Source of the DNA: Arcobacter venerupis
GTDB taxonomy: Bacteria; Campylobacterota; Campylobacteria; Campylobacterales; Arcobacteraceae
DNA: 64,000 nucleotides
Direction: 5' to 3'
Assembly: GCF_013201665.1 (NCBI RefSeq)
Contig: NZ_CP053840.1
Coordinates: 1,178,001 to 1,242,000, forward strand
Under the pieces are notes generated by a model. That model saw nothing but the letters and a program-made list of their open reading frames with translations. It was not told the origin of the DNA and made no database searches. Shown here piece after piece: positions 1 through 64,000 of the stretch. The position numbers and the translations under genes are program-made. The first letter of the stretch is position 1. Each line of letters starts with the position of its first letter.

Positions 1-286
1 CTAAAGAGTTCATAGCTATTATTGTTTCACCATCTTGTGTGTAAACAGAAATTTTACAAGGCATGACAATAGAAAGTGACATATCTTCACTTAAAAATTT
101 TTCAGCAATTATAGGATTACAAATATCAACAATTTGACACTCATTTTCTAATTCAATGCCTTTTGATTTTAAAGTTTCAGTTATATTATGAATATGTTGA
201 ATCCCAAATTTATATTTTGGTGATATTTCTTTTAATGAATCAATAACTTCTTGAACACTTTTTGTAGTCATTTCCATATATTGCAT
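1..286 (-). CDS. DUF302 family protein (3' end outside window)
   Basis: The first 95 residues of a minus-strand gene that runs out of the window. They match the DUF302 pattern: an initial segment with a helix (KSVQEVIDSLKEI), a central IVDICNPIIAEKFL stretch resembling the family's 'CNP..A...L' signature, then MSLSIVMPCKISVY and an acidic DGETIIAM strand. The start at 286 follows AAGGAAATTAT at normal spacing. DUF302 proteins are small alpha/beta domains of unknown biochemical function, some linked to sulfur or heme contexts. No signal peptide is visible, so it is probably cytosolic. Confidence 0.7.
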   Translation of the reverse strand, partial: MQYMEMTTKSVQEVIDSLKEISPKYKFGIQHIHNITETLKSKGIELENECQIVDICNPIIAEKFLSEDMSLSIVMPCKISVYTQDGETIIAMNSL

Positions 287-352
287 ATAATTTCCTTTAT
301 TGTATAAATTTTGCTGATTATAACTAATTAATTTTTATATGTTAATTTTAGA

Positions 353-964
353 TTATTTTCTTTTGACTTTTTTTCTAGTAGTGTTAATTTTATATTCAGT
401 TTTTTTCAATCTATCTATTAATTTTGAAGAAATTTTATACATATTAATTACTATCTCTTTTTTCTCATTATCAAGATTTATTTTAGTATTATCATAACAA
501 TTTAATAACGCTAAATAATCAAAATATTTCAAATAAGGATAAAAATATGTTGATTTTTCTTCTTCTATTACCCATTCACTTAAAAGACAAATAACAACTA
601 ATTCAGGTATCCAAAAATTTCCGTTTTTTAGTAATTTCTCTATTTCTTTTACTATAGAATCGTAATAAATCATTAATGATTCTTCTTTTTTTGCAATTAT
701 TTTTAAAGAATTATTTTTAGAAGCATTTTCTATTAAACTTCTTAAATACGAAGAATTAATAACTGTATCTTGTAGGTTTTCTAATAATTTTTTTAACTGT
801 GAACTAACAAAAATATTATCCTGTTCATTTCCTAATTGAAAATAAAATCCATGTTTTTCAATCTGATAAAAATAATCTTCAAGTGTAGTTCGTACAAATA
901 CTAATAATGCTTCAGTTTTTATATCTCTTAGTAAAAGAGGTTTTACTCGATTTTTACAAGTCAT
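353..964 (-). CDS. hypothetical helical protein, upstream partner unknown
   Basis: A 203-residue protein that I do not recognise. It is predicted mainly helical, with a long central helix region (residues about 50-125) and a basic C-terminus ending in RKKVKRK. There is no signal peptide, metal motif or convincing membrane segment. A segment around residues 120-155 (IPELVVICLLSEWVIEEEKS) is hydrophobic and acidic, vaguely reminiscent of helical ligand-sensor domains such as NIT, but this is only an impression. It lies 22 nt downstream of the chemoreceptor gene on the same strand, so the two are probably co-transcribed, and a role in sensing or receptor modulation is conceivable. The function is not established. 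Confidence 0.6.
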   Translation of the reverse strand: MTCKNRVKPLLLRDIKTEALLVFVRTTLEDYFYQIEKHGFYFQLGNEQDNIFVSSQLKKLLENLQDTVINSSYLRSLIENASKNNSLKIIAKKEESLMIYYDSIVKEIEKLLKNGNFWIPELVVICLLSEWVIEEEKSTYFYPYLKYFDYLALLNCYDNTKINLDNEKKEIVINMYKISSKLIDRLKKTEYKINTTRKKVKRK

Positions 965-986
965 TTATATTTTTCCTAGGAAAAGT

Positions 987-2561
987 TTAAAAACTTTCCC
1001 ATTCCGTATCATTAGATTTATTAGAAACTATTTTTGTCTCTTGTTTTACTGGTTTTTTTACTTCAGTTTTATGTATTACTTGATTTGTTCTTGTATTAGA
1101 TGAAGAGTTTAATCTCATTTCTTTAGCTTTAACATCATTTTTACCAATAAACTCTTTTTCATTTGCATTTGAAACTATAAGTTTTGCTATTGTATCAGTA
1201 TTCATGGCAACATCATGTGTTTGTGATGCAACAGCTGCATTTTGTTGTGTTTGTTGGTCAAGACTATTTACAGCATCATTAATTTGTTCTATACCTGTAA
1301 GCTGTTCTTTACTTGACATCTCTATATCTTGAATTAAATTTATAGTATTTGTTATATTTTGATTTAACTCTTTATATCCATTTATCATATGATTTGCTAT
1401 TTCTTTACCTTGATTGGCTTTTGAAGTTGCATTTCCTACTATATTTTTTATCTCTTTTGCTGCTTCTGCACTTCTACTTGCAAGATTTCTTACTTCTGCT
1501 GCAACTACTGCAAATCCTTTTCCTGCTTCTCCTGCTGTTGCTGCTTCTACGGCTGCATTTAAAGAAAGAATATTTGTTTGAAAAGCTATTTGGTCAATTA
1601 CTGTTATTGCTTCATTGATTGAATTTACTTGAACATTTATCTCTTCCATAGCAACTGTTGTTTGGTTTGCTAAATTCTCTCCATCTTTTGCAGATTTTGT
1701 AACACTACTTGAATATGTTGCCATTTTTTGAATATTTTGCGTATTATTTCTAATATTTGATGTTATCTCTTCTAAGGCTGCTGCTGTTTCTTCTAGGCTT
1801 GCTGCTGCTTCATTTGAACTGATATTTAATTTATCTACATTTCTTAATAGAATATCTGAGCTTTCATCTAATGTTAATCCATTTGATTTATTTTCAACTA
1901 ACATATCATTTACAACATTTGCAAGACTATTTAATCCAACAGATACTTCTCCTAAATTATTTCCTGTAATTCTATGTCTAAAGTCTAATTTTTGAAAAGC
2001 TATTAAAGCTTCTGATATTTTATTTAAATCCCCATCAACTTTTGCAGATACAATTTCAAATAAGTCATTAACACCATTTTTAAGTTCTTCTATACCTTCA
2101 TTTTTAGTTGATGCAGTTATAGTTTGTTTCATAATTCCTGTTTTTGCTAACTCAATAGCTTTTTTCACAGCATCAATTACTTTTTTAGCTTCTGTAATAT
2201 CTTGTGCAAATTTAATAACACGAGTTACTTTTCCACTTTTATTTTTTACAGGAGTATATGAAGCTTGAATCCAAACAGAACTACCATTTTTATGAATTCT
2301 TTCAAACTCATTTATTTGAGATATTCCTTTATCTAAATTATTCCAAAATTCTGTATAAGCTGTTGTAGTTGTATATGTTTTATTACAGAACATTCGGTGA
2401 TGATTCCCCACCACTTCATTTAATTTATAACCAAGAACATTTAAAAAATTATCATTTGCATGTATTATTGTACCATCTGGTTTAAATGAAATAATTGCAA
2501 AATTTTCATCCATTGCAACTAACCGTCCTTTTTCTTCTTCTGTTTTCCCTATATTAAACAT
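987..2561 (-). CDS. soluble PAS-domain methyl-accepting chemotaxis protein
   Basis: A 524-residue chemoreceptor without transmembrane segments, so cytosolic. An N-terminal PAS domain (about residues 15-125, Aer/BdlA-like, with [10 protein letters not shown] and the terminal FAQDIT) is followed by helical linkers. The MCP signalling domain comes next, with the highly conserved hairpin tip (about residues 325-370, [19 protein letters not shown] and AEVRNLA) that binds CheA/CheW. The extreme C-terminus is EWESF, matching the xWxxF pentapeptide that tethers CheR/CheB in enterobacterial receptors (NWETF). The PAS type suggests sensing of redox, oxygen or an intracellular small molecule. RBS AAGGAGATTATT lies before the ATG. 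Confidence 0.93.
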
Positions 2562-2646
2562 AATAATCTCCTTATAATTTGTAATCTATCATTTCGTTTT
2601 GTAATATATTTTTATTTTGTATTCATTTGAATCCTCTATTTAAATA

Positions 2647-4842
2647 TTAATCTTTATACCTATCTCGAATCTCTTTAAATTTATCAATATTTTCAAAAAA
2701 TAAATCAATTAATTTAGGGTCAAAGTGTTTTCCTTTTTCATTTTCTAAAAGTTTAAAAATTGCTTCATCTTCCCATGCTTTTTTATAACATCTATGGCTC
2801 CCTAATGCATCAAATACATCTGCAATTGCTGTAATTCTTCCATAAATATGAATGTCTTGACCTTTTAAGTTTCGTGGATAACCTGTTCCATCCCATTTTT
2901 CATGGTGTGTCATTGCCACAACTGCTGCTGCTTTTAGTATTTCTCTTTTTGAGTTTTTAAGAATATTAAATCCAATAACCGTATGTTTTCGCATAATTTT
3001 CCATTCATTTTCATCTAATTTTCCAGGTTTATTTAAAATTGAATCAGGAACACCAACTTTTCCAATATCATGCATTGGGCTTGCTGTAAATAAAATATCA
3101 CACTCTTTTTCATCAAGACCAGATAGCAATGCTAAAAGTTTTGAATATTCTGCAACTCTTTTTACATGATTTCCTGTTTCATTACTTCTACTCTCTCCAA
3201 TTTCACCCATTTTATAAATAATTTCTCTTTGAGTATCTTCTATTTCTTCATGTAATTTTATAATTTCTGTTATTTCTTTTCTAATACTCATATACTCTAG
3301 GATTTCACCATTTAGATTTATAATTGGGATGACAGTTGCTAAAAAATAATGAATTTTTCCATCTTTAAAAATATTATGAACTTGACCATTCCAGATTTTA
3401 CCACTTTTTAAATGCTTCATTATTTTATTGTTATCTTCATTTAATGGGAATATTCTTTTTATATTATCATAAGGTTGTCCAATTAATTCTTCTTTGGTAT
3501 ATCCACTAATTTTATAAAATTTTTCATTTAAATATGTAATATTTCCTTCTGTATTTATTCTTAATATAATATTACTTTCATCCATTGCACTTTCATAAAG
3601 TTTTGATAAATTCATAATTTCTTGGAAATTATTTTGAGAGATATTATATTGCTCTTTTAAGTATTGTTTAGCTTGAGTTATTTGGGTTATATCAGTTCTA
3701 ATTCCTATATATTCAATTATATTTCCATCCGTATCTAAAATTGGATTTATTATTGATTGAACCCAATAATCACTACCATCTTTTTTCTTATTTTTAATGA
3801 TACCCGTCCAAGTTCTTTTTTCTTCTTTAATCACTTGCCACATATTTTTAAAAATAGAAGAATCTGTATCTGGATGTTTTATGATATTATGAGATTTACC
3901 TAAAAGTTCATCTTCTTTATATCCTGAAATCTCACAAAAAGCATCATTTACATAAGTTATGATTCCATTTGTATCTGCCTTTGAGACTATTGAACTTCTA
4001 TCTACAGTATTTTTATATTGTTCAAGAAGTTGCTTTGAACAATCCATTTTATCTTCTATCTCTTTATCATTTATAAACATATCAGTTTTTAAAATTAATT
4101 CTTCTATTACATAAGGTTTTTTTATTATATCTCTAACTCCTAATCTAAAAGCATCTCTTAATATAGTAGAAGAAATACTTCCACTTACAATTACAACTTT
4201 TATTTTTAATTCATCTAAAATTGTCTTTTTATTTTTTATTAAAAATTCAAAACCATTTTCTTTTTCTAATTCTAAATCAAGTAACATCAAATCAATTCTA
4301 TTTGTATTAATAAAGTCTAAGGCAATAGTTATATTTGAAGCTGTTAATACTTTATACTTTCTATTTTCATATATATCTTTAAGTTGTTCTCTAACAACAA
4401 AAGAATCTTCTACTATTAAAATTGTTTTTGCTATATTTTTTTCAAGTTGTTTTATCAAATTAGGTATTTCAGAAATTTTATATATAAAATTTTTATCTTT
4501 ATTTATAAAATCAATTATCCCTTTTTGATAAGAAATTTCTCTTAATTGAGAATCTGTTTGTGATGTAAGAACTATTATTTTAGTTTTTGATGAAGACCAC
4601 TCTTTTATAAGTTCATAACCATTTCCATCAGGGAGATTAATATCTAAAATTATATAGTTTATTTCTATTGAGTTTATTTTTTCTCTTGCATCTTTTATAC
4701 TTGTTGATAAGAAAGTATTAAATCCATTATTTGAAAAAATATTATCAATAATCTTAATCATAGAAGAAGAATCTTCTACGATTAAGATATTGAATTTTTT
4801 AGTATCAAAGATAAATTTTTCAAAATAATTACAATTTTGCAT
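2647..4842 (-). CDS. REC-REC-PAS-PAS-HD-GYP cyclic-di-GMP phosphodiesterase
   Basis: A five-domain cytosolic signalling protein of about 731 residues. Two tandem receiver domains (LIVEDS at each N-edge; LDINLPDGNGYE and LDLELEKENGFE around the phospho-Asp) are followed by two PAS domains (NDAFCEISGYKEDELLG and NEKFYKISGYTKEELIG). A complete HD-GYP domain ends the protein, with HDIGK, HHEKWDGTGYP and ADVFDAL. The HD-GYP motif is intact, so c-di-GMP hydrolysis is likely. I place the start at the ATG at 4842 because AGGAAGGA lies about 8 nt before it; an upstream in-frame TTG (4863) has no ribosome-binding site. It probably turns phospho-relay and PAS signals into changes in motility or biofilm formation. 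Confidence 0.9.
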   Translation of the reverse strand: MQNCNYFEKFIFDTKKFNILIVEDSSSMIKIIDNIFSNNGFNTFLSTSIKDAREKINSIEINYIILDINLPDGNGYELIKEWSSSKTKIIVLTSQTDSQLREISYQKGIIDFINKDKNFIYKISEIPNLIKQLEKNIAKTILIVEDSFVVREQLKDIYENRKYKVLTASNITIALDFINTNRIDLMLLDLELEKENGFEFLIKNKKTILDELKIKVVIVSGSISSTILRDAFRLGVRDIIKKPYVIEELILKTDMFINDKEIEDKMDCSKQLLEQYKNTVDRSSIVSKADTNGIITYVNDAFCEISGYKEDELLGKSHNIIKHPDTDSSIFKNMWQVIKEEKRTWTGIIKNKKKDGSDYWVQSIINPILDTDGNIIEYIGIRTDITQITQAKQYLKEQYNISQNNFQEIMNLSKLYESAMDESNIILRINTEGNITYLNEKFYKISGYTKEELIGQPYDNIKRIFPLNEDNNKIMKHLKSGKIWNGQVHNIFKDGKIHYFLATVIPIINLNGEILEYMSIRKEITEIIKLHEEIEDTQREIIYKMGEIGESRSNETGNHVKRVAEYSKLLALLSGLDEKECDILFTASPMHDIGKVGVPDSILNKPGKLDENEWKIMRKHTVIGFNILKNSKREILKAAAVVAMTHHEKWDGTGYPRNLKGQDIHIYGRITAIADVFDALGSHRCYKKAWEDEAIFKLLENEKGKHFDPKLIDLFFENIDKFKEIRDRYKD

Positions 4843-4951
4843 TAAAAAATATTCCTTCCTCAATTGTATAATTGTTAATAAAATAATACAAAAAAGATGT
4901 GACTTATTTGTGAGTTTGTATTAAATAATTTTTAAATTGTTAATAAAATTA

Positions 4952-6130
4952 TTAAATAGGGATTTTTATAGTAAATTCAAAACCGTTATTTATATTTTTT
5001 GTTTCTATTTTTCCTTTCATATTTTGTTCGATAATTATTTTAGTCATATATAATCCTATCCCTGTTCCATGTGAATTTGCTTTAGTAGTAAAATATGGTT
5101 CAAATATAGATGTAAAATTTTCTTCATTTTCTATTCCTCCACCATTGTCTTGAATAATTAAATTTACAAAAGAATCATCTTTTTTAGCATTTAATAAAAT
5201 CATTCCATTTTTTATATTTTTATTTAGTATTGCTTCTTTTGAATTAATTAATACATTGATTAAAGCTTGTTGCAATTGATTTTCCAAACACACGAGCAAA
5301 ATTGGTTCTTGTATATTAACCTCTATTTTTATGTTATTTATTTTGAGTTGTAAACTAATTAAAGATATTACTTTTAAAATTATTTTTTTTAAGGAAACTT
5401 CCTTGAATTTTTCCTCTGGTTTATAGAAATTTCTAAAATCATCAATTGTTTGAGACATGAAATTTACTTGATTATTCATTTTAATAATCCAGTTATCAAT
5501 ATAATCTTTTGTTAATTTAGAATTTAATAATTTTTTAGTTATAGAAGCACTTAGTAGAGAAATTGTATTAAGGGGTTGTCTCCAATTATGTGCTATTGCA
5601 GCCATCATTTCACCCATTGTTGCCATTTTAGATTGTTGAACAAGTAGTCTTTCTTGTTTAAATCGTTTCTTAATCTCTTCTTCAACTTTTTGTTCAAGTT
5701 TTTCTTGAAAATATTTTTCTTCTGTAATATCATTATGCACACCAATCATTCTTATTGGTTTCCCGTGGTCATCTCTAATTATATTTCCTCTACATCTAAC
5801 CCAAATTGTATGTCCTTTTTTATGTTTGTATCGTACAATTTGATCATAGGGATAATTTGGATTTTCATAGTGTTTATAAAAGTTTTCAGTTGCTTTTTTT
5901 AAATCTTCCGGAAATATTATTTCTTGCCATTGTGAAGATAAATGTTCTTTTTCTTCTGGTAAATAACCTAATACTTGCCAAAATTTAGGACTCATCCATT
6001 CATTTTGAGGATTTTCAAGATCCCAATACCATACTCCATCTAAAGAGTTTTCTTCTAAAAAATCAAAAATTATTGAATCTTTTTTAATTTTTTCATAGAA
6101 TTCAGTTTTTAAATAGTGATTTTGTTTCAT
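4952..6130 (-). CDS. PAS-domain sensor histidine kinase (soluble)
   Basis: A 392-residue kinase with no membrane span. An N-terminal PAS_3-type fold (residues about 25-140, with WYWDLENPQNEWMSPKFW and the PAC end IGVHNDITEEK) leads into a coiled coil. The dimerisation box follows, with the probable phospho-acceptor His181 (AAIAHNWRQPLN), then a HATPase domain with N-box (INVLINSKEA), G1 (DNGGGI) and G2 (GTGIGLYMTK). It lies 14 nt downstream of the response-regulator gene on the same strand, so the two form a two-component pair. The kinase is cytosolic, so the signal is internal or comes through PAS ligand or redox state. The ligand is unknown. Confidence 0.9.
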   Translation of the reverse strand: MKQNHYLKTEFYEKIKKDSIIFDFLEENSLDGVWYWDLENPQNEWMSPKFWQVLGYLPEEKEHLSSQWQEIIFPEDLKKATENFYKHYENPNYPYDQIVRYKHKKGHTIWVRCRGNIIRDDHGKPIRMIGVHNDITEEKYFQEKLEQKVEEEIKKRFKQERLLVQQSKMATMGEMMAAIAHNWRQPLNTISLLSASITKKLLNSKLTKDYIDNWIIKMNNQVNFMSQTIDDFRNFYKPEEKFKEVSLKKIILKVISLISLQLKINNIKIEVNIQEPILLVCLENQLQQALINVLINSKEAILNKNIKNGMILLNAKKDDSFVNLIIQDNGGGIENEENFTSIFEPYFTTKANSHGTGIGLYMTKIIIEQNMKGKIETKNINNGFEFTIKIPI

Positions 6131-6144
6131 TTTTAACTTTATTA

Positions 6145-6825
6145 TTAGTTTTTAATTTCTAACTTATATCCAACCTTTGGAATATTTTCAATTATATCGC
6201 AAGATAATTTTTTACGAATGTTTTTTACTAATGTTCTCAAACTTGTGCTAGTCATAATTTTGCCATCATTCCATAATACTTGTTCAATTGTCATATATGA
6301 AACTACTGAGTTTTTTTTCTGTAATAATAATTTTATAAATTCTATTTCTTTATAAGTCAATTTTTTAACTTTATTATTAACTATTACTTGCGAATTTTCT
6401 AAATCTAAAATAGTTGAGGAATTTAATTGAATATTATTTATCAACTGATGATTTTGGTGATAAAATATTTTAGCCATTATCTCTTCTATCTTGTCCAAAG
6501 TTAGTGGTTTAGTAATATATCCTTGTATATTGCTGTTAGAAGCTTTTAGCAGATTATCACTATCTGAATATGCAGAAATGACTATAATTGGGATAGAATA
6601 ATCAATTTTTCGAATTTTATTTATTGTATCTAGTCCATTTAATTTAGGTATATTTATATCACATAAGATTACATCAATTTTGTTATTTTTGAAAGTTTCA
6701 AAAGCTTCATCTCCATTTGTTGCTTTTAAAACAGTAGAAAATTCTGATTCAAAAAGTTCAATCATAATTTCTAATGTTTCTATATTATCTTCAACAATTA
6801 AAATATTTTGTTTAGAAAAATCCAT
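6145..6825 (-). CDS. OmpR-type two-component response regulator
   Basis: A 226-residue protein. The N-terminal receiver (residues 5-120) has acidic residues E12/D13, phospho-Asp D56 in ILCDINIP and the KP motif in GYITKPLT. The C-terminal winged-helix DNA-binding domain (about residues 140-225) is of Trans_reg_C type, with LTYKEIEFIKLLLQKK and SLRTLVKNIRKKL. It is the first gene of the pair with the PAS histidine kinase. The start is preceded by AAGGAG. A TTGTACAT sequence lies about 14 nt upstream of the ATG, the same heptamer that is repeated before acnB; this may be chance. Targets are unknown. Confidence 0.92.
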   Translation of the reverse strand: MDFSKQNILIVEDNIETLEIMIELFESEFSTVLKATNGDEAFETFKNNKIDVILCDINIPKLNGLDTINKIRKIDYSIPIIVISAYSDSDNLLKASNSNIQGYITKPLTLDKIEEIMAKIFYHQNHQLINNIQLNSSTILDLENSQVIVNNKVKKLTYKEIEFIKLLLQKKNSVVSYMTIEQVLWNDGKIMTSTSLRTLVKNIRKKLSCDIIENIPKVGYKLEIKN

Positions 6826-6873
6826 ACTTTACTCCTTGATGTACAACAATCTTATATAATTTATACTTTAATA

Positions 6874-8496
6874 TTATTTATAAAAAGCCAATTTTTTAAC
6901 TTCTAATTTATCAAACATTGACAACATATTGTTATAATCTTTGTGTAAAGTTCTATTTATTAAAAAGCCTTTACCTTCAATAACATCTACTGCTTTTTGG
7001 ATTTTTTCTTTTCCATAAACATTATTTAATGCAGTTTCATACTCTTCCCATACAAGTTCATCATTTTGCATTCTAAGAAGTTGAGCTACTAAATGACCAA
7101 ATTTATTGTTTGAAAACTCTAAAATTTCTAAAGCATCATCATACTCTTCTAAAAGAAGTAACATTTGAGCTTTAAAATCTCCCATTGTAAAGTTTTCTTC
7201 AAAAATAACACCAATATATAGTTGCATATTAAGTGAATCATCTAAACTATCAAGTGTGTCTAAAATCTCATTTGTATCATACTTTTCAAAGTTTAAAACC
7301 ATATCTCGGATTAGTTTTCCATTATTTTTGTTGTTATAAACCATGTCATCTAGTGGATAAACTTCTGAGAAATTTGGAACAATCATTTGACAAGAATAAA
7401 AATCTAAATAAGTATATTCTCTTACATACATTTCTCTATCTTGAGATTTTAAAATATCAAGTAAAAATGCGTATTCATCATCGCTTCCATTTCCTTCATA
7501 TTTCCAAGGAGCATATTCAAAACTTTTTTTAGAGCTTAAAAATGGGAAACCTAATTTTCCATTTGAATCAATAAAGTGAGCTTCTAAGTTAAAACTATCA
7601 GCTACTAAACTCATATCAAAAGTAGGAATTTCAAAGGCATCAAGATTTGTCAAATCTCTTCCTTGCATAAGTTCTGTCATAGTTCGCTCAAGACTTACTT
7701 CCAAAATAGGGTGCGCTCCAAAAGATACAAAAAGAGTATTGTTTTTAGTGTTTATTAGTGAAATTGCCGTTACAGGAAAAACTCCACCAAGCGATGCATC
7801 TAAAATCTCGATTATGTAACCTAAATCCCTTAAAGTTTGAGCATCTTTGTAAACTTTTGGAAATGATTTTACAACTTCTTCAGGAAACTGTGGAAGTGCA
7901 TAACCCTCTTTGATGATAGCAATTTTTGCGTATCTTTCAAAGATTTCACTAAGTGCTTGAACTTTTGCTTCATTTGCTGTATTTCCAGTTGCAAGTCCGT
8001 TGCTCACAAAAAGGTTACTTAAAATATTTATTGGAATATATGTTTTTTCTTTTGTTGATTCTTTGATGAATGGTAAAGCTACGATTTTGTCCATATAATC
8101 GCTGTTAAAATCCACTAAATCTTTGTCTTCAAGTTCACCATTTGCACTATAAATATTTTTTAATTCAGGATTTAAATAATCTCCTCCAAAATCAAAAGCA
8201 ACTTCATCAGGATAATATTTTCTATTTGGTAAATGGAAATCTATAAAAAAGTTGTTAGTTTGTAATCTTTCAATGTATTCTCCATAAGCACTAGCTATTG
8301 AAGCATCTGAGATTGTTCCTTTTCCATTTGAATAGATGTGATTTGGTGCTTCATTTGAAGCTAAATTTACTGAAAAGCAGTTTTCTAAAGGGTGTTTTTC
8401 TTGTGAAAATGAGGCTTCACAACCAACATCTTTTAATACAGCTTTCATTTTATTAATTGATTGTTCTACTGGGCTATTTTTTGATAATAAGTTCAT
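6874..8496 (-). CDS. ycaO: YcaO-domain protein
   Basis: A YcaO-family protein of about 540 residues. The middle holds the YcaO core, with GKGTISDASIASAYGEYIERL, GNTANEAKVQALSEIFERYAK and a later SFGAHPILEVSLERTMTELMQG; these are the Glu-rich ATP/Mg-binding segments of the family. Length and the tetratricopeptide-like C-terminal third resemble E. coli YcaO (586 aa), which assists RimO in methylthiolation of ribosomal protein S12 and is an ATP-dependent amide-backbone activator in RiPP systems. No precursor peptide or cyclodehydratase partner is nearby, so the housekeeping role is favoured. I prefer the start at 8496: the longer form's ATG (8544) overlaps a TATAAT box and has no RBS. Confidence 0.85.
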   Translation of the reverse strand: MNLLSKNSPVEQSINKMKAVLKDVGCEASFSQEKHPLENCFSVNLASNEAPNHIYSNGKGTISDASIASAYGEYIERLQTNNFFIDFHLPNRKYYPDEVAFDFGGDYLNPELKNIYSANGELEDKDLVDFNSDYMDKIVALPFIKESTKEKTYIPINILSNLFVSNGLATGNTANEAKVQALSEIFERYAKIAIIKEGYALPQFPEEVVKSFPKVYKDAQTLRDLGYIIEILDASLGGVFPVTAISLINTKNNTLFVSFGAHPILEVSLERTMTELMQGRDLTNLDAFEIPTFDMSLVADSFNLEAHFIDSNGKLGFPFLSSKKSFEYAPWKYEGNGSDDEYAFLLDILKSQDREMYVREYTYLDFYSCQMIVPNFSEVYPLDDMVYNNKNNGKLIRDMVLNFEKYDTNEILDTLDSLDDSLNMQLYIGVIFEENFTMGDFKAQMLLLLEEYDDALEILEFSNNKFGHLVAQLLRMQNDELVWEEYETALNNVYGKEKIQKAVDVIEGKGFLINRTLHKDYNNMLSMFDKLEVKKLAFYK

Positions 8497-8590
8497 TTGA
8501 TTTTGTTCTTTCTTCTTGTTAATTTTTCTATAAAAGGTATTCATTATAGCTGAAAATTTTATATTCCAAGAATAGGGCGTAAATATTAGC

Positions 8591-8596
8591 TACAAT
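8591..8596 (+). promoter_or_regulatory. probable -10 box of the small basic protein gene
   Basis: TACAAT about 35 nt before the ATG at 8631, in a 134-bp divergent region shared with ycaO. The ycaO-side counterpart is TATAAT on the minus strand at about 8541-8546. Inferred from position only. Confidence 0.35.
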
Positions 8597-8630
8597 ACGA
8601 AATCAATAGAAAATATATAAAGGTTTATAA

Positions 8631-9059
8631 ATGGCAAAAGGTAAAAAAACAATAATCAAAGAGATTAAAAAATTAGATGATGAAATATTATTAATAAATG
8701 GAAAAGAGTATGTAATCGTTGAAGACACAGTTGATATCGAAACAGCAACTACAATGAAAATTTCATCAAATGGAAATAGAATTTTAAGATTTGAAGATGA
8801 AAAGAAAAAAGCAACAATCGATGTAAAAAGAGATATTGAGATAGTTAAATATTCATTTAAAGATGCAAGTGTTGCCAAAAAATTTGCAAAAGGTTATGAC
8901 AAAACAGTTATCACACCAGATGACAAAAGAGAAGAGATAGGAAATGCAAGTTCATTTAAAAAAGCTAGAAAAATTATAAATACATATATCTCAAAAGATG
9001 GTGTAAATTTTGACCCTAAAAATGGTAAAACTACATTTTATGTGACGGAAGAAGCGTAA
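8631..9059 (+). CDS. small hypothetical basic protein
   Basis: A 142-residue, Lys-rich protein with no recognised family, signal peptide or membrane segment. The sequence alternates charged strands: residues 17-75 look like a small beta-rich domain (EILLINGKEYVIVEDTVDIE, then NRILRFEDEKKKATIDV). The second half is more helical, with Lys clusters. The start follows AAAGG at 7 nt, and TACAAT about 35 nt upstream may be its -10. It is monocistronic, divergent from ycaO and convergent with the HNH gene. Nucleic-acid binding is possible from the charge but is not shown. Confidence 0.65.
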   Translation: MAKGKKTIIKEIKKLDDEILLINGKEYVIVEDTVDIETATTMKISSNGNRILRFEDEKKKATIDVKRDIEIVKYSFKDASVAKKFAKGYDKTVITPDDKREEIGNASSFKKARKIINTYISKDGVNFDPKNGKTTFYVTEEA

Positions 9060-9068
9060 AAATTTTAA

Positions 9069-9090
9069 AGGGATTTTCTACAAAATCCCT
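9069..9090. terminator. hairpin between convergent genes
   Basis: AGGGATTTT, a CTAC loop and AAAATCCCT form a 9-bp stem between the small basic protein gene (+) and the HNH gene (-). The hairpin overlaps the last codons of the HNH gene. A/T-rich flanks on both sides make it a plausible bidirectional terminator. Confidence 0.55.
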
Positions 9091-10094
9091 AACTCTTTAC
9101 TCATATCAACTATAAGTTTGGAAAATGGCTGTTTTGATAAATCTTCATTTTCATCTATAAGATTGAAAATATCTTTTTTGATTTCTTGAAATGGAATACC
9201 TGTTAAATCTTGCAACTCTTTGAGCCTACTTTCTGGGTAAAGTTCTGCTTTTTGAATCATGTCAAAAACTATATCTTTGTGGGCTTTGTATCGTTCATTT
9301 AGCTTGAAAATCTCGATATATTTGTCATACATATCAGTAAACTGTTCTTTTAAAGTTATATCAATATCATCTTTTGATTTTATATGTAAGTTTTTGCAAT
9401 CTGAGTCTAAAAGTAGTTTGAATTTTACTTTTTGATGGAAGTCAAATTTTTCCGAGTTTGGAGCAATACAATTATTTTCAAAAGTATTTGCACTTAATTT
9501 TACTTTTGCGTTACAAACATAACAAGATGGAATAAGGTTATAAAAACTAAGTGCTAAATATGGATAAGTAGCTTTATCAAAAAAATGGTCAAGTTGAAAA
9601 GTTGAGACTTTTTTTTCTGCTTCAAAATTTGTAATGAAATCTTTATTGCAATAAAAACAAGTTCTAAAATCAAAATTATCAGTAAAAAATTTGGTTATTT
9701 CACTTTGGAATTTATCGTAATTAAATACATATTTTAATTTTGACAAAGATGACTTATTTTTATTCTTTTCAAGTATTTTTATAATTTCATTTTGACTTAA
9801 AGTTAAAATATATTGTAAATCTTTGTTTTGAAAAATTACATCAAATTCATCTATCTTTTTTTCTTTAAATTTATCGAAAATTTCTTGTAACGATTTATTT
9901 TTTTTGTCACTAAAAATGTCTTTTTTATTATCTTTAAACTCTTCTCTTACTTTTTTTAGCAAAACTTTTTTAGATTTCCCTTTTTGTTTAGTAGTAAATG
10001 TTATTTGAAATGAATTAGTAAATATTTTTTTATATTCTTCTTCAATATTAAAATTTTTATTTTTTAAATAATTTGAGTAATTAAGCTTTATCAT
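9078..10094 (-). CDS. HNH endonuclease, PtuB-like partner of the upstream ATPase
   Basis: A 338-residue protein with an HNH/beta-beta-alpha-metal core around residues 145-200. It has a first zinc knuckle CFYC, the catalytic LDHFFDK, the central Asn in FYNLIPS and a second knuckle CYVCN followed by AKVK. This is the arrangement of HNH nucleases that pair with SMC/RecF-like ATPases in Septu-type anti-phage systems. The N-terminal 130 residues are Lys-rich and helical. The gene overlaps the 3' end of the ATPase gene by 14 nt, so translation is coupled. Family knowledge suggests the ATPase senses infection and licenses DNA or RNA cleavage; the target here is unknown. Confidence 0.8.
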   Translation of the reverse strand: MIKLNYSNYLKNKNFNIEEEYKKIFTNSFQITFTTKQKGKSKKVLLKKVREEFKDNKKDIFSDKKNKSLQEIFDKFKEKKIDEFDVIFQNKDLQYILTLSQNEIIKILEKNKNKSSLSKLKYVFNYDKFQSEITKFFTDNFDFRTCFYCNKDFITNFEAEKKVSTFQLDHFFDKATYPYLALSFYNLIPSCYVCNAKVKLSANTFENNCIAPNSEKFDFHQKVKFKLLLDSDCKNLHIKSKDDIDITLKEQFTDMYDKYIEIFKLNERYKAHKDIVFDMIQKAELYPESRLKELQDLTGIPFQEIKKDIFNLIDENEDLSKQPFSKLIVDMSKELGIL

Positions 10095-11712
10095 TTTTCA
10101 AACTCTCTAAATATTCTTCTAATTCTTTTTCTGAGAATTGTTTTAAAAGCTCTTGTTTTTTATTGCTTTTATAACTTTCTTTATCAAATATTTCTTTTAA
10201 TTCATCCAAATAATTTTTGATAATTGTTTGTAAAAACGGTTCACCTATTATTGATTGAATGTGTTCAAATTTATTTCTTCTTTTTAAATAATAATTTGCA
10301 ACACGTTCAATAGTTTTCTCTTTTGAATTAATTCTAGATTTAAATTTTTGAATAAAATCATAAAACTTTTTAATCTCATTTATTTTATTTTTCGCAAACT
10401 CACCCATAAGCCCATCACTCATAAAAAATCCATTAGAAAGTAATGTGTGAATATTTGCTCCAAAGGTTTTGAGTTTTATATCTTTACTTATATTTTTGCA
10501 ATTCCCATCATCATCTTTTATAAGAAATACAATGTTTTCTTTTGGTAAATCAGAAAGTAAAAATGGAGAATGTGAGCTAATAATAAGATGAATTTGCTTA
10601 CTAGAAAAATTCTCTTTCAAAAATTGATATAAATAATTTATATATTTTTTTTGCCAGTTTGGATGTAAGTAATTTTCACCCTCATCTATACAAAGAAATA
10701 TAGTTTCTTGATTTATTTGTGAATATATACTATTAAATATGTATGTTAATTGATATTGACCATCACTTATTTTAGGATAAAAATCAAAGTTAAATACATT
10801 TTTTCCTATGAAGTCAAGAAATTCATTACCATTTTTTCTTTTAATAATTTCAATATATATTTTGAAAAAATCACTTGGAATTTTTTTAATATTTACATAA
10901 TTACTTGAGATAACAGAAAAATCTTCTTGAGGAGTTTGAATAAAACTTCTAATTTTTTCCTTAATATCAATATTTATTTTATTTTCTAACTCTGAAATCG
11001 TAATATCAAGATTTTCTGATGCTTGTAGAACAAAATCTATTTCATAATTTTTCAAATATGCAAGTAATAAAAGGATACGATATATTTTGAATTTTTTAGG
11101 CTTATTTTCTTCATAAACATCATAACATGGCCAAAAATCAAATTCTTTATTTTCTATAAGATTTAATAAATCATAAAAATCATCATGTATGCCAAAACTT
11201 ATAATTTCTGGTGTATCAAAAGGAAAATCCATATTATTATTTTTTAAAAAATCTAATAATAGTAAATATTCTTGCTGATTATGAGAAGGAGTTGGTTTTA
11301 TAAATATTTTTTGAATAAATTCACTAGGTATTTCTTTTTCAGTGACTGAAGACTTATTATTTACGGTTGCTATAAGATTTCTTTTGTATATGTAAAGTTT
11401 ATTTATTAATCTATTATAGTAAACAATTATTTGAACTAATTCTGAAAATATAACGGGATAATCTTTTTTCCTATACGGATCTTCATAATATCCAATATCA
11501 CTAATCAATTCCAATAAATTACTTTTTCCACTCCCATTCTCACCAACAATAGCAGTAACATTTATATTATCAGGAAAAATACTCACATAATCTTCATTTT
11601 CATTTATAGTTAAAGTCTTTCCATCAAACTCACACTCAAACCTAGTCGAAAAATTAAACCCCTGATTCTTAATATTTTTATACTCTTCAACCCATAAATA
11701 AACTAATTCCAT
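10081..11712 (-). CDS. AAA/SMC-like ATPase, PtuA-like (Septu-type defence)
   Basis: A 543-residue ABC/SMC-type ATPase of the AAA_21/RecF group. It has Walker A GENGSGKS (residues 57-64), an ABC-signature-like SDGQYQLTYIF (about residue 315), Walker B FLCIDEGENYLHP (about 340) and an H-loop with SSHSPFLLSDLP (about 380). The central region between Walker A and the signature is helical, as expected for a small coiled-coil insertion. AAGG lies 6 nt before the ATG. It forms a two-gene operon with the overlapping HNH gene, and ATPase-then-HNH order is that of Septu ptuA-ptuB. Gabija is less likely because no TOPRIM domain is seen. Sequence identity to named Septu members was not tested. Confidence 0.8.
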   Translation of the reverse strand: MELVYLWVEEYKNIKNQGFNFSTRFECEFDGKTLTINENEDYVSIFPDNINVTAIVGENGSGKSNLLELISDIGYYEDPYRKKDYPVIFSELVQIIVYYNRLINKLYIYKRNLIATVNNKSSVTEKEIPSEFIQKIFIKPTPSHNQQEYLLLLDFLKNNNMDFPFDTPEIISFGIHDDFYDLLNLIENKEFDFWPCYDVYEENKPKKFKIYRILLLLAYLKNYEIDFVLQASENLDITISELENKINIDIKEKIRSFIQTPQEDFSVISSNYVNIKKIPSDFFKIYIEIIKRKNGNEFLDFIGKNVFNFDFYPKISDGQYQLTYIFNSIYSQINQETIFLCIDEGENYLHPNWQKKYINYLYQFLKENFSSKQIHLIISSHSPFLLSDLPKENIVFLIKDDDGNCKNISKDIKLKTFGANIHTLLSNGFFMSDGLMGEFAKNKINEIKKFYDFIQKFKSRINSKEKTIERVANYYLKRRNKFEHIQSIIGEPFLQTIIKNYLDELKEIFDKESYKSNKKQELLKQFSEKELEEYLESLKNDKA

Positions 11713-11827
11713 AAAAAACCTTGATTATTATTTGACTAAATTATATCAATAAAAGATAAGAAAATAATTATTCTTTAGTTCAAACTTTTCTTTTAAATTC
11801 TCTTAACACTTTTAATTGGATTATTTA

Positions 11828-11836
11828 TGATATAAT
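11828..11836 (+). promoter_or_regulatory. extended -10 promoter of the DEAD-box helicase gene
   Basis: TGATATAAT (TGnTATAAT) places the transcript start near 11843, giving a leader of about 135 nt before the helicase ATG, much longer than the 20-30 nt leaders of neighbouring genes. Confidence 0.65.
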
Positions 11837-11845
11837 GTCGCAATT

Positions 11846-11957
11846 TCAGCATACATCGGTCTATGCCTGACTTCGTTTTTGTAGTCAATTTACAACTCAA
11901 CTAAACTCAAATTATATAACCTAGATCGTAACTCAAGTTTACAACTTTTGATAGGTT
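11846..11957 (+). promoter_or_regulatory. structured 5' leader of the helicase mRNA
   Basis: The leader begins with a hairpin (TCAGCATA at 11846-11853 against TATGCCTGA at 11862-11870, one bulge). It contains a second possible long-range pairing, AACCTA (11918-11923) with TAGGTT (11952-11957), which closes just upstream of the AAGG ribosome-binding site. Long leaders are known for cold-induced DEAD-box helicase and cold-shock mRNAs; a similar role here is inference. Confidence 0.4.
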
Positions 11958-11977
11958 CATAACAAAACAAGGTACTT

Positions 11978-13363
11978 ATGTCATTTTCAAACTTAGGTTT
12001 ATGCGCAGAACTTCTTCGTGCAATTAAAGAAGAGGGTTATACAACGCCAACGCCAATTCAATCAAAATCAATTCCAGTGATTTTATCAAATAAAGATGTT
12101 CTAGCAGCTGCTCAAACGGGTACTGGAAAAACGGCTGGATTTACACTTCCACTGTTACAAAGATTAAAAACTGCTTACAATAAAGATAAAAAATCTCATG
12201 TAAGAGCTTTGATTTTAACTCCAACAAGAGAACTAGCAGCTCAAGTTGCACAAAGTGTTGAAACTTATGGGAAATATCTTCCTTTTAAATCAGCTGTTGT
12301 TTTTGGTGGAGTTGGAATCAACCCACAAAAAGCACTTTTAAGAAAAGGCGTAGATATTGTGATTGCAACTCCTGGAAGATTACTTGATTTAATTTCTCAA
12401 GATTGTTTAGATTTATCAAAAATCGAATTTTTTGTTCTAGATGAAGCAGACAGAATGCTTGATATGGGATTTATAAACGATATTAAAAAAGTTCTAGCAA
12501 TTATTCCAAAACAAAGACAAAATCTTCTTTTCTCAGCTACTTTCTCAGATGATATTAAAAAACTAGCAGATAGTTTATTGAATTCTCCTGTTTTAATAGA
12601 AGCTGCAACTGCAAATAGCACTTCTCACAAAGTTGAACAAAGTGTTCATTTAGTTGATAGAGAGAGAAAAAAAGAGCTTTTATTACATTTAGTAAATAAA
12701 AACAACTGGAAACAAGTTCTAGTTTTCACAAGAACAAAACATGGTGCAAACAAATTAAGTGAAGCACTTGTAAAAGATGGTATTTCTTCATCTGCAATTC
12801 ATGGAAATAAATCACAAGGAGCAAGAACAAAAGCCTTAGATGATTTCAAAGCTGGAAATGTAAGAGTTCTTGTGGCTACTGATATAGCTGCAAGGGGAAT
12901 AGATATTGATAATCTTCCACATGTAATAAACTTTGAATTACCAAATATTGCAGAAGATTATGTACATAGAATAGGAAGAACTGGAAGAGCTGGAAACGAG
13001 GGTGAAGCTATATCTTTAGTTTGTGTAGATGAACATGATTATTTATTTGGAATTGAAAAATTAATCAAACAAAAAATCAGAAAAATTGAAACAATCGGAT
13101 TTAAAGTTGACCCAAATATAAAAGCTGAGCCAATTGGAAATAGAGGAAACAGAGGTAATAGTTCAAACCAAAATAGAACTGCAAAACCAAAAGATGCAAA
13201 CTCTAGTTCTAAAAAACTTTTTGGTAAAAAAAGAGTTGAAGAGAACACATCTTCAAGTGCAAAACCAAAAAGCAATAACAATAATAGATTTGCTTCTAAA
13301 AAAAGTGAAACATCAGCAACTTCAAAAAACAGAAGAACAAACTCAGGTTTTAAAAACAACTAA
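11978..13363 (+). CDS. rhlE: DEAD-box ATP-dependent RNA helicase (RhlE-like)
   Basis: A 461-residue superfamily 2 helicase with all core motifs: Q-motif (GYTTPTPIQ), motif I AQTGTGKT, Ia [11 protein letters not shown], Ib [47 protein letters not shown] and [10 protein letters not shown]. The order and spacing resemble RhlE. The C-terminal 85 residues are low-complexity, rich in Asn, Ser, Lys and Arg, and probably bind RNA nonspecifically. Its likely role is RNA remodelling in ribosome assembly or decay. ATG follows AAGG at 5 nt. The gene is monocistronic with a long leader and a strong hairpin downstream. Confidence 0.93.
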
Positions 13364-13381
13364 TTAGTTCAAAAAATATTT

Positions 13382-13414
13382 AAGTAAGGTATTGTTTTAT
13401 AAAATACCTTACTT
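13382..13414 (+). terminator. hairpin after the helicase gene, upstream of blaOXA
   Basis: A perfect 12-bp stem (AAGTAAGGTATT with AATACCTTACTT) and a 9-nt loop lie between the helicase stop and the beta-lactamase start. The 3' side has only a weak T-run, so it may terminate partially and let read-through supply the beta-lactamase. Confidence 0.6.
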
Positions 13415-13433
13415 TAAATTTAGGAACTACAAA

Positions 13434-14204
13434 ATGAACAAAAAAATCAAACTACTTATTACAATACTTTTTCTAACAAACTCTTTTTTGTTTGCTCAGG
13501 ATTTGGAACTTGAAAATATCTTCAAAAACAAACAAGTTGATGGAACTATTGTTATTGAATCTTTAAATACAAAAAAAATCTATATTTATAATGACAAAAG
13601 AGCTGAAATGCTTTTTAGTCCTGCCTCAACTTTTAAAATTCCAAATACCTTGATTGCCTTAAATGAAGGTGTTGTAACAAAAGATTCTGTGATTGTTTGG
13701 GATAAAAAAATCAGAGAATATGAATCTTGGAATAAAGACCAAACTTTATTGACTGCTTTTAAAAGCTCTTGTGTTTGGTGTTATCAAGAGTTTGCTTCAA
13801 AAATTGGGATTGAAAAATATAAAAAATATTTAGAAGAACTTGATTATGGTAATAAAAATATAGGTGATGAAATAACTAGATTTTGGTTAGATGAAAGTTT
13901 AAAAATTACAGCTTTTGAGCAAATCAAATTTCTAAAACGACTATATAAAAATGATTTACCTTTTAAACTTGAAGATATGAACACTTTAAAAGAGATTATG
14001 ATTGATGAAAAAAATGAAGATTATATAATCAGAGCAAAAACTGGTTGGGAAGGGAAATATGGCTGGTATATTGGTTATGTAGAAACAAAAAATGATGTTT
14101 GGTTTTTTGCTTTAAACATAGATACAAAAACAAAAGATGATTTAGCAAAAAGAAAAGAAATTACATTAAAAGCTTTAGAAATAAAAAAAATAATTAATAA
14201 ATAA
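13434..14204 (+). CDS. class D beta-lactamase (OXA type)
   Basis: A 256-residue precursor with a signal peptide (MNKKIKLLITILFLTNSFLFA, cleavage near residue 21). All class D motifs are present: the nucleophile box S65-T-F-K68, S112-C-V114, YGN 138-140, W151 in the FWLDES segment (the Trp that contacts the carboxylated Lys) and KTG 202-204. It is periplasmic and predicted to hydrolyse penicillins. I place the start at 13434, where AGGA precedes the ATG and the signal peptide begins; an upstream in-frame TTG at 13392 sits inside the helicase terminator stem. Intrinsic OXA genes are known in Arcobacter. There is no IS, integron or attC site nearby, so a chromosomal resident gene is likely. Confidence 0.9.
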   Translation: MNKKIKLLITILFLTNSFLFAQDLELENIFKNKQVDGTIVIESLNTKKIYIYNDKRAEMLFSPASTFKIPNTLIALNEGVVTKDSVIVWDKKIREYESWNKDQTLLTAFKSSCVWCYQEFASKIGIEKYKKYLEELDYGNKNIGDEITRFWLDESLKITAFEQIKFLKRLYKNDLPFKLEDMNTLKEIMIDEKNEDYIIRAKTGWEGKYGWYIGYVETKNDVWFFALNIDTKTKDDLAKRKEITLKALEIKKIINK

Positions 14205-14311
14205 TAAAAAAAATCTTTTATACTTAGTCTAAATATTGACTGTTTTTAATAGTTAAAATAACTAAAATATAGTATTATAACGGCAAAATAAAAAGGAAAT
14301 AATAAATATTT

Positions 14312-15547
14312 ATGCATAATAAAAATTTTTTAAAAGAACTTACTATTATGTTAGTTGAAGATGATGAAATAATTTGTGAACAGCTATTTTCCAGTATGAA
14401 AGATTTTTTTAAAGAAGTTATAATAACAAAAAATGGTAAAGAAGCTTTTGACAAATTTTTGGAATTAAAAACAAAAATAGATATTGTAATAAGTGATATT
14501 TCAATGCCTTTGGTAAATGGAATTGAACTTTTAGAAAATATAAGAGAAATTGATAAATATATCCCTTTTATATTTACAACTGCTTATACTCAAAAAGATT
14601 ATTTAATTAGTAGTATAAAATATGGAGTTAATGATTTTATTGTTAAACCATTAGACATTGGCTTATTAATAGATAAAATTGAATCAGTATGTAAAAAAAA
14701 TAAAAGTGAAATAGAAATAATAAATCATCAAGAGATGATTAAAGAGTACTTCAATACAATAAATAAAGTTGCTATTGTTTATATATATGATTTAGAAGGT
14801 AAAATCTTATATATAAATGATTTTTTTAAAGAGTTGTCTAAATATGAAGATAATGATTTAATAGGTGAACATTATACAAAAATATATCATTTGGATATTT
14901 CTAAAGAGCTTATAAATAAACAAGAAGAGAGTTTAAAAGATTCAGAAAAATTCACAGGAAATTTAAAATGTTCCACTAAAGATAATGCAGTTTTTTATGT
15001 AAATTGTACAGTTCTTCCTTCTAAAGAGAATGGTAAAATTAAAAATTTCACAAGTATAAATTTTTTAACAACTAAAGAAGAAAATGAAAGAAGAGAATTT
15101 AAAAAGAAAGTTCTATATAATTTTCAAGAGACAAAAAAGATATTTTCAAAAGCACAAGAACGAATAGACAAATTGACTTTTGAATTATCAAAATATGCAA
15201 ATTATCATAAAAAAGAGATTATCTTAAAAAATCTTCAAGTTGAAAATAGCATTTATTTAGAAAAAGTTTATTCAGTTGAAGAAAAAATCAAAAGAATAAA
15301 AGCTCGCCAAGATATGTTTACTTTTGAAATTAATATAAAAATAAAACAAATTTCTCAATCTGCTGCTGATTTATTAGATAATAGTGAAAAATTACAAAAA
15401 AAAATGAATAAAATGTCCCATGAAATAAAATTAAGAGATAAATATATTAAGAGATTGAATCTAGAAGTTGAAGAACGAACTCAAAAAATTGTTAATTTAG
15501 AAGATGTTCTTTTACATAGGGATAGTCAAATATTAGAATTGAAATAA
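14312..15547 (+). CDS. REC-PAS-coiled-coil response regulator
   Basis: A 411-residue cytosolic protein. The intact receiver domain (residues 8-125) has acidic residues E16-D17-D18, phospho-Asp D62 (VISDISMP) and the KP motif (FIVKPLD). A PAS domain follows (about residues 145-255, with NDFFKELSKYEDNDLIGEHY and a PAC-like end). The C-terminal 150 residues form a long charged coiled coil without a recognisable output domain. It is the first of two tandem paralogues and probably co-transcribed with the next and with the aldose epimerase gene. Lacking an enzymatic domain, it likely works by protein interaction. AGGA lies unusually far (about 14 nt) from the ATG. Confidence 0.82.
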   Translation: MHNKNFLKELTIMLVEDDEIICEQLFSSMKDFFKEVIITKNGKEAFDKFLELKTKIDIVISDISMPLVNGIELLENIREIDKYIPFIFTTAYTQKDYLISSIKYGVNDFIVKPLDIGLLIDKIESVCKKNKSEIEIINHQEMIKEYFNTINKVAIVYIYDLEGKILYINDFFKELSKYEDNDLIGEHYTKIYHLDISKELINKQEESLKDSEKFTGNLKCSTKDNAVFYVNCTVLPSKENGKIKNFTSINFLTTKEENERREFKKKVLYNFQETKKIFSKAQERIDKLTFELSKYANYHKKEIILKNLQVENSIYLEKVYSVEEKIKRIKARQDMFTFEINIKIKQISQSAADLLDNSEKLQKKMNKMSHEIKLRDKYIKRLNLEVEERTQKIVNLEDVLLHRDSQILELK

Positions 15548-15562
15548 AAAAAGGTATTTATT

Positions 15563-16789
15563 GTGTTAAAAAAAGATAATTTGTTTAGTAAACTAAATAT
15601 TATGATTGTTGAAAGTGCAGATGACAGTTGTTTTGGTGAAGATTTTATTAACAAATTTAATAGTGTAATTTTCAAAGATAATGAAAATGACGCTATTGAT
15701 TATTATAAAAATAATTTAAACACAGAAAAAAAAATAGATATTATTTTAAGTCAAATGTATTTTTCTGATAAAAAAGCAACAAATATTTTAGAAAATATAA
15801 AAAAGATTGATGAAAATATATCATTTATTATATTTACAAAAGATATAGAGAATAGCGATTTATTAACTTTGATAAAATTAGAAATAAGCGATTTTCTATT
15901 TGAGCCGTTTACTTTTGATGAAATTATGCTTGCCATTGAAAAAATTTGCGACATAAAATATAATCAATTATTTAAAGAAAAAATACAAAAAGATTTAGAA
16001 AATATTATTGATCTTGTAGATGAAGTTTCCATTGTTTCAAAAACAAACTTGCATAATGAAATTATATTTGTAAATAAATCATTTTGTGAAATTTCTAATT
16101 TTACGCAAGAAGAACTAATAGGAAAAAAACACAATTTTCTTAGTGATATAAATAGAGTAGTTTTTGATGAATTAGAAGAAATAATTCATAAAGGAGTTCT
16201 TTGGGAGGGGAAAATGAAGTATTTATCAAAAGATTCTGAAGAATTTTTTACATATTTAACAGTAATTCCTCTTCTTGATTTCAGAAATAATATAAAAGAG
16301 TTCATTTGGATACAATTTTTAGCAACAGAATATGAACAAGAACAAAAAAATTTTAAAAGAAAAGTTGCTCAAAATATAAATGTTAGTAGAAGAATTAATA
16401 CTCAAGCTAGAGAAAAAATTGATGAATTGCAAAATCAACTGGAATTTTATAATAGTATTGATTATATAATAGAAGAAGAAGAAAAAAGAAAAAGTAAGTT
16501 TAGTAGTCAATATAAATATTTTGAAAAGTTAAGTAATGAAAGTGAAGAAAAACTAAAAGAAGTAAGCACAAGAGCAAAAGAGAAAATAAAAGAAGTTGTT
16601 TCCTTGCAACAAGAAGCAAAAGAAAGAAATGATCTTATTCGAACTTCTTATAAAAAAGTATCAAGAGAATTTTTTGAAAAAACTTCTATTGTAAAAGATT
16701 TAGTAAGCGTCTTAAGTGAACAAAAAAATAAAATAGATACTCTTTTATCTAGGATTGATATAAAGGAAATTAAATTAGGTTTAAAATGA
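15563..16789 (+). CDS. degenerate-receiver PAS-coiled-coil protein, paralogue of the preceding gene
   Basis: A 408-residue protein with the same architecture as its upstream neighbour: receiver-like domain (residues 10-130), PAS (about 160-270, NKSFCEISNFTQEELIGKKH) and a long coiled coil. The receiver is probably dead: the phospho-Asp position reads LSQMYF where the paralogue has ISDISM (Asp to Gln), the acidic pocket is ESAD, and the conserved Lys before Pro is Glu (FLFEPFT). It starts at GTG, 8 nt after AAGG and 15 nt after the upstream stop. The tandem arrangement suggests duplication followed by loss of phosphorylation, and possibly hetero-oligomer formation. Confidence 0.8.
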   Translation: MLKKDNLFSKLNIMIVESADDSCFGEDFINKFNSVIFKDNENDAIDYYKNNLNTEKKIDIILSQMYFSDKKATNILENIKKIDENISFIIFTKDIENSDLLTLIKLEISDFLFEPFTFDEIMLAIEKICDIKYNQLFKEKIQKDLENIIDLVDEVSIVSKTNLHNEIIFVNKSFCEISNFTQEELIGKKHNFLSDINRVVFDELEEIIHKGVLWEGKMKYLSKDSEEFFTYLTVIPLLDFRNNIKEFIWIQFLATEYEQEQKNFKRKVAQNINVSRRINTQAREKIDELQNQLEFYNSIDYIIEEEEKRKSKFSSQYKYFEKLSNESEEKLKEVSTRAKEKIKEVVSLQQEAKERNDLIRTSYKKVSREFFEKTSIVKDLVSVLSEQKNKIDTLLSRIDIKEIKLGLK

Positions 16790-17655
16790 ATTATGAGATA
16801 AAAAATAGTTTTATAAAAGCAAAAATTAAATCTTTTGGAGCAGAATTAAATAGTTTACAAAAAGTAGATGAAAACTTAGAATATATCTGGCAAGGAAATC
16901 CTAAATATTGGAATCGTCATTCTCCTATTCTTTTTCCAATTGTTGGAAGATTAAAAGATGATAGTTATATTTATCAAAATCAAAAATACAATATGACTCA
17001 ACATGGATTTGCCAGAGATAAAGAGTTTGAAGTTGTAAAAAATGAAGTTGATTTTATAGAGTTTAGGCTTTGTAGTGATGAAAAAACTTTAGAAATTTAT
17101 CCCTTTTGCTTTGAACTTTTTATCTCATATAAACTTGAAAAAAACAGTTTAGTTATTGCCTATAAAGTAATAAACAAATCCCTAGATAAAATGCTTTTTT
17201 CAATAGGTGCTCATCCTGCTTTTAACTGGCCTTTAGAAGAAGATGAAAAAAAAGAGGACTACTTTTTGGAGTTTGAAAATATAAATGAGTGTAAAAGATA
17301 TTTTTTAAATGATAAAGGTTTAGTATATAAAAGTGAAGATTTAAAAATAATTGAAAATAAAATGCCTTTAAATGAAGAATTATTCAAAAATGATGCTTTA
17401 GTTTTTAATGATTTAAATATAAAAAAACTCACTTTAAAAAATTCAAATAATCAAAATTTTGTAAAACTAAATTTTGTAAAATTCCCATATTTAGGTATCT
17501 GGTCAAAACCTAGTGCTGCACCATTTTTGTGTATTGAACCTTGGTTTGGAGTTGCAGATGTTGAAAATTCTACTCAAAATCTAAAAGATAAAAATGCAAT
17601 GATTACTTTACAAAAAGATGAAATTTTTTCTTGTTTTTATAGTATTGAAATATAA
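16786..17655 (+). CDS. aldose 1-epimerase family protein
   Basis: A 289-residue galactose mutarotase-like protein of the LacX/YeaD-like branch. It shows AELNSLQKV and YIWQGNPKYWNRHSPILFPIVGRL at the N-terminus, the conserved QHGFARDKEFEV segment, SIGAHPAFNWP with its catalytic-type His, and GIWSKPSAAPFLCIEPWFGVAD near the end. The predicted role is interconversion of the alpha and beta anomers of a hexose or hexose-6-phosphate; the substrate is unknown. The ATG overlaps the stop of the upstream pseudo-receiver gene (ATGA), so translation is coupled, although no functional link between the two is evident. Confidence 0.87.
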   Translation: MNYEIKNSFIKAKIKSFGAELNSLQKVDENLEYIWQGNPKYWNRHSPILFPIVGRLKDDSYIYQNQKYNMTQHGFARDKEFEVVKNEVDFIEFRLCSDEKTLEIYPFCFELFISYKLEKNSLVIAYKVINKSLDKMLFSIGAHPAFNWPLEEDEKKEDYFLEFENINECKRYFLNDKGLVYKSEDLKIIENKMPLNEELFKNDALVFNDLNIKKLTLKNSNNQNFVKLNFVKFPYLGIWSKPSAAPFLCIEPWFGVADVENSTQNLKDKNAMITLQKDEIFSCFYSIEI

Positions 17656-17729
17656 ATAGCAATAATTGGATTGTTATATAATTATAATTTACTTATACTT
17701 CTATGTTTTAAAAATATTGGAGTATTTAA

Positions 17730-18425
17730 ATGAAAATATCAAATGTTTTATATATAAAAGTGGGAATTGTAACTAGTACTAAACTTGAAAATTCTAAAAG
17801 AAGTGAATTGACTTCAGGAATTAAAAAATATCCAGTTTCCAAAGCAAATCTAACAAAAACAGGTTTTAAAGAAGATTTTCAAGCTGATTTAGAACATCAT
17901 GGTGGCGTTAATAAAACTTTATTTCTTTTTTCTGCTTTGACTTATGAAAAAATAAACTCTTTTTTTAACAACAGTTTTGAGATGACAAATATGGCATATT
18001 TTGGAGAAAATCTAATTTTATCTGATATTTGTGAAAAAGATATTTGTGTTGGTGATATTTTAAAAATAGGGCAAACAAAAGTTCAAATAACACAACCAAG
18101 GCAACCTTGTTGGAAATTAAGTGCAAATACAAATCAAAAAAATATGACAAAATTTATTTTTGACAATGGGCTTACAGGTTGGTATGCAAAAGTCTTAGAA
18201 GAGGGAATTATTTGTCAAAATGATGAAGTTATTTTACAAGAGCGGAAACATCCTAATTTAACAATTGAAAAATTAAATAAATTAATAGTAAATCCCATGA
18301 GTGATGAAACTATTAGCCTTGAAGCTTTAAATTGTGAAGATTTAGGAAAACAATTTTTTGAGTCATTATCTAAAAGATTTAAATTAAAAGATAAAGATAA
18401 TCAATTTTCATATTATCATACATAA
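17730..18425 (+). CDS. MOSC domain protein (YiiM-like)
   Basis: A 231-residue protein with a MOSC beta-barrel: GIKKYPV, EHHGGVNKTLFLFS, FGENLILSDI, CVGDILKIG and VQITQPRQPCWKLSA, the last carrying the conserved Cys that may carry sulfur or bind Moco. A C-terminal three-helix (3-alpha) extension (about residues 165-215) matches the YiiM subgroup, which in E. coli is linked to reduction of N-hydroxylated compounds with molybdenum cofactor. It is soluble. It lies 9 nt upstream of the argD-like gene on the same strand and is probably co-transcribed. Confidence 0.85.
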   Translation: MKISNVLYIKVGIVTSTKLENSKRSELTSGIKKYPVSKANLTKTGFKEDFQADLEHHGGVNKTLFLFSALTYEKINSFFNNSFEMTNMAYFGENLILSDICEKDICVGDILKIGQTKVQITQPRQPCWKLSANTNQKNMTKFIFDNGLTGWYAKVLEEGIICQNDEVILQERKHPNLTIEKLNKLIVNPMSDETISLEALNCEDLGKQFFESLSKRFKLKDKDNQFSYYHT

Positions 18426-18434
18426 GGAATAAAA

Positions 18435-19604
18435 ATGAATGAAGATAGTTATTTATTACCTTTATACAATAGATTAAATGTATCATTTGTAAAAGGTAAA
18501 AAATCAGTTTTATACGATGAAAAAGGCAAAGATTATATAGATTTTACTTCAGGAATTGGAGTAAATAGTTTGGGATATTGTAATAAAGAACTTGTTAAAA
18601 CTATGGAAAAACAAGCAAATAAAATTTTACATACTTCAAATGTTTATCATATAGAATCTCAAGAAAAATGTGCAAAAAAAATAGTGGAATTAAGTACTTA
18701 TGATATGAAATGTTTTTTTTGTAATAGTGGAGCAGAAGCAAATGAAAGTGCAATAAAACTTGCAAGAAAATATGGGAATACTGCATTTTCAACGCCAAAA
18801 TATAAAATTATCACTATTCAAAACTCTTTTCATGGAAGAACAATAGCTACTTTAAAAGCAACAGCTCAAGAAGATAAACATAAATATTTTGGGCCTTATC
18901 CAGATGGATTTATTTACGCAAAAGATATAACTGAAGCTATAAATTTGATTGATGATTCTACGGTTGCTGTTATGCTTGAATTGATTCAAGGTGAGGGTGG
19001 TATTTATATGCAAGATGTAAATAAAGTAAAAGAGTTAGAGAGAACTTTAAAAAATAAAAAACTTCTTTTAATAGTTGACGAAGTTCAAACAGGAGTTTAT
19101 AGAAGTGGGAATTTTTTAATGTCTCAATATTTTGCAATTAAGCCAGATATTATAACTCTTGCAAAAGGTTTAGCAAGTGGAATTCCAATTGGTGTAATGA
19201 TGACAAGTTTAAAAGATGTTTTAACAGCTGGTGATCATGGTTCGACATTTGGAGGAAATCATTTTTCAACTACAGTTTGTAACAAAGTTCTTGATATTTT
19301 AGAAGAATATTTAAATAGTGGAAAACTTGAATCAAATATTAATTATTTTAACAAATATTTAGACCATTTAGTTGATAGCTATCCTAAAATATTTTTACAA
19401 AGAAATGGTTGGGGATTTATGAAAGGGCTTGTATTAAAAGATGAAAATAAACTTTCTGAAATTATAAATAATGCCTTAGAAAATGGTGTTTTAGTTTTGA
19501 AATCAGGAAAAAATATAATTAGATTTTTACCACCTTTGACTATTTCAAAAAAAGAGATAAAAGAAGGGTTTAATAGATTTGAAAAAACAATTCAACAGAG
19601 TTAA
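18435..19604 (+). CDS. argD: acetylornithine aminotransferase
   Basis: A 389-residue class III PLP aminotransferase. The N-terminus LYDEKGKDYIDFTSGIGVNSLGY, the cofactor-binding FCNSGAEANESAIKLARKY, LELIQGEGGIY, VDEVQTGVYRSG and the PLP lysine in ITLAKGLASGIPIG are all present, followed by HGSTFGGNHFSTTV. Length and motifs fit ArgD, which converts N-acetylglutamate semialdehyde to N-acetylornithine with glutamate as amino donor. Related enzymes (ornithine or 4-aminobutyrate aminotransferases) cannot be fully excluded. The short ArgD-like N-terminus and SGIG motif favour ArgD. Its stop lies inside a hairpin shared with the convergent gene. Confidence 0.85.
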   Translation: MNEDSYLLPLYNRLNVSFVKGKKSVLYDEKGKDYIDFTSGIGVNSLGYCNKELVKTMEKQANKILHTSNVYHIESQEKCAKKIVELSTYDMKCFFCNSGAEANESAIKLARKYGNTAFSTPKYKIITIQNSFHGRTIATLKATAQEDKHKYFGPYPDGFIYAKDITEAINLIDDSTVAVMLELIQGEGGIYMQDVNKVKELERTLKNKKLLLIVDEVQTGVYRSGNFLMSQYFAIKPDIITLAKGLASGIPIGVMMTSLKDVLTAGDHGSTFGGNHFSTTVCNKVLDILEEYLNSGKLESNINYFNKYLDHLVDSYPKIFLQRNGWGFMKGLVLKDENKLSEIINNALENGVLVLKSGKNIIRFLPPLTISKKEIKEGFNRFEKTIQQS

Positions 19605-19624
19605 TAAATTTTATTAACTCTGTT
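19594..19624. terminator. bidirectional terminator spanning both convergent stop codons
   Basis: AACAGAGTTAATAAA and TTTATTAACTCTGTT form a perfect inverted repeat centred on 19609. Downstream T-runs are present on the plus strand (TATTTTTTA) and on the minus strand (GTTTTTTC). The stem contains the argD stop (19602-19604) and the stop of the convergent amidotransferase gene (19614-19616). Confidence 0.8.
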
Positions 19625-20321
19625 TATTTTTTACAAAATCTGCAAATAGTTTTATGATTTTATTTGAATAATTTGTATCTTTGACTTTTGCTAATATTTC
19701 ATCTTCATTTATATTTTTACTTTTTGCAACTTCACTAATATAGGCTTTCATAATATTTTCATCATATTCTGGATGAAATTGAACAGCCCAAATATTTGGC
19801 TCAATTTTAAAAGCATGATTTTTTTCAAACTCATTTGAAGCCAAAACAATGGCATTTAAAGGCAAAGTTAACGCACTTTGAGAATGAACAACATGAACAT
19901 CAAATGTTTGTGGAAGATGTTTGAAAATCTCATCATTTTGTGCCTCTTGACTAAGAGAAATATTTACAGTTCCTAACTCCATACCTTTTGGATGATAGTT
20001 TACTTCTGCACCTAAACTTTTTGCAATTAATTGATGACCATAACAAATACCTAAAAGTGGTATTTTATGTTTTAAAAGTTCTTTTATGAAAGCTTCTATT
20101 TTTAAACTCCATGGAAGTTCTTGTGTCACCATTGCGTGTGAACCTGTGATTATTACACCAGCGCAGTTTTCAAATTTTGGTAATTGTTCATTTTGTTGAA
20201 TATCAATAATTTGAGTTGAAAAATCATCTATATATTTTAAAATCCAATGCTCAAAATCTCCATATTTTTCAACAATATTGTCAAATGTTGTTCCAGCTTT
20301 TATGATATAAATCTTTTTCAT
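19614..20321 (-). CDS. class I glutamine amidotransferase (GMP synthase-like)
   Basis: A 235-residue stand-alone GATase1 domain. It has the nucleophile Cys in GICYGHQL, the oxyanion/GVIITGSH region, HSQSALTLP, and the His-Glu dyad in VQFHPEYD. It resembles the small free-standing amidotransferases related to GuaA's N-terminal domain (yfeJ-like, gamma-glutamyl hydrolase or ligase families), which act on glutamine or gamma-glutamyl amides. No synthetase partner domain is fused or adjacent, so the acceptor is unknown. It is soluble and monocistronic, with AAGG upstream of the ATG. Confidence 0.85.
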   Translation of the reverse strand: MKKIYIIKAGTTFDNIVEKYGDFEHWILKYIDDFSTQIIDIQQNEQLPKFENCAGVIITGSHAMVTQELPWSLKIEAFIKELLKHKIPLLGICYGHQLIAKSLGAEVNYHPKGMELGTVNISLSQEAQNDEIFKHLPQTFDVHVVHSQSALTLPLNAIVLASNEFEKNHAFKIEPNIWAVQFHPEYDENIMKAYISEVAKSKNINEDEILAKVKDTNYSNKIIKLFADFVKNKQS

Positions 20322-20418
20322 TTTTTACCTTGATAATTTTAATAATAATACTTAAATTATATCTTTTATAGGAATTACTTTTTGATTTAAAATGTTGATA
20401 ATATGTACAGAAATTTAG

Positions 20419-21249
20419 TTATTTATTGATAGATTCATAAGCAATAAGTATTTTTTTTCTCTCAATTCCCCATCTATAACCACTCATAGCTCCACTTTTT
20501 GCGATGACTCTGTGGCAAGGAATTAAATAGCCAACATGATTTCTTCCAATGGCACTAGCAATGGCTCGAACAGCTTTTGGTTTATCTAAATAGTTTGCTA
20601 TATCTTGGTAGGTTGCAACTACTCCATTTGGAAGATTTAAAAGAGCTTTCCAAACATTTACTTGAAGATTAGTTCCTTTTACAAAAAGATTATATTTTTT
20701 ATTTTTTACGAAGATATTTTCTAAATATTCATTTGCAGCAATTTCATTATGAACCAGATTTGCATTTTCCCAAAGTTCATTAAATCGATTAAAAATCTCT
20801 ATTTTATTATCATCAATAAAACCTAAATAGCAGATTCCTTTGTCAGTAAATCCAATTAAAGCTTCACCAAAAGGAGTTTCACCAAATCCATAAGTGATTT
20901 GAACATCTTTCCCTTTTTCTTTCCACTCTTTGGGAGTAACTCCAATTAGATTTACAAAAAGTTCATGAAGTCTACTTGTACTGGAAAGTCCAATATCCAA
21001 ACTGCTATCTAAGATGGATTTGGACTCTTTTATATGTTCTTTTGCATAATTTAACGTTACACAATGCAAAAATTGTTTAGGAGTAACTCCCACATACTCT
21101 TTAAATACTCGGATAAAATGAAATTTACTCATACCTACATTTTTTGCAATTTCATCAATTGATGGATGTTCTTTAAAATTCTCATCAATATATTTAATTG
21201 CTTTTTCTATTTGTATATAGTTATCATGTAAGGCAACAATATCTTTCAT
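20419..21249 (-). CDS. AraC-HTH / methylated-DNA-protein-cysteine methyltransferase (Ada-like)
   Basis: A 276-residue bifunctional protein. The AraC-type double helix-turn-helix (residues about 15-112, with DEIAKNVGMSKFHFIRVFKE and SSTSRLHELFVNLIGVTPKEWKEKG) is fused to an O6-alkylguanine-DNA alkyltransferase domain (residues about 115-275). The acceptor is Cys245 in IPCHRV, followed by SGYRWGIERKK. Compared with E. coli Ada, the N-terminal zinc phosphotriester-repair domain is missing, so activation by Cys methylation of that domain is impossible. It may therefore be constitutive or regulated differently. It lies 25 nt downstream of glyA on the same strand. Confidence 0.9.
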   Translation of the reverse strand: MKDIVALHDNYIQIEKAIKYIDENFKEHPSIDEIAKNVGMSKFHFIRVFKEYVGVTPKQFLHCVTLNYAKEHIKESKSILDSSLDIGLSSTSRLHELFVNLIGVTPKEWKEKGKDVQITYGFGETPFGEALIGFTDKGICYLGFIDDNKIEIFNRFNELWENANLVHNEIAANEYLENIFVKNKKYNLFVKGTNLQVNVWKALLNLPNGVVATYQDIANYLDKPKAVRAIASAIGRNHVGYLIPCHRVIAKSGAMSGYRWGIERKKILIAYESINK

Positions 21250-21274
21250 TTTTTATCCTTATATAAAAAAGAGA

Positions 21275-22540
21275 CTAGAAAGTCGATTTATTGTAAATCA
21301 CAAAATTCCCAGCTAATTCTTCTAATTCTTTATTTATTTTTGCATGAAGAGCTGTATCTTCAATATTATCTAATACATCACAAATTTTATTTGCAATGAT
21401 TTCAAACTCTTTCTCTTTCATCCCTCGTGCTGTTAATGCTGGGCTTCCAATTCTTATACCACTTGTTACAAATGGACTTCTTGTCTCACCTGGAACTGTA
21501 TTTTTATTTACTGTAATTCCTGCATTCCCTAACGCTGCATCTGCATCTTTACCACTGAACGGTTTATTTAAAAAACTTACTAATACTAAGTGATTATCTG
21601 TTCCACCTGAAACTAAATCATATCCTCTTTTTATTAATACATCAGCTAATACTTTTATATTTGCTTTTACTTGTTTTGCGTAATCTTTCCATTTTGGATT
21701 TAAAATCTCTTTAAATGCTACTGCTTTTGCAGCAATTACATGAACAAGTGGTCCACCTTGAATTCCTGGGAAAATAGCTGAATTTATTTTTTTAGCAATC
21801 TCTTCATCATTTGTTAAAATCATCCCACCTCTTGGACCTCTTAAAGTCTTATGAGTTGTAGTTGTTACAACATGAGCATAAGGGAATGGACTCATATGTT
21901 CACCAGCAGCAACAAGACCAGCAATATGAGCAATATCAGCAAATAAAATTGCTCCTACAGCATCAGCTATTTCTCTAAATTTAGCAAAATCAATTTCTCT
22001 TGCATATGCACTTGCACCACAAACAATAATTTTTGGTTGAGCAATTTTAGCAATTTCCATAACTTTATCATAATTGATTCTACCATCAAGTTCAACACCA
22101 TAATAAAATGCAGAATAGTTTTTACCAGAAAAACTTGGTTTTGATCCATGAGTTAAATGTCCACCATGAGATAAATCCATACCAAGGATTCTATCACCAG
22201 CATTTATTAATGCAGCATAAACAGCACCATTAGCTTGAGAACCCGAATGAGGTTGAACATTAGCATACGAACAACCAAAGATTTCACAAGCTCTGTCAAT
22301 TGCTAATTGCTCAACAGCATCAGCAAACTCACAACCACCATAATATCTTTTGTAAGGATAACCTTCCGCATATTTGTTAGTAAAAACAGAACCCATAGCT
22401 TGCATAACAGCTGGACTTGTAAAGTTTTCACTTGCAATCATCTCTAAGTGATTTGTTTGTCTTTTTAATTCATTCTCGATTATGTCAAATACTTCTTTAT
22501 CTGCTTGTTCTAGCGTTGCGTTTGTTATGTAATTCATCAT
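21275..22540 (-). CDS. glyA: serine hydroxymethyltransferase
   Basis: A PLP enzyme of about 420 residues that converts serine and tetrahydrofolate to glycine and 5,10-methylene-THF. Hallmarks are [34 protein letters not shown], the PLP-lysine segment [16 protein letters not shown], and [15 protein letters not shown]. Length matches the bacterial family. Two adjacent ATG codons follow GGAGG; the second (22537) has the better 7-nt spacing, so the protein may begin MNYIT. Codon-rich conservation and the strong RBS suggest high expression. The downstream Ada-like gene is probably part of the same transcript. Confidence 0.97.
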
Positions 22541-22684
22541 AAAGCCTCCGTTTTTTTATTTTTAAAACAATAACTTAATTACAAATATTAAACAATCCAA
22601 AAATTGCTATTTTAGAGGAAATTTGATTTTTTAGATTTCAATTTATAAGTAGATTAAGTGAGTTTTTTAATGATGAAGAGAGAA

Positions 22685-23014
22685 TTAATCTTCTAATTCT
22701 TCGTCTTCTTCATTATTCGTTTGAGTTTTTTCTTTTGGTTTTCTAAATTCTGCACGAGCCACAAGTTCTAAATAAAAACTATCAAGATTTTCACTTGCAG
22801 CAATATCTATTGATTTTGTAATATCTACAAATCTAATTTCTGTAGCCTCTTCTTGTGTTTTGCCAAATTTACAATCAAAATTCCAGTAATTACAATTTTC
22901 TGGTAATCTTTTTGTTCTTTCTCTTTTGATATATTTTCTTACATCATTTTTGATAGATTCAACTTGTCTATCTTTATTTTTATTTGCAACTATTAGTTGG
23001 AATGTTTTTTTCAT
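22685..23014 (-). CDS. DUF6172-like small protein
   Basis: A 109-residue soluble protein resembling the DUF6172 family, by my recollection of its pattern: VESIKNDVRKYIKRERTKRLPE, then NYWNFDCKFG, an acidic EIRFVDITKSIDIA strand, and DSFYLELVARAEFRKP. The C-terminus is acidic (NNEEDEELED). Biochemical function is unknown. It is divergent from the Kef-type antiporter gene. The start is preceded by AAAGGATTTAT. Confidence 0.65.
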   Translation of the reverse strand: MKKTFQLIVANKNKDRQVESIKNDVRKYIKRERTKRLPENCNYWNFDCKFGKTQEEATEIRFVDITKSIDIAASENLDSFYLELVARAEFRKPKEKTQTNNEEDEELED

Positions 23015-23105
23015 ATAAATCCTTTGGTGAAATTATAGCAAAAAAACTTAATTTATTTAATGAATAAAATATATACAATTAATCATAAAATAAACAAGCA
23101 AATTT

Positions 23106-23114
23106 TGATATAAT
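23106..23114 (+). promoter_or_regulatory. extended -10 promoter of the Kef-type antiporter gene
   Basis: TGATATAAT, identical to the -10 regions before the helicase gene and acnB. It predicts a start near 23121 and a leader of about 22 nt to the ATG at 23143. Confidence 0.6.
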
Positions 23115-23142
23115 TTTTATACATATAAAAAGAAAGAGAATA

Positions 23143-24753
23143 ATGGAAAATATCTTATTTACGCTATTTTTGAGCATTTCAATAGCAACTATTTTAAATA
23201 TAATTTTAAAAAGATTTGGAGTTTCACATATTATTGGATACATAATAACAGGAACATTAATTAGTTATATTTTTAATTTTAATGGCTTAGATATTGGTTC
23301 ATTAGAACTTATTGCAGAGTTTGGAATTGTATTTTTAATGTTTACAATTGGCCTTGAAATGAGTTTTGATAAAATCAAAAAAATGAAAGAAATCCTTTTA
23401 TTAAATGGGTTTTTACAAGTAAGTGTTAGTGCAGGGCTTATTTATTTAGCTGCATTTTTTGTTTTTGGTTTGAGTGTTGAAGTTTCACTTATTGTTTCAT
23501 TGGCTTTTTCTTTATCTTCAACAGCAATTGTTTTAACATATTTAAAACATTCAAAAGATATTCACACTCCTTATGGAGAAAAATCAACTGCAATTTTGAT
23601 TTTTCAAGATTTAGCAGTAATTCCTATTTTATTACTTATTACATTTTTAACAAATGATACTTTATCAATCAGTGAAGTTTTAGGAAAAACTTTTATTTCA
23701 GCAATAATTATTGTACTTTTTATGTTTACAATTGGTAAAAAACTTATCTCGTGGCTTTTGAAATTTGCTTCAAATACAAGAATCGAAGAGTTATTTTTAG
23801 GTTCAGTTCTTTCAATAGTAATAGGAACTTCACTTTTAGCAAATCAAATGGGATTTACTTACTCTTTGGGAGCATTTATTGCTGGTATGATTATTTCTGA
23901 TACTAACTTTAGTGTAAAGGTTGAATCTGATATTGCAAGTTATAAAGATTTACTTTTAGGAGCATTTTTCTTTTCTGTTGGAACAAAAATTGATGCTTTA
24001 TACTTTTTAGAAAATGTGCATATTATATTGGCAATATTTATTCTAATCATGCTTATTAAAGCTTTAGTTATTTATGTAATTATTAGAAGAAAGTCAGATA
24101 AAAGTACCGCTATTAAATCAGCACTTGCCCTTTGTCAAGTTGGAGAATTTTCATTTGCTATTTTTGCATTAGCTGCAAGTAATAATTTATTATCACATGA
24201 AATGGCAAGTTTCTTGATTTTGGTTTCAGTATTATCAATGATTTTAACGCCATTTATTGTAAATAATATTTATAAATTAGCTTCTTATTTTGTTGTTGAA
24301 TTTTATGAATCTGATAAAATTACTCCAATTGAAGCAAAAAACCATGTTGTTATTTGTGGATTTTCAATTTTAGGAAGAGTAATTGCAAATGATTTAAAAG
24401 AGAGAAAAATTCCTTTTGTAATAATTTCGGATGATTTAAGACACGTACTTTTAGGAAGAAAATTAGGTTATATGGCATATTTTGGTCACTTAGATAAATT
24501 ACCCGTTTTAGAGTCATTAAAGGTTGATGAGGCTTCAAGTGTGATTATTACTGTTAGTGATACTCATAGAAAAAGATTGATTTGTGAAGCAATTTTAAAG
24601 TTTCATGCAAATGCAAATATATTGTTAAAAATTGAATCTTTAGACGAAAAATCACAATTAAAAGATTTAAATATTAAAAAATTTGTACATGCTCATTTTG
24701 AAGTAGGGCGATTATTGGTTCAAGAGGCTTTAGTAAATTTAGAAAACAAGTAG
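23143..24753 (+). CDS. CPA2-family K+/Na+:H+ antiporter with RCK (TrkA-N) domain
   Basis: A 536-residue Kef-type protein. The N-terminal membrane domain (residues about 1-385) has some 11-12 helices, with FGIVFLMFTIGLEMSFDKI, SLSSTAIVLTYLKHS, IFQDLAVIPILLL and GAFIAGMIISDTNF, all typical of CPA2 exchangers. The C-terminal TrkA-N/RCK domain (about residues 400-530) has the Rossmann glycine run VICGFSILGRVIANDL, for NAD(H) or nucleotide control. Likely roles are potassium efflux, cytoplasmic pH and osmotic or electrophile protection. No ancillary KefF/KefG gene is adjacent, so glutathione gating is not supported here. Confidence 0.9.
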   Translation: MENILFTLFLSISIATILNIILKRFGVSHIIGYIITGTLISYIFNFNGLDIGSLELIAEFGIVFLMFTIGLEMSFDKIKKMKEILLLNGFLQVSVSAGLIYLAAFFVFGLSVEVSLIVSLAFSLSSTAIVLTYLKHSKDIHTPYGEKSTAILIFQDLAVIPILLLITFLTNDTLSISEVLGKTFISAIIIVLFMFTIGKKLISWLLKFASNTRIEELFLGSVLSIVIGTSLLANQMGFTYSLGAFIAGMIISDTNFSVKVESDIASYKDLLLGAFFFSVGTKIDALYFLENVHIILAIFILIMLIKALVIYVIIRRKSDKSTAIKSALALCQVGEFSFAIFALAASNNLLSHEMASFLILVSVLSMILTPFIVNNIYKLASYFVVEFYESDKITPIEAKNHVVICGFSILGRVIANDLKERKIPFVIISDDLRHVLLGRKLGYMAYFGHLDKLPVLESLKVDEASSVIITVSDTHRKRLICEAILKFHANANILLKIESLDEKSQLKDLNIKKFVHAHFEVGRLLVQEALVNLENK

Positions 24754-24771
24754 ATTTTTAATCTTCTTGTT
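24745..24771. terminator. imperfect hairpin between convergent genes
   Basis: AACAAGTAGATT, a TTT loop and AATCTTCTTGTT form a 12-bp stem with one mismatch. It covers the antiporter stop codon and the last codons of the convergent acidic-protein gene. Confidence 0.45.
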
Positions 24772-25048
24772 CTTCAATATTATGTCCATGTTCATGTTCA
24801 TCTAAATTTTTCATAATATAATCATAAATTCTTTGATATTCAGAATCTTCAGTTTTATTCTCTTCAATAACAGCTAAAATATTTTGAAGTTCAACTAAAA
24901 ATGACTCCATCTCTTCAATAGCTAACATATCATCTTCTGTTTGAGAATTTGTTTCTAAAAGTTTAGATAAATCTTCTAAATAATTTTCAACTTCTGGAAT
25001 CATTACTGTTTCAACTAAGTCTTTTAGTTTTTCTTTTACATCTGTCAT
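24758..25048 (-). CDS. small acidic hypothetical protein (paralogue at 59.0 kb)
   Basis: A 96-residue, strongly acidic, helical protein without signal peptide or known domain, ending in a His/Glu tail (DEHEHGHNIEEQED). It shares a spacing pattern with the 85-residue protein at 59010-59267: MT.V.KL at the start, IPE(L/V) followed by (Y/E)L(E) leucines, a DD pair, a second EM.(S/A)(F/Y) helix and an IE.N turn. I infer distant paralogy. The His-rich tail could bind metal, but this is not shown. It is monocistronic, with AAGGAAAC upstream of the ATG. Confidence 0.6.
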   Translation of the reverse strand: MTDVKEKLKDLVETVMIPEVENYLEDLSKLLETNSQTEDDMLAIEEMESFLVELQNILAVIEENKTEDSEYQRIYDYIMKNLDEHEHGHNIEEQED

Positions 25049-25124
25049 AAGTTTCCTTTTTATTGATAAGTAGATTATATTATTATCTTCATTTAAATTA
25101 CAAATGAAAATCTAAAGTTAATTT

Positions 25125-25132
25125 GTTACAAT
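25125..25132 (+). promoter_or_regulatory. -10 element placing transcription start at the amidase ATG
   Basis: TGTTACAAT (extended -10 with TACAAT at 25127-25132) ends 6 nt before the ATG at 25139, and no Shine-Dalgarno sequence lies between. This geometry predicts a leaderless mRNA. Confidence 0.45.
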
Positions 25133-25138
25133 GCTGCC

Positions 25139-25786
25139 ATGAAAAAAATATTTATTACAATTTTACTTTTACTTCTTAATTCTTATGCTCTTGAAATAAA
25201 GCAGATGCCAATAAAGTTTACACAAAATCGTATTGATTTAACTAAAGAATATATAAAAAATTCATATGGTTTAGATGTTAAAGATATAAATATTGTTCCT
25301 CAAATAATAGTTATTCATCATACTGCAAGTGATGATTTAAAAGAGTCTTTTGATAGATTTTATCCTGAAATTTTATTATCAGATAGAAAATATATAAAAA
25401 AAGCTGGTGATTTAAATGTATCAGCACAATTTTTAGTAGATTTTGATGGAACAATTTATTCTTTGATGCCTGAAACGTATATGGCAAGACATATAATTGG
25501 CTTGAATCTTTCAAGTATTGGAATTGAGAATGTTGGTGGAAATAAAAAAGCATTAACAAATGAACAATTAAAAGCAAATATTGAATTAGTTAAATATTTA
25601 AAAGATAAATATAAAACAATCCAATATTTAATTGGACATTATGAATATATGCGTTTTGAAAAACACCCTTTATTTTTAGAAAAAGATGCAAAATATAGAA
25701 CAATAAAACATGATCCAGATAGCATTTTTATGGAGAATTTAAGAGTAAATTTTCCAGATTTAAAATCTGTTAAAGATACTCTTTAA
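25139..25786 (+). CDS. secreted N-acetylmuramoyl-L-alanine amidase (Amidase_2)
   Basis: A 215-residue precursor with a signal peptide (MKKIFITILLLLLNSYA). The Amidase_2/AmpD-type zinc fold shows IVIHHTAS (first His ligand), SAQFLVDFDGTIYSLMP, ARHIIGLNLSSIGIENVGG (second His region) and KHDPDSIF near the end (third ligand H-x-D). It is expected to cleave the amide between muramic acid and L-Ala in the periplasm, for peptidoglycan turnover or recycling. There is no RBS before the ATG, and the signal peptide confirms the start. The last 17 nt overlap the convergent RMD1-family gene. Confidence 0.85.
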   Translation: MKKIFITILLLLLNSYALEIKQMPIKFTQNRIDLTKEYIKNSYGLDVKDINIVPQIIVIHHTASDDLKESFDRFYPEILLSDRKYIKKAGDLNVSAQFLVDFDGTIYSLMPETYMARHIIGLNLSSIGIENVGGNKKALTNEQLKANIELVKYLKDKYKTIQYLIGHYEYMRFEKHPLFLEKDAKYRTIKHDPDSIFMENLRVNFPDLKSVKDTL

Positions 25787-26546
25787 GACTAATTACTATT
25801 TCAAATGCAATTAAAATAATAATTATCCACTCTAAAAATGATGAATATCTATGTTTTTGTTCATCTCCTAAAACATGCAGAAGTTCTTGAATAATTTCCA
25901 CTTTTTTGTTTAGAACTTCAACCCTTGATTTTATATCTAAATATTTAATCATTTTTTCATATTGATTTTCATATTGTGGATATTCCCAAAAGAATTCAGG
26001 AGTATCAAGTAAATCATAGTGTAGATTTATCTTACTTTTTACTAAAAACAGTTCTCCGATTTTTTTTGAAATCTCTTTTTTTGTAAGTTTGATTTTTCCA
26101 GTTTGGGCTAATTGTAAAGGAATATTTGAATTATCATCAATACTTGATTGTACTTCTTTTTCAAATTGGTCAAGTTTTACATTTTGTGCTAATGCTTGAG
26201 AGATAGCAATTTTTGAAGTTGAAGATAAATCATCTAGATAAATTGTGTCGAAATTTATTTTAAATTCACTTTCTAAAATATAATTTAACTCTTCAACAAA
26301 AGGAATTTCAAAACTATTTATTTCATAATTTTTTATGAAATCCATAAAAAATTTGATATTTTCAAATTTTACGTTCCAACAAATGAAAACACCATATTTA
26401 AATAGAATAATTTGTTCATTTTCTTCTAAGTTAATAATAATTGCATCTTTTATAATAGTGCACTTATATCGTTCTTCAATGCTTGTAAATATCTCTTTTT
26501 CAAATTTTTCACAAGTTAAATAAGATATTAATTTTTTTATTTCCAT
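25770..26546 (-). CDS. RMD1/DUF155 family protein
   Basis: A 258-residue protein of the RMD1/YagE (DUF155) family. It carries IILFKYGVFICWNV, LSSTSKIAISQALAQNVKLDQFE and the diagnostic NLHYDLLDTPEFFWE, and ends in a single hydrophobic helix (FLEWIIIILIAFEIVISL) that should anchor it in the inner membrane with a very short tail. Eukaryotic relatives are linked to mitochondrial translation and meiotic division; the bacterial function is unknown. The 3' end overlaps the amidase gene tail to tail by 17 nt. It is divergent from the MFS gene. Confidence 0.8.
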   Translation of the reverse strand: MEIKKLISYLTCEKFEKEIFTSIEERYKCTIIKDAIIINLEENEQIILFKYGVFICWNVKFENIKFFMDFIKNYEINSFEIPFVEELNYILESEFKINFDTIYLDDLSSTSKIAISQALAQNVKLDQFEKEVQSSIDDNSNIPLQLAQTGKIKLTKKEISKKIGELFLVKSKINLHYDLLDTPEFFWEYPQYENQYEKMIKYLDIKSRVEVLNKKVEIIQELLHVLGDEQKHRYSSFLEWIIIILIAFEIVISLKEYL

Positions 26547-26658
26547 GATTTTTCCATAGCTAAGTATTTAGGATTATTATATAACAATAATGTTACTTTT
26601 TAGAAACAAATAAAAATACAAAAGAGAGAATTAAGAAGAGATATGTTAGTTTGAAAGG

Positions 26659-27936
26659 ATGAATGAACATATAAACACACACTCGTATATAGAAAAATTC
26701 TCATTAAGTCCTGTTTCATCACTATTTTTTGCCATTGCTTTTTTAGCCATTGGATATGGAATGATTTTGACTTATGTGGGAGTTTATCTAAAAGATTTAG
26801 GTTTAAATGATGCAGTAATTGGTTTGATTAATGCCTCATTTTTTCTAGGCGCCATTGGCTCCTCTATATTTAGTCAGAAAATTATATCCTCCGTCGGACA
26901 TATCCGAAGTTTCGCTACCTTTGCTTCTTTGATGGTAATCTCTTTTTTAATTCAAGCTCTATTTTTTAACGAATATTTATGGGCACTTTTGCGTTTTATC
27001 TCTGGTTTTGCTTTTTATGCTTTGTTAATTATTATTGAAAGTTGGCTAAATGAAAAAAGTAGTCAAACTCATAGAGGAAAAATACTTGCTATTTACACAA
27101 TTATTTTTTATTTAGCAACTGCTCTTGGACAACTTTTTTTAAATATTAAAGGTGATACGACTTATATAATTTTTATTTTAGGTTCTGTATTAATACTTTT
27201 TTCTGTTCTTTTTATCTCTATGACAAAAATAAAAGAGCCAATTTTAAAACCTTTTGAAAAATATAGTTTTCCAAAACTCTATAGTGTAGTTCCACTTGCT
27301 TTAACAGGTAGTTTCATCGGTGGATTTTTTGTTGGTGGATTTTTTACAATGATACCAATTTATCTTATGCAAAAATACTCTTCAATAGAAATTGTTTCAA
27401 TATTTATGGCTTGTTCTATTCTTGGAGGATTAATTTCTCAATGGCCAATTGGTCTATTGTCTGATAAATATGGAAGAAGAAAACTCATAGCTTTTAATGG
27501 TTTTTATATCTGTTTTATTTGTTTACTATTTTTATTTTCCATATCTTCTGTAATTATGATTTGTATATTAGGTATTTTATTGGGTTTTAGTATTTTCTCT
27601 ATTTATCCTTTATCTTTATCAAGAGCAAATGATGTTGTGGATGAAAACAAAGATATTGTTGAAATTAGTAGATCTTTATTATTTACTTATGGATTAGGTT
27701 CTTTTATTTCTCCAATATTTTTAGGATTTGGACTTTATTATTATCCAGAATTTATTTTCATTGTTTTTTCGATTTTAGGTATTTTTATTGGATTTTATTC
27801 TTTATCTAAAAAACGAATTGCAGATGATGATATGAGTGTATTTGTAAATATCCCAGTAGCTTCAGGAGGAACTGTAGTAGAATTAGACCCAAGACAAGAT
27901 TTAGAATATAAAAAGGAAAATGAAAATGAAGAATAA
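26659..27936 (+). CDS. MFS transporter
   Basis: A 425-residue major facilitator protein with about 12 transmembrane helices. The loop 8-9 region carries the MFS signature GLLSDKYGRRKLIAF. The YbfB/YcaD-like layout (SLFFAIAFLAIGYGMILTYVGVYLKDLGL) suggests an exporter or small-solute carrier; the substrate is not predictable. The ATG immediately follows GAAAGG with no spacer, which is odd, but no other in-frame start is close and an in-frame stop lies 10 nt upstream. It overlaps the BCCT gene by 17 nt, so the two transporters are coupled. Confidence 0.85.
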   Translation: MNEHINTHSYIEKFSLSPVSSLFFAIAFLAIGYGMILTYVGVYLKDLGLNDAVIGLINASFFLGAIGSSIFSQKIISSVGHIRSFATFASLMVISFLIQALFFNEYLWALLRFISGFAFYALLIIIESWLNEKSSQTHRGKILAIYTIIFYLATALGQLFLNIKGDTTYIIFILGSVLILFSVLFISMTKIKEPILKPFEKYSFPKLYSVVPLALTGSFIGGFFVGGFFTMIPIYLMQKYSSIEIVSIFMACSILGGLISQWPIGLLSDKYGRRKLIAFNGFYICFICLLFLFSISSVIMICILGILLGFSIFSIYPLSLSRANDVVDENKDIVEISRSLLFTYGLGSFISPIFLGFGLYYYPEFIFIVFSILGIFIGFYSLSKKRIADDDMSVFVNIPVASGGTVVELDPRQDLEYKKENENEE

Positions 27937-29923
27937 TTTTAAAACAACAATATTAAAACCTGTATTTATTCCATCAGTATTGTTTATAGTATTATTGGTG
28001 GCATTTACAATGATAATGCCCCAAATTGCAAATGAGGTTTTTAGTAGTATTAAAAATTTTGTTGCAGAAAAATTTGGTTGGCTTTATATGTCAAGTGTAG
28101 GTATTTTTACCATTTTTGTGCTATATCTAGCAATTTCACCCTTTGGTAAATTTAAGTTAGGTCCAGATCAATCAAAACCTGCTTATAGTAATTTATCTTG
28201 GTTTGCAATGCTTTTTTCAGCTGGAATGGGAATAGGGCTAATGTTTTGGGGTGTTGCTGAACCTGTAATGCATTATGTCTCTCCACCTGTTGGAACACCT
28301 GAGAGTATTGAATCTGCAAAACTTGCAATGAATATTGTATTTTTTCACTGGGGTTTGCATGCTTGGGGAATTTATGCAGTTGTAGGTTTAGTATTGGCAT
28401 ATTTCTCTTTTAGACATGGTTTACCTTTGTCAATTAGGTCAGCTTTATATCCTTTAGTTGGAGATAAAATTTATGGTGGGATTGGACATAGTGTTGATAC
28501 AATTGCTGTACTTGGTACTATTTTTGGGGTGGCAACATCATTAGGATTTGGAGTTTTACAAATAAACTCAGGTCTAAACTATTTATTTGATATTCCAGTT
28601 GGAATATCAACTCAAATTGTATTAATTGCAATCATAACAACTTTTGCCACAATTTCGGTCGTTTTAGGACTTGATACAGGAATAAAAAGATTATCAGAAC
28701 TCAATCTTTATTTAGCTTGTTTCTTAGTTTTATTTATCTTTTTAGCAGGACCTACATTTTTTCTATTAAATGCATATATCCAAAATATTGGTTCATATTT
28801 ATCTAATATTGTATTTATGACTTTTAATCAATATGCTTATGATAAAACTTCTTGGATTAATTCTTGGACACTATTTTATTGGGCTTGGTGGATTGCTTGG
28901 GCTCCATTTGTAGGAATGTTTATAGCAAGAGTATCAAGGGGAAGAACAATTAGAGAGTTTGTAATTGGTGTTTTATTTGTGCCAGTTGGATTCACATTTA
29001 TGTGGATGACTGTTTTTGGAAATAGTGCTTTAAATGCAATTATGCATGAAGGATTTTCTGGCTTATCAACAGCTGTGTCAGCTGATGTTTCAACTGCACT
29101 TTTTAAATTTTTAGAGCATTTTCCTTTTTCTAGTTTTATATCTGTAATAGCTATTCTTTTAGTTGTAACATTTTTTGTTACATCATCAGATTCTGGTTCT
29201 TTAGTTGTTGATACAATTGCTTCTGGTGGAAAAGACAATAATCCCGTTTGGCAAAGAATATTTTGGTCAATAACAGAAGGTGTTGTAGCAATTGCTTTAT
29301 TACTTGCAGGTGGCTTAGGAGCTTTACAGTCAGCTTCAATAATAATAGCTTTACCATTTGCAATTATAATGTTAATCGCTTGTTGGGGACTCTATAAAGC
29401 TCTTAAATTAGAGTCAATTAGATATGAGAGTTTACAACATCATATGAATGCAGGACGACATGGAAAAATAAGTGGAACTTGGCAATCAAGACTGAGTAGA
29501 ATTATTGAATTTCCAAAAGTTGATGAAACAAAAAGATTTATTAATGAAAATGTTTTTAATGCTATGAATATAGTAAAAAAAGAACTTAATAGTTATTCAT
29601 GGAATGTTGATGTTTCTAATGATAAAGTTAGTGGAATATCAGCTATTAGAGTTGAACACTCAGATGATTTTGATTTTATTTATGAAGTTCGTTCTAGAAG
29701 TTATGATACTCCAAGTTATGCTTATCCTGAATCTGTAAATCCAACAAAACAGCAGAAAAAATATGCTCGAGCAGAAGTTTATTTACAAGATGGTAATAAA
29801 GCTTATGATATTTATGGATATGATGAAGACGTGATTGCTACAGATATAATTGATCAGTTTGAAAAACATAGACATTTTTTACATAATACATCTACTTTAA
29901 ATCCAGTAGTGCCTATTGATTAA
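27920..29923 (+). CDS. BCCT family choline/betaine transporter (BetT-like)
   Basis: A 667-residue sodium- or proton-coupled transporter of betaine, carnitine or choline. The N-terminal 500 residues hold 12 helices, with SAGMGIGLMFWGVAEPVMHY and WTLFYWAWWIAWAPFVGMFIARVSRGRTIREF, the Trp-rich substrate motif of the family, and FVTSSDSGSLVVD. A soluble C-terminal extension of about 170 residues resembles E. coli BetT (677 aa), where the tail senses osmotic stress. Choline or glycine betaine uptake for osmoprotection is likely. The ATG (27920, or 27926 two codons later) follows AAAAGG. It is translationally coupled to the MFS gene. Confidence 0.9.
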   Translation: MKMKNNFKTTILKPVFIPSVLFIVLLVAFTMIMPQIANEVFSSIKNFVAEKFGWLYMSSVGIFTIFVLYLAISPFGKFKLGPDQSKPAYSNLSWFAMLFSAGMGIGLMFWGVAEPVMHYVSPPVGTPESIESAKLAMNIVFFHWGLHAWGIYAVVGLVLAYFSFRHGLPLSIRSALYPLVGDKIYGGIGHSVDTIAVLGTIFGVATSLGFGVLQINSGLNYLFDIPVGISTQIVLIAIITTFATISVVLGLDTGIKRLSELNLYLACFLVLFIFLAGPTFFLLNAYIQNIGSYLSNIVFMTFNQYAYDKTSWINSWTLFYWAWWIAWAPFVGMFIARVSRGRTIREFVIGVLFVPVGFTFMWMTVFGNSALNAIMHEGFSGLSTAVSADVSTALFKFLEHFPFSSFISVIAILLVVTFFVTSSDSGSLVVDTIASGGKDNNPVWQRIFWSITEGVVAIALLLAGGLGALQSASIIIALPFAIIMLIACWGLYKALKLESIRYESLQHHMNAGRHGKISGTWQSRLSRIIEFPKVDETKRFINENVFNAMNIVKKELNSYSWNVDVSNDKVSGISAIRVEHSDDFDFIYEVRSRSYDTPSYAYPESVNPTKQQKKYARAEVYLQDGNKAYDIYGYDEDVIATDIIDQFEKHRHFLHNTSTLNPVVPID

Positions 29924-29928
29924 GAGTG

Positions 29929-29961
29929 AATCAGAAGTCTTTTAAGACTTCTGATTTTTGA
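29929..29961 (+). terminator. terminator after the BCCT gene
   Basis: AATCAGAAGTCTT and AAGACTTCTGATT form a long stem followed by TTTTTG on the plus strand. The 3' arm includes the stop and last codons of the convergent glucan synthase gene. Confidence 0.75.
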
Positions 29962-32470
29962 TAGATGATAGTTCTAAATATCTCATGATAATAGCTGAGA
30001 TATAAGGAATACTTTGAATAAATATAGTTGCTGCAAATACGTAAATTTCTGTAATTCCAGTAAAATTTGTAAAAATTAAAGCAAAGAATGCAATCAATAA
30101 TAATACAGCTAAAATAGTTTCATATTTTATTGGGTTATCACTTTTTTTAGCTTTCCCACCTTTTTGAGTTCTTTTAAATGGTAAACCATCTTTTACAAAT
30201 CCATCATAAACAGCTTTAAAAATAATAAGTTGTAAACTCATAGATGCAATAGAACTTAAAACAGTATTTTTAAGACTAGTTTTTACTTTCATTCTATATA
30301 AAATAAATGTGTGTAAAATATTTACTAAAAATGCCGTAATAATTGGAATCGTTAATGGAATTGTAGGAATCGTAACTCCCACAAAAATAATAACAGGAAC
30401 CCAAATAATATTCATAACAGCCATAACAGGACCTAATGCATCACTTAACCAGAAGAACCAACCAGCAACAAATTTACTTTTTTGTCTAGGTTCAAGTCTT
30501 TTTGCTGATGGTCTAAATTCTTTCCAGTGTTTTTTAAGAATTTGAATTGCTCCATAAGCCCATCTGTGTCTTTGTGTTTTGAAAGCCTCAAATGTATCTG
30601 GAAGTAAACCGTAACCATATCTTCTATTTGTATAATGTGCAATATAGCCAGCTTCAAATAGTCTAAGACCTAGTTCACTATCTTCAACAATAGTATCAGT
30701 TCCCCAACCACCAACTTCCATCATAGAGCTTAGTCTTACCATAACCATTGTACCATGAACAACAATTGCATTTTCTTCATTTCTATCAATCATACCAATA
30801 TCAAAGAAACCTGCATATTCAGCATTCATTGCAGTTTTAATTATAGATTCATCACCATCTCTATGATCTTGTGGAGCTTGAACGATTGCTACTTTTGGAT
30901 CATCAAATAATGGAACTAAATCAACTAACCAAGATGATTCAACAACATAATCAGCATCAATTACAGCAATGATTTCTGCTTCTTTATTTGTTTGCTCTAG
31001 TGCAGCATTTAAAGCACCTGCCTTAAATCCTGTACATGTAATATTCATAAATACAAATTTATCTCCAAGCTCTTCACATAACTTTTCAATTGGTTTCCAG
31101 TAATATTCTTCAGGTGTATTATTTATAATTATAAGTACTTCATAATTTGGATATCTTAATTTTGCTAAAGCTCTTAATGTCTCTTCTAAAACATGTGGTT
31201 GCTCTTTATAAGCTGGAACATGAATCGAAACAAAAGGAATATTATCTGATTTTAAATCAAGTGGAACTAATCTCATAGGAGGAGTTCCAATTGAACACTT
31301 GAATAATTCATTAGCTTTTGCAAGGGTAATTACTACAAGTGGAATCATTAAAAAGGTTCCCATACCCCACATAACCCACATACCAAAGTTCATATAGTTT
31401 ATAAATGGATAAGTAATAGCCATTACAATACCAAAAGCCATACCTTGAGCAGCAATACCATATGCTAATGCATGATTTAAATTTAATCTTTGATTTCTAA
31501 GTCCAAATAATGTTAACAGCGCTCCAATAATAATTGCAGCTACCATTTGGTAAATCCAATATTGATTTAATTCAATATCACCATTTAAATAGAATTTTAA
31601 TGCTCTATTTGAAGTGAATATTCCCCAATATTGTCCAACATTACCTTCATCATAACCTTTCCATGGTTGATCAAAAGCTTCAACTATGTTATAAGACCAG
31701 TTTTTCTCTTTTGCAAGATTTAAAAATCCTCTAATAGCAATTGCTTGATTTTTTAAACTTGGAACTGCACCATTGAAATTGTATCCATGACTAGGCCAAC
31801 CAGTCTCCCCAATTGTTATCTTCTTATCTGGATATTGTTTTTCAACTAGAGTATATTTTTCAATCACAAATTCATTAAACCTATCAATTGGAATTTTTTC
31901 CCAATAAGGTAAAATATGAACCATAATAAAATCGACATGATTTCCAATTTCAGGATATTTAACCAAACTATGCCAAACTTCCGCAGTAGTGATTGGTTTG
32001 TCAGTAAATTCTCTCATAAAATCTAAATAAGCAGATAATTCTACTTCATTTAAATCTGTTCTAAGAAGTGTTTCATTTCCAACAATAACATTGTTAATGG
32101 TATCAGGATATTTTTTTAAAAGCTTGATAGCTCTTTGAATTTCTAAGAAGTTTTCAGCATAATCACCACTTAACCATAAACCTAAGTCTACTGTCATAGT
32201 TGTTTTTGATGCAACTTCTAAAATTACTTTTGCATCTTCTGTTGAATAAGTTCTAACTTTGTCTGTGAAATTTAATAGAATACCAATATCTTCTTCTATT
32301 TGTTCAGGTGACAGTACTTTTTTATCATATCCTTGATATGGAGAATATGAAAGCGATTCAATTCTTGCTGACGCATCTTGTTTTAGTGATACTCTATTAT
32401 CTTGTGTAATCCAAAAAAACACTTGAAATAGTCCAGCAAGTATAAGTCCTAAGATGATATATCTCAACAC
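29942..32470 (-). CDS. GH17-GT2 fusion: membrane beta-glucan synthase (NdvB-like)
   Basis: An 842-residue protein. One N-terminal membrane helix precedes a periplasmic glycoside hydrolase family 17-like domain (about residues 35-300; NVIVGNETLLR and ITIGETGWPS carry the two Glu residues typical of GH17). Several membrane helices follow, then a cytosolic family 2 glycosyltransferase (about 400-650) with VIDADY, EDSELGLRLFEAGY and the QRHRW processive motif, then more membrane helices. Such fusions make and trim beta-1,3-linked (cyclic) glucans, for example NdvB-type osmoregulated periplasmic glucans. The start is GTG after AAAGGAAACT. Its position next to a betaine transporter fits osmoadaptation. 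Confidence 0.85.
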   Translation of the reverse strand: MLRYIILGLILAGLFQVFFWITQDNRVSLKQDASARIESLSYSPYQGYDKKVLSPEQIEEDIGILLNFTDKVRTYSTEDAKVILEVASKTTMTVDLGLWLSGDYAENFLEIQRAIKLLKKYPDTINNVIVGNETLLRTDLNEVELSAYLDFMREFTDKPITTAEVWHSLVKYPEIGNHVDFIMVHILPYWEKIPIDRFNEFVIEKYTLVEKQYPDKKITIGETGWPSHGYNFNGAVPSLKNQAIAIRGFLNLAKEKNWSYNIVEAFDQPWKGYDEGNVGQYWGIFTSNRALKFYLNGDIELNQYWIYQMVAAIIIGALLTLFGLRNQRLNLNHALAYGIAAQGMAFGIVMAITYPFINYMNFGMWVMWGMGTFLMIPLVVITLAKANELFKCSIGTPPMRLVPLDLKSDNIPFVSIHVPAYKEQPHVLEETLRALAKLRYPNYEVLIIINNTPEEYYWKPIEKLCEELGDKFVFMNITCTGFKAGALNAALEQTNKEAEIIAVIDADYVVESSWLVDLVPLFDDPKVAIVQAPQDHRDGDESIIKTAMNAEYAGFFDIGMIDRNEENAIVVHGTMVMVRLSSMMEVGGWGTDTIVEDSELGLRLFEAGYIAHYTNRRYGYGLLPDTFEAFKTQRHRWAYGAIQILKKHWKEFRPSAKRLEPRQKSKFVAGWFFWLSDALGPVMAVMNIIWVPVIIFVGVTIPTIPLTIPIITAFLVNILHTFILYRMKVKTSLKNTVLSSIASMSLQLIIFKAVYDGFVKDGLPFKRTQKGGKAKKSDNPIKYETILAVLLLIAFFALIFTNFTGITEIYVFAATIFIQSIPYISAIIMRYLELSSIKNQKS

Positions 32471-32585
32471 AGTTTCCTTTTTTTATAATTAGTCCGTAAT
32501 ATTACCATTTTTTGATAATTTCTTTATAAAAATTACTAATATTGAGATACTTATTTTAGATATTTTGATTTATATTTCTTTTTTA

Positions 32586-33068
32586 CTAAATTAGTTTACT
32601 TTTTGTAACAATAACACCATCATTATCTGCATAAATATAATCGCCAGTATTAAAAGTTACACCTTCAAAATTTAATTCACAATCTCTTTGTGAATCTGTT
32701 TTTTCAAAGTTTCTAAGAGGACACGTTCCAATTGCATATAATCCAACATTAATATTTTTTGTTTCGTCTATATCTCTTACATAACCATTTAAAATAATTG
32801 CTTTCCAATTATTATTTCTAGCAAAAGCCATTAATTTATCTCCAACAACTCCAAAAAATTCTTGTGAGTTATCAACTACAACAATTCTTCCTTTTCCATC
32901 TTCATCTCTTAACATTTCTAATAAAAGCCAGTTACTTTTATCTAGTTTTACAGTTACTACTTGTCCACTAAATTTTTTTAATCCACCATAATTATTAAAT
33001 TTTGCTGATAAAACTTGTATTTCTTTATCTCTATTATCATCACATAAATCTGCTGTTTGAATATTCAT
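32586..33068 (-). CDS. rraA: RraA family protein
   Basis: A 160-residue protein matching RraA/4-hydroxy-4-methyl-2-oxoglutarate aldolase: TADLCDDN at the N-terminus, FSGQVVTVK, GRIVVVDN, GVVGDKLMAFARNN, AIILNGYVRDIDE with its substrate/metal region, and DYIYADNDGVIV. In E. coli RraA inhibits RNase E. In Campylobacterota, whose RNA decay relies on RNase Y/J rather than RNase E, an aldolase or other role is as likely. It is soluble and monocistronic. Confidence 0.9.
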   Translation of the reverse strand: MNIQTADLCDDNRDKEIQVLSAKFNNYGGLKKFSGQVVTVKLDKSNWLLLEMLRDEDGKGRIVVVDNSQEFFGVVGDKLMAFARNNNWKAIILNGYVRDIDETKNINVGLYAIGTCPLRNFEKTDSQRDCELNFEGVTFNTGDYIYADNDGVIVTKSKLI

Positions 33069-33249
33069 AATTGTTCCTTCTTTTCCTAAATAAATAATGT
33101 TCCTATATTAATAAAATAAAATGTATAAAAAGTGTATAAATTAAAAAAAGTTTAAATAAAAATATTAATATTCAAAAATAAGCAAAAAAGTAACAATATG
33201 ATAATTATATGAAATATACTATAATTAAAAAAAATTATGTGAGAAGAAA

Positions 33250-34179
33250 ATGAAAAGAATTACCAATGAATCGATGTTTGAGATAATCTCTTATTTAGAA
33301 GAAGAACTAAAAAATAAAAATGAAGTTTTATTTGAAGTATTAAATCCAGATATAAAAATAGATATTTATGCAGGAGAGATAATAAAATTAGAAAATCAAG
33401 AATTTGTTTATAGATCTTATAAATCATGGACTGATTTAGCTGAATTATTGTTTTCAAAATTGTTAATTGTTTCTATAAAGGTCCAAACAGTTGTTATAAA
33501 ACTACAAAAATTAAATAAAAATGATTCATTTCATAAAGATTTAAATGATGAAAAAAATGAAAAATATGGTGAATTATCAACTTTTTTCAGAATTAATAAA
33601 AATGAAGAACCAGCTTTTTTATATGCTTATATAAATGCTTTGAAAAATGTAAAAATTGAAGAAAAAAGAAATATTTTAAATTTAGGAATAAATAAAGCAG
33701 ATGAATTTGAAATAATAAAAAAGTTAGTAGATGAAGATGTTCTAAAGCAGATGCATTTTATAGGAATTGATTACTCTTCTAGTGCTATTGAATATTCTAA
33801 AAAAAGATTTCCACAAGATAATTTTAATTTTTATAATCAGGATATTAATAAATTAGAGGAATTAAATCTAAAAAAAGCAGATTTAATTATTTCAATAGGA
33901 ACTCTTCAAAGTTCAGGATTAAATTTTAAATTGTTATTTATGGATTTAATTCAAAATTATTTAGAAGATAAAGGTTCAATAATATTAGGTTTTCCCAATT
34001 GTAGATGGATAAATGGAGAGATGATTTATGGAGCAAAAGCTGCAAATTATTCATATAGTGAACAATCTGTTTTATATAAAGATGTTTATTTTTGTAAAAA
34101 ATATCTTCAACAAAAGAAATATAGAGTTACTTTAACTGGAAAAAATTATCTTTTTTTAACTGCAACTTCAATTAAATAG
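33250..34179 (+). CDS. class I SAM-dependent methyltransferase
   Basis: A 309-residue protein. The C-terminal 200 residues form a Rossmann-type methyltransferase: ILNLGINKADE replaces the usual GxGxG loop, FIGIDYSSSAIEYSKKRFP is motif II with the ribose-binding acidic residue, NFYNQDIN is motif III, and ADLIISIGTLQSS is motif IV. The glycine loop is atypical (LGINKAD), so SAM binding should be treated with caution. The N-terminal 110 residues are helical and charged. The substrate is unknown. GAGAAG precedes the ATG. It stands alone between rraA and the redox operon. Confidence 0.7.
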   Translation: MKRITNESMFEIISYLEEELKNKNEVLFEVLNPDIKIDIYAGEIIKLENQEFVYRSYKSWTDLAELLFSKLLIVSIKVQTVVIKLQKLNKNDSFHKDLNDEKNEKYGELSTFFRINKNEEPAFLYAYINALKNVKIEEKRNILNLGINKADEFEIIKKLVDEDVLKQMHFIGIDYSSSAIEYSKKRFPQDNFNFYNQDINKLEELNLKKADLIISIGTLQSSGLNFKLLFMDLIQNYLEDKGSIILGFPNCRWINGEMIYGAKAANYSYSEQSVLYKDVYFCKKYLQQKKYRVTLTGKNYLFLTATSIK

Positions 34180-34209
34180 GGAAAATACTTTGTTTATATA
34201 ACTTTTTTT

Positions 34210-34218
34210 TGTTACAAT
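34210..34218 (+). promoter_or_regulatory. extended -10 promoter of the thiol-redox operon
   Basis: TGTTACAAT before the first gene of the six-gene run; the predicted start is near 34225, followed by AAAGGAG at ideal spacing from the ATG at 34247. Confidence 0.5.
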
Positions 34219-34246
34219 TATCTTATAAAAATAAAAGGAGTTTATT

Positions 34247-34531
34247 ATGCCAGCAAAACATATTGAAGTTAAAACATTTAAGTTAGCTCACAGTATAGAT
34301 GATACTGTAAAAATAGAACATGTTGAAAAACCTTATGGTGAATATAGTAGTCCAGTTGTTAGTATTGCAGTTTATTCTCATGGTAAAACTAAAACTTCAG
34401 AAGTTGAAATTCCTTATGAAAATATAGAAACATTTTTAAAAGCGTTACATGAATCAATTGATTTATGTGAATCAATTCCTAGAAATCCAATTTATGCAGA
34501 ATTAAATTCAGATATTGGCGGAGGAGCTTAA
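34247..34531 (+). CDS. small hypothetical protein heading the redox operon
   Basis: A 94-residue soluble protein, not recognised. It looks like a small beta-rich domain (HIEVKTFKLAHSI, SPVVSIAVYSHGKTKTSEVEIP) followed by one helix (ENIETFLKALHESIDLCESI) and a Gly-rich end. It has a strong RBS (AAAGGAG). Its last codons (GGC GGA GGA GCT TAA) double as the Shine-Dalgarno sequence of the following dsbB-like gene, so the two are tightly coupled. This suggests a conserved operon, but gives no function. Confidence 0.65.
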   Translation: MPAKHIEVKTFKLAHSIDDTVKIEHVEKPYGEYSSPVVSIAVYSHGKTKTSEVEIPYENIETFLKALHESIDLCESIPRNPIYAELNSDIGGGA

Positions 34532-34535
34532 TTTT

Positions 34536-34982
34536 ATGTCTTTAGATTTATCTAAAAGGTCAGACTCTTTGAGTTTGGCCTTTATTTTTTTGGCTTTTTT
34601 AGTCTCTTTAGTAGCAACATTAGGAAGTCTTTTTTTTTCACAAATAATGAATTTCATACCTTGCTCTTTATGTTGGTATCAAAGAATATTTATGTATCCT
34701 TTAGTATTTTTATTTTTAATAAATTTACTTTTTCCTGATGATAAAATATTTAAATATACTTTTCCAATAGTATTAATAGGTTGGAGTATCTCAATTTATC
34801 ATAATTTATTAATGTATAAAATTATTCCTGAAGATTTATCACCTTGTGTTCAAGGTGTGCCTTGTTCAACTATGTATATTAATTGGTTAGGATTTATTAC
34901 AATCCCTTTGTTATCTTTTTTTGCTTATACTATCATCCTTATTTTATTAATAATTTTAAAAAAGGAAATAAATGAAAAATAA
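34536..34982 (+). CDS. dsbB: DsbB/DsbI-family disulfide oxidoreductase
   Basis: A 148-residue inner-membrane protein with four predicted helices. The first periplasmic redox pair is C43-S-L-C46 in IPCSLCWYQR, and the second is C103 and C109 in SPCVQGVPCS. It passes electrons from a periplasmic thiol oxidase to quinone. I start it at the ATG at 34536, 9 nt after GGAGGAG and 4 nt beyond the upstream stop; an earlier in-frame TTG at 34515 overlaps that stop region. The adjacent DsbA-like protein (11-nt overlap) is its likely partner. Confidence 0.9.
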   Translation: MSLDLSKRSDSLSLAFIFLAFLVSLVATLGSLFFSQIMNFIPCSLCWYQRIFMYPLVFLFLINLLFPDDKIFKYTFPIVLIGWSISIYHNLLMYKIIPEDLSPCVQGVPCSTMYINWLGFITIPLLSFFAYTIILILLIILKKEINEK

Positions 34983-35619
34983 AAAATTAGTAGGAATAAC
35001 TCTATTTGTTTTAGTAGTTTTATTCATTGCATTAGGCTATTTTTACAAAAATAGTCAAAATAATAAAGAATCTTCTCTTGTATCTTCAAATACAACATCT
35101 TTGGTAAAACAACAATCAATATCATTTGGTGAAAATAAACAAAATGTTACAGTAGTTGAATTTTTAGACCCAGAATGTGAATCTTGCGCACTTTTTTATC
35201 CAATAATGAGAAAACTTTATAAAGAGCATTATTCTGATATAAAATTAGTAATTAGATATTTAGCGAATCATAAAAATTCAAAATTTGCTATTCAAATTCT
35301 TGAAGCTTCACGAGAACAAAATAAATACGAAGAAGTGTTAAATATTATCTTTGAAAAACAGTCACTTTGGGCAGACCATAATAATGAAAAACCAGAATTA
35401 TTATGGACATTTTTATCACAAATAGATGGATTAAATATTGATAAATTAAAAGAAGATATGAAAAATCCTAAAATAGATGAAATTTTAAATAACGATGCAA
35501 AAGATGCAAAAGATTTAGAAGTTAGAGGAACACCAACGGTTTTTGTAAATAATAAAAAGTTACAAAGATTATCTGAAAAAGATTTATTCGATTTAGTTGA
35601 AACAGAAATTTACAAATAA
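34972..35619 (+). CDS. membrane-anchored DsbA-like thioredoxin-fold protein
   Basis: A 215-residue protein with an N-terminal signal anchor (residues 5-24) and a periplasmic Thioredoxin_4/DsbA-type domain. The redox site is C69-E-S-C72 in FLDPECESCALFYP, the typical helical insertion follows, and the cis-Pro loop is RGTPTVFVNN. It overlaps the dsbB-like gene by 11 nt, so they form an oxidase-reoxidase pair for protein disulfide formation. The CESC dipeptide differs from CPHC of E. coli DsbA, which should change its redox potential. Confidence 0.88.
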   Translation: MKNKKLVGITLFVLVVLFIALGYFYKNSQNNKESSLVSSNTTSLVKQQSISFGENKQNVTVVEFLDPECESCALFYPIMRKLYKEHYSDIKLVIRYLANHKNSKFAIQILEASREQNKYEEVLNIIFEKQSLWADHNNEKPELLWTFLSQIDGLNIDKLKEDMKNPKIDEILNNDAKDAKDLEVRGTPTVFVNNKKLQRLSEKDLFDLVETEIYK

Positions 35620-35630
35620 AAGGAAAATTG

Positions 35631-36812
35631 ATGGATGTTTTTGGAAAAGTAACTGATTTTATAACTCTTGTACAAGAATCAGATTATAATTTATCAATGA
35701 TTTATTCTCAAGATCCAAATACTATTTATGTAATTCTATTGATTATGTTAGCTTTATTATTCGGAGTATTATTTACTTTGAATAATATAGTAAAAACTAA
35801 AGAGCTTTTAAATCTAATTTCAGAAATAAAAGATACAAAAGAGCTTGAAGAGTATAATAATAAACTAAATAAAATTGTTTTAGAATTGCCAAAAAGAGGT
35901 TTTAAACCAGCTAATAATCTAAACTCTTTAAAAGAAGTTATTTTAAAAAATCATTTAAATTTATTGAAAAATAAAAACATAAAAGAGAAGATTGAACAGT
36001 ATAAATATTTATCAAATTCATATACTTCAATTTTTGAAAGTATGAAAAAGTTTAATATAAAAGATGGAATTAAATTCTATGAAAAAAAATCAAAAGATCT
36101 TTTAGATATAGAGTTATTTAAAGAGTTAGAAAATTACTACAAAAATACATATTTTAAAAAAGAAGATGCTGTTTTTGTTGATAGTATCGTTTCTTATGCA
36201 AATTCTACAGCAAATTCTAGTGATATTATTAATCCATTATTTATTCAAATAAATAGATTTGATTTTGGTTTTAACCTAGAACTATTTAAATTTATTAGAG
36301 CTTTAGATAAAAAGAAATCAGAGCGAATTTTTATTGAGTGCAATAAAAAAATGGATAATTTATTATCAAACGAATATGGTAAAGTTTCAGAAGTTATTTT
36401 GTTTTATATGTTAAAAAATGGTGAAGAAGATAAAGTTTATACTTATATCTCTACTTTAAAAGATTCTAAACATTTACAAAGTTTGTATTATAATTTATTT
36501 GCAAAAAAAGATGATATAAATTTAGATTTATCATTTATAAAAAATGAAACTAAGATTAATGAAAAATATAAAGATTATTTAGATAATCAAATTAGTCTAA
36601 ACTGGAAAGATTTAAATTATGTAAATCATATAATAAAATCAGCAAATGTAGTTCAAACTTTAGGCCATGCTGATTACAGAATCATTTTAGAAAGAGTCGA
36701 AAAGTTAGAAAAAGAGCTTTTGGATAATCAAACAATACAGCAAGTTTTAGAAATCGCAAAACGAGCAGAAACAATAGCTAAAGAAGCTAAAGCAATAGCG
36801 AGAAGTAAATAA
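35631..36812 (+). CDS. hypothetical membrane-anchored helical protein
   Basis: A protein of about 393 residues with one membrane helix near residues 31-48 (IYVILLIMLALLFGVLF). A long cytosolic helical region follows, ending in a coiled coil rich in Glu, Ala and Lys (ETIAKEAKAIARSK). I recognise no catalytic motif. The start is taken at the ATG 35631, 6 nt after AGGA; a TTG directly before it is also in frame. It lies 11 nt after the DsbA-like gene and 1 nt before the next small membrane protein, so it belongs to the redox operon. A scaffold role is possible, without evidence. Confidence 0.65.
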   Translation: MDVFGKVTDFITLVQESDYNLSMIYSQDPNTIYVILLIMLALLFGVLFTLNNIVKTKELLNLISEIKDTKELEEYNNKLNKIVLELPKRGFKPANNLNSLKEVILKNHLNLLKNKNIKEKIEQYKYLSNSYTSIFESMKKFNIKDGIKFYEKKSKDLLDIELFKELENYYKNTYFKKEDAVFVDSIVSYANSTANSSDIINPLFIQINRFDFGFNLELFKFIRALDKKKSERIFIECNKKMDNLLSNEYGKVSEVILFYMLKNGEEDKVYTYISTLKDSKHLQSLYYNLFAKKDDINLDLSFIKNETKINEKYKDYLDNQISLNWKDLNYVNHIIKSANVVQTLGHADYRIILERVEKLEKELLDNQTIQQVLEIAKRAETIAKEAKAIARSK

Positions 36813-36813
36813 T

Positions 36814-37110
36814 ATGGAATATTTATTTGCTCTACTTTTAAGTGCTTTTTTCACGGTTGTTTATATCTATTTAAAAAAGAATAAAACAAATTTTGTAAAA
36901 CCAAAAGCTGTAAAAAAAGATGAATTAATAGAAAATTATAAGGTTGAGCTTCAAGAAATTTTGAAAAAGTATGAAGATAATAAAGAGTTACAATTACAAG
37001 AGAAATTAAAATTTCTTAAAAGAGTAAATTATGAGTTGTCAATGAATATCTTTTTTGAACAAGAAGAAGCTAGAAATTTAATACAAGAATTATCAAATTT
37101 AGGAAAATAA
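36814..37110 (+). CDS. small membrane-anchored hypothetical protein
   Basis: 98 residues: an N-terminal transmembrane helix (MEYLFALLLSAFFTVVYIYL), then a Lys/Glu-rich helical tail. No known family. It is wedged between the 393-residue protein and the TlpA-like lipoprotein gene, whose ATG overlaps its stop (TAATG), indicating coupled translation. Its function is unknown. Confidence 0.62.
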   Translation: MEYLFALLLSAFFTVVYIYLKKNKTNFVKPKAVKKDELIENYKVELQEILKKYEDNKELQLQEKLKFLKRVNYELSMNIFFEQEEARNLIQELSNLGK

Positions 37111-37682
37111 TGAAAAAGAGTTTTTTAGTAGGGTTATTGATTATTGGGTTTTTATTTAGTGGTTGTGATGACAAATCAACTATTGATAGTAGTGTAATTG
37201 CAAAAAAATCATTGCTGAGTAATAATTATGAATTTGTTCCTCAAATATTTAATTTAACTACAACAGATGATAAAACTATTAGTTTAAAAACAACACCAGA
37301 TGGTATTGATTTTGATGAATACAAGGGTAAAAAAGCAGTTTTAATTGATGTTTTTGCAACTTGGTGTCCTCCTTGTATAGAAGAATTACCAATTCTTAAA
37401 GAAGTAAGAGAAAAATATAAAGATAATTTTGAAATAGTTTCTGTTTTATTCGAACATGACAGATTAAAACAAGAGATTAAAGATTTTATTTCTAAAAATG
37501 AAATTAATTATCCTATGACAATCGGTGAAGAAAATTTCAAATTAACAAAAGAGTTAGGTGATGTTCAAAAAGTTCCTGAAATGTTTTTATTTTCAAAAGA
37601 TGGAAAATTTATCAAAAAGTTTGTAGGAAAAACTCCTAAAGAAGAGTTAGAACAATATATTGAAATGGCGATTGGAAACTAA
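37110..37682 (+). CDS. TlpA/ResA-like thioredoxin lipoprotein
   Basis: A 190-residue lipoprotein. The lipobox FSGC19 predicts lipidation, and the redox motif is W85-C86-P-P-C89 in VFATWCPPCIEELP. The cis-Pro region is VPEMFLFSKDG. TlpA/ResA-like proteins keep thiols reduced in the periplasm, for example for cytochrome c or cytochrome oxidase maturation. This provides the reductive arm next to the DsbA/DsbB oxidative pair. Its 3' end overlaps the convergent HAD gene by 4 nt within a terminator hairpin. Confidence 0.88.
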   Translation: MKKSFLVGLLIIGFLFSGCDDKSTIDSSVIAKKSLLSNNYEFVPQIFNLTTTDDKTISLKTTPDGIDFDEYKGKKAVLIDVFATWCPPCIEELPILKEVREKYKDNFEIVSVLFEHDRLKQEIKDFISKNEINYPMTIGEENFKLTKELGDVQKVPEMFLFSKDGKFIKKFVGKTPKEELEQYIEMAIGN

Positions 37683-37700
37683 TTTAAAATAGTTTCCAAT
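37671..37700. terminator. bidirectional terminator over the tlpA/HAD junction
   Basis: ATTGGAAACTA and TAGTTTCCAAT form an 11-bp perfect stem with an 8-nt A/T loop, followed by TCTTTTA on the plus strand. It contains the stop codons of both convergent genes. Confidence 0.75.
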
Positions 37701-38314
37701 TCTTTTAGATTATCTATAAAATAACTAGCTTTTGAGAAGTCTTGAGTTCTTGTAAATTCATTTTTTACAATAACACACTCAATCCCAGCTTTGTGAGCTG
37801 CTGTTAAACCTCTTGTAGAGTCTTCAATCACAATAGCTTCATCTTTATTCGCTTTAAACATTTCTAAGCCTTTTAAGTAAGGTTCTGGATGTGGCTTTGC
37901 ATAGTTATAATCTTCTTCACAAAGTACAAAATCCATATAATCAACAATTCCTAAATCTTTGTGAATTATTTCAAAATCCACTCTTCTTGAAGTTGTTACT
38001 ATTCCCATTTTATATTTTTTTGATAGTTTTTCAAGTACTTCTTTTACTTGTGGTATTAAAATATTTTCAGTTCTTAAAAAGTTTTGATAATATAAATTTC
38101 TCTGATTTCTAGCTTTTTCTATTTCATTTGAAGAAAAACCTTTTTCAAATGCTTTTTGCCATATAGTAGTTCCTTCACTCATTATTTTCATATACTCTTC
38201 AAACTCTAAAGAGATATTAAAAAATTCTTCTAAAGCTATAATATTTGCTTTAAAATATAAAGGTTCAGTATGAACTAAAACGCCATCATTATCAAATAAG
38301 ATATATTTTTTCAT
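37679..38314 (-). CDS. HAD-superfamily hydrolase (subfamily IA phosphatase)
   Basis: A 211-residue HAD protein. Motif I is FDNDGVLVHTEPLYF, a variant DxDGV(L) with the nucleophile Asp. A helical cap lies at about residues 15-90, motif II is IVTTSRR, motif III Lys is in YAKPHPEPYLKGL, and motif IV is IEDSTRGLTAAHKAG. It resembles beta-phosphoglucomutase/phosphoglycolate phosphatase relatives, so it should act on a small phosphorylated metabolite. The upstream region (38348-38465) contains a promoter-like box, a leader and a terminator hairpin on the same strand, which could be a transcription attenuator for this gene. Confidence 0.87.
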   Translation of the reverse strand: MKKYILFDNDGVLVHTEPLYFKANIIALEEFFNISLEFEEYMKIMSEGTTIWQKAFEKGFSSNEIEKARNQRNLYYQNFLRTENILIPQVKEVLEKLSKKYKMGIVTTSRRVDFEIIHKDLGIVDYMDFVLCEEDYNYAKPHPEPYLKGLEMFKANKDEAIVIEDSTRGLTAAHKAGIECVIVKNEFTRTQDFSKASYFIDNLKELETILN

Positions 38315-38347
38315 AAAAAGTTTTCCTGAGTTTAAATTAGATTAAAT

Positions 38348-38453
38348 AAGAAAAAGGGAAGGTTATAGGCTTCCCTTTTGATTTGTATATATTAGGAGGA
38401 GAAATTAAAGTTAAATAAGTCTTAACATCGCAATTAAGTTATAATCAACCTGT
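38348..38453 (-). ncRNA. candidate sRNA or attenuator leader with CUCCUCCU motif
   Basis: On the minus strand a TATAAT (38460-38465) would start an RNA near 38453. About 100 nt later comes a 10-bp hairpin (AAAAGGGAAG with CTTCCCTTTT at 38352-38361/38370-38379) followed by TTTTTC, a good intrinsic terminator. The RNA carries CUCCUCCU (complement of 38394-38401), able to pair with Shine-Dalgarno sequences, and only a five-codon possible peptide. The 211-bp space holds no other gene. It is either a stand-alone small RNA or a leader that attenuates the HAD gene 34 nt beyond. Confidence 0.4.
38352..38379 (-). terminator. intrinsic terminator in the LOG-HAD intergenic region
   Basis: A 10-bp stem with an 8-nt loop and a T-run only on the minus-strand side. 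It separates the promoter-like box at 38460-38465 from the HAD gene. Confidence 0.7.
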
Positions 38454-38477
38454 AAAGTAATTATAATCCTTGAGCAT

Positions 38478-38503
38478 TAACCTTTATTAAATAAAAGGTT
38501 AAC
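38478..38503. terminator. hairpin just after the LOG gene
   Basis: TTAACCTTT and AAAGGTTAA flank an A/T-rich centre, about 25 nt beyond the LOG gene stop. It likely ends the mla-RND-LOG transcript, which makes the following hairpin at 38352-38379 redundant for that purpose. Confidence 0.5.
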
Positions 38504-38525
38504 AGAATGTAAATATAACAAAATT

Positions 38526-39089
38526 TTATTTTTCCCACTTATCTTTTGGTGCATTATAATTAGATATTCTTTCAATTATTTCATCAATATCATCAGAAAC
38601 AATCAGCATATCAACATAAAGTTTATTGATAAATCCTTCTTTTACACTATTTCTTAAAAATTCAATTAAATGAGTGTAATAACCATTTATATTTAAAAAA
38701 GCACAAGGTTTTTTATGATAACCAAGTTGAGCAGAAGCTATAACATCAAAAATCTCTTCTAGTGTTCCATAACCTCCAGGAATTGCTATAAAAGCATCAG
38801 CAAACTCTGCCATTTTTTCTTTTCTTTGATTCATAGTATGAACTTTATGAATATTTGTGATACTTTTATTTTCTATCTCTTTAGATACTAAATCATGTGT
38901 TATTACACCTGTTACCGTATTATTGTGTTTTAGTGATTCATTTGAAATAACACCCATTAGTCCTTGTAGTGAACCACCATAAACAATATTAAAATTTTTT
39001 TGTGCTAATTTTTGAGCCAAGATTTTTGTTGATTCTTCATATATTTTATTGTTCCCAAAAGAAGAACCACAGTAAATTGCTACATTCAT
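38526..39089 (-). CDS. LOG family protein (TIGR00730-type)
   Basis: A 187-residue Rossmann-fold protein with the LOG signature PGGYGTLEEIF and YGGSLQGLMGVIS. Family members are cytokinin riboside 5'-monophosphate phosphoribohydrolases or nucleotide 5'-monophosphate N-glycosidases; in bacteria they hydrolyse AMP or related nucleotides. It overlaps the RND transporter gene by 4 nt, as the last gene of the MlaA-MlaC-RND operon. A functional link with lipid transport is not obvious. Confidence 0.88.
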   Translation of the reverse strand: MNVAIYCGSSFGNNKIYEESTKILAQKLAQKNFNIVYGGSLQGLMGVISNESLKHNNTVTGVITHDLVSKEIENKSITNIHKVHTMNQRKEKMAEFADAFIAIPGGYGTLEEIFDVIASAQLGYHKKPCAFLNINGYYTHLIEFLRNSVKEGFINKLYVDMLIVSDDIDEIIERISNYNAPKDKWEK

Positions 39090-41578
39090 TTTTTCATATC
39101 CTTTAACTTTTCATAAGGTTTAAACATCAATAATAATTTTGGAAGTAGTAATAAATCAGCTGCTAATACACTAATCATTGTAATAACAGTCAATAATCCA
39201 AAATAAATAGTTGGGATTAAATTTGATAATACTAAAATAGAAAAACCAAGAATGATTACTAAAGAAGTATAATACATGGCATAACCAATACTTTGATGTG
39301 ATCTTTTCATTGCATTTATATAATTATGGTCAACTCTAAACTCTTCTTCAAATCTATGAATAAAGTGAATAGTATCATCTACTCCAATTCCAATGGCAAT
39401 TGCCGCAATTGTAATAGTCATAACATCCAAAGGGATATTTAACCAACCCATTATTCCAAAAATACTTGAAATTGGGATTATGTTTGATATTAAGGCTATT
39501 AGTGCAACTTTTATTGATCTAAATAGTATTAAGAACATTATAAATAAAACAATAATTGTAAATCCTAAAGTTGACACTTGTGAATTAAACAAAGATTGAA
39601 GCATATTGTTATATAAAACCATAAGATTTGATAATTTGTAAGTTGTTTCTTTATTTTTAATAATATCTCTTACATCATGGTTAATTTTATTTAATAAATC
39701 ATTTCTTCTTAGATTTGGATTTGAATCTACTATTCTCATAGTGATTCTTGCTTCATTTTTATCAATATTTATATATGGAGAAAGAATTAATGTCTTATAT
39801 TGCTCTGGTAATTGATTGTATAACAAGGCCAAAGTTATCCCATCTAATCTTTGTTCATTATTTAAAAGTTCTCCAACTTTTAATAAAGTAGCTAATGATT
39901 GAACTTTTCCAACTTCTGGAATAGATTCTAAATAATCATGAATAGCCATAATTACATCCATTTTATCTTGGCTAAACCAGTATTGTTTATCATCATTTTT
40001 TTCATCAAATTCATTTTCAAAATCATCAAATTCATTTTTATTTGTAGGGCTTGTAACTTTCTCAACTTTAGGTTCATCTTTAAATTTTATAATAATATCT
40101 AAAGGAGTTGTTCCTCCTAGTTCTTCATCAATTACTTTCATTCCTTTATAAATATCAGTAGATTTTTTGAAGTAATTTATGAAACTATTTTCAACAATTA
40201 ATTTAGAAGCTCCTGTTACTGAAAAAATAATTGTAATAAGACTAACAATAATAATTGCTTTTCCATAGTGTTCTACTACATCTGAACATTTTTGAATAAA
40301 AGAAAATCTTGCAGTTTCTTTTTCATGTTCATCTTTTTTTTCCATTAATATTAAAATTACAGGAAAGGTAATAAAAGATAAAAATAGTGAAACAGCAATT
40401 CCTGTACTCATCATTAATCCTAAATTAATAACTGGTTCAATATGTGATAAGATTAAAGATGCAAATCCTACTATAGTTGTAATAATTGCAAAAAAAGATG
40501 GTTCAAGTTTTGATAAAACTGTGTTAATAACTAATTTATATTGGCTTGCATGTTTGTATTTTATATTTAATTCTCTATATCTTACAATTAAGTGTAAAAC
40601 TATAGATATTGTTATTATTAGTTGCAGGGCAATAAAATTTGAAGAAATTACTGTAACTTCCCAACCAAATAATCCTAAAATTCCAGCTGTAGAAATCACT
40701 GAGATAAAACAAATTAATAGAGGAAGAATTATCCATCTAATATGTCTAAATATGTACCATAAGATAAATATTAAAATTAAAACTAAACTAGAACCATAAA
40801 TTATTAAATCATTTTTAACATAACCTACAATATCACTAGCTATCATATTTACGCCACCCAAAAATATCTTATTATTGGGTTCATATTTTTTTATAATATT
40901 TCGGATACTGTGGATTTCAGCAGTCTCTTTATTTCTTATAAAATCTCTATAATTTTTAAATTCAATAATAACATTATCTAATTGTTGAGTCTCTTCTTTT
41001 GTAATCGTCTCATCTCTTTTTTTAGCAAGTAAAGAATTTCTTTTTTCTAAAAGTTCAAAATATTTTGTATCAGTTTCTAAATTTAATACTATAGCAGTTG
41101 TTTTAAAATCCTTACTTACAAGGTTGTTTTTATACAAAGGAGAAGTAAGAAATTCATTTTTTGCAAGTTTCTTATCAAAATCTTTAGTTTCTAAGGAATC
41201 AACTCCTGAAACTAAATCAGAAATAGGTCTAATTGGAGATAAAAGTAAAGGAACATTTAAAATCGAAGTGATACTTTTAACATTTTCAAGTTTTAGAAAA
41301 TCATCAGAGATGTTTTTTATATCTTCTAAACTCTGTTTTGAAAGTAAGTCAGTTTTTGGAGAAAAAGTTACAAATAAAAAGTCAGAATTATTGTATGTTT
41401 TATTAACTTCTCTAAAAAACATTAAATCTTTATCATCATCTAGTAGAAGTGTTTCAGCAGAGGCATCTATTTCTACTTTGGTTGCATAATAACCTAAAGT
41501 AGAAACAAATATTGTTAAAATAAATAAAACAGCAATTGGATACTTAAATATGAAAGTATCATAAAATTTTTTAATCAT
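39086..41578 (-). CDS. RND/MMPL-family lipid exporter associated with MlaC
   Basis: An 830-residue protein of about 12 membrane helices in two repeats, each with a large periplasmic loop. Features are the N-terminal VEIDASAETLLLDDD, typical of the HpnN/MMPL group, and GIGVDDTIHFIHRFEEE in the second transmembrane domain. It starts at the last base of the mlaC stop region and lies in the order mlaA, mlaC, RND, log. In Campylobacter jejuni a comparable VacJ-MlaC-RND trio (Cj1371-1373) is known. This suggests that an RND pump moves phospholipid with MlaC/MlaA in place of the MlaFEDB ABC complex. Confidence 0.85.
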   Translation of the reverse strand: MIKKFYDTFIFKYPIAVLFILTIFVSTLGYYATKVEIDASAETLLLDDDKDLMFFREVNKTYNNSDFLFVTFSPKTDLLSKQSLEDIKNISDDFLKLENVKSITSILNVPLLLSPIRPISDLVSGVDSLETKDFDKKLAKNEFLTSPLYKNNLVSKDFKTTAIVLNLETDTKYFELLEKRNSLLAKKRDETITKEETQQLDNVIIEFKNYRDFIRNKETAEIHSIRNIIKKYEPNNKIFLGGVNMIASDIVGYVKNDLIIYGSSLVLILIFILWYIFRHIRWIILPLLICFISVISTAGILGLFGWEVTVISSNFIALQLIITISIVLHLIVRYRELNIKYKHASQYKLVINTVLSKLEPSFFAIITTIVGFASLILSHIEPVINLGLMMSTGIAVSLFLSFITFPVILILMEKKDEHEKETARFSFIQKCSDVVEHYGKAIIIVSLITIIFSVTGASKLIVENSFINYFKKSTDIYKGMKVIDEELGGTTPLDIIIKFKDEPKVEKVTSPTNKNEFDDFENEFDEKNDDKQYWFSQDKMDVIMAIHDYLESIPEVGKVQSLATLLKVGELLNNEQRLDGITLALLYNQLPEQYKTLILSPYINIDKNEARITMRIVDSNPNLRRNDLLNKINHDVRDIIKNKETTYKLSNLMVLYNNMLQSLFNSQVSTLGFTIIVLFIMFLILFRSIKVALIALISNIIPISSIFGIMGWLNIPLDVMTITIAAIAIGIGVDDTIHFIHRFEEEFRVDHNYINAMKRSHQSIGYAMYYTSLVIILGFSILVLSNLIPTIYFGLLTVITMISVLAADLLLLPKLLLMFKPYEKLKDMKK

Positions 41579-42177
41579 TATTTTGAATTTGGATTTTCTA
41601 ATAAAACCAACATTTCATCAAAAGTTTTTTCTTTTAATAAACCTTCAAATTGTTGTCTATATGTTTGAATAATACTAACACCAACTAAATCTACATCATA
41701 AATTAACCAATTTTGACCATCTTTTGATTTATTATAAAAATTATAATTAATTTTATAAATCCCATCTTTACCTAAAAGTTCAGTTTCAAGTTGTAGTCTT
41801 GAATCTCTGTATGGATTAAGACCTACAATTTTTACTTTTTGGTCATTATATAAATTTAATTTATCAATATATGAGTTTTTTAATTTTGTTTCAAATATTT
41901 TTGAAAACTCTTTTTGTTTATCTTGTGATAAAGTTGCCCAAGTTTTACCAAGGGCAATTTTAGCCATTAATTCATAATCAAAAACTTCATCAATTATTTT
42001 GATTATTTGTTTACCTTTTTCATCTGTAGATAAATTTTTTTGTTCTAAAACTGTCAAAACACTATCAATTTTTTTTGTCATTGTTGTTTGTATTTCATCT
42101 TGATTTAATGCATTAGCCGATGTTATTGCAAATACAATTAATAACAAAATTTTAAATAAACTACTTAATTTCGCCAT
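41578..42177 (-). CDS. mlaC: MlaC/Ttg2D-family periplasmic phospholipid-binding protein
   Basis: A 199-residue precursor with a signal peptide (cleavage near AITSANA, residue 23). The MlaC fold is indicated by FDYELMAKIALGKTWATLSQDKQKEFSKIFETKL, NSYIDKLNLYNDQKVKIVG, and WLIYDVDLVGVSIIQTYRQQF near the end, a well conserved family signature. It carries phospholipid across the periplasm. It sits between mlaA (9 nt upstream) and the RND gene (1-nt overlap). Confidence 0.9.
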   Translation of the reverse strand: MAKLSSLFKILLLIVFAITSANALNQDEIQTTMTKKIDSVLTVLEQKNLSTDEKGKQIIKIIDEVFDYELMAKIALGKTWATLSQDKQKEFSKIFETKLKNSYIDKLNLYNDQKVKIVGLNPYRDSRLQLETELLGKDGIYKINYNFYNKSKDGQNWLIYDVDLVGVSIIQTYRQQFEGLLKEKTFDEMLVLLENPNSK

Positions 42178-42186
42178 ATTATTTTT

Positions 42187-42939
42187 CTATTCCTCTATAT
42201 CTTTTTTTCTTTTTTGTGAATAAATATCTCTTAAAAATGGATATAAATCTAAAGCATCTTTTTTCAAAGATTCATATTGTCCAAGTCTCAAAGATGTTGA
42301 ATTAATTGCATCAAATGATTGGATTGCAATTTGTTGTTCGATATTGTTTGGTATTTTATATTTTATATCTCCATCACCAGTTATTGTTAATGGACTCAAC
42401 CATGAATCAGTAGCAATACCTGTTATATCTCTTAAATTTGATGGGCCTAAAAATGGCAATACAATTGGAATTCCCTCACCAACTCCATAAAAACCTAAAG
42501 TTTGCCCAAAGTCTTCCTTATGAGCTTGAATATGAAGTTCACTTGTTGCTAAATCTAATACTCCACCAAGTCCCCAAAGGCTATTAATTAAAAATCTTTC
42601 TGCTTCTTCAAGTGAATTTTTGAATTTTAGTTGTAATAAATTATTTGAAAATCTTACTGGAAACATTATATTATCAAAAAAATTGTTTATTCCTATTCTA
42701 ATTGGTTCAGGAGTTACATAAGCATAGCCTTCAGCAATAGGATTAACAAGATAAATAAATGTTTTATCGTTAAAAGTAGTCATTAATCTATTGTATCCAC
42801 TCAATGGATCAAAGATATTTTCTTTTTTTGTTGAAAACTCAGAATCAAATTCATTAGTAAAATCATCGTTATTAGAAGTGTTATTCTCATTTGCAAAACT
42901 AAAAACAACTAACAAAATTACAAAAAGTAAATTTTTCAA
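42187..42939 (-). CDS. mlaA: MlaA/VacJ family outer-membrane phospholipid protein
   Basis: A 250-residue precursor. The core shows DPLSGYNRLMTTFND, PIRIGINNFFDNIMFPVRFSNNLLQ, RFLINSLWGLGGVLDLA, EDFGQTLGFYGVGEGIPIVLPFLGPSNLRD, all diagnostic of MlaA/VacJ. The signal peptide (MKNLLFVILLVVFSFA) has no lipobox Cys, unlike E. coli MlaA, so outer-membrane attachment must be through the protein or a porin partner. It is the first gene of the operon, with AAAGGA upstream of the ATG. Confidence 0.9.
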   Translation of the reverse strand: MKNLLFVILLVVFSFANENNTSNNDDFTNEFDSEFSTKKENIFDPLSGYNRLMTTFNDKTFIYLVNPIAEGYAYVTPEPIRIGINNFFDNIMFPVRFSNNLLQLKFKNSLEEAERFLINSLWGLGGVLDLATSELHIQAHKEDFGQTLGFYGVGEGIPIVLPFLGPSNLRDITGIATDSWLSPLTITGDGDIKYKIPNNIEQQIAIQSFDAINSTSLRLGQYESLKKDALDLYPFLRDIYSQKRKKDIEE

Positions 42940-43072
42940 ATTAGTCCTTTCTTTTTAATAATTTAGCATTATATTCTAAATATTTAGAAACAATCATTAA
43001 GTGCTATTTTTTTGCTATTTATACTATTAATTATTTATAGAAAATTAACTCATAAAGTATTTATTACAAACT

Positions 43073-43081
43073 TGCTATAAT
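43073..43081 (+). promoter_or_regulatory. extended -10 promoter of yebC
   Basis: TGCTATAAT (TGnTATAAT), start expected near 43088, leader of about 27 nt with CGGAG before the ATG. Confidence 0.6.
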
Positions 43082-43114
43082 GGCCAAAATTTTGAAAAAT
43101 AAATCGGAGTTATT

Positions 43115-43825
43115 ATGGGTAGAGCCTTTGAATATAGAAAAGCAGCAAAAATGAAAAGATGGGGAAACATGTCAAGAGTTTTCCCAAAACTTGCAAAAGC
43201 AATTGAAATGGCAGCAAAAGCTGGTGTTCCAGATCCTGAAATGAATTCAGCATTAAGAACAGCTATTTTAAATGCAAAAGCTGAAAATATGCCAAAAACA
43301 AATATTGATGCAGCAATAAAAAGAGCTTCAGGGAAAGATTCAGCAAGTTTTGCAGAAGTTAATTTTGAGGGTAAAGGTCCACACGGAGTTTTAATTTTTG
43401 TAGAAACAGCAACTGATAATAATACAAGAACTGTCGCAAATGTTAAAATGTATTTTAACAAAACACAAGGACAAGTAGTTCCTACTGGTTCTTTAGAGTT
43501 TTTCTTTGATAGAAAAGCTATTTTTGAATTTGCAAAACCTGCTGGTATGGAAATTGAAGATTTAGAATTAGAATTAATTGATGCTGGTTTAGAAGAGATT
43601 GAAGAAGAAGATGGAATCGTATTAGTTACAGCTGATTATAAAGATTTTGGAACTTTAAATAAAGCATTTGAAGATATGGGAATTGAACTTACAAAAGCTA
43701 AACTAGAAAGAATTGCAAATAATCCTCAAGAATTTACAGAAGCTCAACAAGAAGATATTGGTAAATTAATCGAAAAACTTGAAGATGATGATGATGTTCA
43801 AGCTGTTTATACAAATATCGCTTAA
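43115..43825 (+). CDS. yebC: YebC/PmpR (TACO1) family protein
   Basis: A 236-residue protein with the family N-terminus ([29 protein letters not shown]), [32 protein letters not shown] and [13 protein letters not shown]. YebC proteins are long annotated as DNA-binding regulators. Recent work on the family places them at the ribosome, relieving stalls at proline runs, as with mitochondrial TACO1. It is soluble. The Campylobacterota form usually has the GRAFEYRKA start seen here. It is followed by its own terminator. Confidence 0.93.
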
Positions 43826-43837
43826 ATAATCTACTTA

Positions 43838-43869
43838 CATATTTTCCAATTTTTTGGAAAATATGTTTT
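43838..43869 (+). terminator. yebC intrinsic terminator
   Basis: CATATTTTCCA, a 6-nt loop and TGGAAAATATG make an 11-bp stem followed by TTTTCTTATTT. Confidence 0.8.
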
Positions 43870-43965
43870 CTTATTTCACACTTTTTTCATTATTATTTAT
43901 AAGTAAGTTAGTTTTATTTAGATAAAATCTAGTAATTAAGCACAAAAATAGGTGGCAAATATATA

Positions 43966-45522
43966 ATGAAAATATCTCATTTAGTAATAAAAAACTTTAA
44001 ACAATTCAAAGATTTATCATTAGATTTAACATATCCAAAAGGACATGAAAATGAAGGGCAGCCTTTAAATAAAATTTGTATCATTGGACAAAGCGGTACA
44101 GGAAAAACTAACCTTTTAGATATTATTAAAAAATCTGTAATAGATTTTAGTAATAATCAAACTTCTTATAAACCTTTTAATGAATTTGTAGGACAATCTA
44201 CTGATGATAAATATATAACTAATACTTTTGTTACAAAATCAAATATTGAAGTTAAAGCACTTTTTACAAAAGATAAATCACAAATTGATTTCCAAAAAAA
44301 AAATGATTTAGAATTATTTAGTAGTTTTGAGAAAAACTATTTCGTTGGAACAAAAGATTATTCATCATTTAATAAAATTGTTGAAAATAAAGAAATTGAT
44401 ACTCAAAAAATGACATCATCTGATAAAGCTTTGCTAGATAAATTAACAAGTGCGAAAGCTGAATTAATTTTAAATAGTTTAAGTTCTAATAAAATGGCGG
44501 AATTCTATAAAAATGCAACAACAATTGGTCGATGGGGAGGATATAATAAATTTTTAGAAAAAAGTGATGATGAAAAATTAAGAGATATTAATTCCGCGAT
44601 AAATGATTTAGAATCAAAATATCAAAATAATGATACGATTGAACATTCTCTAAAAAAATTAAAAGCTCAAAATTTCATTGATAAATATGTTATAAATATA
44701 AATGATGAAAATGAAAATATTTGGGAAATAATGAAATCTAAAATTGAAGATTATCAGAATTTACGAAGTCAATATAATGACTTATTAACTTCAAAACTTT
44801 TAGAAGATGATAGATATTCAAAAGAAAATTATCGACAAGATATTTTAGATTGGGAATCTAAAAATGAAAATTTGCTGGAAAAAATATCTTTTGTTTTGAA
44901 TGATATTTTAAAATATTTTAATTTAGAACTTACAAAAATTGATGAAAATCAAAAAAATTATAATGGACTAATTTTTAAAGACTTATCAAATGGAAATATT
45001 ATTGATTATGAAAATTTAAGTACAGGTACAAAAAATCTTATTTCAACATTTATACCTTTAAAAACTTATGCACCAAAAGATAGTATTTTACTTATTGATG
45101 AGCCTGAAAACTCTTTTTATCCAAATATACAAAAATTATTAACAAATTTATATATGGAAGCAGGAGAGAATAATCAGATTATATTTGCTACACATTCACC
45201 GATTATTGCTTCAAATTTTGAACCATGGGAAGTTGTGGAGCTAAAATTTGACAAAAACAATCAGATTTATAGAGAAGTTTATTTTGAAGGTGAAAATCAT
45301 ATTAATAACTATTTTGTAGACCCTAGAATGCTTACATGGACTGGAATTCTAACAGAAGTATTTGATTTATCTGAAGACTCAAATTTTTCATTTCGAGAAA
45401 AAAAATTAATGGAATATGCAACTTTCAAGGCTGAGATAAAGGTATTACAAGATGAAAAAGAGAAAGAATTAAAATTTATTGAATTAAAAAAAATATCTAA
45501 AATTTTAGGTTTAAAAAACTAA
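43966..45522 (+). CDS. SMC/RecF-like AAA ATPase paired with an HNH-like protein
   Basis: A 518-residue ATPase of the AAA_21/AAA_23 type. It has an N-terminal HLVIKNFKQFKDLSLDL strand, Walker A GQSGTGKT (residues 41-48), a helical or coiled-coil middle (about 150-310), the ABC signature NLSTGTKNLIS, Walker B ILLIDEPENSFYPNIQ, and the H-loop FATHSPIIASNFEPWEVVEL. The last 60 residues form a charged helix. Its stop overlaps the ATG of the next gene (TAATG). The two-gene layout matches Septu ptuA-ptuB, but the sequence differs clearly from the ATPase at 10.1-11.7 kb, so this is a separate lineage. A defence role is inferred. Confidence 0.75.
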   Translation: MKISHLVIKNFKQFKDLSLDLTYPKGHENEGQPLNKICIIGQSGTGKTNLLDIIKKSVIDFSNNQTSYKPFNEFVGQSTDDKYITNTFVTKSNIEVKALFTKDKSQIDFQKKNDLELFSSFEKNYFVGTKDYSSFNKIVENKEIDTQKMTSSDKALLDKLTSAKAELILNSLSSNKMAEFYKNATTIGRWGGYNKFLEKSDDEKLRDINSAINDLESKYQNNDTIEHSLKKLKAQNFIDKYVININDENENIWEIMKSKIEDYQNLRSQYNDLLTSKLLEDDRYSKENYRQDILDWESKNENLLEKISFVLNDILKYFNLELTKIDENQKNYNGLIFKDLSNGNIIDYENLSTGTKNLISTFIPLKTYAPKDSILLIDEPENSFYPNIQKLLTNLYMEAGENNQIIFATHSPIIASNFEPWEVVELKFDKNNQIYREVYFEGENHINNYFVDPRMLTWTGILTEVFDLSEDSNFSFREKKLMEYATFKAEIKVLQDEKEKELKFIELKKISKILGLKN

Positions 45523-46166
45523 TGCAAAAAATAGATAAAAGCCAAATTCTTTCAAATAATTATAAAACTTGGCATGATAGTTTGGGTGATAGTCATCCCA
45601 TATATAATAGTTCAAGTAATAAACATTATGACGATATAAAAATGAGTTTGTTATATTGTCAAAAAGGTTTATGTGCTTATACTGAAGAGATTTTATGTGA
45701 TGAAAAATATATTGACACATTAAATTGGAATGATGTTAAATATAACACTTCTTTAACAGCAGAAGAAAAAAATAAGATTCAAGGTGATTTAGAACATTTT
45801 GATGAGAGTTTAAAGCCTCAAAAAGCTTGGCTTTGGGACAATCTTTTTGTTGTTCATACTCATATAAATTGTAGAGTTAAACATACAAAACCTATTAAAT
45901 ATATTTTGAAACCTGATTCTCCAACCTATGACCCATACAAATATTTAGATTTTGATTATGAAACGGGTGTATTTTTCCCAAATATTGATTTATTAGAAAA
46001 TGAAAAAGAAGAGGTCTCTTATATGATTGAAATTTTAGGTTTAAATTGTCTTTTTTCTCAAAGAAAAAAACAGCTTCAAGAGTGGAAAGAGAGAATTGAA
46101 GTTGGATTATCTGTAAATCCTTATAGATTTATAACTGCTTGGAATATGACTTTAAAAAATTTATAA
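45522..46166 (+). CDS. HNH-like nuclease variant without zinc knuckles (PtuB-like)
   Basis: A 214-residue protein. Residues about 45-125 align by motif with retron/Septu-type HNH nucleases: GLCAYTEEIL replaces the usual CxYC knuckle, LEHFDESLK supplies the His, WDNLFVV the Asn, and HTHINCRVK occupies the CxxCNxxK site. So the catalytic H/N/N frame looks conserved while three of four zinc cysteines are gone. The gene is translationally coupled (1-nt overlap) to the ATPase. I infer an HNH-type effector of a Septu-like system; loss of activity or a zinc-free fold are both possible. Confidence 0.65.
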   Translation: MQKIDKSQILSNNYKTWHDSLGDSHPIYNSSSNKHYDDIKMSLLYCQKGLCAYTEEILCDEKYIDTLNWNDVKYNTSLTAEEKNKIQGDLEHFDESLKPQKAWLWDNLFVVHTHINCRVKHTKPIKYILKPDSPTYDPYKYLDFDYETGVFFPNIDLLENEKEEVSYMIEILGLNCLFSQRKKQLQEWKERIEVGLSVNPYRFITAWNMTLKNL

Positions 46167-46198
46167 TAAACTAAAGGTGAAATTTTTTTTATTTTGTC

Positions 46199-48328
46199 TT
46201 AATTACTCTTTTTTAAATTTAATCTTTTTATAAAATCATAAATAAAATCAAATAACTCTTTTGTATCTTCTTGTGTAACTATTACATGATTTGCTGAATC
46301 TATAATTTTTATACTTTTATTTGTTGAATTAACTTTCTCAAATATTTCATAAGCAGAAGTAGGATTTACAACAGGATCATCTTTTGCTTGTAATATTAAG
46401 ATTGGTTTTTGCACTTTCTCTAAATTTTTTCTTGTTTTCTTCATTAGTAATTCTAATTGTTCAATGGAATCAATATAATGTTTGTCATAGTTAATATCTG
46501 GATTTTGAGGATAATTATCCACATATTCTTTTTGGTATTTTTCTTCATTAAAAGCTTTTAATATATCATTCCAAAATGAAATTGCAGGTAATAAGGTTTT
46601 AATTCTCATATCATTTAAATGCAGTGCTGCATTTATACAAACAAGACCTGAAAACTCTTTATAACATTTTTTTGTACTTAAAAGTGCTAATAATCCACCA
46701 GTTGAAAAACCAATTATAAAAACTTTCTCATATTTTAATGAAGCAATACTTATTGCTCTTGAAATACTATTGTACCAATCTTGCCAAGTTTTATTTTTTA
46801 AATCCTCTGCTACTGTTCCATGCCCATCAAGTCTTGGAGTATAAACATTCAAATTTTTAGAATTTAAAAAAAGTGCTAATTTTTCCATCTCTTTTGGCGC
46901 TGATGAAAATCCATGAATTGCAATTACACAAGTGTTAGAATCTTTTGCTTCAAAATATTTTGCATTCCCAATATCTTTTGGTTTCAATTTTAATGCATAT
47001 TTATATTTTTCATAAGATTTGTCAAACTCATCTTTTTCTTGATTTTGAAGTAATAAAAGTAAATCTTGATTGTTATTTTCTTCTTTTTTTGAAACGATTT
47101 TTTTTACAATACTAAGACTTTTTTGACTTATTAAAATTTCATTTAAAATTACTTTTAAAATATTTTTTAATCTAATTGTATTATGAGTATAGTTATCAAG
47201 TAATTTTTCTTTATTGATTACATATCTATCCTCGTCAATATTTATAATATTATCGTTAAGTGCAACTTTTAGAATATCTTCAAATTTCTCAAATTTTTCA
47301 TAAGAAATTAGTTGAATCAGATTTTTATTTATTTGATTATCTAAAAATAGATTCTGATTTTGCATTTCTTGAATACTCATATAAATCAATCTTTTAAAAT
47401 AGTTTATATTAATACTTTTTTGTGAATATAAAAATAAGGTTAAGATAAAAATATGGTCAAAATTAATAGTTAATGATTCATATATTTTATCCATAAAATC
47501 ATGGGTTATTTCATATCTTAATTTATTAATTATTGTTTCTTGTGAGAAATCTTTTTTATATAAATTTTTTATTATATCTTTTGTTGAAATTGGTTCTAAA
47601 ATTCTTATAGTTATTTTTGAATTTAGAATAATATTACTTTCAATTTCAAGCTCTTCTTTGAAATTTTCACCTAAATCGTCGATTAGTTTTTTAGTCATAT
47701 CAACTAAAAAGTTATCTCCATTTCTAAGTTTTGAATAACTTATATTTATTGGAACTATTAATGTTTCATTTTTATCTATATCTTTACAATCATTTACAAA
47801 ATATTTTTTGCTAAATTCTTCATAATTATCTATTTTATAATCAAAATATTTTTCTCTGAAAAATTGTGATGATAGGGCAAAAACTGCTGCTCCTGTATAA
47901 ACTCTTTGACAAGTTTCATCGATTTTCACACAAAAATTTTTATCAATTTTTGAAATATCTTTGGCTTTTACCATCATTCCTTCTGGAAAAATCATCCAAT
48001 CTTTACATGAAGTTATTAAGTCACCAATTATATGTTCGTTTCTATTTTTAGCACTTTTTTTTAAAGCACCTAAATTACTCAAAAAAGTTCCAAAAAAACC
48101 TTTGAACAATGAATCATCAGCAATCACTCCAACTTTTTTATTTGTTAGATTATATAAAGTATAAGGAACTAACATAGCTTCAATTCTAGTGAAGTGATTT
48201 GCTACAAATATTTTTGGATTTGAAGTGGGAATATTTTCTATTCCTTTTACTTCAATATTAGCATTTAAAATCTTTTCTAAAAGACTTAGAACATAACCAT
48301 TTATATTTATTAGCAAATCATTGTGCAT
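46199..48328 (-). CDS. PlsC-type acyltransferase fused to an alpha/beta-hydrolase lipase
   Basis: A 709-residue fusion. Residues about 25-260 form a PlsC-like glycerolipid acyltransferase domain with FVANHFTRIE (H45-X4-E50 instead of the usual H-X4-D) and IFPEG (114-117). A middle helical region (270-430) is of unknown nature. Residues about 470-700 form an alpha/beta-hydrolase of the monoacylglycerol-lipase type: IHGFSSAPKEM (oxyanion), GFSTGG (nucleophile Ser), LQAKDDPVVNP (Asp) and SANHVIVTQED (His). It is the last gene of the fatty-acid operon, overlapping fadE by 1 nt. It could release or re-esterify the fatty acids that the operon degrades. Confidence 0.82.
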   Translation of the reverse strand: MHNDLLININGYVLSLLEKILNANIEVKGIENIPTSNPKIFVANHFTRIEAMLVPYTLYNLTNKKVGVIADDSLFKGFFGTFLSNLGALKKSAKNRNEHIIGDLITSCKDWMIFPEGMMVKAKDISKIDKNFCVKIDETCQRVYTGAAVFALSSQFFREKYFDYKIDNYEEFSKKYFVNDCKDIDKNETLIVPINISYSKLRNGDNFLVDMTKKLIDDLGENFKEELEIESNIILNSKITIRILEPISTKDIIKNLYKKDFSQETIINKLRYEITHDFMDKIYESLTINFDHIFILTLFLYSQKSININYFKRLIYMSIQEMQNQNLFLDNQINKNLIQLISYEKFEKFEDILKVALNDNIINIDEDRYVINKEKLLDNYTHNTIRLKNILKVILNEILISQKSLSIVKKIVSKKEENNNQDLLLLLQNQEKDEFDKSYEKYKYALKLKPKDIGNAKYFEAKDSNTCVIAIHGFSSAPKEMEKLALFLNSKNLNVYTPRLDGHGTVAEDLKNKTWQDWYNSISRAISIASLKYEKVFIIGFSTGGLLALLSTKKCYKEFSGLVCINAALHLNDMRIKTLLPAISFWNDILKAFNEEKYQKEYVDNYPQNPDINYDKHYIDSIEQLELLMKKTRKNLEKVQKPILILQAKDDPVVNPTSAYEIFEKVNSTNKSIKIIDSANHVIVTQEDTKELFDFIYDFIKRLNLKKSN

Positions 48329-50688
48329 TATCTTTGAACCTTATAAATAGTTGCTTCAAAAGAATCAACACTTATTACTTCTTGTTTTAAAGCGTGGGCA
48401 TTTTTTAATTTTTCTATCTCTTGTGCAGTTAAAATATTTTTTTCTAAAAGTTGAGTCAACATATTTTCAAAACTATCTTTTTTTATAGTTTCATTTTTAA
48501 TTGCATCTTTTAGTTTTTTAAATCCAACTTCACACTCTTTATTTTGTTTTACTGCTTCTTGAATAAGATTTAATCTATCTTTTTCATTTGAAGAGATAAA
48601 TAAAGATGAAGTTAAACTTTTTAGATAATCTTGATTATTTAAATTTTTAACTATTTTTGCATTTAATTTATCTTTTGATTTTATTGAAAATGGATTTATT
48701 TTTACAAGTGGAAGTAAAAATCCTATATATCCAATATTTGAAATAATCTCTTCACGTGCAATTTGTATTTCGTTAAAACAATAATTACAAATATAATCAA
48801 CTAAATCTCTATCTACTTCATTTGGATTATTTTCAAACTCTCTTAAAGTTGCAGTTATTAAATAACAATTTGATAAAATATCCCCAAATCTTGCACTTAT
48901 ATTTTCTCGTTTTTTCAAACTGGACCCTAAAATTCCTAAAGCTACATTTGTTAAAAGAGTAAATTCACTACTAACCCAAAGAAGTTTTTGTTTATATCTT
49001 CTAAATTCACCTTTTTGGTAACTAAACTTAGCTCTTGTAAAATAGAAAGCCAATGATTTTGCAAATGAGTTAAAACCTAAAGTAATATGAGCAAAAAAAG
49101 CTTTATCAAAATTTTCAATATTATTGTTTTTTAATGCAGTTATTTCTGAATAAATATATGGATGAGATTTGATTAAACCTTGTCCAAATTGCATTAAATT
49201 TCTAGTTAAAATATTTGCACCCTCAACTGTAATTGAAATAGGAATTGCAAAATAAGCGTGAGCTAAAAGATTGTTCTCACCTCTAATAATTGCACTTCCT
49301 CCTAAAACATCCATTGCATCATTTATTACAGTTCTAAATTTTTCAGTTGCATGGTATTTCATAATAGAGTTTATAACTCCTGGTTTTACACCATCATCAA
49401 TTGCATCTAAAGTGAAGTTTCTAGCACTATTTAACATATAAGTAAAGGCTGCAATTTTCGCAATTTTTTCTTCAACACCTTCAAAATAATTAATACTAAG
49501 TCCAAATTGCTCTCTTAATTGTGAATATGAAGCCACAACATTAAGTGCTAATTTACTTCCACCAAGACTCACACTTGGAAGTGAAATTCCTCGACCAATT
49601 GATAAAGATTCAACAAGCATTTGCCAACCTTTTCCAATACCATCTTTTTCACCTATGATATTTTCCATATCAATAATTACATCTTTCCCATAAAGTGGAG
49701 AGTTTACAAATGGAATTCCAAGTGGGTCATGTCGTTTAGAATTATCAAGTCCAGGAGTTTTAGAATCAATTACTGCAAAGGTAATTCCTAAATCTTCATT
49801 TTCACCAAGTAGATGTTCAGGATCTTTTAAAACAAAGGCAAGACCAATTAAAGTGGCAATGTTTCCTAAAGTAATATATCTTTTTTCAAAGTTTAGTTTG
49901 ATTTTTAATTCACCATTTTCATCTTTGAAAACTACACCATTTGAAGTTATTGAAGTTGCATCACTTCCAGCATTTGGTTCAGTTAGTCCAAAACAAGGAA
50001 CTAATATTCCATGGGCTAAATCACTTAAATATTTATCTTTTTGTGCCTGAGTTCCATGTTTTAAAATAAGCTCAGCAGGTCCAAGTGAGTTTGGAACCAT
50101 TATTGTAATTGCCAAAACTTGTGATCTTGAAACTAATTTTTCAATAACCTTTGAGTGAGCAGTGGCACTGAAACCAAGTCCTTCATACTCTTTTGGAATA
50201 ATCATTCCAAAGAATTTTTTATCTTTGATAAATTGCCAAACTTGTGGACTTAAATCTCTATTTTGGAAGATTTCCCAATCAGTTGTCATCTCACAAAGTT
50301 CATTTACTTCATTGTCTAAAAAGTCTTGTTCTTCTTTTGAAAGAGTTGTAACTCTTTGAGCATTTATCTCTTTGAAATTAACTTGAGCATTAAAAAAGTT
50401 TGACTCAACCCAATTTGTTCCAGCTTGTAAAGCTGCTTCTTCAGTTGCTGATATTTTTGGTAATAAGCCTTTTTTATTTATAAAAGCTACAAGTTTACTT
50501 GAGATAAATTTTATTCTCAAACTTGGAATTAAAAAAATAGCACCTAAAACTATAAATATAAACCAAAAAATAACTCCAACATCACAAAATGCAAAAGTAT
50601 AAGCTCCAACTAGAACAAAATAACTGTAAAGTGGAAATGAATAAAATCCAAAAACTAAAATAATAAATAGTAAAATTAGCGTTTCCAT
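48328..50688 (-). CDS. fadE: acyl-CoA dehydrogenase FadE
   Basis: A 786-residue FadE-type enzyme (E. coli FadE is 814). It has two N-terminal membrane helices (residues 1-55) and an acyl-CoA dehydrogenase core with KKFFGMIIPKEYEGLGFSATAHS, CFGLTEPNAGSDATS (FAD/substrate loop), GRGISLPSVSLGGSK and DVLGGSAIIRGENN. A long C-terminal extension is typical of FadE and contains DUF1974-like helices. It carries out the first oxidation of beta-oxidation at the inner membrane, passing electrons to an ETF or quinone. The stop overlaps the PlsC-hydrolase start and its start overlaps the fadB-like gene by 13 nt. Confidence 0.92.
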   Translation of the reverse strand: METLILLFIILVFGFYSFPLYSYFVLVGAYTFAFCDVGVIFWFIFIVLGAIFLIPSLRIKFISSKLVAFINKKGLLPKISATEEAALQAGTNWVESNFFNAQVNFKEINAQRVTTLSKEEQDFLDNEVNELCEMTTDWEIFQNRDLSPQVWQFIKDKKFFGMIIPKEYEGLGFSATAHSKVIEKLVSRSQVLAITIMVPNSLGPAELILKHGTQAQKDKYLSDLAHGILVPCFGLTEPNAGSDATSITSNGVVFKDENGELKIKLNFEKRYITLGNIATLIGLAFVLKDPEHLLGENEDLGITFAVIDSKTPGLDNSKRHDPLGIPFVNSPLYGKDVIIDMENIIGEKDGIGKGWQMLVESLSIGRGISLPSVSLGGSKLALNVVASYSQLREQFGLSINYFEGVEEKIAKIAAFTYMLNSARNFTLDAIDDGVKPGVINSIMKYHATEKFRTVINDAMDVLGGSAIIRGENNLLAHAYFAIPISITVEGANILTRNLMQFGQGLIKSHPYIYSEITALKNNNIENFDKAFFAHITLGFNSFAKSLAFYFTRAKFSYQKGEFRRYKQKLLWVSSEFTLLTNVALGILGSSLKKRENISARFGDILSNCYLITATLREFENNPNEVDRDLVDYICNYCFNEIQIAREEIISNIGYIGFLLPLVKINPFSIKSKDKLNAKIVKNLNNQDYLKSLTSSLFISSNEKDRLNLIQEAVKQNKECEVGFKKLKDAIKNETIKKDSFENMLTQLLEKNILTAQEIEKLKNAHALKQEVISVDSFEATIYKVQR

Positions 50689-52796
50689 AGTGACTCTCCC
50701 GTTTCAAAATCTTCGTGTTCTTCAACTAATTTGATTAAAAGATTAGATGGAGTAAATCTACTTCCACAATCTTTTTCAAATTTTCTTAATGATTCTAAGA
50801 TATTTTTTAAACCAACTTCGTTTGCATAAGTTAATAATCCACCTTTATAAGGTGGAAATCCAGTTCCTGTAATCATTGCAAAATCAATTATTGCAGCTTC
50901 TGTCACGATATTTTCTTCAAGACATCTTGAAGCTTCATTTATCATAATATACAGACATCTTTGAACTATCTCTTCATCTTGAAAAATTTTACTGTTATTT
51001 TGTAGCATTGACGTAACATGTTCATTCACATAATCATCTTTTCCATCATATTGATAAAAACCACCAGTTTCACCCTTCTTACCCAGATATTTTGCATCAT
51101 ACATTTTTTCAATTATTGGAGCAACTGGCATTCTATATCCATACTCTTCATGTAAAATTGTTGCAACTTTGTATCCCACATCAATTCCAACTGTATCAGC
51201 AAGGGCAAATGGTCCCATTGGCATACCAAACTCTTTTATTAGATAATCAATATGATCAACTCTTGAACCCTCACTTAAAATAAAAGCAGCTTCATTTAAA
51301 TATGGAAGTAAAATTCTATTTACAATAAATCCAGCACAATCTTTCACTAAAATTGGAGTTTTTCCACAAGAAATAAGAAGTTCAAAAACTTTGTTTATTG
51401 TCTCTTTAGAAGTATATTGTGAGGGAATTACTTCAACCAAAGGCATTAAATTTACTGGATTAAAAAAGTGAACTCCTAGGAAATTTTCTTTGTTTTTTAG
51501 TTCAGTTCCTAATTTTTCTATTGAAATAGATGAAGTATTTGTAGCAATTATTGCATTTTCATTACAAACTTTTTCTATTTGTTCATAAGTTTCTTTTTTT
51601 GTTTTTTCATCTTCAATTATTGCTTCAATAATAAAATCAAAGTGCTTAAATCCATCAAAATTTTGTGTATATGAAATTTTATTTAATTTAAAATCAACTT
51701 CATTTTTTGTCATTTTTTTAGTTTTTATTAAATAAGAATATATTTTTGACACATCTTTAATTATGTCGTGAGCTTGTGAAACATCTCTTAGTTTAATTCT
51801 TACATCTTTTAAATATTTTGAGAATAACCAGATAATTCCTTTTCCCATTACTCCATTTCCAAGAACTACAGTGTTTGAAATAGGATTTGAAGTTTTTTCA
51901 AAATTTTTATTTAACTTTTCAAAAATGAAAAATAGTTTTATTAGATTTTTTGACTCTTTAGTAATTGCAATTTGTGAAAATTGCGTTGCTTCAAGCTTAT
52001 TTGCAAACTCTATATCTTTATTTATTGTCTCTTTTATAACTTTTAAAGCTGCAAATGGAGCTTTAAATACTGGATTTACTTTAGTTTCTAATTTTTTTAG
52101 GGCTCTACTAAAAATAATTTCATTTAGAGGAGGGAAATTTAGAATATAAAAACTATTTCTACTTCCTAATGTTTTATTAATAGCCTTTTTTATGAAATTA
52201 TCTAACATAAACTCTTTTTGAGCATTATCAAAAATCTCATCTGCAAGATTTATTTTATAAGCTTTTTTTGCATCTATACTTTTGCCTGTTAGAATTAAAT
52301 CTAAAGCATTCACAAGTCCTATTAATTTTGGAGCTCTATAAGTTCCTGCAAAACCTGGGAATATTCCTAGTTTTATCTCTGGAAATGCAACTTTTGTTTT
52401 TGGATTTGTACTCATTACTCTATATTTACAAGCAAGGGCAAGTTCGAGTCCTCCACCCATACAAGCACCATTTATATAGGCAATTGTTGGGATTGTAAAA
52501 TTTTCAAGTTTATTAAATATTTTATGAACTTCCATTAATGCATCATAAATATCATTTTCATTTTTTAGTTGCTCAATCTGTTTAATATCAGCACCAGCAA
52601 TAAAAATATCTTTTTTTGCACTATCTATTACAAGGGCTTTTATTGTGTGGTCTTGTTGAACTAGATTTAGCTTTTCATCAAACTCTTTTAATACTTCAAA
52701 AGATAGTGTATTTATCTTCTCATTTTGTAAATCAAAAGTTATAGTTGCTATTTCTTGATTAATTTCAAATTTTATATTATTTATTAAATTGCTCAT
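50676..52796 (-). CDS. fadB: multifunctional enoyl-CoA hydratase / 3-hydroxyacyl-CoA dehydrogenase
   Basis: A protein of about 706 residues. The N-terminal crotonase domain has IAGADIKQIE, INGACMGGGLELALAC and FPEIKLGIFPGFAGT, with both catalytic Glu residues present. The central NAD domain has VLGNGVMGKG and IIEDEKTKKETYEQIE; the C-terminal 3-hydroxyacyl domain has NPVNLMPLVEVIPS and CAGFIVNRILLPYLNEA. It catalyses steps 2 and 3 of beta-oxidation and belongs to the FadB/FadJ group. I start it at the ATG 52796, 7 nt after GGAG and 1 nt beyond the thiolase stop; a longer frame starting inside the thiolase gene has no RBS of its own. Confidence 0.93.
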   Translation of the reverse strand: MSNLINNIKFEINQEIATITFDLQNEKINTLSFEVLKEFDEKLNLVQQDHTIKALVIDSAKKDIFIAGADIKQIEQLKNENDIYDALMEVHKIFNKLENFTIPTIAYINGACMGGGLELALACKYRVMSTNPKTKVAFPEIKLGIFPGFAGTYRAPKLIGLVNALDLILTGKSIDAKKAYKINLADEIFDNAQKEFMLDNFIKKAINKTLGSRNSFYILNFPPLNEIIFSRALKKLETKVNPVFKAPFAALKVIKETINKDIEFANKLEATQFSQIAITKESKNLIKLFFIFEKLNKNFEKTSNPISNTVVLGNGVMGKGIIWLFSKYLKDVRIKLRDVSQAHDIIKDVSKIYSYLIKTKKMTKNEVDFKLNKISYTQNFDGFKHFDFIIEAIIEDEKTKKETYEQIEKVCNENAIIATNTSSISIEKLGTELKNKENFLGVHFFNPVNLMPLVEVIPSQYTSKETINKVFELLISCGKTPILVKDCAGFIVNRILLPYLNEAAFILSEGSRVDHIDYLIKEFGMPMGPFALADTVGIDVGYKVATILHEEYGYRMPVAPIIEKMYDAKYLGKKGETGGFYQYDGKDDYVNEHVTSMLQNNSKIFQDEEIVQRCLYIMINEASRCLEENIVTEAAIIDFAMITGTGFPPYKGGLLTYANEVGLKNILESLRKFEKDCGSRFTPSNLLIKLVEEHEDFETGESLWKR

Positions 52797-52797
52797 A

Positions 52798-54072
52798 TTA
52801 TATCTCCAATAAAAAAGAAGCACCTTGCCCGCCACCAATACATAGTGAGGCTAATGCTTTGTTTTTGTTTCTTCTTTTTAACTCTTTTAATGCTGTTAAG
52901 ACAATTCGAGCTCCACTCATTCCAACTGGATGTCCAAGGGCAATTGCTCCTCCATTTACATTTAAAATAGATTCATCAATCTCTCCAAGTGCACTTGAAT
53001 TAAAAGTTTTTTGACAAAACTCTTCTGATTTAAAAGCTTCAAGATTTGCTATAACTTGAGCAGCAAAGGCTTCATTTATCTCAATTAAATCAATATCTTT
53101 AAGAGTAGTTCCTGTTTTATCAAAAAGTTTTTTTGTAGCATAAACTGGTCCTAAACCCATTCTATGTGCATCAAGTCCAGCATAAGCATAATCTGTTATA
53201 AAACCAATTGGTTCAAGGTTTAATTCTTTGGCTTTTGATTCAGTACAAACAATCAAACTACAAGCTCCATCTGAAACTTGTGATGAATTTCCAGCAGTTA
53301 CAGTTCCTCCAACTCTTTCAAAAATAGGGTTTAATTTATTTAAAGCTTCAATTGTTTGATTAAATCTTACTCCATCATCATTTGAGATAGAAGCATTTTT
53401 TGTCATTATTGGATGAATTTCATCTTTGAATATTCCAGCTTCTATTGCTTTTTGAGCTTTTTTGTGAGAATTTAAAGCATATTCATCTTGGGCAGCTCGG
53501 CTTATTTTAAACTCATTTGCTAAGTTTTCAGCAGTAATTCCCATGATTTTTCCAGAAATTGGGTCAGTTAAACCAGAAATTAATCCAATAGTAGGTTTTA
53601 AAAATCTTAATCTAAAAGTTGTTAGAAGTTCAAATTTTTCAATGATTGATTTTGAATAGCTAAATTTTGTGATTAAATTTCTAAATTCATCACTATAAAG
53701 TAAAGGAATATTACTCATAGATTCCATTCCACCAACTAAATACAACTCCCCTTGATTTGAGTTTATTTTTTCAATAGCACTTGAAATTGATTGCATTCCA
53801 GAAGCACAATTTCTATGAACCGTATATGCAATAGTTGATTGGGGAAATCCAGCTCGAATAGCCATAACCCTTGCAATATTTGCAGCATTTGCAGGTTGAG
53901 CTACATTTCCCATGATTACTTCATCAAATTGTTTGTAATCTAAATCATTTCGTAAAACCAACTCTTTTGTAATAATTGCACCTAAAGTATCAGCACTTAC
54001 ATCATTTAGTTTTCCATTTGCTTTTGCGATGGGGCTTCTTAGTCCATCTATTATGGCTATTCTTTCTTTCAT
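52798..54072 (-). CDS. fadA: acetyl-CoA acyltransferase (3-ketoacyl-CoA thiolase)
   Basis: A 424-residue thiolase. The nucleophile Cys is in VHRNCASGMQSISSAIE, with GGMESMSN, NEAFAAQ, GGAIALGHPVGMSGARI (His) and the second Cys in CIGGGQG. It cleaves 3-ketoacyl-CoA to acetyl-CoA and a shortened acyl-CoA. The length fits FadI as well as FadA; the name is by role. Its terminal codons contain the RBS of the fadB-like gene, which ensures stoichiometric expression of the two beta-oxidation partners. Confidence 0.92.
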   Translation of the reverse strand: MKERIAIIDGLRSPIAKANGKLNDVSADTLGAIITKELVLRNDLDYKQFDEVIMGNVAQPANAANIARVMAIRAGFPQSTIAYTVHRNCASGMQSISSAIEKINSNQGELYLVGGMESMSNIPLLYSDEFRNLITKFSYSKSIIEKFELLTTFRLRFLKPTIGLISGLTDPISGKIMGITAENLANEFKISRAAQDEYALNSHKKAQKAIEAGIFKDEIHPIMTKNASISNDDGVRFNQTIEALNKLNPIFERVGGTVTAGNSSQVSDGACSLIVCTESKAKELNLEPIGFITDYAYAGLDAHRMGLGPVYATKKLFDKTGTTLKDIDLIEINEAFAAQVIANLEAFKSEEFCQKTFNSSALGEIDESILNVNGGAIALGHPVGMSGARIVLTALKELKRRNKNKALASLCIGGGQGASFLLEI

Positions 54073-54081
54073 TTTAAACTC

Positions 54082-55815
54082 CTAATACATACTATTTATA
54101 ACATTTGAATATTTTTCTTCAATTTTAGCTCTACAAATTTTCATAGATGGAGTTAATTCTCCTGTTTCTATTGAAATATTATTGGTTAAGATTTCGAATT
54201 TTACTATTTTTTCCCATTTATTTAGATTGGAATTCACTCTATTTATGTGGTTCGAAATACTCTTTAGAATATCATCTTTGTTATAATATTCTTCTATAGT
54301 TAAATTCTTATTTAGTTTTTTTGCATTTTCATATTTCTCTTTATCCACAAAAAGTAGGGCAGAGGTGTATTTTCTATTTTCAGAAATTATAACTGCAAAC
54401 TCTATATATTTATTTTTAGATAATTTTTGCTCAATTTCAACAGCATTTACATACTCTCCCGTTGAAGTTTTGAATATCTCTTTCGTTCTACTTTTTATAA
54501 ATAAATATCCCTCTTCATCTAAGAATGCAACATCACCTGTGTGAAGCCAACCATCTTTATCTATTGTTTTAGCTGTTAATTCCCCTTGATTTAAATAACC
54601 TTTCATCAAAGCAGGGCCTTTTACAAATAGTTCGCTGTTTTCATTTATTTTGATTTGCGCACTTGGAATTACCTTTCCACAAGAACCAACTTTATTTGCA
54701 TTTGGATAATTTGTAGAAATCACAGGTGAAAACTCAGTCAAACCATATCCTTGATAAACGGGAACATTTATATTTACAAAGAATTGTGCAATTTCTTTTG
54801 AAAGAGGTGCTCCTCCACTTATTAGTTTTTCAAGTTTAGAACCAAAGATTTCTCTAAATTTTGAATAGACAAGTTTGTCATAAATCTTAAATAAAAGTGA
54901 GTTTTTATTTATATCTTCTTTTAGGGCATAGGCAAATGCAAAAGAGGCTATTGCTCGACTAATAAATGGTTTTGTAGAGATATTTAGTTTAATTTTGTTA
55001 AATATTTTCTCTAAAAGTCGCGGAACAACAGTCATAATTGTAGGTCGCACAACTTTCATAAGATTTGCAACATTTAAAACATCATCAACAAAATAGATAC
55101 TAATTCCACGACTTAAATAATAACTCATTACAGTTCGCTCAAATATATGAGCCAAAGGAAGAACAGAAAGGGAAACTTCATGTTGTTCAAGATTTATCAA
55201 ACTATTTATATCATGAAGTTGTGAAACAATATTTTTATGTGTAAGCATCACACCCTTTGGAGTTCCAGTATTTCCACTTGTATAAATGATAGAAAAAATA
55301 TCATCTTCTAATGCTTCAAAAGAGGTAAATCCACTAGAATCACAAATCTGTTTTCCAATTACTAAAATCTCATCAAAGTTATAGAAATTTGGCTCTTTTA
55401 TACAAAAGTTGTGAGTAATAAAAGTAAGATGTGAATTCTCTTTTTCTATGTCATTTAGTCTTTCTTGAGAATCAATAAACATAAATTTCATAGAAGAGTC
55501 TTTTATCTCAAAATTAAGATTTTCACTAGAAATATTTGCAAAAATAGGAACACTAATAGCTCCCACTTGTAAAATAGCAAAATCAAAAATAAGCCAAAAA
55601 GGTGAAGATTTAGCAAAAATCCCAACCTTATCCCCTTTTTGAATACCTAAATCTTTCAAAGCAAGACTCAAACAAATAACTTTGTTCTTAAAATCACTTG
55701 TTGAGATATTTGTATATTTTCCATTTGATAAATAGTTTAAAAAATATTCATTATCATAGTTGTTTGATATATGTAAAAAAAGTTCACTATAGGTTTTGAA
55801 GTTGTAAGCATTCAT
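54082..55815 (-). CDS. fadD: long-chain acyl-CoA synthetase (AMP-forming)
   Basis: A 577-residue ANL-superfamily ligase. It has the P-loop-like IIYTSGNTGTPKGVMLTHKN, LPLAHIFERT, GYGLTEFSPV (adenine-binding) and DGWLHTGDVAFLDEEGYLFIKSRTKE, resembling long-chain fatty-acyl-CoA synthetases of FAA1/FadD15 type. It is the first gene of the beta-oxidation operon and activates imported fatty acids. RBS AGGAG precedes the ATG. The divergent upstream region carries a 17-bp perfect inverted repeat (55899-55915) that may be its operator. Confidence 0.92.
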   Translation of the reverse strand: MNAYNFKTYSELFLHISNNYDNEYFLNYLSNGKYTNISTSDFKNKVICLSLALKDLGIQKGDKVGIFAKSSPFWLIFDFAILQVGAISVPIFANISSENLNFEIKDSSMKFMFIDSQERLNDIEKENSHLTFITHNFCIKEPNFYNFDEILVIGKQICDSSGFTSFEALEDDIFSIIYTSGNTGTPKGVMLTHKNIVSQLHDINSLINLEQHEVSLSVLPLAHIFERTVMSYYLSRGISIYFVDDVLNVANLMKVVRPTIMTVVPRLLEKIFNKIKLNISTKPFISRAIASFAFAYALKEDINKNSLLFKIYDKLVYSKFREIFGSKLEKLISGGAPLSKEIAQFFVNINVPVYQGYGLTEFSPVISTNYPNANKVGSCGKVIPSAQIKINENSELFVKGPALMKGYLNQGELTAKTIDKDGWLHTGDVAFLDEEGYLFIKSRTKEIFKTSTGEYVNAVEIEQKLSKNKYIEFAVIISENRKYTSALLFVDKEKYENAKKLNKNLTIEEYYNKDDILKSISNHINRVNSNLNKWEKIVKFEILTNNISIETGELTPSMKICRAKIEEKYSNVINSMY

Positions 55816-55898
55816 TTTAGCTCTCCTATGATAGTTAAATTATAATAATTATAACTATAAATAATTTATTATCAAGAGAAGGCTTACAAAATAGATAT

Positions 55899-55915
55899 TG
55901 TTTATATTATAAACA
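55899..55915. promoter_or_regulatory. 17-bp perfect inverted repeat upstream of fadD
   Basis: TGTTTATATTATAAACA, palindromic about 55907, 84 bp from the fadD start and 110 bp from the NACHT gene start. TetR- or FadR-type regulators of fatty-acid genes bind sites of this size; assignment to such a regulator is inference. AT-rich palindromes can also arise by chance here. Confidence 0.4.
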
Positions 55916-55992
55916 GTAGAAATTACACATAATTATATTAAATTAGAAGTTCAAAATATAAAAGCATTTTAATTAATTATTAAAAGCTGTTG

Positions 55993-56018
55993 TATAATAA
56001 AAATTATTTTTAAAAGGA
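55993..56018 (+). promoter_or_regulatory. promoter -10 and ribosome-binding site of the NACHT gene
   Basis: TATAAT at 55993-55998 predicts a transcript start near 56005. AAAAGGA at 56012-56018 is a good Shine-Dalgarno sequence, and exactly 6 nt after it stands an in-frame ATA codon (56025), not ATG. There is no other gene start within reach, so this RBS strongly marks the true start of the long frame. Confidence 0.6.
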
Positions 56019-56024
56019 TTTATC

Positions 56025-58619
56025 ATAAAAAATATAACTACTATTACAGATTTAATTACTGATGGTTTCAAGTTCATTGATAAAAAAGATTATTTAAAAG
56101 ATTTTTTATCAAACAATGATGATTTATTATCAACAACTTCTTGGGGAAAACTAATAAAGTATTTAGGTGAAAAAGCTGTTGAAATAAGTGATTTAAACGA
56201 AGCATATTATTTTACAATTTATACAACTTATCTAAATACTTTTGAAAAAGCTTTAGACTATTTTGAAATTAGTTCAAATAACTTTTCAATTCCATTTAAT
56301 GAGGATTTAAAATATGATTATAATGAATTTGAATTATCAAAAATCACATCAAATCATTTAAAAATATATTTTGATGGAATATTTAAAGATTTTCTTTTAG
56401 AAGAGGATAAATCAAAAGTTCAAAGATATATAAACAATAATATCAAATTAAATTATTTTGAAGTACTAGAGCAAAATAGTTCAGTTTTAAATAAATATTT
56501 AAATCATACAAAAAGTATTTTAGGAATAGAAGAAAAAGAAATTTTTTTTAAAAATAAATATAAAAATACAATTGCAAATGAATATTTTGAAGTTGTATTG
56601 GGTGATGAAAATAGTTTGACTTTAGATGATTTGTATATTGAACCATATTTTAGAGTTCATAAAAATTGTTTTAAAGATAGTGATGAAAGATTAAAAGATG
56701 AACGAAGAGATAAATATGTAGATGTAGAAGATGAAAGTATTCATAATTTCATAGATGATATTTTAAACAATAAAAATAAACATAATTTAGATTTAAAAGA
56801 TGTAAATACCATATTTATAGCAGGGCAACCAGGTCAAGGTAAAAGTTCTTTTACAAAAAGATTTATTTACGATATGGTTGAAAATAGAATTTCTTTATCT
56901 AAAGATGTAATTTTAATTAAACTTAAAAATATAAAAGAACCAAATGATTTAAAAAATAAAAGTTTTAAAGAAATAGTAAAAGAAAATACAAGATTAGAAA
57001 TACATAACTTAGATGACTATATCGTAGTTCTTGATGGGCTTGATGAATTAGTAATGAAAACAGGTTTATCAACCAGTGATATTGAAACAATATGTCAAAA
57101 ATTTTCAAGAGAAAATACAACAATAATTATCACAACAAGACACGGGTATCTAAATTTTGATATATTAAACGAAGATAATATAGCTGTTGTAGAATTAAAA
57201 GAATTAGATGAAACTCAACAATTGTCTTGGTTAGAAAAATATAAAAAAACATATCCCGATATAAAACTATCAAATGAGATTATAGAAAAATTTCATAAAG
57301 ATGAAGATAAACATATTTTAGAGCTTATAAATCAACCTATTTTATTACATATGATTGCAAAAATGGATATAGAAAATATTGAAGAGTTAAGTAAAACTAC
57401 TTTATATAGTGAATTCTTTGAAATATTAATCAAAAGAAAATGGGAAAAAGATGCTCATACTCTATCAAAATTAAAAGGACTTGACCAAGAGGAATATTCA
57501 AGAGTTTTAAAAAATATGTTAAAAGAATTAGCTTTTCATATTTTTAATTCAGAGTATGAATATATCCAAAAATATGAGTTCGAAAAGTTAGAAAGTGTAA
57601 AAGAACTTCAAGGATTATTAGCAGAAAAAAACAACAATGAATCTTTAAAATCAAATCTAAAAGGTGTAATGGTATCTTTTTATTTTAAAGAGATAAAAAA
57701 AGTTGAAGAATCTAATCCTGAAGAAAGAAATGAGCACTATGCTATAGAGTTTTTACATAAATCACTTATGGAATATATGGTTGCTTCATATATTTATGAT
57801 TATTTAGATGAAAAGTTTTTAGATAAATCAAGTAAAACAAAAAAATATCATATTGACAGCGGAGAAGAAGTTTTAAAAGAGTTATGGTATCTATTCCATC
57901 AAAAAAGAATTTCTAGTGAAGTTACAGATAATTTATTAGAAATTATCAAAGAAAAAGAACAAAGTATAAATGATGAATTATCAAAGAGATTTGATGTTTT
58001 TTTAACATATTTGATAGAAAAAGACTTTTTATATGAATCAAATATAGGAAATAATAATCCAATAGAAAAGGCAAAAGATACTTTTTACGGATTTTGGCAA
58101 GTAATGTGTAATCTTGATGATAAAAATCACATGCCGGAAGATGGATATTTAAAACGTAAAATATTTAACAATTTTATTATAGATAGTGTTAATGAATTTA
58201 ATTTAATAAATATGGATTTATCAAATATGTATATCGGAAATATGGTTTATTTTGCATCTTCTAAAGGTTATAAAATTAATTTTAATGGTATTCATATAGG
58301 TGCATCCTTATTATTTGGTAGAAATAATAAATTTCATAATATATATATATTAGATGAAGTAATAAATTTAAATAAAGCAGAGAGGATTATTCATTCTAAG
58401 ATTTCATACACAACATTTAATGATTGTTCTTTCTCGACTGTAGATTTAATAAGTTGTCATTTTGTGAATTGTCAATTTAGTAAAGTAGTTTTTAGTAAAT
58501 TTAGTCATAGTTTGATATTTCAAGATTGTACTTTTATAAATTGTAAAGAAATTGATTTTAAGGAATTAAAAAAAGATAATTATTTTATAAATTGTACAAA
58601 TGATGATAAAAAAATCTAA
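56025..58619 (+). CDS. NACHT-domain STAND NTPase with pentapeptide-like C-terminus, AUA start
   Basis: The frame is open from 56001 to 58619, and the RBS at 56012-56018 points to ATA 56025, giving 864 residues. The first conventional start (TTG 56598) would remove 191 residues. The N-terminal 190 residues are helical and unrecognised. LYIEPYF leads into the NACHT ATPase, with Walker A GQPGQGKSS (about residues 267-275), Walker B YIVVLDGLDELV (about 332-343) and a sensor TTRHGYL. A helical arm follows, then a C-terminal stretch (about 750-850) of cysteine-rich pentapeptide-like repeats (FNDCSF, FVNCQF, FQDCTF, FINCKE). Bacterial NACHT proteins are anti-phage sensors; that role is inferred. Confidence 0.72.
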   Translation: MKNITTITDLITDGFKFIDKKDYLKDFLSNNDDLLSTTSWGKLIKYLGEKAVEISDLNEAYYFTIYTTYLNTFEKALDYFEISSNNFSIPFNEDLKYDYNEFELSKITSNHLKIYFDGIFKDFLLEEDKSKVQRYINNNIKLNYFEVLEQNSSVLNKYLNHTKSILGIEEKEIFFKNKYKNTIANEYFEVVLGDENSLTLDDLYIEPYFRVHKNCFKDSDERLKDERRDKYVDVEDESIHNFIDDILNNKNKHNLDLKDVNTIFIAGQPGQGKSSFTKRFIYDMVENRISLSKDVILIKLKNIKEPNDLKNKSFKEIVKENTRLEIHNLDDYIVVLDGLDELVMKTGLSTSDIETICQKFSRENTTIIITTRHGYLNFDILNEDNIAVVELKELDETQQLSWLEKYKKTYPDIKLSNEIIEKFHKDEDKHILELINQPILLHMIAKMDIENIEELSKTTLYSEFFEILIKRKWEKDAHTLSKLKGLDQEEYSRVLKNMLKELAFHIFNSEYEYIQKYEFEKLESVKELQGLLAEKNNNESLKSNLKGVMVSFYFKEIKKVEESNPEERNEHYAIEFLHKSLMEYMVASYIYDYLDEKFLDKSSKTKKYHIDSGEEVLKELWYLFHQKRISSEVTDNLLEIIKEKEQSINDELSKRFDVFLTYLIEKDFLYESNIGNNNPIEKAKDTFYGFWQVMCNLDDKNHMPEDGYLKRKIFNNFIIDSVNEFNLINMDLSNMYIGNMVYFASSKGYKINFNGIHIGASLLFGRNNKFHNIYILDEVINLNKAERIIHSKISYTTFNDCSFSTVDLISCHFVNCQFSKVVFSKFSHSLIFQDCTFINCKEIDFKELKKDNYFINCTNDDKKI

Positions 58620-58678
58620 ATAGTCAATAAAATATCATTGATAAAAAAATATGATAAAATCAAAAACAAGGTAAATCC

Positions 58679-58984
58679 ATGAACTGTCCAAACTGCAACG
58701 AAAAAATTGAATTAACAACAAAAAGATATTTTAAAAGTCTGTTAGGAAAACATATTTGCCCAAATTGTTCTACTGTGTTCAGTTTAAAACACACAAAAAT
58801 ATATTTTTTATGGATATTTTTATCAATCGTTTTTGTAGTGTGTAGTTCTTTATTTATAATTAATTTTGTCACAAATAAAGAGGTTTTAAATATAATTTAT
58901 ATGCTTTGGTTGGTGATTTTATTTTTTGTTTGCAGTTTTATAGATAGAAAAATTGAAAATAGTTTGCCGACTCGGAATAACTAA
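58679..58984 (+). CDS. zinc-ribbon membrane protein (CxxC-x20-CxxC type)
   Basis: 101 residues. The N-terminal zinc ribbon has CPNC (residues 3-6) and CPNC (27-30) separated by 20 residues, which fits the cxxc_20_cxxc small-protein family. Two transmembrane helices follow (about 41-63 and 70-88) and a short basic tail. The function is unknown. It lies 59 nt downstream of the NACHT gene on the same strand and could be co-transcribed, but it has its own AAGG at 7 nt from the ATG. It shares a terminator hairpin with the convergent acidic-protein gene. Confidence 0.75.
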   Translation: MNCPNCNEKIELTTKRYFKSLLGKHICPNCSTVFSLKHTKIYFLWIFLSIVFVVCSSLFIINFVTNKEVLNIIYMLWLVILFFVCSFIDRKIENSLPTRNN

Positions 58985-58994
58985 ACTCCTTCAA

Positions 58995-59020
58995 ATAAAG
59001 AGTAATTTCCTACTCTTTAT
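58995..59020. terminator. bidirectional terminator
   Basis: ATAAAGAGTA, an ATTTCC loop and TACTCTTTAT give a 10-bp stem between convergent genes. It contains the stop and last codons of the acidic-protein gene. Confidence 0.6.
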
Positions 59021-59267
59021 CTAATCTCATCTCTTCAAGAACTTCTAAAATATCTAAAGCATCTTCTTCTGTAAGGTTATTGTTTTCAATATCTAGTTCA
59101 ACTTCATCAAAATATGCTTTCATCTCTTCGAGATATTTTAATTCATCTTTATCATCTTTTGAACAATCGCCACTATCGATTATGTCCATCATCTCTTCTA
59201 AATTTTCATCAAGTTCTGGGATTAACTCTTCTTTTAGTATTTTTGCAAGTTTTTCTACATTTGTCAT
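59010..59267 (-). CDS. small acidic hypothetical protein (paralogue at 24.8 kb)
   Basis: An 85-residue protein with a strong negative charge, predicted to be two or three helices and without signal peptide. It shares its layout with the protein at 24758-25048 (MT.V.KL, then (L/M)IPE, a DD pair, EEM and a following acidic helix). The 4-nt overlap with the upstream peptide deformylase gene (ATGA type) shows translational coupling. Its function is unknown; partnership with a basic protein or the ribosome-linked deformylase is possible but untested. Confidence 0.62.
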   Translation of the reverse strand: MTNVEKLAKILKEELIPELDENLEEMMDIIDSGDCSKDDKDELKYLEEMKAYFDEVELDIENNNLTEEDALDILEVLEEMRLDKE

Positions 59268-59803
59268 TTTTTTTCCTTGATTTTTTTTAAATAAACTTCT
59301 TCACTTATAATATCTTTATTTGATTCAACTCTATCAATATAGGCAAGTCCAATTAAATGGTCATACTCATGTTGAAAAATTCTAGCTACAAAATCTTTAA
59401 AGATAATAGTTTTTTCTTCATCATCTAAAGTTTTGTATTTTACTTTTATTTTATTAAATCTAGGAACTATGGCTCTAATTCCTGGAATGCTAAGACATCC
59501 TTCCCAATCTTTGTTTTTACCCTTTGAAGTTTTTATTATTTGGGGATTTATTAAAACTAACTCTTGCATCAATGGAGCATTTGGGTATCTATCATTTGGT
59601 TTTGATGAAATAATCATAATCTGTTTTGAAATAGAAATTTGAGGAGCAGCAAGGCCAACGCCATTTGATTTTTTTAAAGTATCAATCATAATTGAAATTA
59701 TCTCTTTTGTCTCTTCACTTTTTACATCTTTTACTTTTTTAGCTTTTTTTCTCAAAACTTTTTCACCAAGTTTAGCTATTTTTATATTTGTTGAATCAAT
59801 CAT
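59264..59803 (-). CDS. def: peptide deformylase
   Basis: A 179-residue metalloenzyme with the three PDF motifs: GVGLAAPQI, EGCLSIPG (Cys metal ligand) and QHEYDH (HExxH). It removes formyl groups from nascent N-terminal Met. The loop between the first and second motifs is longer than in E. coli Def (MIISSKPNDRYPNAPLMQE), a feature of some type I-B/II-like enzymes. The genome probably also has the usual def next to clpP, so this could be a second copy. It is coupled to the downstream acidic protein. Confidence 0.93.
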   Translation of the reverse strand: MIDSTNIKIAKLGEKVLRKKAKKVKDVKSEETKEIISIMIDTLKKSNGVGLAAPQISISKQIMIISSKPNDRYPNAPLMQELVLINPQIIKTSKGKNKDWEGCLSIPGIRAIVPRFNKIKVKYKTLDDEEKTIIFKDFVARIFQHEYDHLIGLAYIDRVESNKDIISEEVYLKKIKEKK

Positions 59804-59839
59804 TTTAAACCTTTTTAATAAATATATACAAATATCAAT

Positions 59840-60280
59840 TTAGACTTTTATAACATAATAGCCTACAAAATCAACACATATTTTCCCCTCTTCAATTATT
59901 TGTGATTCTATTTTTATAGAGGCACTTTTTTTGTTTTCTAACTTTTGTTTTAATATTTTTATCTCTTGTAATAAGGGCTTTTTTGTGTGGCAAATTATAT
60001 CATTTGTTACTGGTTTTCTAAAGCTTGTTTCATTTTTAATGATTACAATATTATTTGAATCAAAGCCTAATTCTTTTGAAATCAGCCAACATAAACTCCA
60101 TGCACTTATAATACTCAAAGTTGATAAACTTCCACCAAAAGCTGTACCTTTATCATTTATATTTGGCTCAAGTGGAACGGTGGTAATTAATTCATTTATA
60201 TTATAATCTTTGATTTGTAATTCCATCATTTTTGTTAGTGGAATCTCATTGTAAAGTTTATTTTGAAGTTCTTGTATCAT
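59840..60280 (-). CDS. YiiD-C-terminal-type hotdog thioesterase
   Basis: 146 residues. The hotdog signature NDKGTAFGGSLSTLSIISAWSLCWL (NxxGTxFGGxL pattern) matches the thioesterase domain of YiiD/FabH-associated proteins (YiiD_C). Preceding strands fit the fold (LITTVPLEPN), and a C-terminal strand (KICVDFVGYYVIKV) completes it. It is predicted to hydrolyse an acyl-CoA or acyl-ACP thioester; the substrate is unknown. It is soluble. It lies 36 nt upstream of the def gene and probably heads the def operon. Confidence 0.78.
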   Translation of the reverse strand: MIQELQNKLYNEIPLTKMMELQIKDYNINELITTVPLEPNINDKGTAFGGSLSTLSIISAWSLCWLISKELGFDSNNIVIIKNETSFRKPVTNDIICHTKKPLLQEIKILKQKLENKKSASIKIESQIIEEGKICVDFVGYYVIKV

Positions 60281-60375
60281 TTTTTTACCCTTTATTTTAA
60301 ATAAAATTTGATTAATTTTTTTGTTCTAACTTATCATTATAGTACAAAAAAAATATTGAACAAAGAATAAATATT

Positions 60376-60394
60376 ATGTACAATAGTTGTACAT
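60376..60394. promoter_or_regulatory. TGTACA-type palindrome 1 upstream of acnB
   Basis: ATGTACAATAGTTGTACAT is a perfect inverted repeat with a 3-nt spacer, 185 bp before the acnB ATG. Single half-sites (AGTACAA) lie at about 60341 and 60410, so the motif recurs across the region. Confidence 0.55.
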
Positions 60395-60489
60395 CAATAG
60401 GATGATAATAGTACAATTATAGAGTATAAGAAAATTATTTAATCTCTCTTTTTAACCATAGTGTAACTTTTATTTACATAAATAAAGAC

Positions 60490-60518
60490 TTGTACAATTC
60501 TTTGCAAAAATTGTACAT
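60490..60518. promoter_or_regulatory. TGTACA-type paired sites 2 next to the acnB promoter
   Basis: TTGTACAAT and ATTGTACAT separated by 11 nt. The right-hand site ends 18 nt before the extended -10 TGATATAAT, so a bound protein would sit on the -35 region. This fits a repressor; the regulator is not identified. Confidence 0.5.
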
Positions 60519-60535
60519 ACTAATTTTTTTCTTTG

Positions 60536-60544
60536 TGATATAAT
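60536..60544 (+). promoter_or_regulatory. extended -10 promoter of acnB
   Basis: TGATATAAT, start expected near 60551, leader of about 29 nt ending in AGAGGAGA before ATG. Confidence 0.65.
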
Positions 60545-60579
60545 AAATCAAACTTTCTAAAATAAAGAGGAGATAATAT

Positions 60580-63153
60580 ATGAGTTTATTAGCAAATTAT
60601 AAAGCACATTCACAAGAAAGACTTAATGAAGGTAATTTACCTGCATTACCTTTAACTGCTGAGCAAACTGCTGAATTAGTAGAATTATTAAAAGCTAACC
60701 CAGTTGTTGAAGCTGAATACTGTTTAGATTTATTTACAAACAAAATCAACCCAGGTGTTGATGATGCTGCTTATGTAAAAGCTGCATTTTTAAATGATAT
60801 TGTACAAGGAAATGTAACTTGTTCTGTAATTTCTAAAGTTCAAGCAATTGAAATTTTAGGAACAATGATGGGTGGATTTAATGTTACTCCACTTGTTGAA
60901 GCATTAAAAATTGCTGACGTAGCAGATGCTGCAGCAAATGAATTAAAAAATACTATCCTAGTTTATAATGCTTTTAATGATGTTAAAGAATTAATGGACG
61001 CTGGAAATGCTAAAGCTAAAGAAGTTATCGAATCATGGGCAAATGCTGAGTGGTTTACTAATAAACCTGCTTTAGAAGAAGAAATGACTCTAACTGTATA
61101 TAAAATTCCTGGTGAAACAAATACAGATGATTTATCTCCTGCAACTGTTGCATTTACAAGATCTGATATTCCATTACACGCAACTGCAATGTTACAATCA
61201 AGAATGGAAAAATCATTAGAAAAAATGGCCGAGTTAAAAACAAAAGGTCACCCTTTAGCATACGTTGGTGATGTTGTTGGAACTGGATCTTCAAGAAAAT
61301 CAGGTATCAACTCTGTTCAATGGCATATGGGAAGAGACATCCCAGGTGTTCCAAATAAAAGAACTGGTGGGGTTGTATTAGGTTCTATTATTGCTCCAAT
61401 TTTCTTCAATACTGCTGAAGATTCAGGATGTTTACCAATCGAAGCTAGCGTTGATGCTTTAGAAACTGGTGATGTTATTACAATTAAACCATACGCTGGT
61501 GTAATTGAAAAAGATGGTGCTGTTGTTTCTAAATTTACTTTAGCTCCAAATACTTTAACAGATGAAATGAGAGCTGGTGGAAGAATTCCATTAATTATTG
61601 GTAAAGGTTTAACTGCAAAAGCAAGAGCTGCATTAGGTTTAGGTGCTTCAACTGCATTTATCGCGGCTTCTCAACCAGCTGATAACGGTAAAGGATTTAC
61701 TCAAGCTCAAAAAATGGTTGGAAAAGCTTGTGGTGTTGAAGGTGTTAAACCAGGTATGTATGTTGAGCCAATCGCTACAACTGTAGGTTCTCAAGATACA
61801 ACTGGACCAATGACTAGAGATGAGATTAAAGAACTTGCTGCATTATCTTTTGGTGCTGATATGGTTATGCAATCATTCTGTCACACAGCTGCTTACCCAA
61901 AACCAGCTGACATTAAATTAAGACATACTTTACCTGAGTTTATCTCTTCAAGAGGTGGAGTTACATTAAGACCAGGTGATGGTGTTATTCACTCATGGTT
62001 AAATAGATTATGTTTACCAGATACAGTAGGTACTGGTGGAGATTCTCATACAAGATTCCCAATTGGTATCTCTTTCCCAGCTGGATCAGGTCTTATTGCA
62101 TTTGCTGGAGTTACAGGTATGATGCCTTTAACTATGCCAGAATCTGTATTAGTAAGATTCAAAGGTGAAATGCAACCAGGTATTACTTTAAGAGATTTAG
62201 TTAATGCTATTCCTTACCAAGCTATTCAAGATGGTTTATTAACTGTTGAGAAAAAAGGTAAGAAAAATGTATTTGCTGGAACAATCGTTGAAATTCAAGG
62301 TTTACCAGACTTAAAAGTTGAGCAAGCATTTGAATTATCAGATTCAGCAGCAGAGAGATCAGCAGCAGCTTGTTCTGTTCAATTAGATAAAGAACCAATT
62401 ATTGAATATCTATCTTCAAATATTGCTTTAATTGAAAAAATGATTGAAGAAGGTTACGAAGACGCTAAAACTCTTCAAAGAAGAGCAGATAAAATGAGAG
62501 AATGGATTGCAAATCCAGTATTATTAACTCCTGACGCTGATGCTGAATATAAAGCAATTATCGAAATTGATTTAAATACAATTACTGAGCCAATCTTAGC
62601 TTGTCCAAACGATCCAGATGATGTTGATACATTAACAAACATCAACAATGATCCAAAAAGAATTAAAAAAATCGACGAAGTATTCGTAGGTTCTTGTATG
62701 ACTAATATTGGATTATTCAGAGCTTTAGGTGAAGTACTTAAAGGTGAAGGTGAAGTTCCTTCTAAACTATGGGTTGCGCCACCAACAAAAATGGATAAAG
62801 AGCAATTAACTGAAGAGGGTTATTATTCAATCTTTGCAGCAGCTGGTGCAAGACTTGAAATTCCTGGTTGTTCTTTATGTATGGGTAACCAAGCACAAGT
62901 ATCTGAAGGTGCTGCTGTATTCTCAACATCTACAAGAAACTTTGATAATAGACTAGGAAAAGGTTCTCAAGTTTATTTAGGTTCTGCTGAAGTTGCTGCT
63001 GTTACTGCACTTTTAGGAAGATTACCATCTGTTGCTGAATATATGGAAATAGTACCTAAAAAAATTACAGAGAAAAACAGAGATGGTGTTTATAAATACT
63101 TAAACTTCCACCAAGTTACTCCTGCACAATTAAGAAACCTAGTACACTCTTAA
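60580..63153 (+). CDS. acnB: aconitate hydratase B
   Basis: An 857-residue bacterial aconitase B. The N-terminal HEAT-like region begins [10 protein letters not shown]; the swivel domain has [20 protein letters not shown] and [17 protein letters not shown]. The core has [24 protein letters not shown] and the cluster ligands: a Cys in SQQ-like [16 protein letters not shown] and GCSLCMGN. It converts citrate to isocitrate in the TCA cycle. The N-terminus can also bind mRNA in other bacteria. Codon use is richer in GC-ending codons than its neighbours, typical of high expression. It is followed by a strong terminator. Confidence 0.98.
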
Positions 63154-63172
63154 TAGTTATTTTAAGCTGTAC

Positions 63173-63207
63173 AAAAGGGGAGAGGCTTTGCCTCTCCCCT
63201 TTTTTTT
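63173..63207 (+). terminator. strong intrinsic terminator of acnB
   Basis: GGGGAGAGGC, a TTT loop and GCCTCTCCCC, preceded by AAAA and followed by TTTTTTTT: a 10-bp GC-rich stem extended by A-U pairs, among the most GC-rich stretches of the window. Confidence 0.95.
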
Positions 63208-63289
63208 GTTAAAAATAAATTAATATTGAAATAATCATTCTATCAAAGAGAAATGGCTAAAATTCTATAAAATTATTAATAGGATTGGT

Positions 63290-64000
63290 ATGAATACTTT
63301 TTTCTCAATAGAAGAACTTAAAAATTATGCTTTTATAGTAATAGGTTCGATATTTCTATCTCTATCAGTAGTTGGTTTTTTTGCACCTAATGAACTTATT
63401 ACTGGTGGTTCTGCTGGACTTGCATTATTAATTCACTATATGACAAATCTAACTATTGGAACAATTATTGTTTTGATTAATTTCCCCCTAATATTAATAG
63501 GGATTAAATATCTTGGAAAAATGTTTGCTGTTCGAACTATTCTTACTATTATTTTAATATCTGTATTTATTGATTTTTTAACTCAAATAGTTCATGTAAA
63601 ACCTTTTGTTATTGATGATGCTTTGGGCGCAATATTTGGTGGTATTTTTGTTGGTATTGGTTTGGCTTTTACTATAAAAGGTAATTCAACAGCTGGTGGC
63701 TCAACAATATTAGCAAGAATTATTTCATCAAAAACAGAGATTAAACCTGGTCAAGTTATTTTGGTTATTGATTTTTTGATTATTTTTTCATCTTTATTTA
63801 TACTTGAAGATACAAAAAAAGTATTATGGAGTATAGTTAGTATTTATATAACTGCAAAAATAATTGATATTATTTTAACAGGTAATCTAAATAAAAAAGT
63901 AGTATATCTAGTAACTCAAAAAACTCAAATTCTTAAAGAAATAATTAGAGAAGAATTAGGTCCAGAAGGAACAATAATAAAAGGTGATGGACTTTTTGAT
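63290..64000 (+). CDS. YitT family membrane protein (3' end outside window)
   Basis: The first 237 residues of a YitT/DUF161-DUF2179 family protein. Five or six membrane helices include SLSVVGFFAPNELITGGSAGLALLIHY, a well conserved family segment, NFPLILIGIKYLGK, and IKGNSTAGGSTILARIISSKTEIKPGQVI. A soluble C-terminal region begins at NLNKKVVYLVTQK, the start of DUF2179, and runs out of the window. Transport of an unknown small molecule or ion is likely. The start ATG at 63290 follows AGGA at 5 nt. Confidence 0.85.
   Translation, partial: MNTFFSIEELKNYAFIVIGSIFLSLSVVGFFAPNELITGGSAGLALLIHYMTNLTIGTIIVLINFPLILIGIKYLGKMFAVRTILTIILISVFIDFLTQIVHVKPFVIDDALGAIFGGIFVGIGLAFTIKGNSTAGGSTILARIISSKTEIKPGQVILVIDFLIIFSSLFILEDTKKVLWSIVSIYITAKIIDIILTGNLNKKVVYLVTQKTQILKEIIREELGPEGTIIKGDGLFD

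What the first reader, a model, noticed from the sequence alone, without database searches (positions are those of the whole stretch)
56001..58619. NACHT defence-type gene appears to start at an AUA codon
The frame is fully open 191 codons upstream of the first conventional start (TTG 56598), and I found no ATG, GTG or TTG among those codons. A good Shine-Dalgarno sequence (AAAAGGA, 56012-56018) stands exactly 6 nt before an in-frame ATA (56025), with TATAAT just upstream. Either AUA initiates weakly, which would keep a suicidal sensor low, or an ATG was recently mutated or misread, or the gene is a silenced allele. A gene caller would truncate it and leave an apparent 780-bp empty region.
Basis: partly seen in the sequence, partly recalled or inferred. 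Interest (0 to 1): 0.8.

Follow-up and report, generated by a model that had tools for sequence, protein, structure and literature searches.

The report
Immune-type gene starting at AUA codon
A recently acquired bacterial immune-sensor-type gene really does seem to begin at the rare start codon AUA, and its host's family of bacteria appears to use such near-miss start codons in several ordinary conserved genes too, which gene finders that expect only the usual start codons would cut short.

Summary
The frame 56001-58616 is open, with no ATG, GTG or TTG before TTG 56598, and AAAAGGA stands 6 nt before ATA 56025. The 191 upstream codons have gene-like codon usage in this frame only and are homologous to the N-terminus of the one full-length relative found, which starts at ATG. 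The N-terminus is therefore real.

The new evidence is context. In a 27% sample of this genome, four further conserved genes lack an early ATG/GTG/TTG: dbpA (AUU), an auxin-efflux-type permease (AUC), uvrB (AUC) and tatD (AUA). The permease's aligned start codon is ATC, ATA or ATT in 57 of 61 genomes of the family. Outside the family, 27 of 27 homologues have a canonical start within 4 codons, against 4 of 61 inside. Near-cognate starts are therefore probably established in this lineage, which makes sequencing error or a dead allele less likely for the NACHT gene.

The gene lies in a 3.07-kb segment absent from two congeners. No second copy of the site exists to exclude a recent ATG-to-ATA change, and a low dose as its purpose is untested.

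The parts
55939..59010 (.). Segment absent from two congeners, which hold 16 bp (G022) and 13 bp (G030) in its place; by G030 its right end is 59003
   Evidence: blastn of flanks, junctions read; 20-24% G+C against 27.6% in the genome sample
55993..55998 (+). TATAAT, possible -10 element
   Evidence: Sequence; not above chance in the promoter scan
56012..56018 (+). AAAAGGA, Shine-Dalgarno sequence, 6 nt before the ATA
56025..56027 (+). ATA, proposed start codon
   Evidence: leader predicted unstructured
56025..58619 (+). NACHT-type NTPase gene, 864 residues from the ATA
   Evidence: full-length relative L010
56025..56597 (+). 191 codons upstream of the first canonical start; N-terminal region without a Pfam match
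56598..56600 (+). TTG, first canonical in-frame start (rival); poor SD. A second TTG at 56616 has SD pairing of -8.1 kcal/mol at a gap of about 10 nt
56808..57248 (+). NACHT domain
   Evidence: PF05729, 31.0 bits against a cut-off of 26.7; coordinates
58404..58496 (+). Weak pentapeptide-repeat-like stretch
   Evidence: PF00805, 16.0 bits, below the cut-off of 20.2
58679..58984 (+). Second gene of the segment: 101-aa zinc-ribbon and membrane-like protein, ATG start
   Evidence: weak TIGR04104 and YnfU matches below the cut-offs

Best explanation
The gene encodes an 864-residue NACHT-type NTPase, probably an anti-phage sensor, that came in with a 3.07-kb segment. Translation starts at AUA 56025: AAAAGGA, 6 nt upstream in an unstructured leader, places initiator tRNA on the near-cognate codon, probably at a lower rate than on AUG. 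The host family (Arcobacteraceae, from recall) uses AUA/AUC/AUU starts in several conserved genes, so the start is workable there. Shown: open frame, gene-like codons, N-terminal homology, RBS and its spacing, near-cognate starts at aligned positions of other genes. Inferred: initiation at the AUA itself, low dosage, defence function.
For: Frame and RBS. Codon statistics in this frame only. Full-length relative L010 matches residues 3-714 at 32%, E 2.8e-80; residues 1-191 score 163 against a maximum of 94 in 1000 shuffles; the first 77 residues give blastp E 3e-9. Permease start codon ATC/ATA/ATT in 57 of 61 family genomes, canonical start within 4 codons in 4 of 61 inside and 27 of 27 outside the family. 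dbpA ATT in 10 of 10 loci of its clade. uvrB and tatD of the same genome.
Against: No expression data. No second copy of the site. The one relative starts with ATG, which falls 5 residues upstream of our ATA without a gap, or on it if a 5-residue gap is allowed. TTG 56616 has stronger SD pairing, though at a long gap. For uvrB and tatD conservation across the family was not tested.
Confidence: 0.74

Rival explanations
1. A recent ATG-to-ATA change, in nature or in the assembly: the gene was built for AUG and is now weakly expressed or off in this isolate.
For: RBS spacing is ideal for an ATG at this very place; the only relative has ATG; the segment is recent and sparse; G-to-A is a common change (general knowledge).
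Against: Near-cognate starts recur at aligned positions in other genes of the family; the genome is one contig of 100% estimated completeness.
Confidence: 0.17
2. Translation starts inside, at TTG 56598 or better TTG 56616, and gives a NACHT protein without its N-terminal region, alone or beside the full-length form.
For: TTG 56616 has SD pairing of -8.1 kcal/mol.
Against: The gap at 56616 is about 10 nt; TTG 56598 has almost no SD; the N-terminal 191 residues are conserved with L010.
Confidence: 0.06
3. A dead gene, silenced for longer than one point mutation.
For: The C-terminal pentapeptide repeats are weaker than those of L010; the gene is rare (2 of 104 family genomes).
Against: 872 codons without a stop or frameshift in 20-24% G+C sequence; P-loop and DGLDE motifs intact.
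Confidence: 0.03

Closest known systems
Non-AUG starts of infC (AUA), ccpN (AUA), citZ (AUA) and cvfC1 (AUU) in Staphylococcus aureus (PMC13009471, passages read)
   Same: Near-cognate codon behind a strong Shine-Dalgarno sequence; there the yield is about 10% of AUG, up to 30% for ccpN in rich medium
   Different: There initiation was shown by ribosome profiling and reporters; other phylum, other genes, no immune gene
IF3-repressed GTC start of sigR in Streptomyces (PMC5472188, abstract)
   Same: A rare start codon that limits the dose of a protein
   Different: Other codon; the role of IF3 was shown there and is untested here
Bacterial NACHT defence proteins, bNACHT (PMC12169576, passages read)
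   Same: Central NACHT module between an N-terminal and a C-terminal part
   Different: No recognisable effector domain at the N-terminus; weak pentapeptide-like end instead of the SNaCT or NCH1 ends described there; no phage test
Relative L010 in genome G132, same family, other genus
   Same: Same layout and N-terminus; also a lone gene among housekeeping genes
   Different: 33% identity, ATG start, clear pentapeptide repeats

Membership tests
NACHT NTPase family | Match to the NACHT domain above the curated cut-off | tested here: met
   PF05729, 31.0 against 26.7 bits
NACHT NTPase family | P-loop and DGxDE-type Walker B motif (motif recalled) | tested here: met
   GQPGQGKSS and VVLDGLDEL in P0001
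bNACHT anti-phage proteins | N-terminal effector domain | tested here: inconclusive
   No Pfam match in residues 1-240; the single-sequence model has pLDDT 38 and was not used
bNACHT anti-phage proteins | Protection against phage | not testable with these tools
   No experiment possible; only a weak PADLOC match to mad8, E 1.6e-4
Genes with near-cognate (AUA/AUC/AUU) start | No canonical start upstream or nearby, with RBS at working distance | tested here: met
Genes with near-cognate (AUA/AUC/AUU) start | Near-cognate codon conserved at the aligned position in relatives | tested here: not met
   Only one relative, and it has ATG; met for the permease and dbpA, not for this gene
Genes with near-cognate (AUA/AUC/AUU) start | Initiation shown by ribosome profiling or N-terminal peptides | not testable with these tools
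   No such data at hand

The most novel reading that the evidence does not exclude
The family to which this genome belongs has a lineage-wide relaxation of start-codon choice: AUA, AUC and AUU behind an AGGA-type site serve as regular start codons for perhaps tens of genes per genome, among them a repair helicase subunit (uvrB), a ribosome-assembly helicase (dbpA), a nuclease (tatD) and a transporter, and a newly acquired immune sensor works from AUA. The seat would be IF3, initiator tRNA or the 30S P site, and gene catalogues of the family would be truncated at these genes.
Probability: 0.45. Interest if true: 0.82.

Novelty: new variant of a known kind. Interest (0 to 1): 0.62.

Why it matters
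Near-cognate starts in bacteria are known to me from a handful of genes, mostly infC and a few regulators. Here one permease carries ATC/ATA/ATT at its start in 12 of the 14 genera examined, with dbpA, uvrB, tatD and an immune-type sensor alongside in one genome. That gives natural replicates for how start-codon choice evolves and how a low dose is set. Annotations that admit only ATG, GTG and TTG, as the gene prediction of the Arcobacter butzleri genome did (PMC2147049, passage read; starts were then curated by hand), would lose about 45-190 residues of such proteins in this genome or leave apparent empty regions.

Tried and rejected
Frameshift or homopolymer error upstream: I saw no ATG in another frame that one indel near the start would bring into this frame (by eye). 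Start at ATC 56022: same SD but only 3 nt away. Start at ATA 56184 (SD -8.3): gap too long, and it would cut conserved residues. Repeats at the ends of the segment: none seen that mark its ends. RNA families in 55800-59100: none at gathering score. Promoter scan: not above shuffles. Methylation-type base-calling error at a former CATG: CATG is rare here (1446 found, 2241 expected), which does not settle it.

More homologues: none confirmed in viral contigs, genome contigs, phages, or for the N-terminus in plasmids. In plasmids, 13 records match the whole protein, at most 49% of it, around the NACHT part. Relatives sample: 1 of 120, itself. Family: 2 of 104. Order and phylum samples: one partial C-terminal match in 398 genomes and one NACHT-part match in 397, besides itself. 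Solved structures: only two pentapeptide-repeat chains. Structure: single-sequence AlphaFold gave pLDDT 37.8, so no fold search was made; the second job was not used, because the only full-length homologue came by the genome search, which the tool does not name among accepted sources.

Survey control: the same scan in G110 (another family, 50.6% G+C) is not comparable; 62 of 297 frames there lack a start in the first 30 codons, which I read as mostly spurious frames, so it is no control.

Full report
OBSERVATION. The frame from 56001 to 58616 is open for 872 codons after TAA 55998-56000, and its first ATG/GTG/TTG is TTG 56598. AAAAGGA (56012-56018) lies 6 nt before ATA 56025; TATAAT is at 55993-55998. 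In 864 kb (the window plus 40 stretches of 20 kb of the same genome) 708 frames of 120 or more codons were kept, and this frame's start-less run of 199 codons is the longest of any that I read as a gene. Codon statistics of 56025-56597 are gene-like in this frame only (0.197 per codon; gene windows median 0.228, 5% quantile 0.091; other five frames 0.061 or less). SD pairing at the ATA is -5.6 kcal/mol, as strong as or stronger than 68% of 406 ATG genes, against -0.9 at TTG 56598. AGGA exactly 6 nt upstream is found at 46 of 5,835 internal ATA codons and at 54 of 406 first-ATG starts. The leader is predicted unstructured. The TATAAT is not above chance.

THE PROTEIN. From the ATA it has 864 residues: an N-terminal region with no Pfam match in its first 240 residues, a NACHT domain above the cut-off (31.0 against 26.7 bits) with GQPGQGKSS and VVLDGLDEL, and a weakly pentapeptide-like end. 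Of 104 family genomes searched with a two-row profile, 2 carry it: this one and G132. The G132 protein (L010) has 866 residues, starts at ATG, and has NACHT and clear pentapeptide repeats. It matches residues 3-714 at 32% identity, E 2.8e-80. Over residues 1-191, 53 of 182 aligned positions are identical, and the local score is 163 against a maximum of 94 in 1000 shuffles. The N-terminus is therefore real and shared, and a start at TTG 56598 would remove it. The relative's Met lies 5 residues upstream of our ATA in one alignment and on it, with a 5-residue gap, in another. At the upstream place the window has TTA, not a start.

SETTING. G022 and G030, the two congeners whose DNA matches the left flank well, hold 16 and 13 bp where the window has 55939 to 59010 (or 59003). 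The segment has 20-24% G+C against 27.6% and also holds a 101-aa zinc-ribbon and membrane-like gene. I take it as a recent acquisition; its mode of entry is unknown. A defence function is inferred from the NACHT family, not shown.

WHY AUA IS PLAUSIBLE HERE. Four further genes of this genome lack an early canonical start. (1) dbpA (NCBIfam DbpA, 620 bits): ATT behind AAAGG. Of 30 genus loci examined, 10 have this ATT, 10 of 10 in that clade, while the ATC two codons on, where other species have ATG, is not kept in two of the ten; the other 20 have ATG (13) or GTG (7) two to three codons downstream. The next canonical codon in the ten lies 8, 21 (three loci), 36, 55 (two), 101 and 127 (two) codons downstream, so in some of them another start is not excluded. 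(2) An auxin-efflux-type permease (PF03547): the aligned start codon in 61 loci from 61 genomes and 14 genera is ATC 30, ATA 24, ATT 3, TTG 2, GTG 1, ATG 1. In six loci an in-frame stop stands directly before it, in nine more two codons before. Of the 57 near-cognate loci, 54 have no canonical start upstream in the open frame; L172, L180 and L183 do. In 15 of the 57 a canonical codon lies 11-18 codons downstream, inside or near the first membrane segment as I read it; I think these unlikely starts but cannot exclude them. One near-cognate locus (L186) has a weak SD (-0.8). A canonical start lies within 4 codons of the aligned position in 4 of 61 family loci and in 27 of 27 loci of other families of the order. 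At the exactly aligned codon the outside loci have 13 of 27 canonical, 8 of 27 ATC/ATA/ATT and 6 others; where I read them the canonical start is a codon or a few away. Left out of these counts: G034 (no match) and G044 (match, no locus) of the 32 genomes; 13 of the 40 genomes had no match. (3) uvrB: only GCC ATC stand between a stop and the conserved N-terminus, and the next canonical codon is residue 52, past the P-loop. (4) tatD: ATA where the homologue in G110 has ATG. With the NACHT gene these are 5 of 610 frames of 160 or more codons. They were picked by eye from 27 frames without a start in the first 22 codons; most of the others show a plausible canonical start further on. A DUF234 protein (L058) may be a sixth. 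In G043, another genus, a DEAD-box helicase (ATC) and a radical-SAM-like protein (ATT) look alike (names by eye). infC of this genus starts at TTG in this genome and in the nine relatives' loci that were read.

MECHANISM. Most likely the small subunit is placed by AAAAGGA and initiator tRNA accepts AUA at a reduced rate, giving low, steady amounts of the sensor. In S. aureus such starts give about 10-30% of AUG (PMC13009471, passages), and an IF3-repressed GTC start limits SigR in Streptomyces (PMC5472188, abstract). Whether the low dose is selected, or only tolerated in a lineage that accepts such codons, is open.

WHAT WEIGHS AGAINST. No expression evidence; no second copy of the site; the relative uses ATG; an ATG-to-ATA step after arrival remains possible (0.17). 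TTG 56616 pairs better with the anti-SD, at a gap of about 10 nt. The lack of starts alone is not extreme (1.1% of gene windows).

LITERATURE. Searches that combined non-AUG start terms with Arcobacter, Campylobacter jejuni, Epsilonproteobacteria/Campylobacterota or dbpA listed no report that I recognised as dealing with such starts in this family; I saw listings of the top 12-20 papers, not all hits. The C. jejuni Ribo-seq paper (PMC11955535) has no occurrence of the words ATT, ATA, ATC, near-cognate or non-canonical in its main text. The A. butzleri genome paper predicted genes with ATG, GTG and TTG and then curated starts by hand (PMC2147049, passages). That the family is Arcobacteraceae is recall (G+C, gene content, and the 3,192,235-bp size of G043, which I recall as that of Arcobacter nitrofigilis); the genome tools gave no names.

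VERDICT. Observation confirmed; AUA initiation is the best explanation at 0.74. The larger result, outside the finding as given, is that this family seems to use near-cognate starts in several conserved genes.

Noticed in passing
L101:14080-15000 (+) = G000:C1:104080-105000; relatives L133-L193: Auxin-efflux-type permease whose aligned start codon is ATC/ATA/ATT in 57 of 61 family genomes, canonical within 4 codons in 27 of 27 homologues outside. Possibly more interesting than the finding itself.
   Followed up: yes
L063:2923-4314 (-) = G000:C1:2132923-2134314; relatives L071-L100: RNA helicase gene dbpA with an ATT start kept in 10 of 10 loci of one clade; 20 other genus loci use ATG or GTG.
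   Followed up: yes
L106:6850-8823 (+) and L111:16145-16942 (-): uvrB seems to start at ATC and tatD at ATA in this genome; conservation across the family not tested.
   Followed up: partly
L255:12869-14194 (+) and L255:11918-12793 (-), genome G043: A DEAD-box helicase and a radical-SAM-like protein with apparent ATC and ATT starts in another genus of the family.
   Followed up: no
L058:17871-18755 (-): DUF234 protein with an apparent ATT start behind AAGGA.
   Followed up: no
L119:16133-19786: Near-identical 150-codon open frames repeat every 642 bp, probably antisense to a long gene with tandem repeats.
   Followed up: no
G000 sample of 864 kb: GATC (669 found, 2437 expected) and CATG (1446 found, 2241 expected) are rare for the word composition, which may reflect avoidance of restriction sites.
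   Followed up: no
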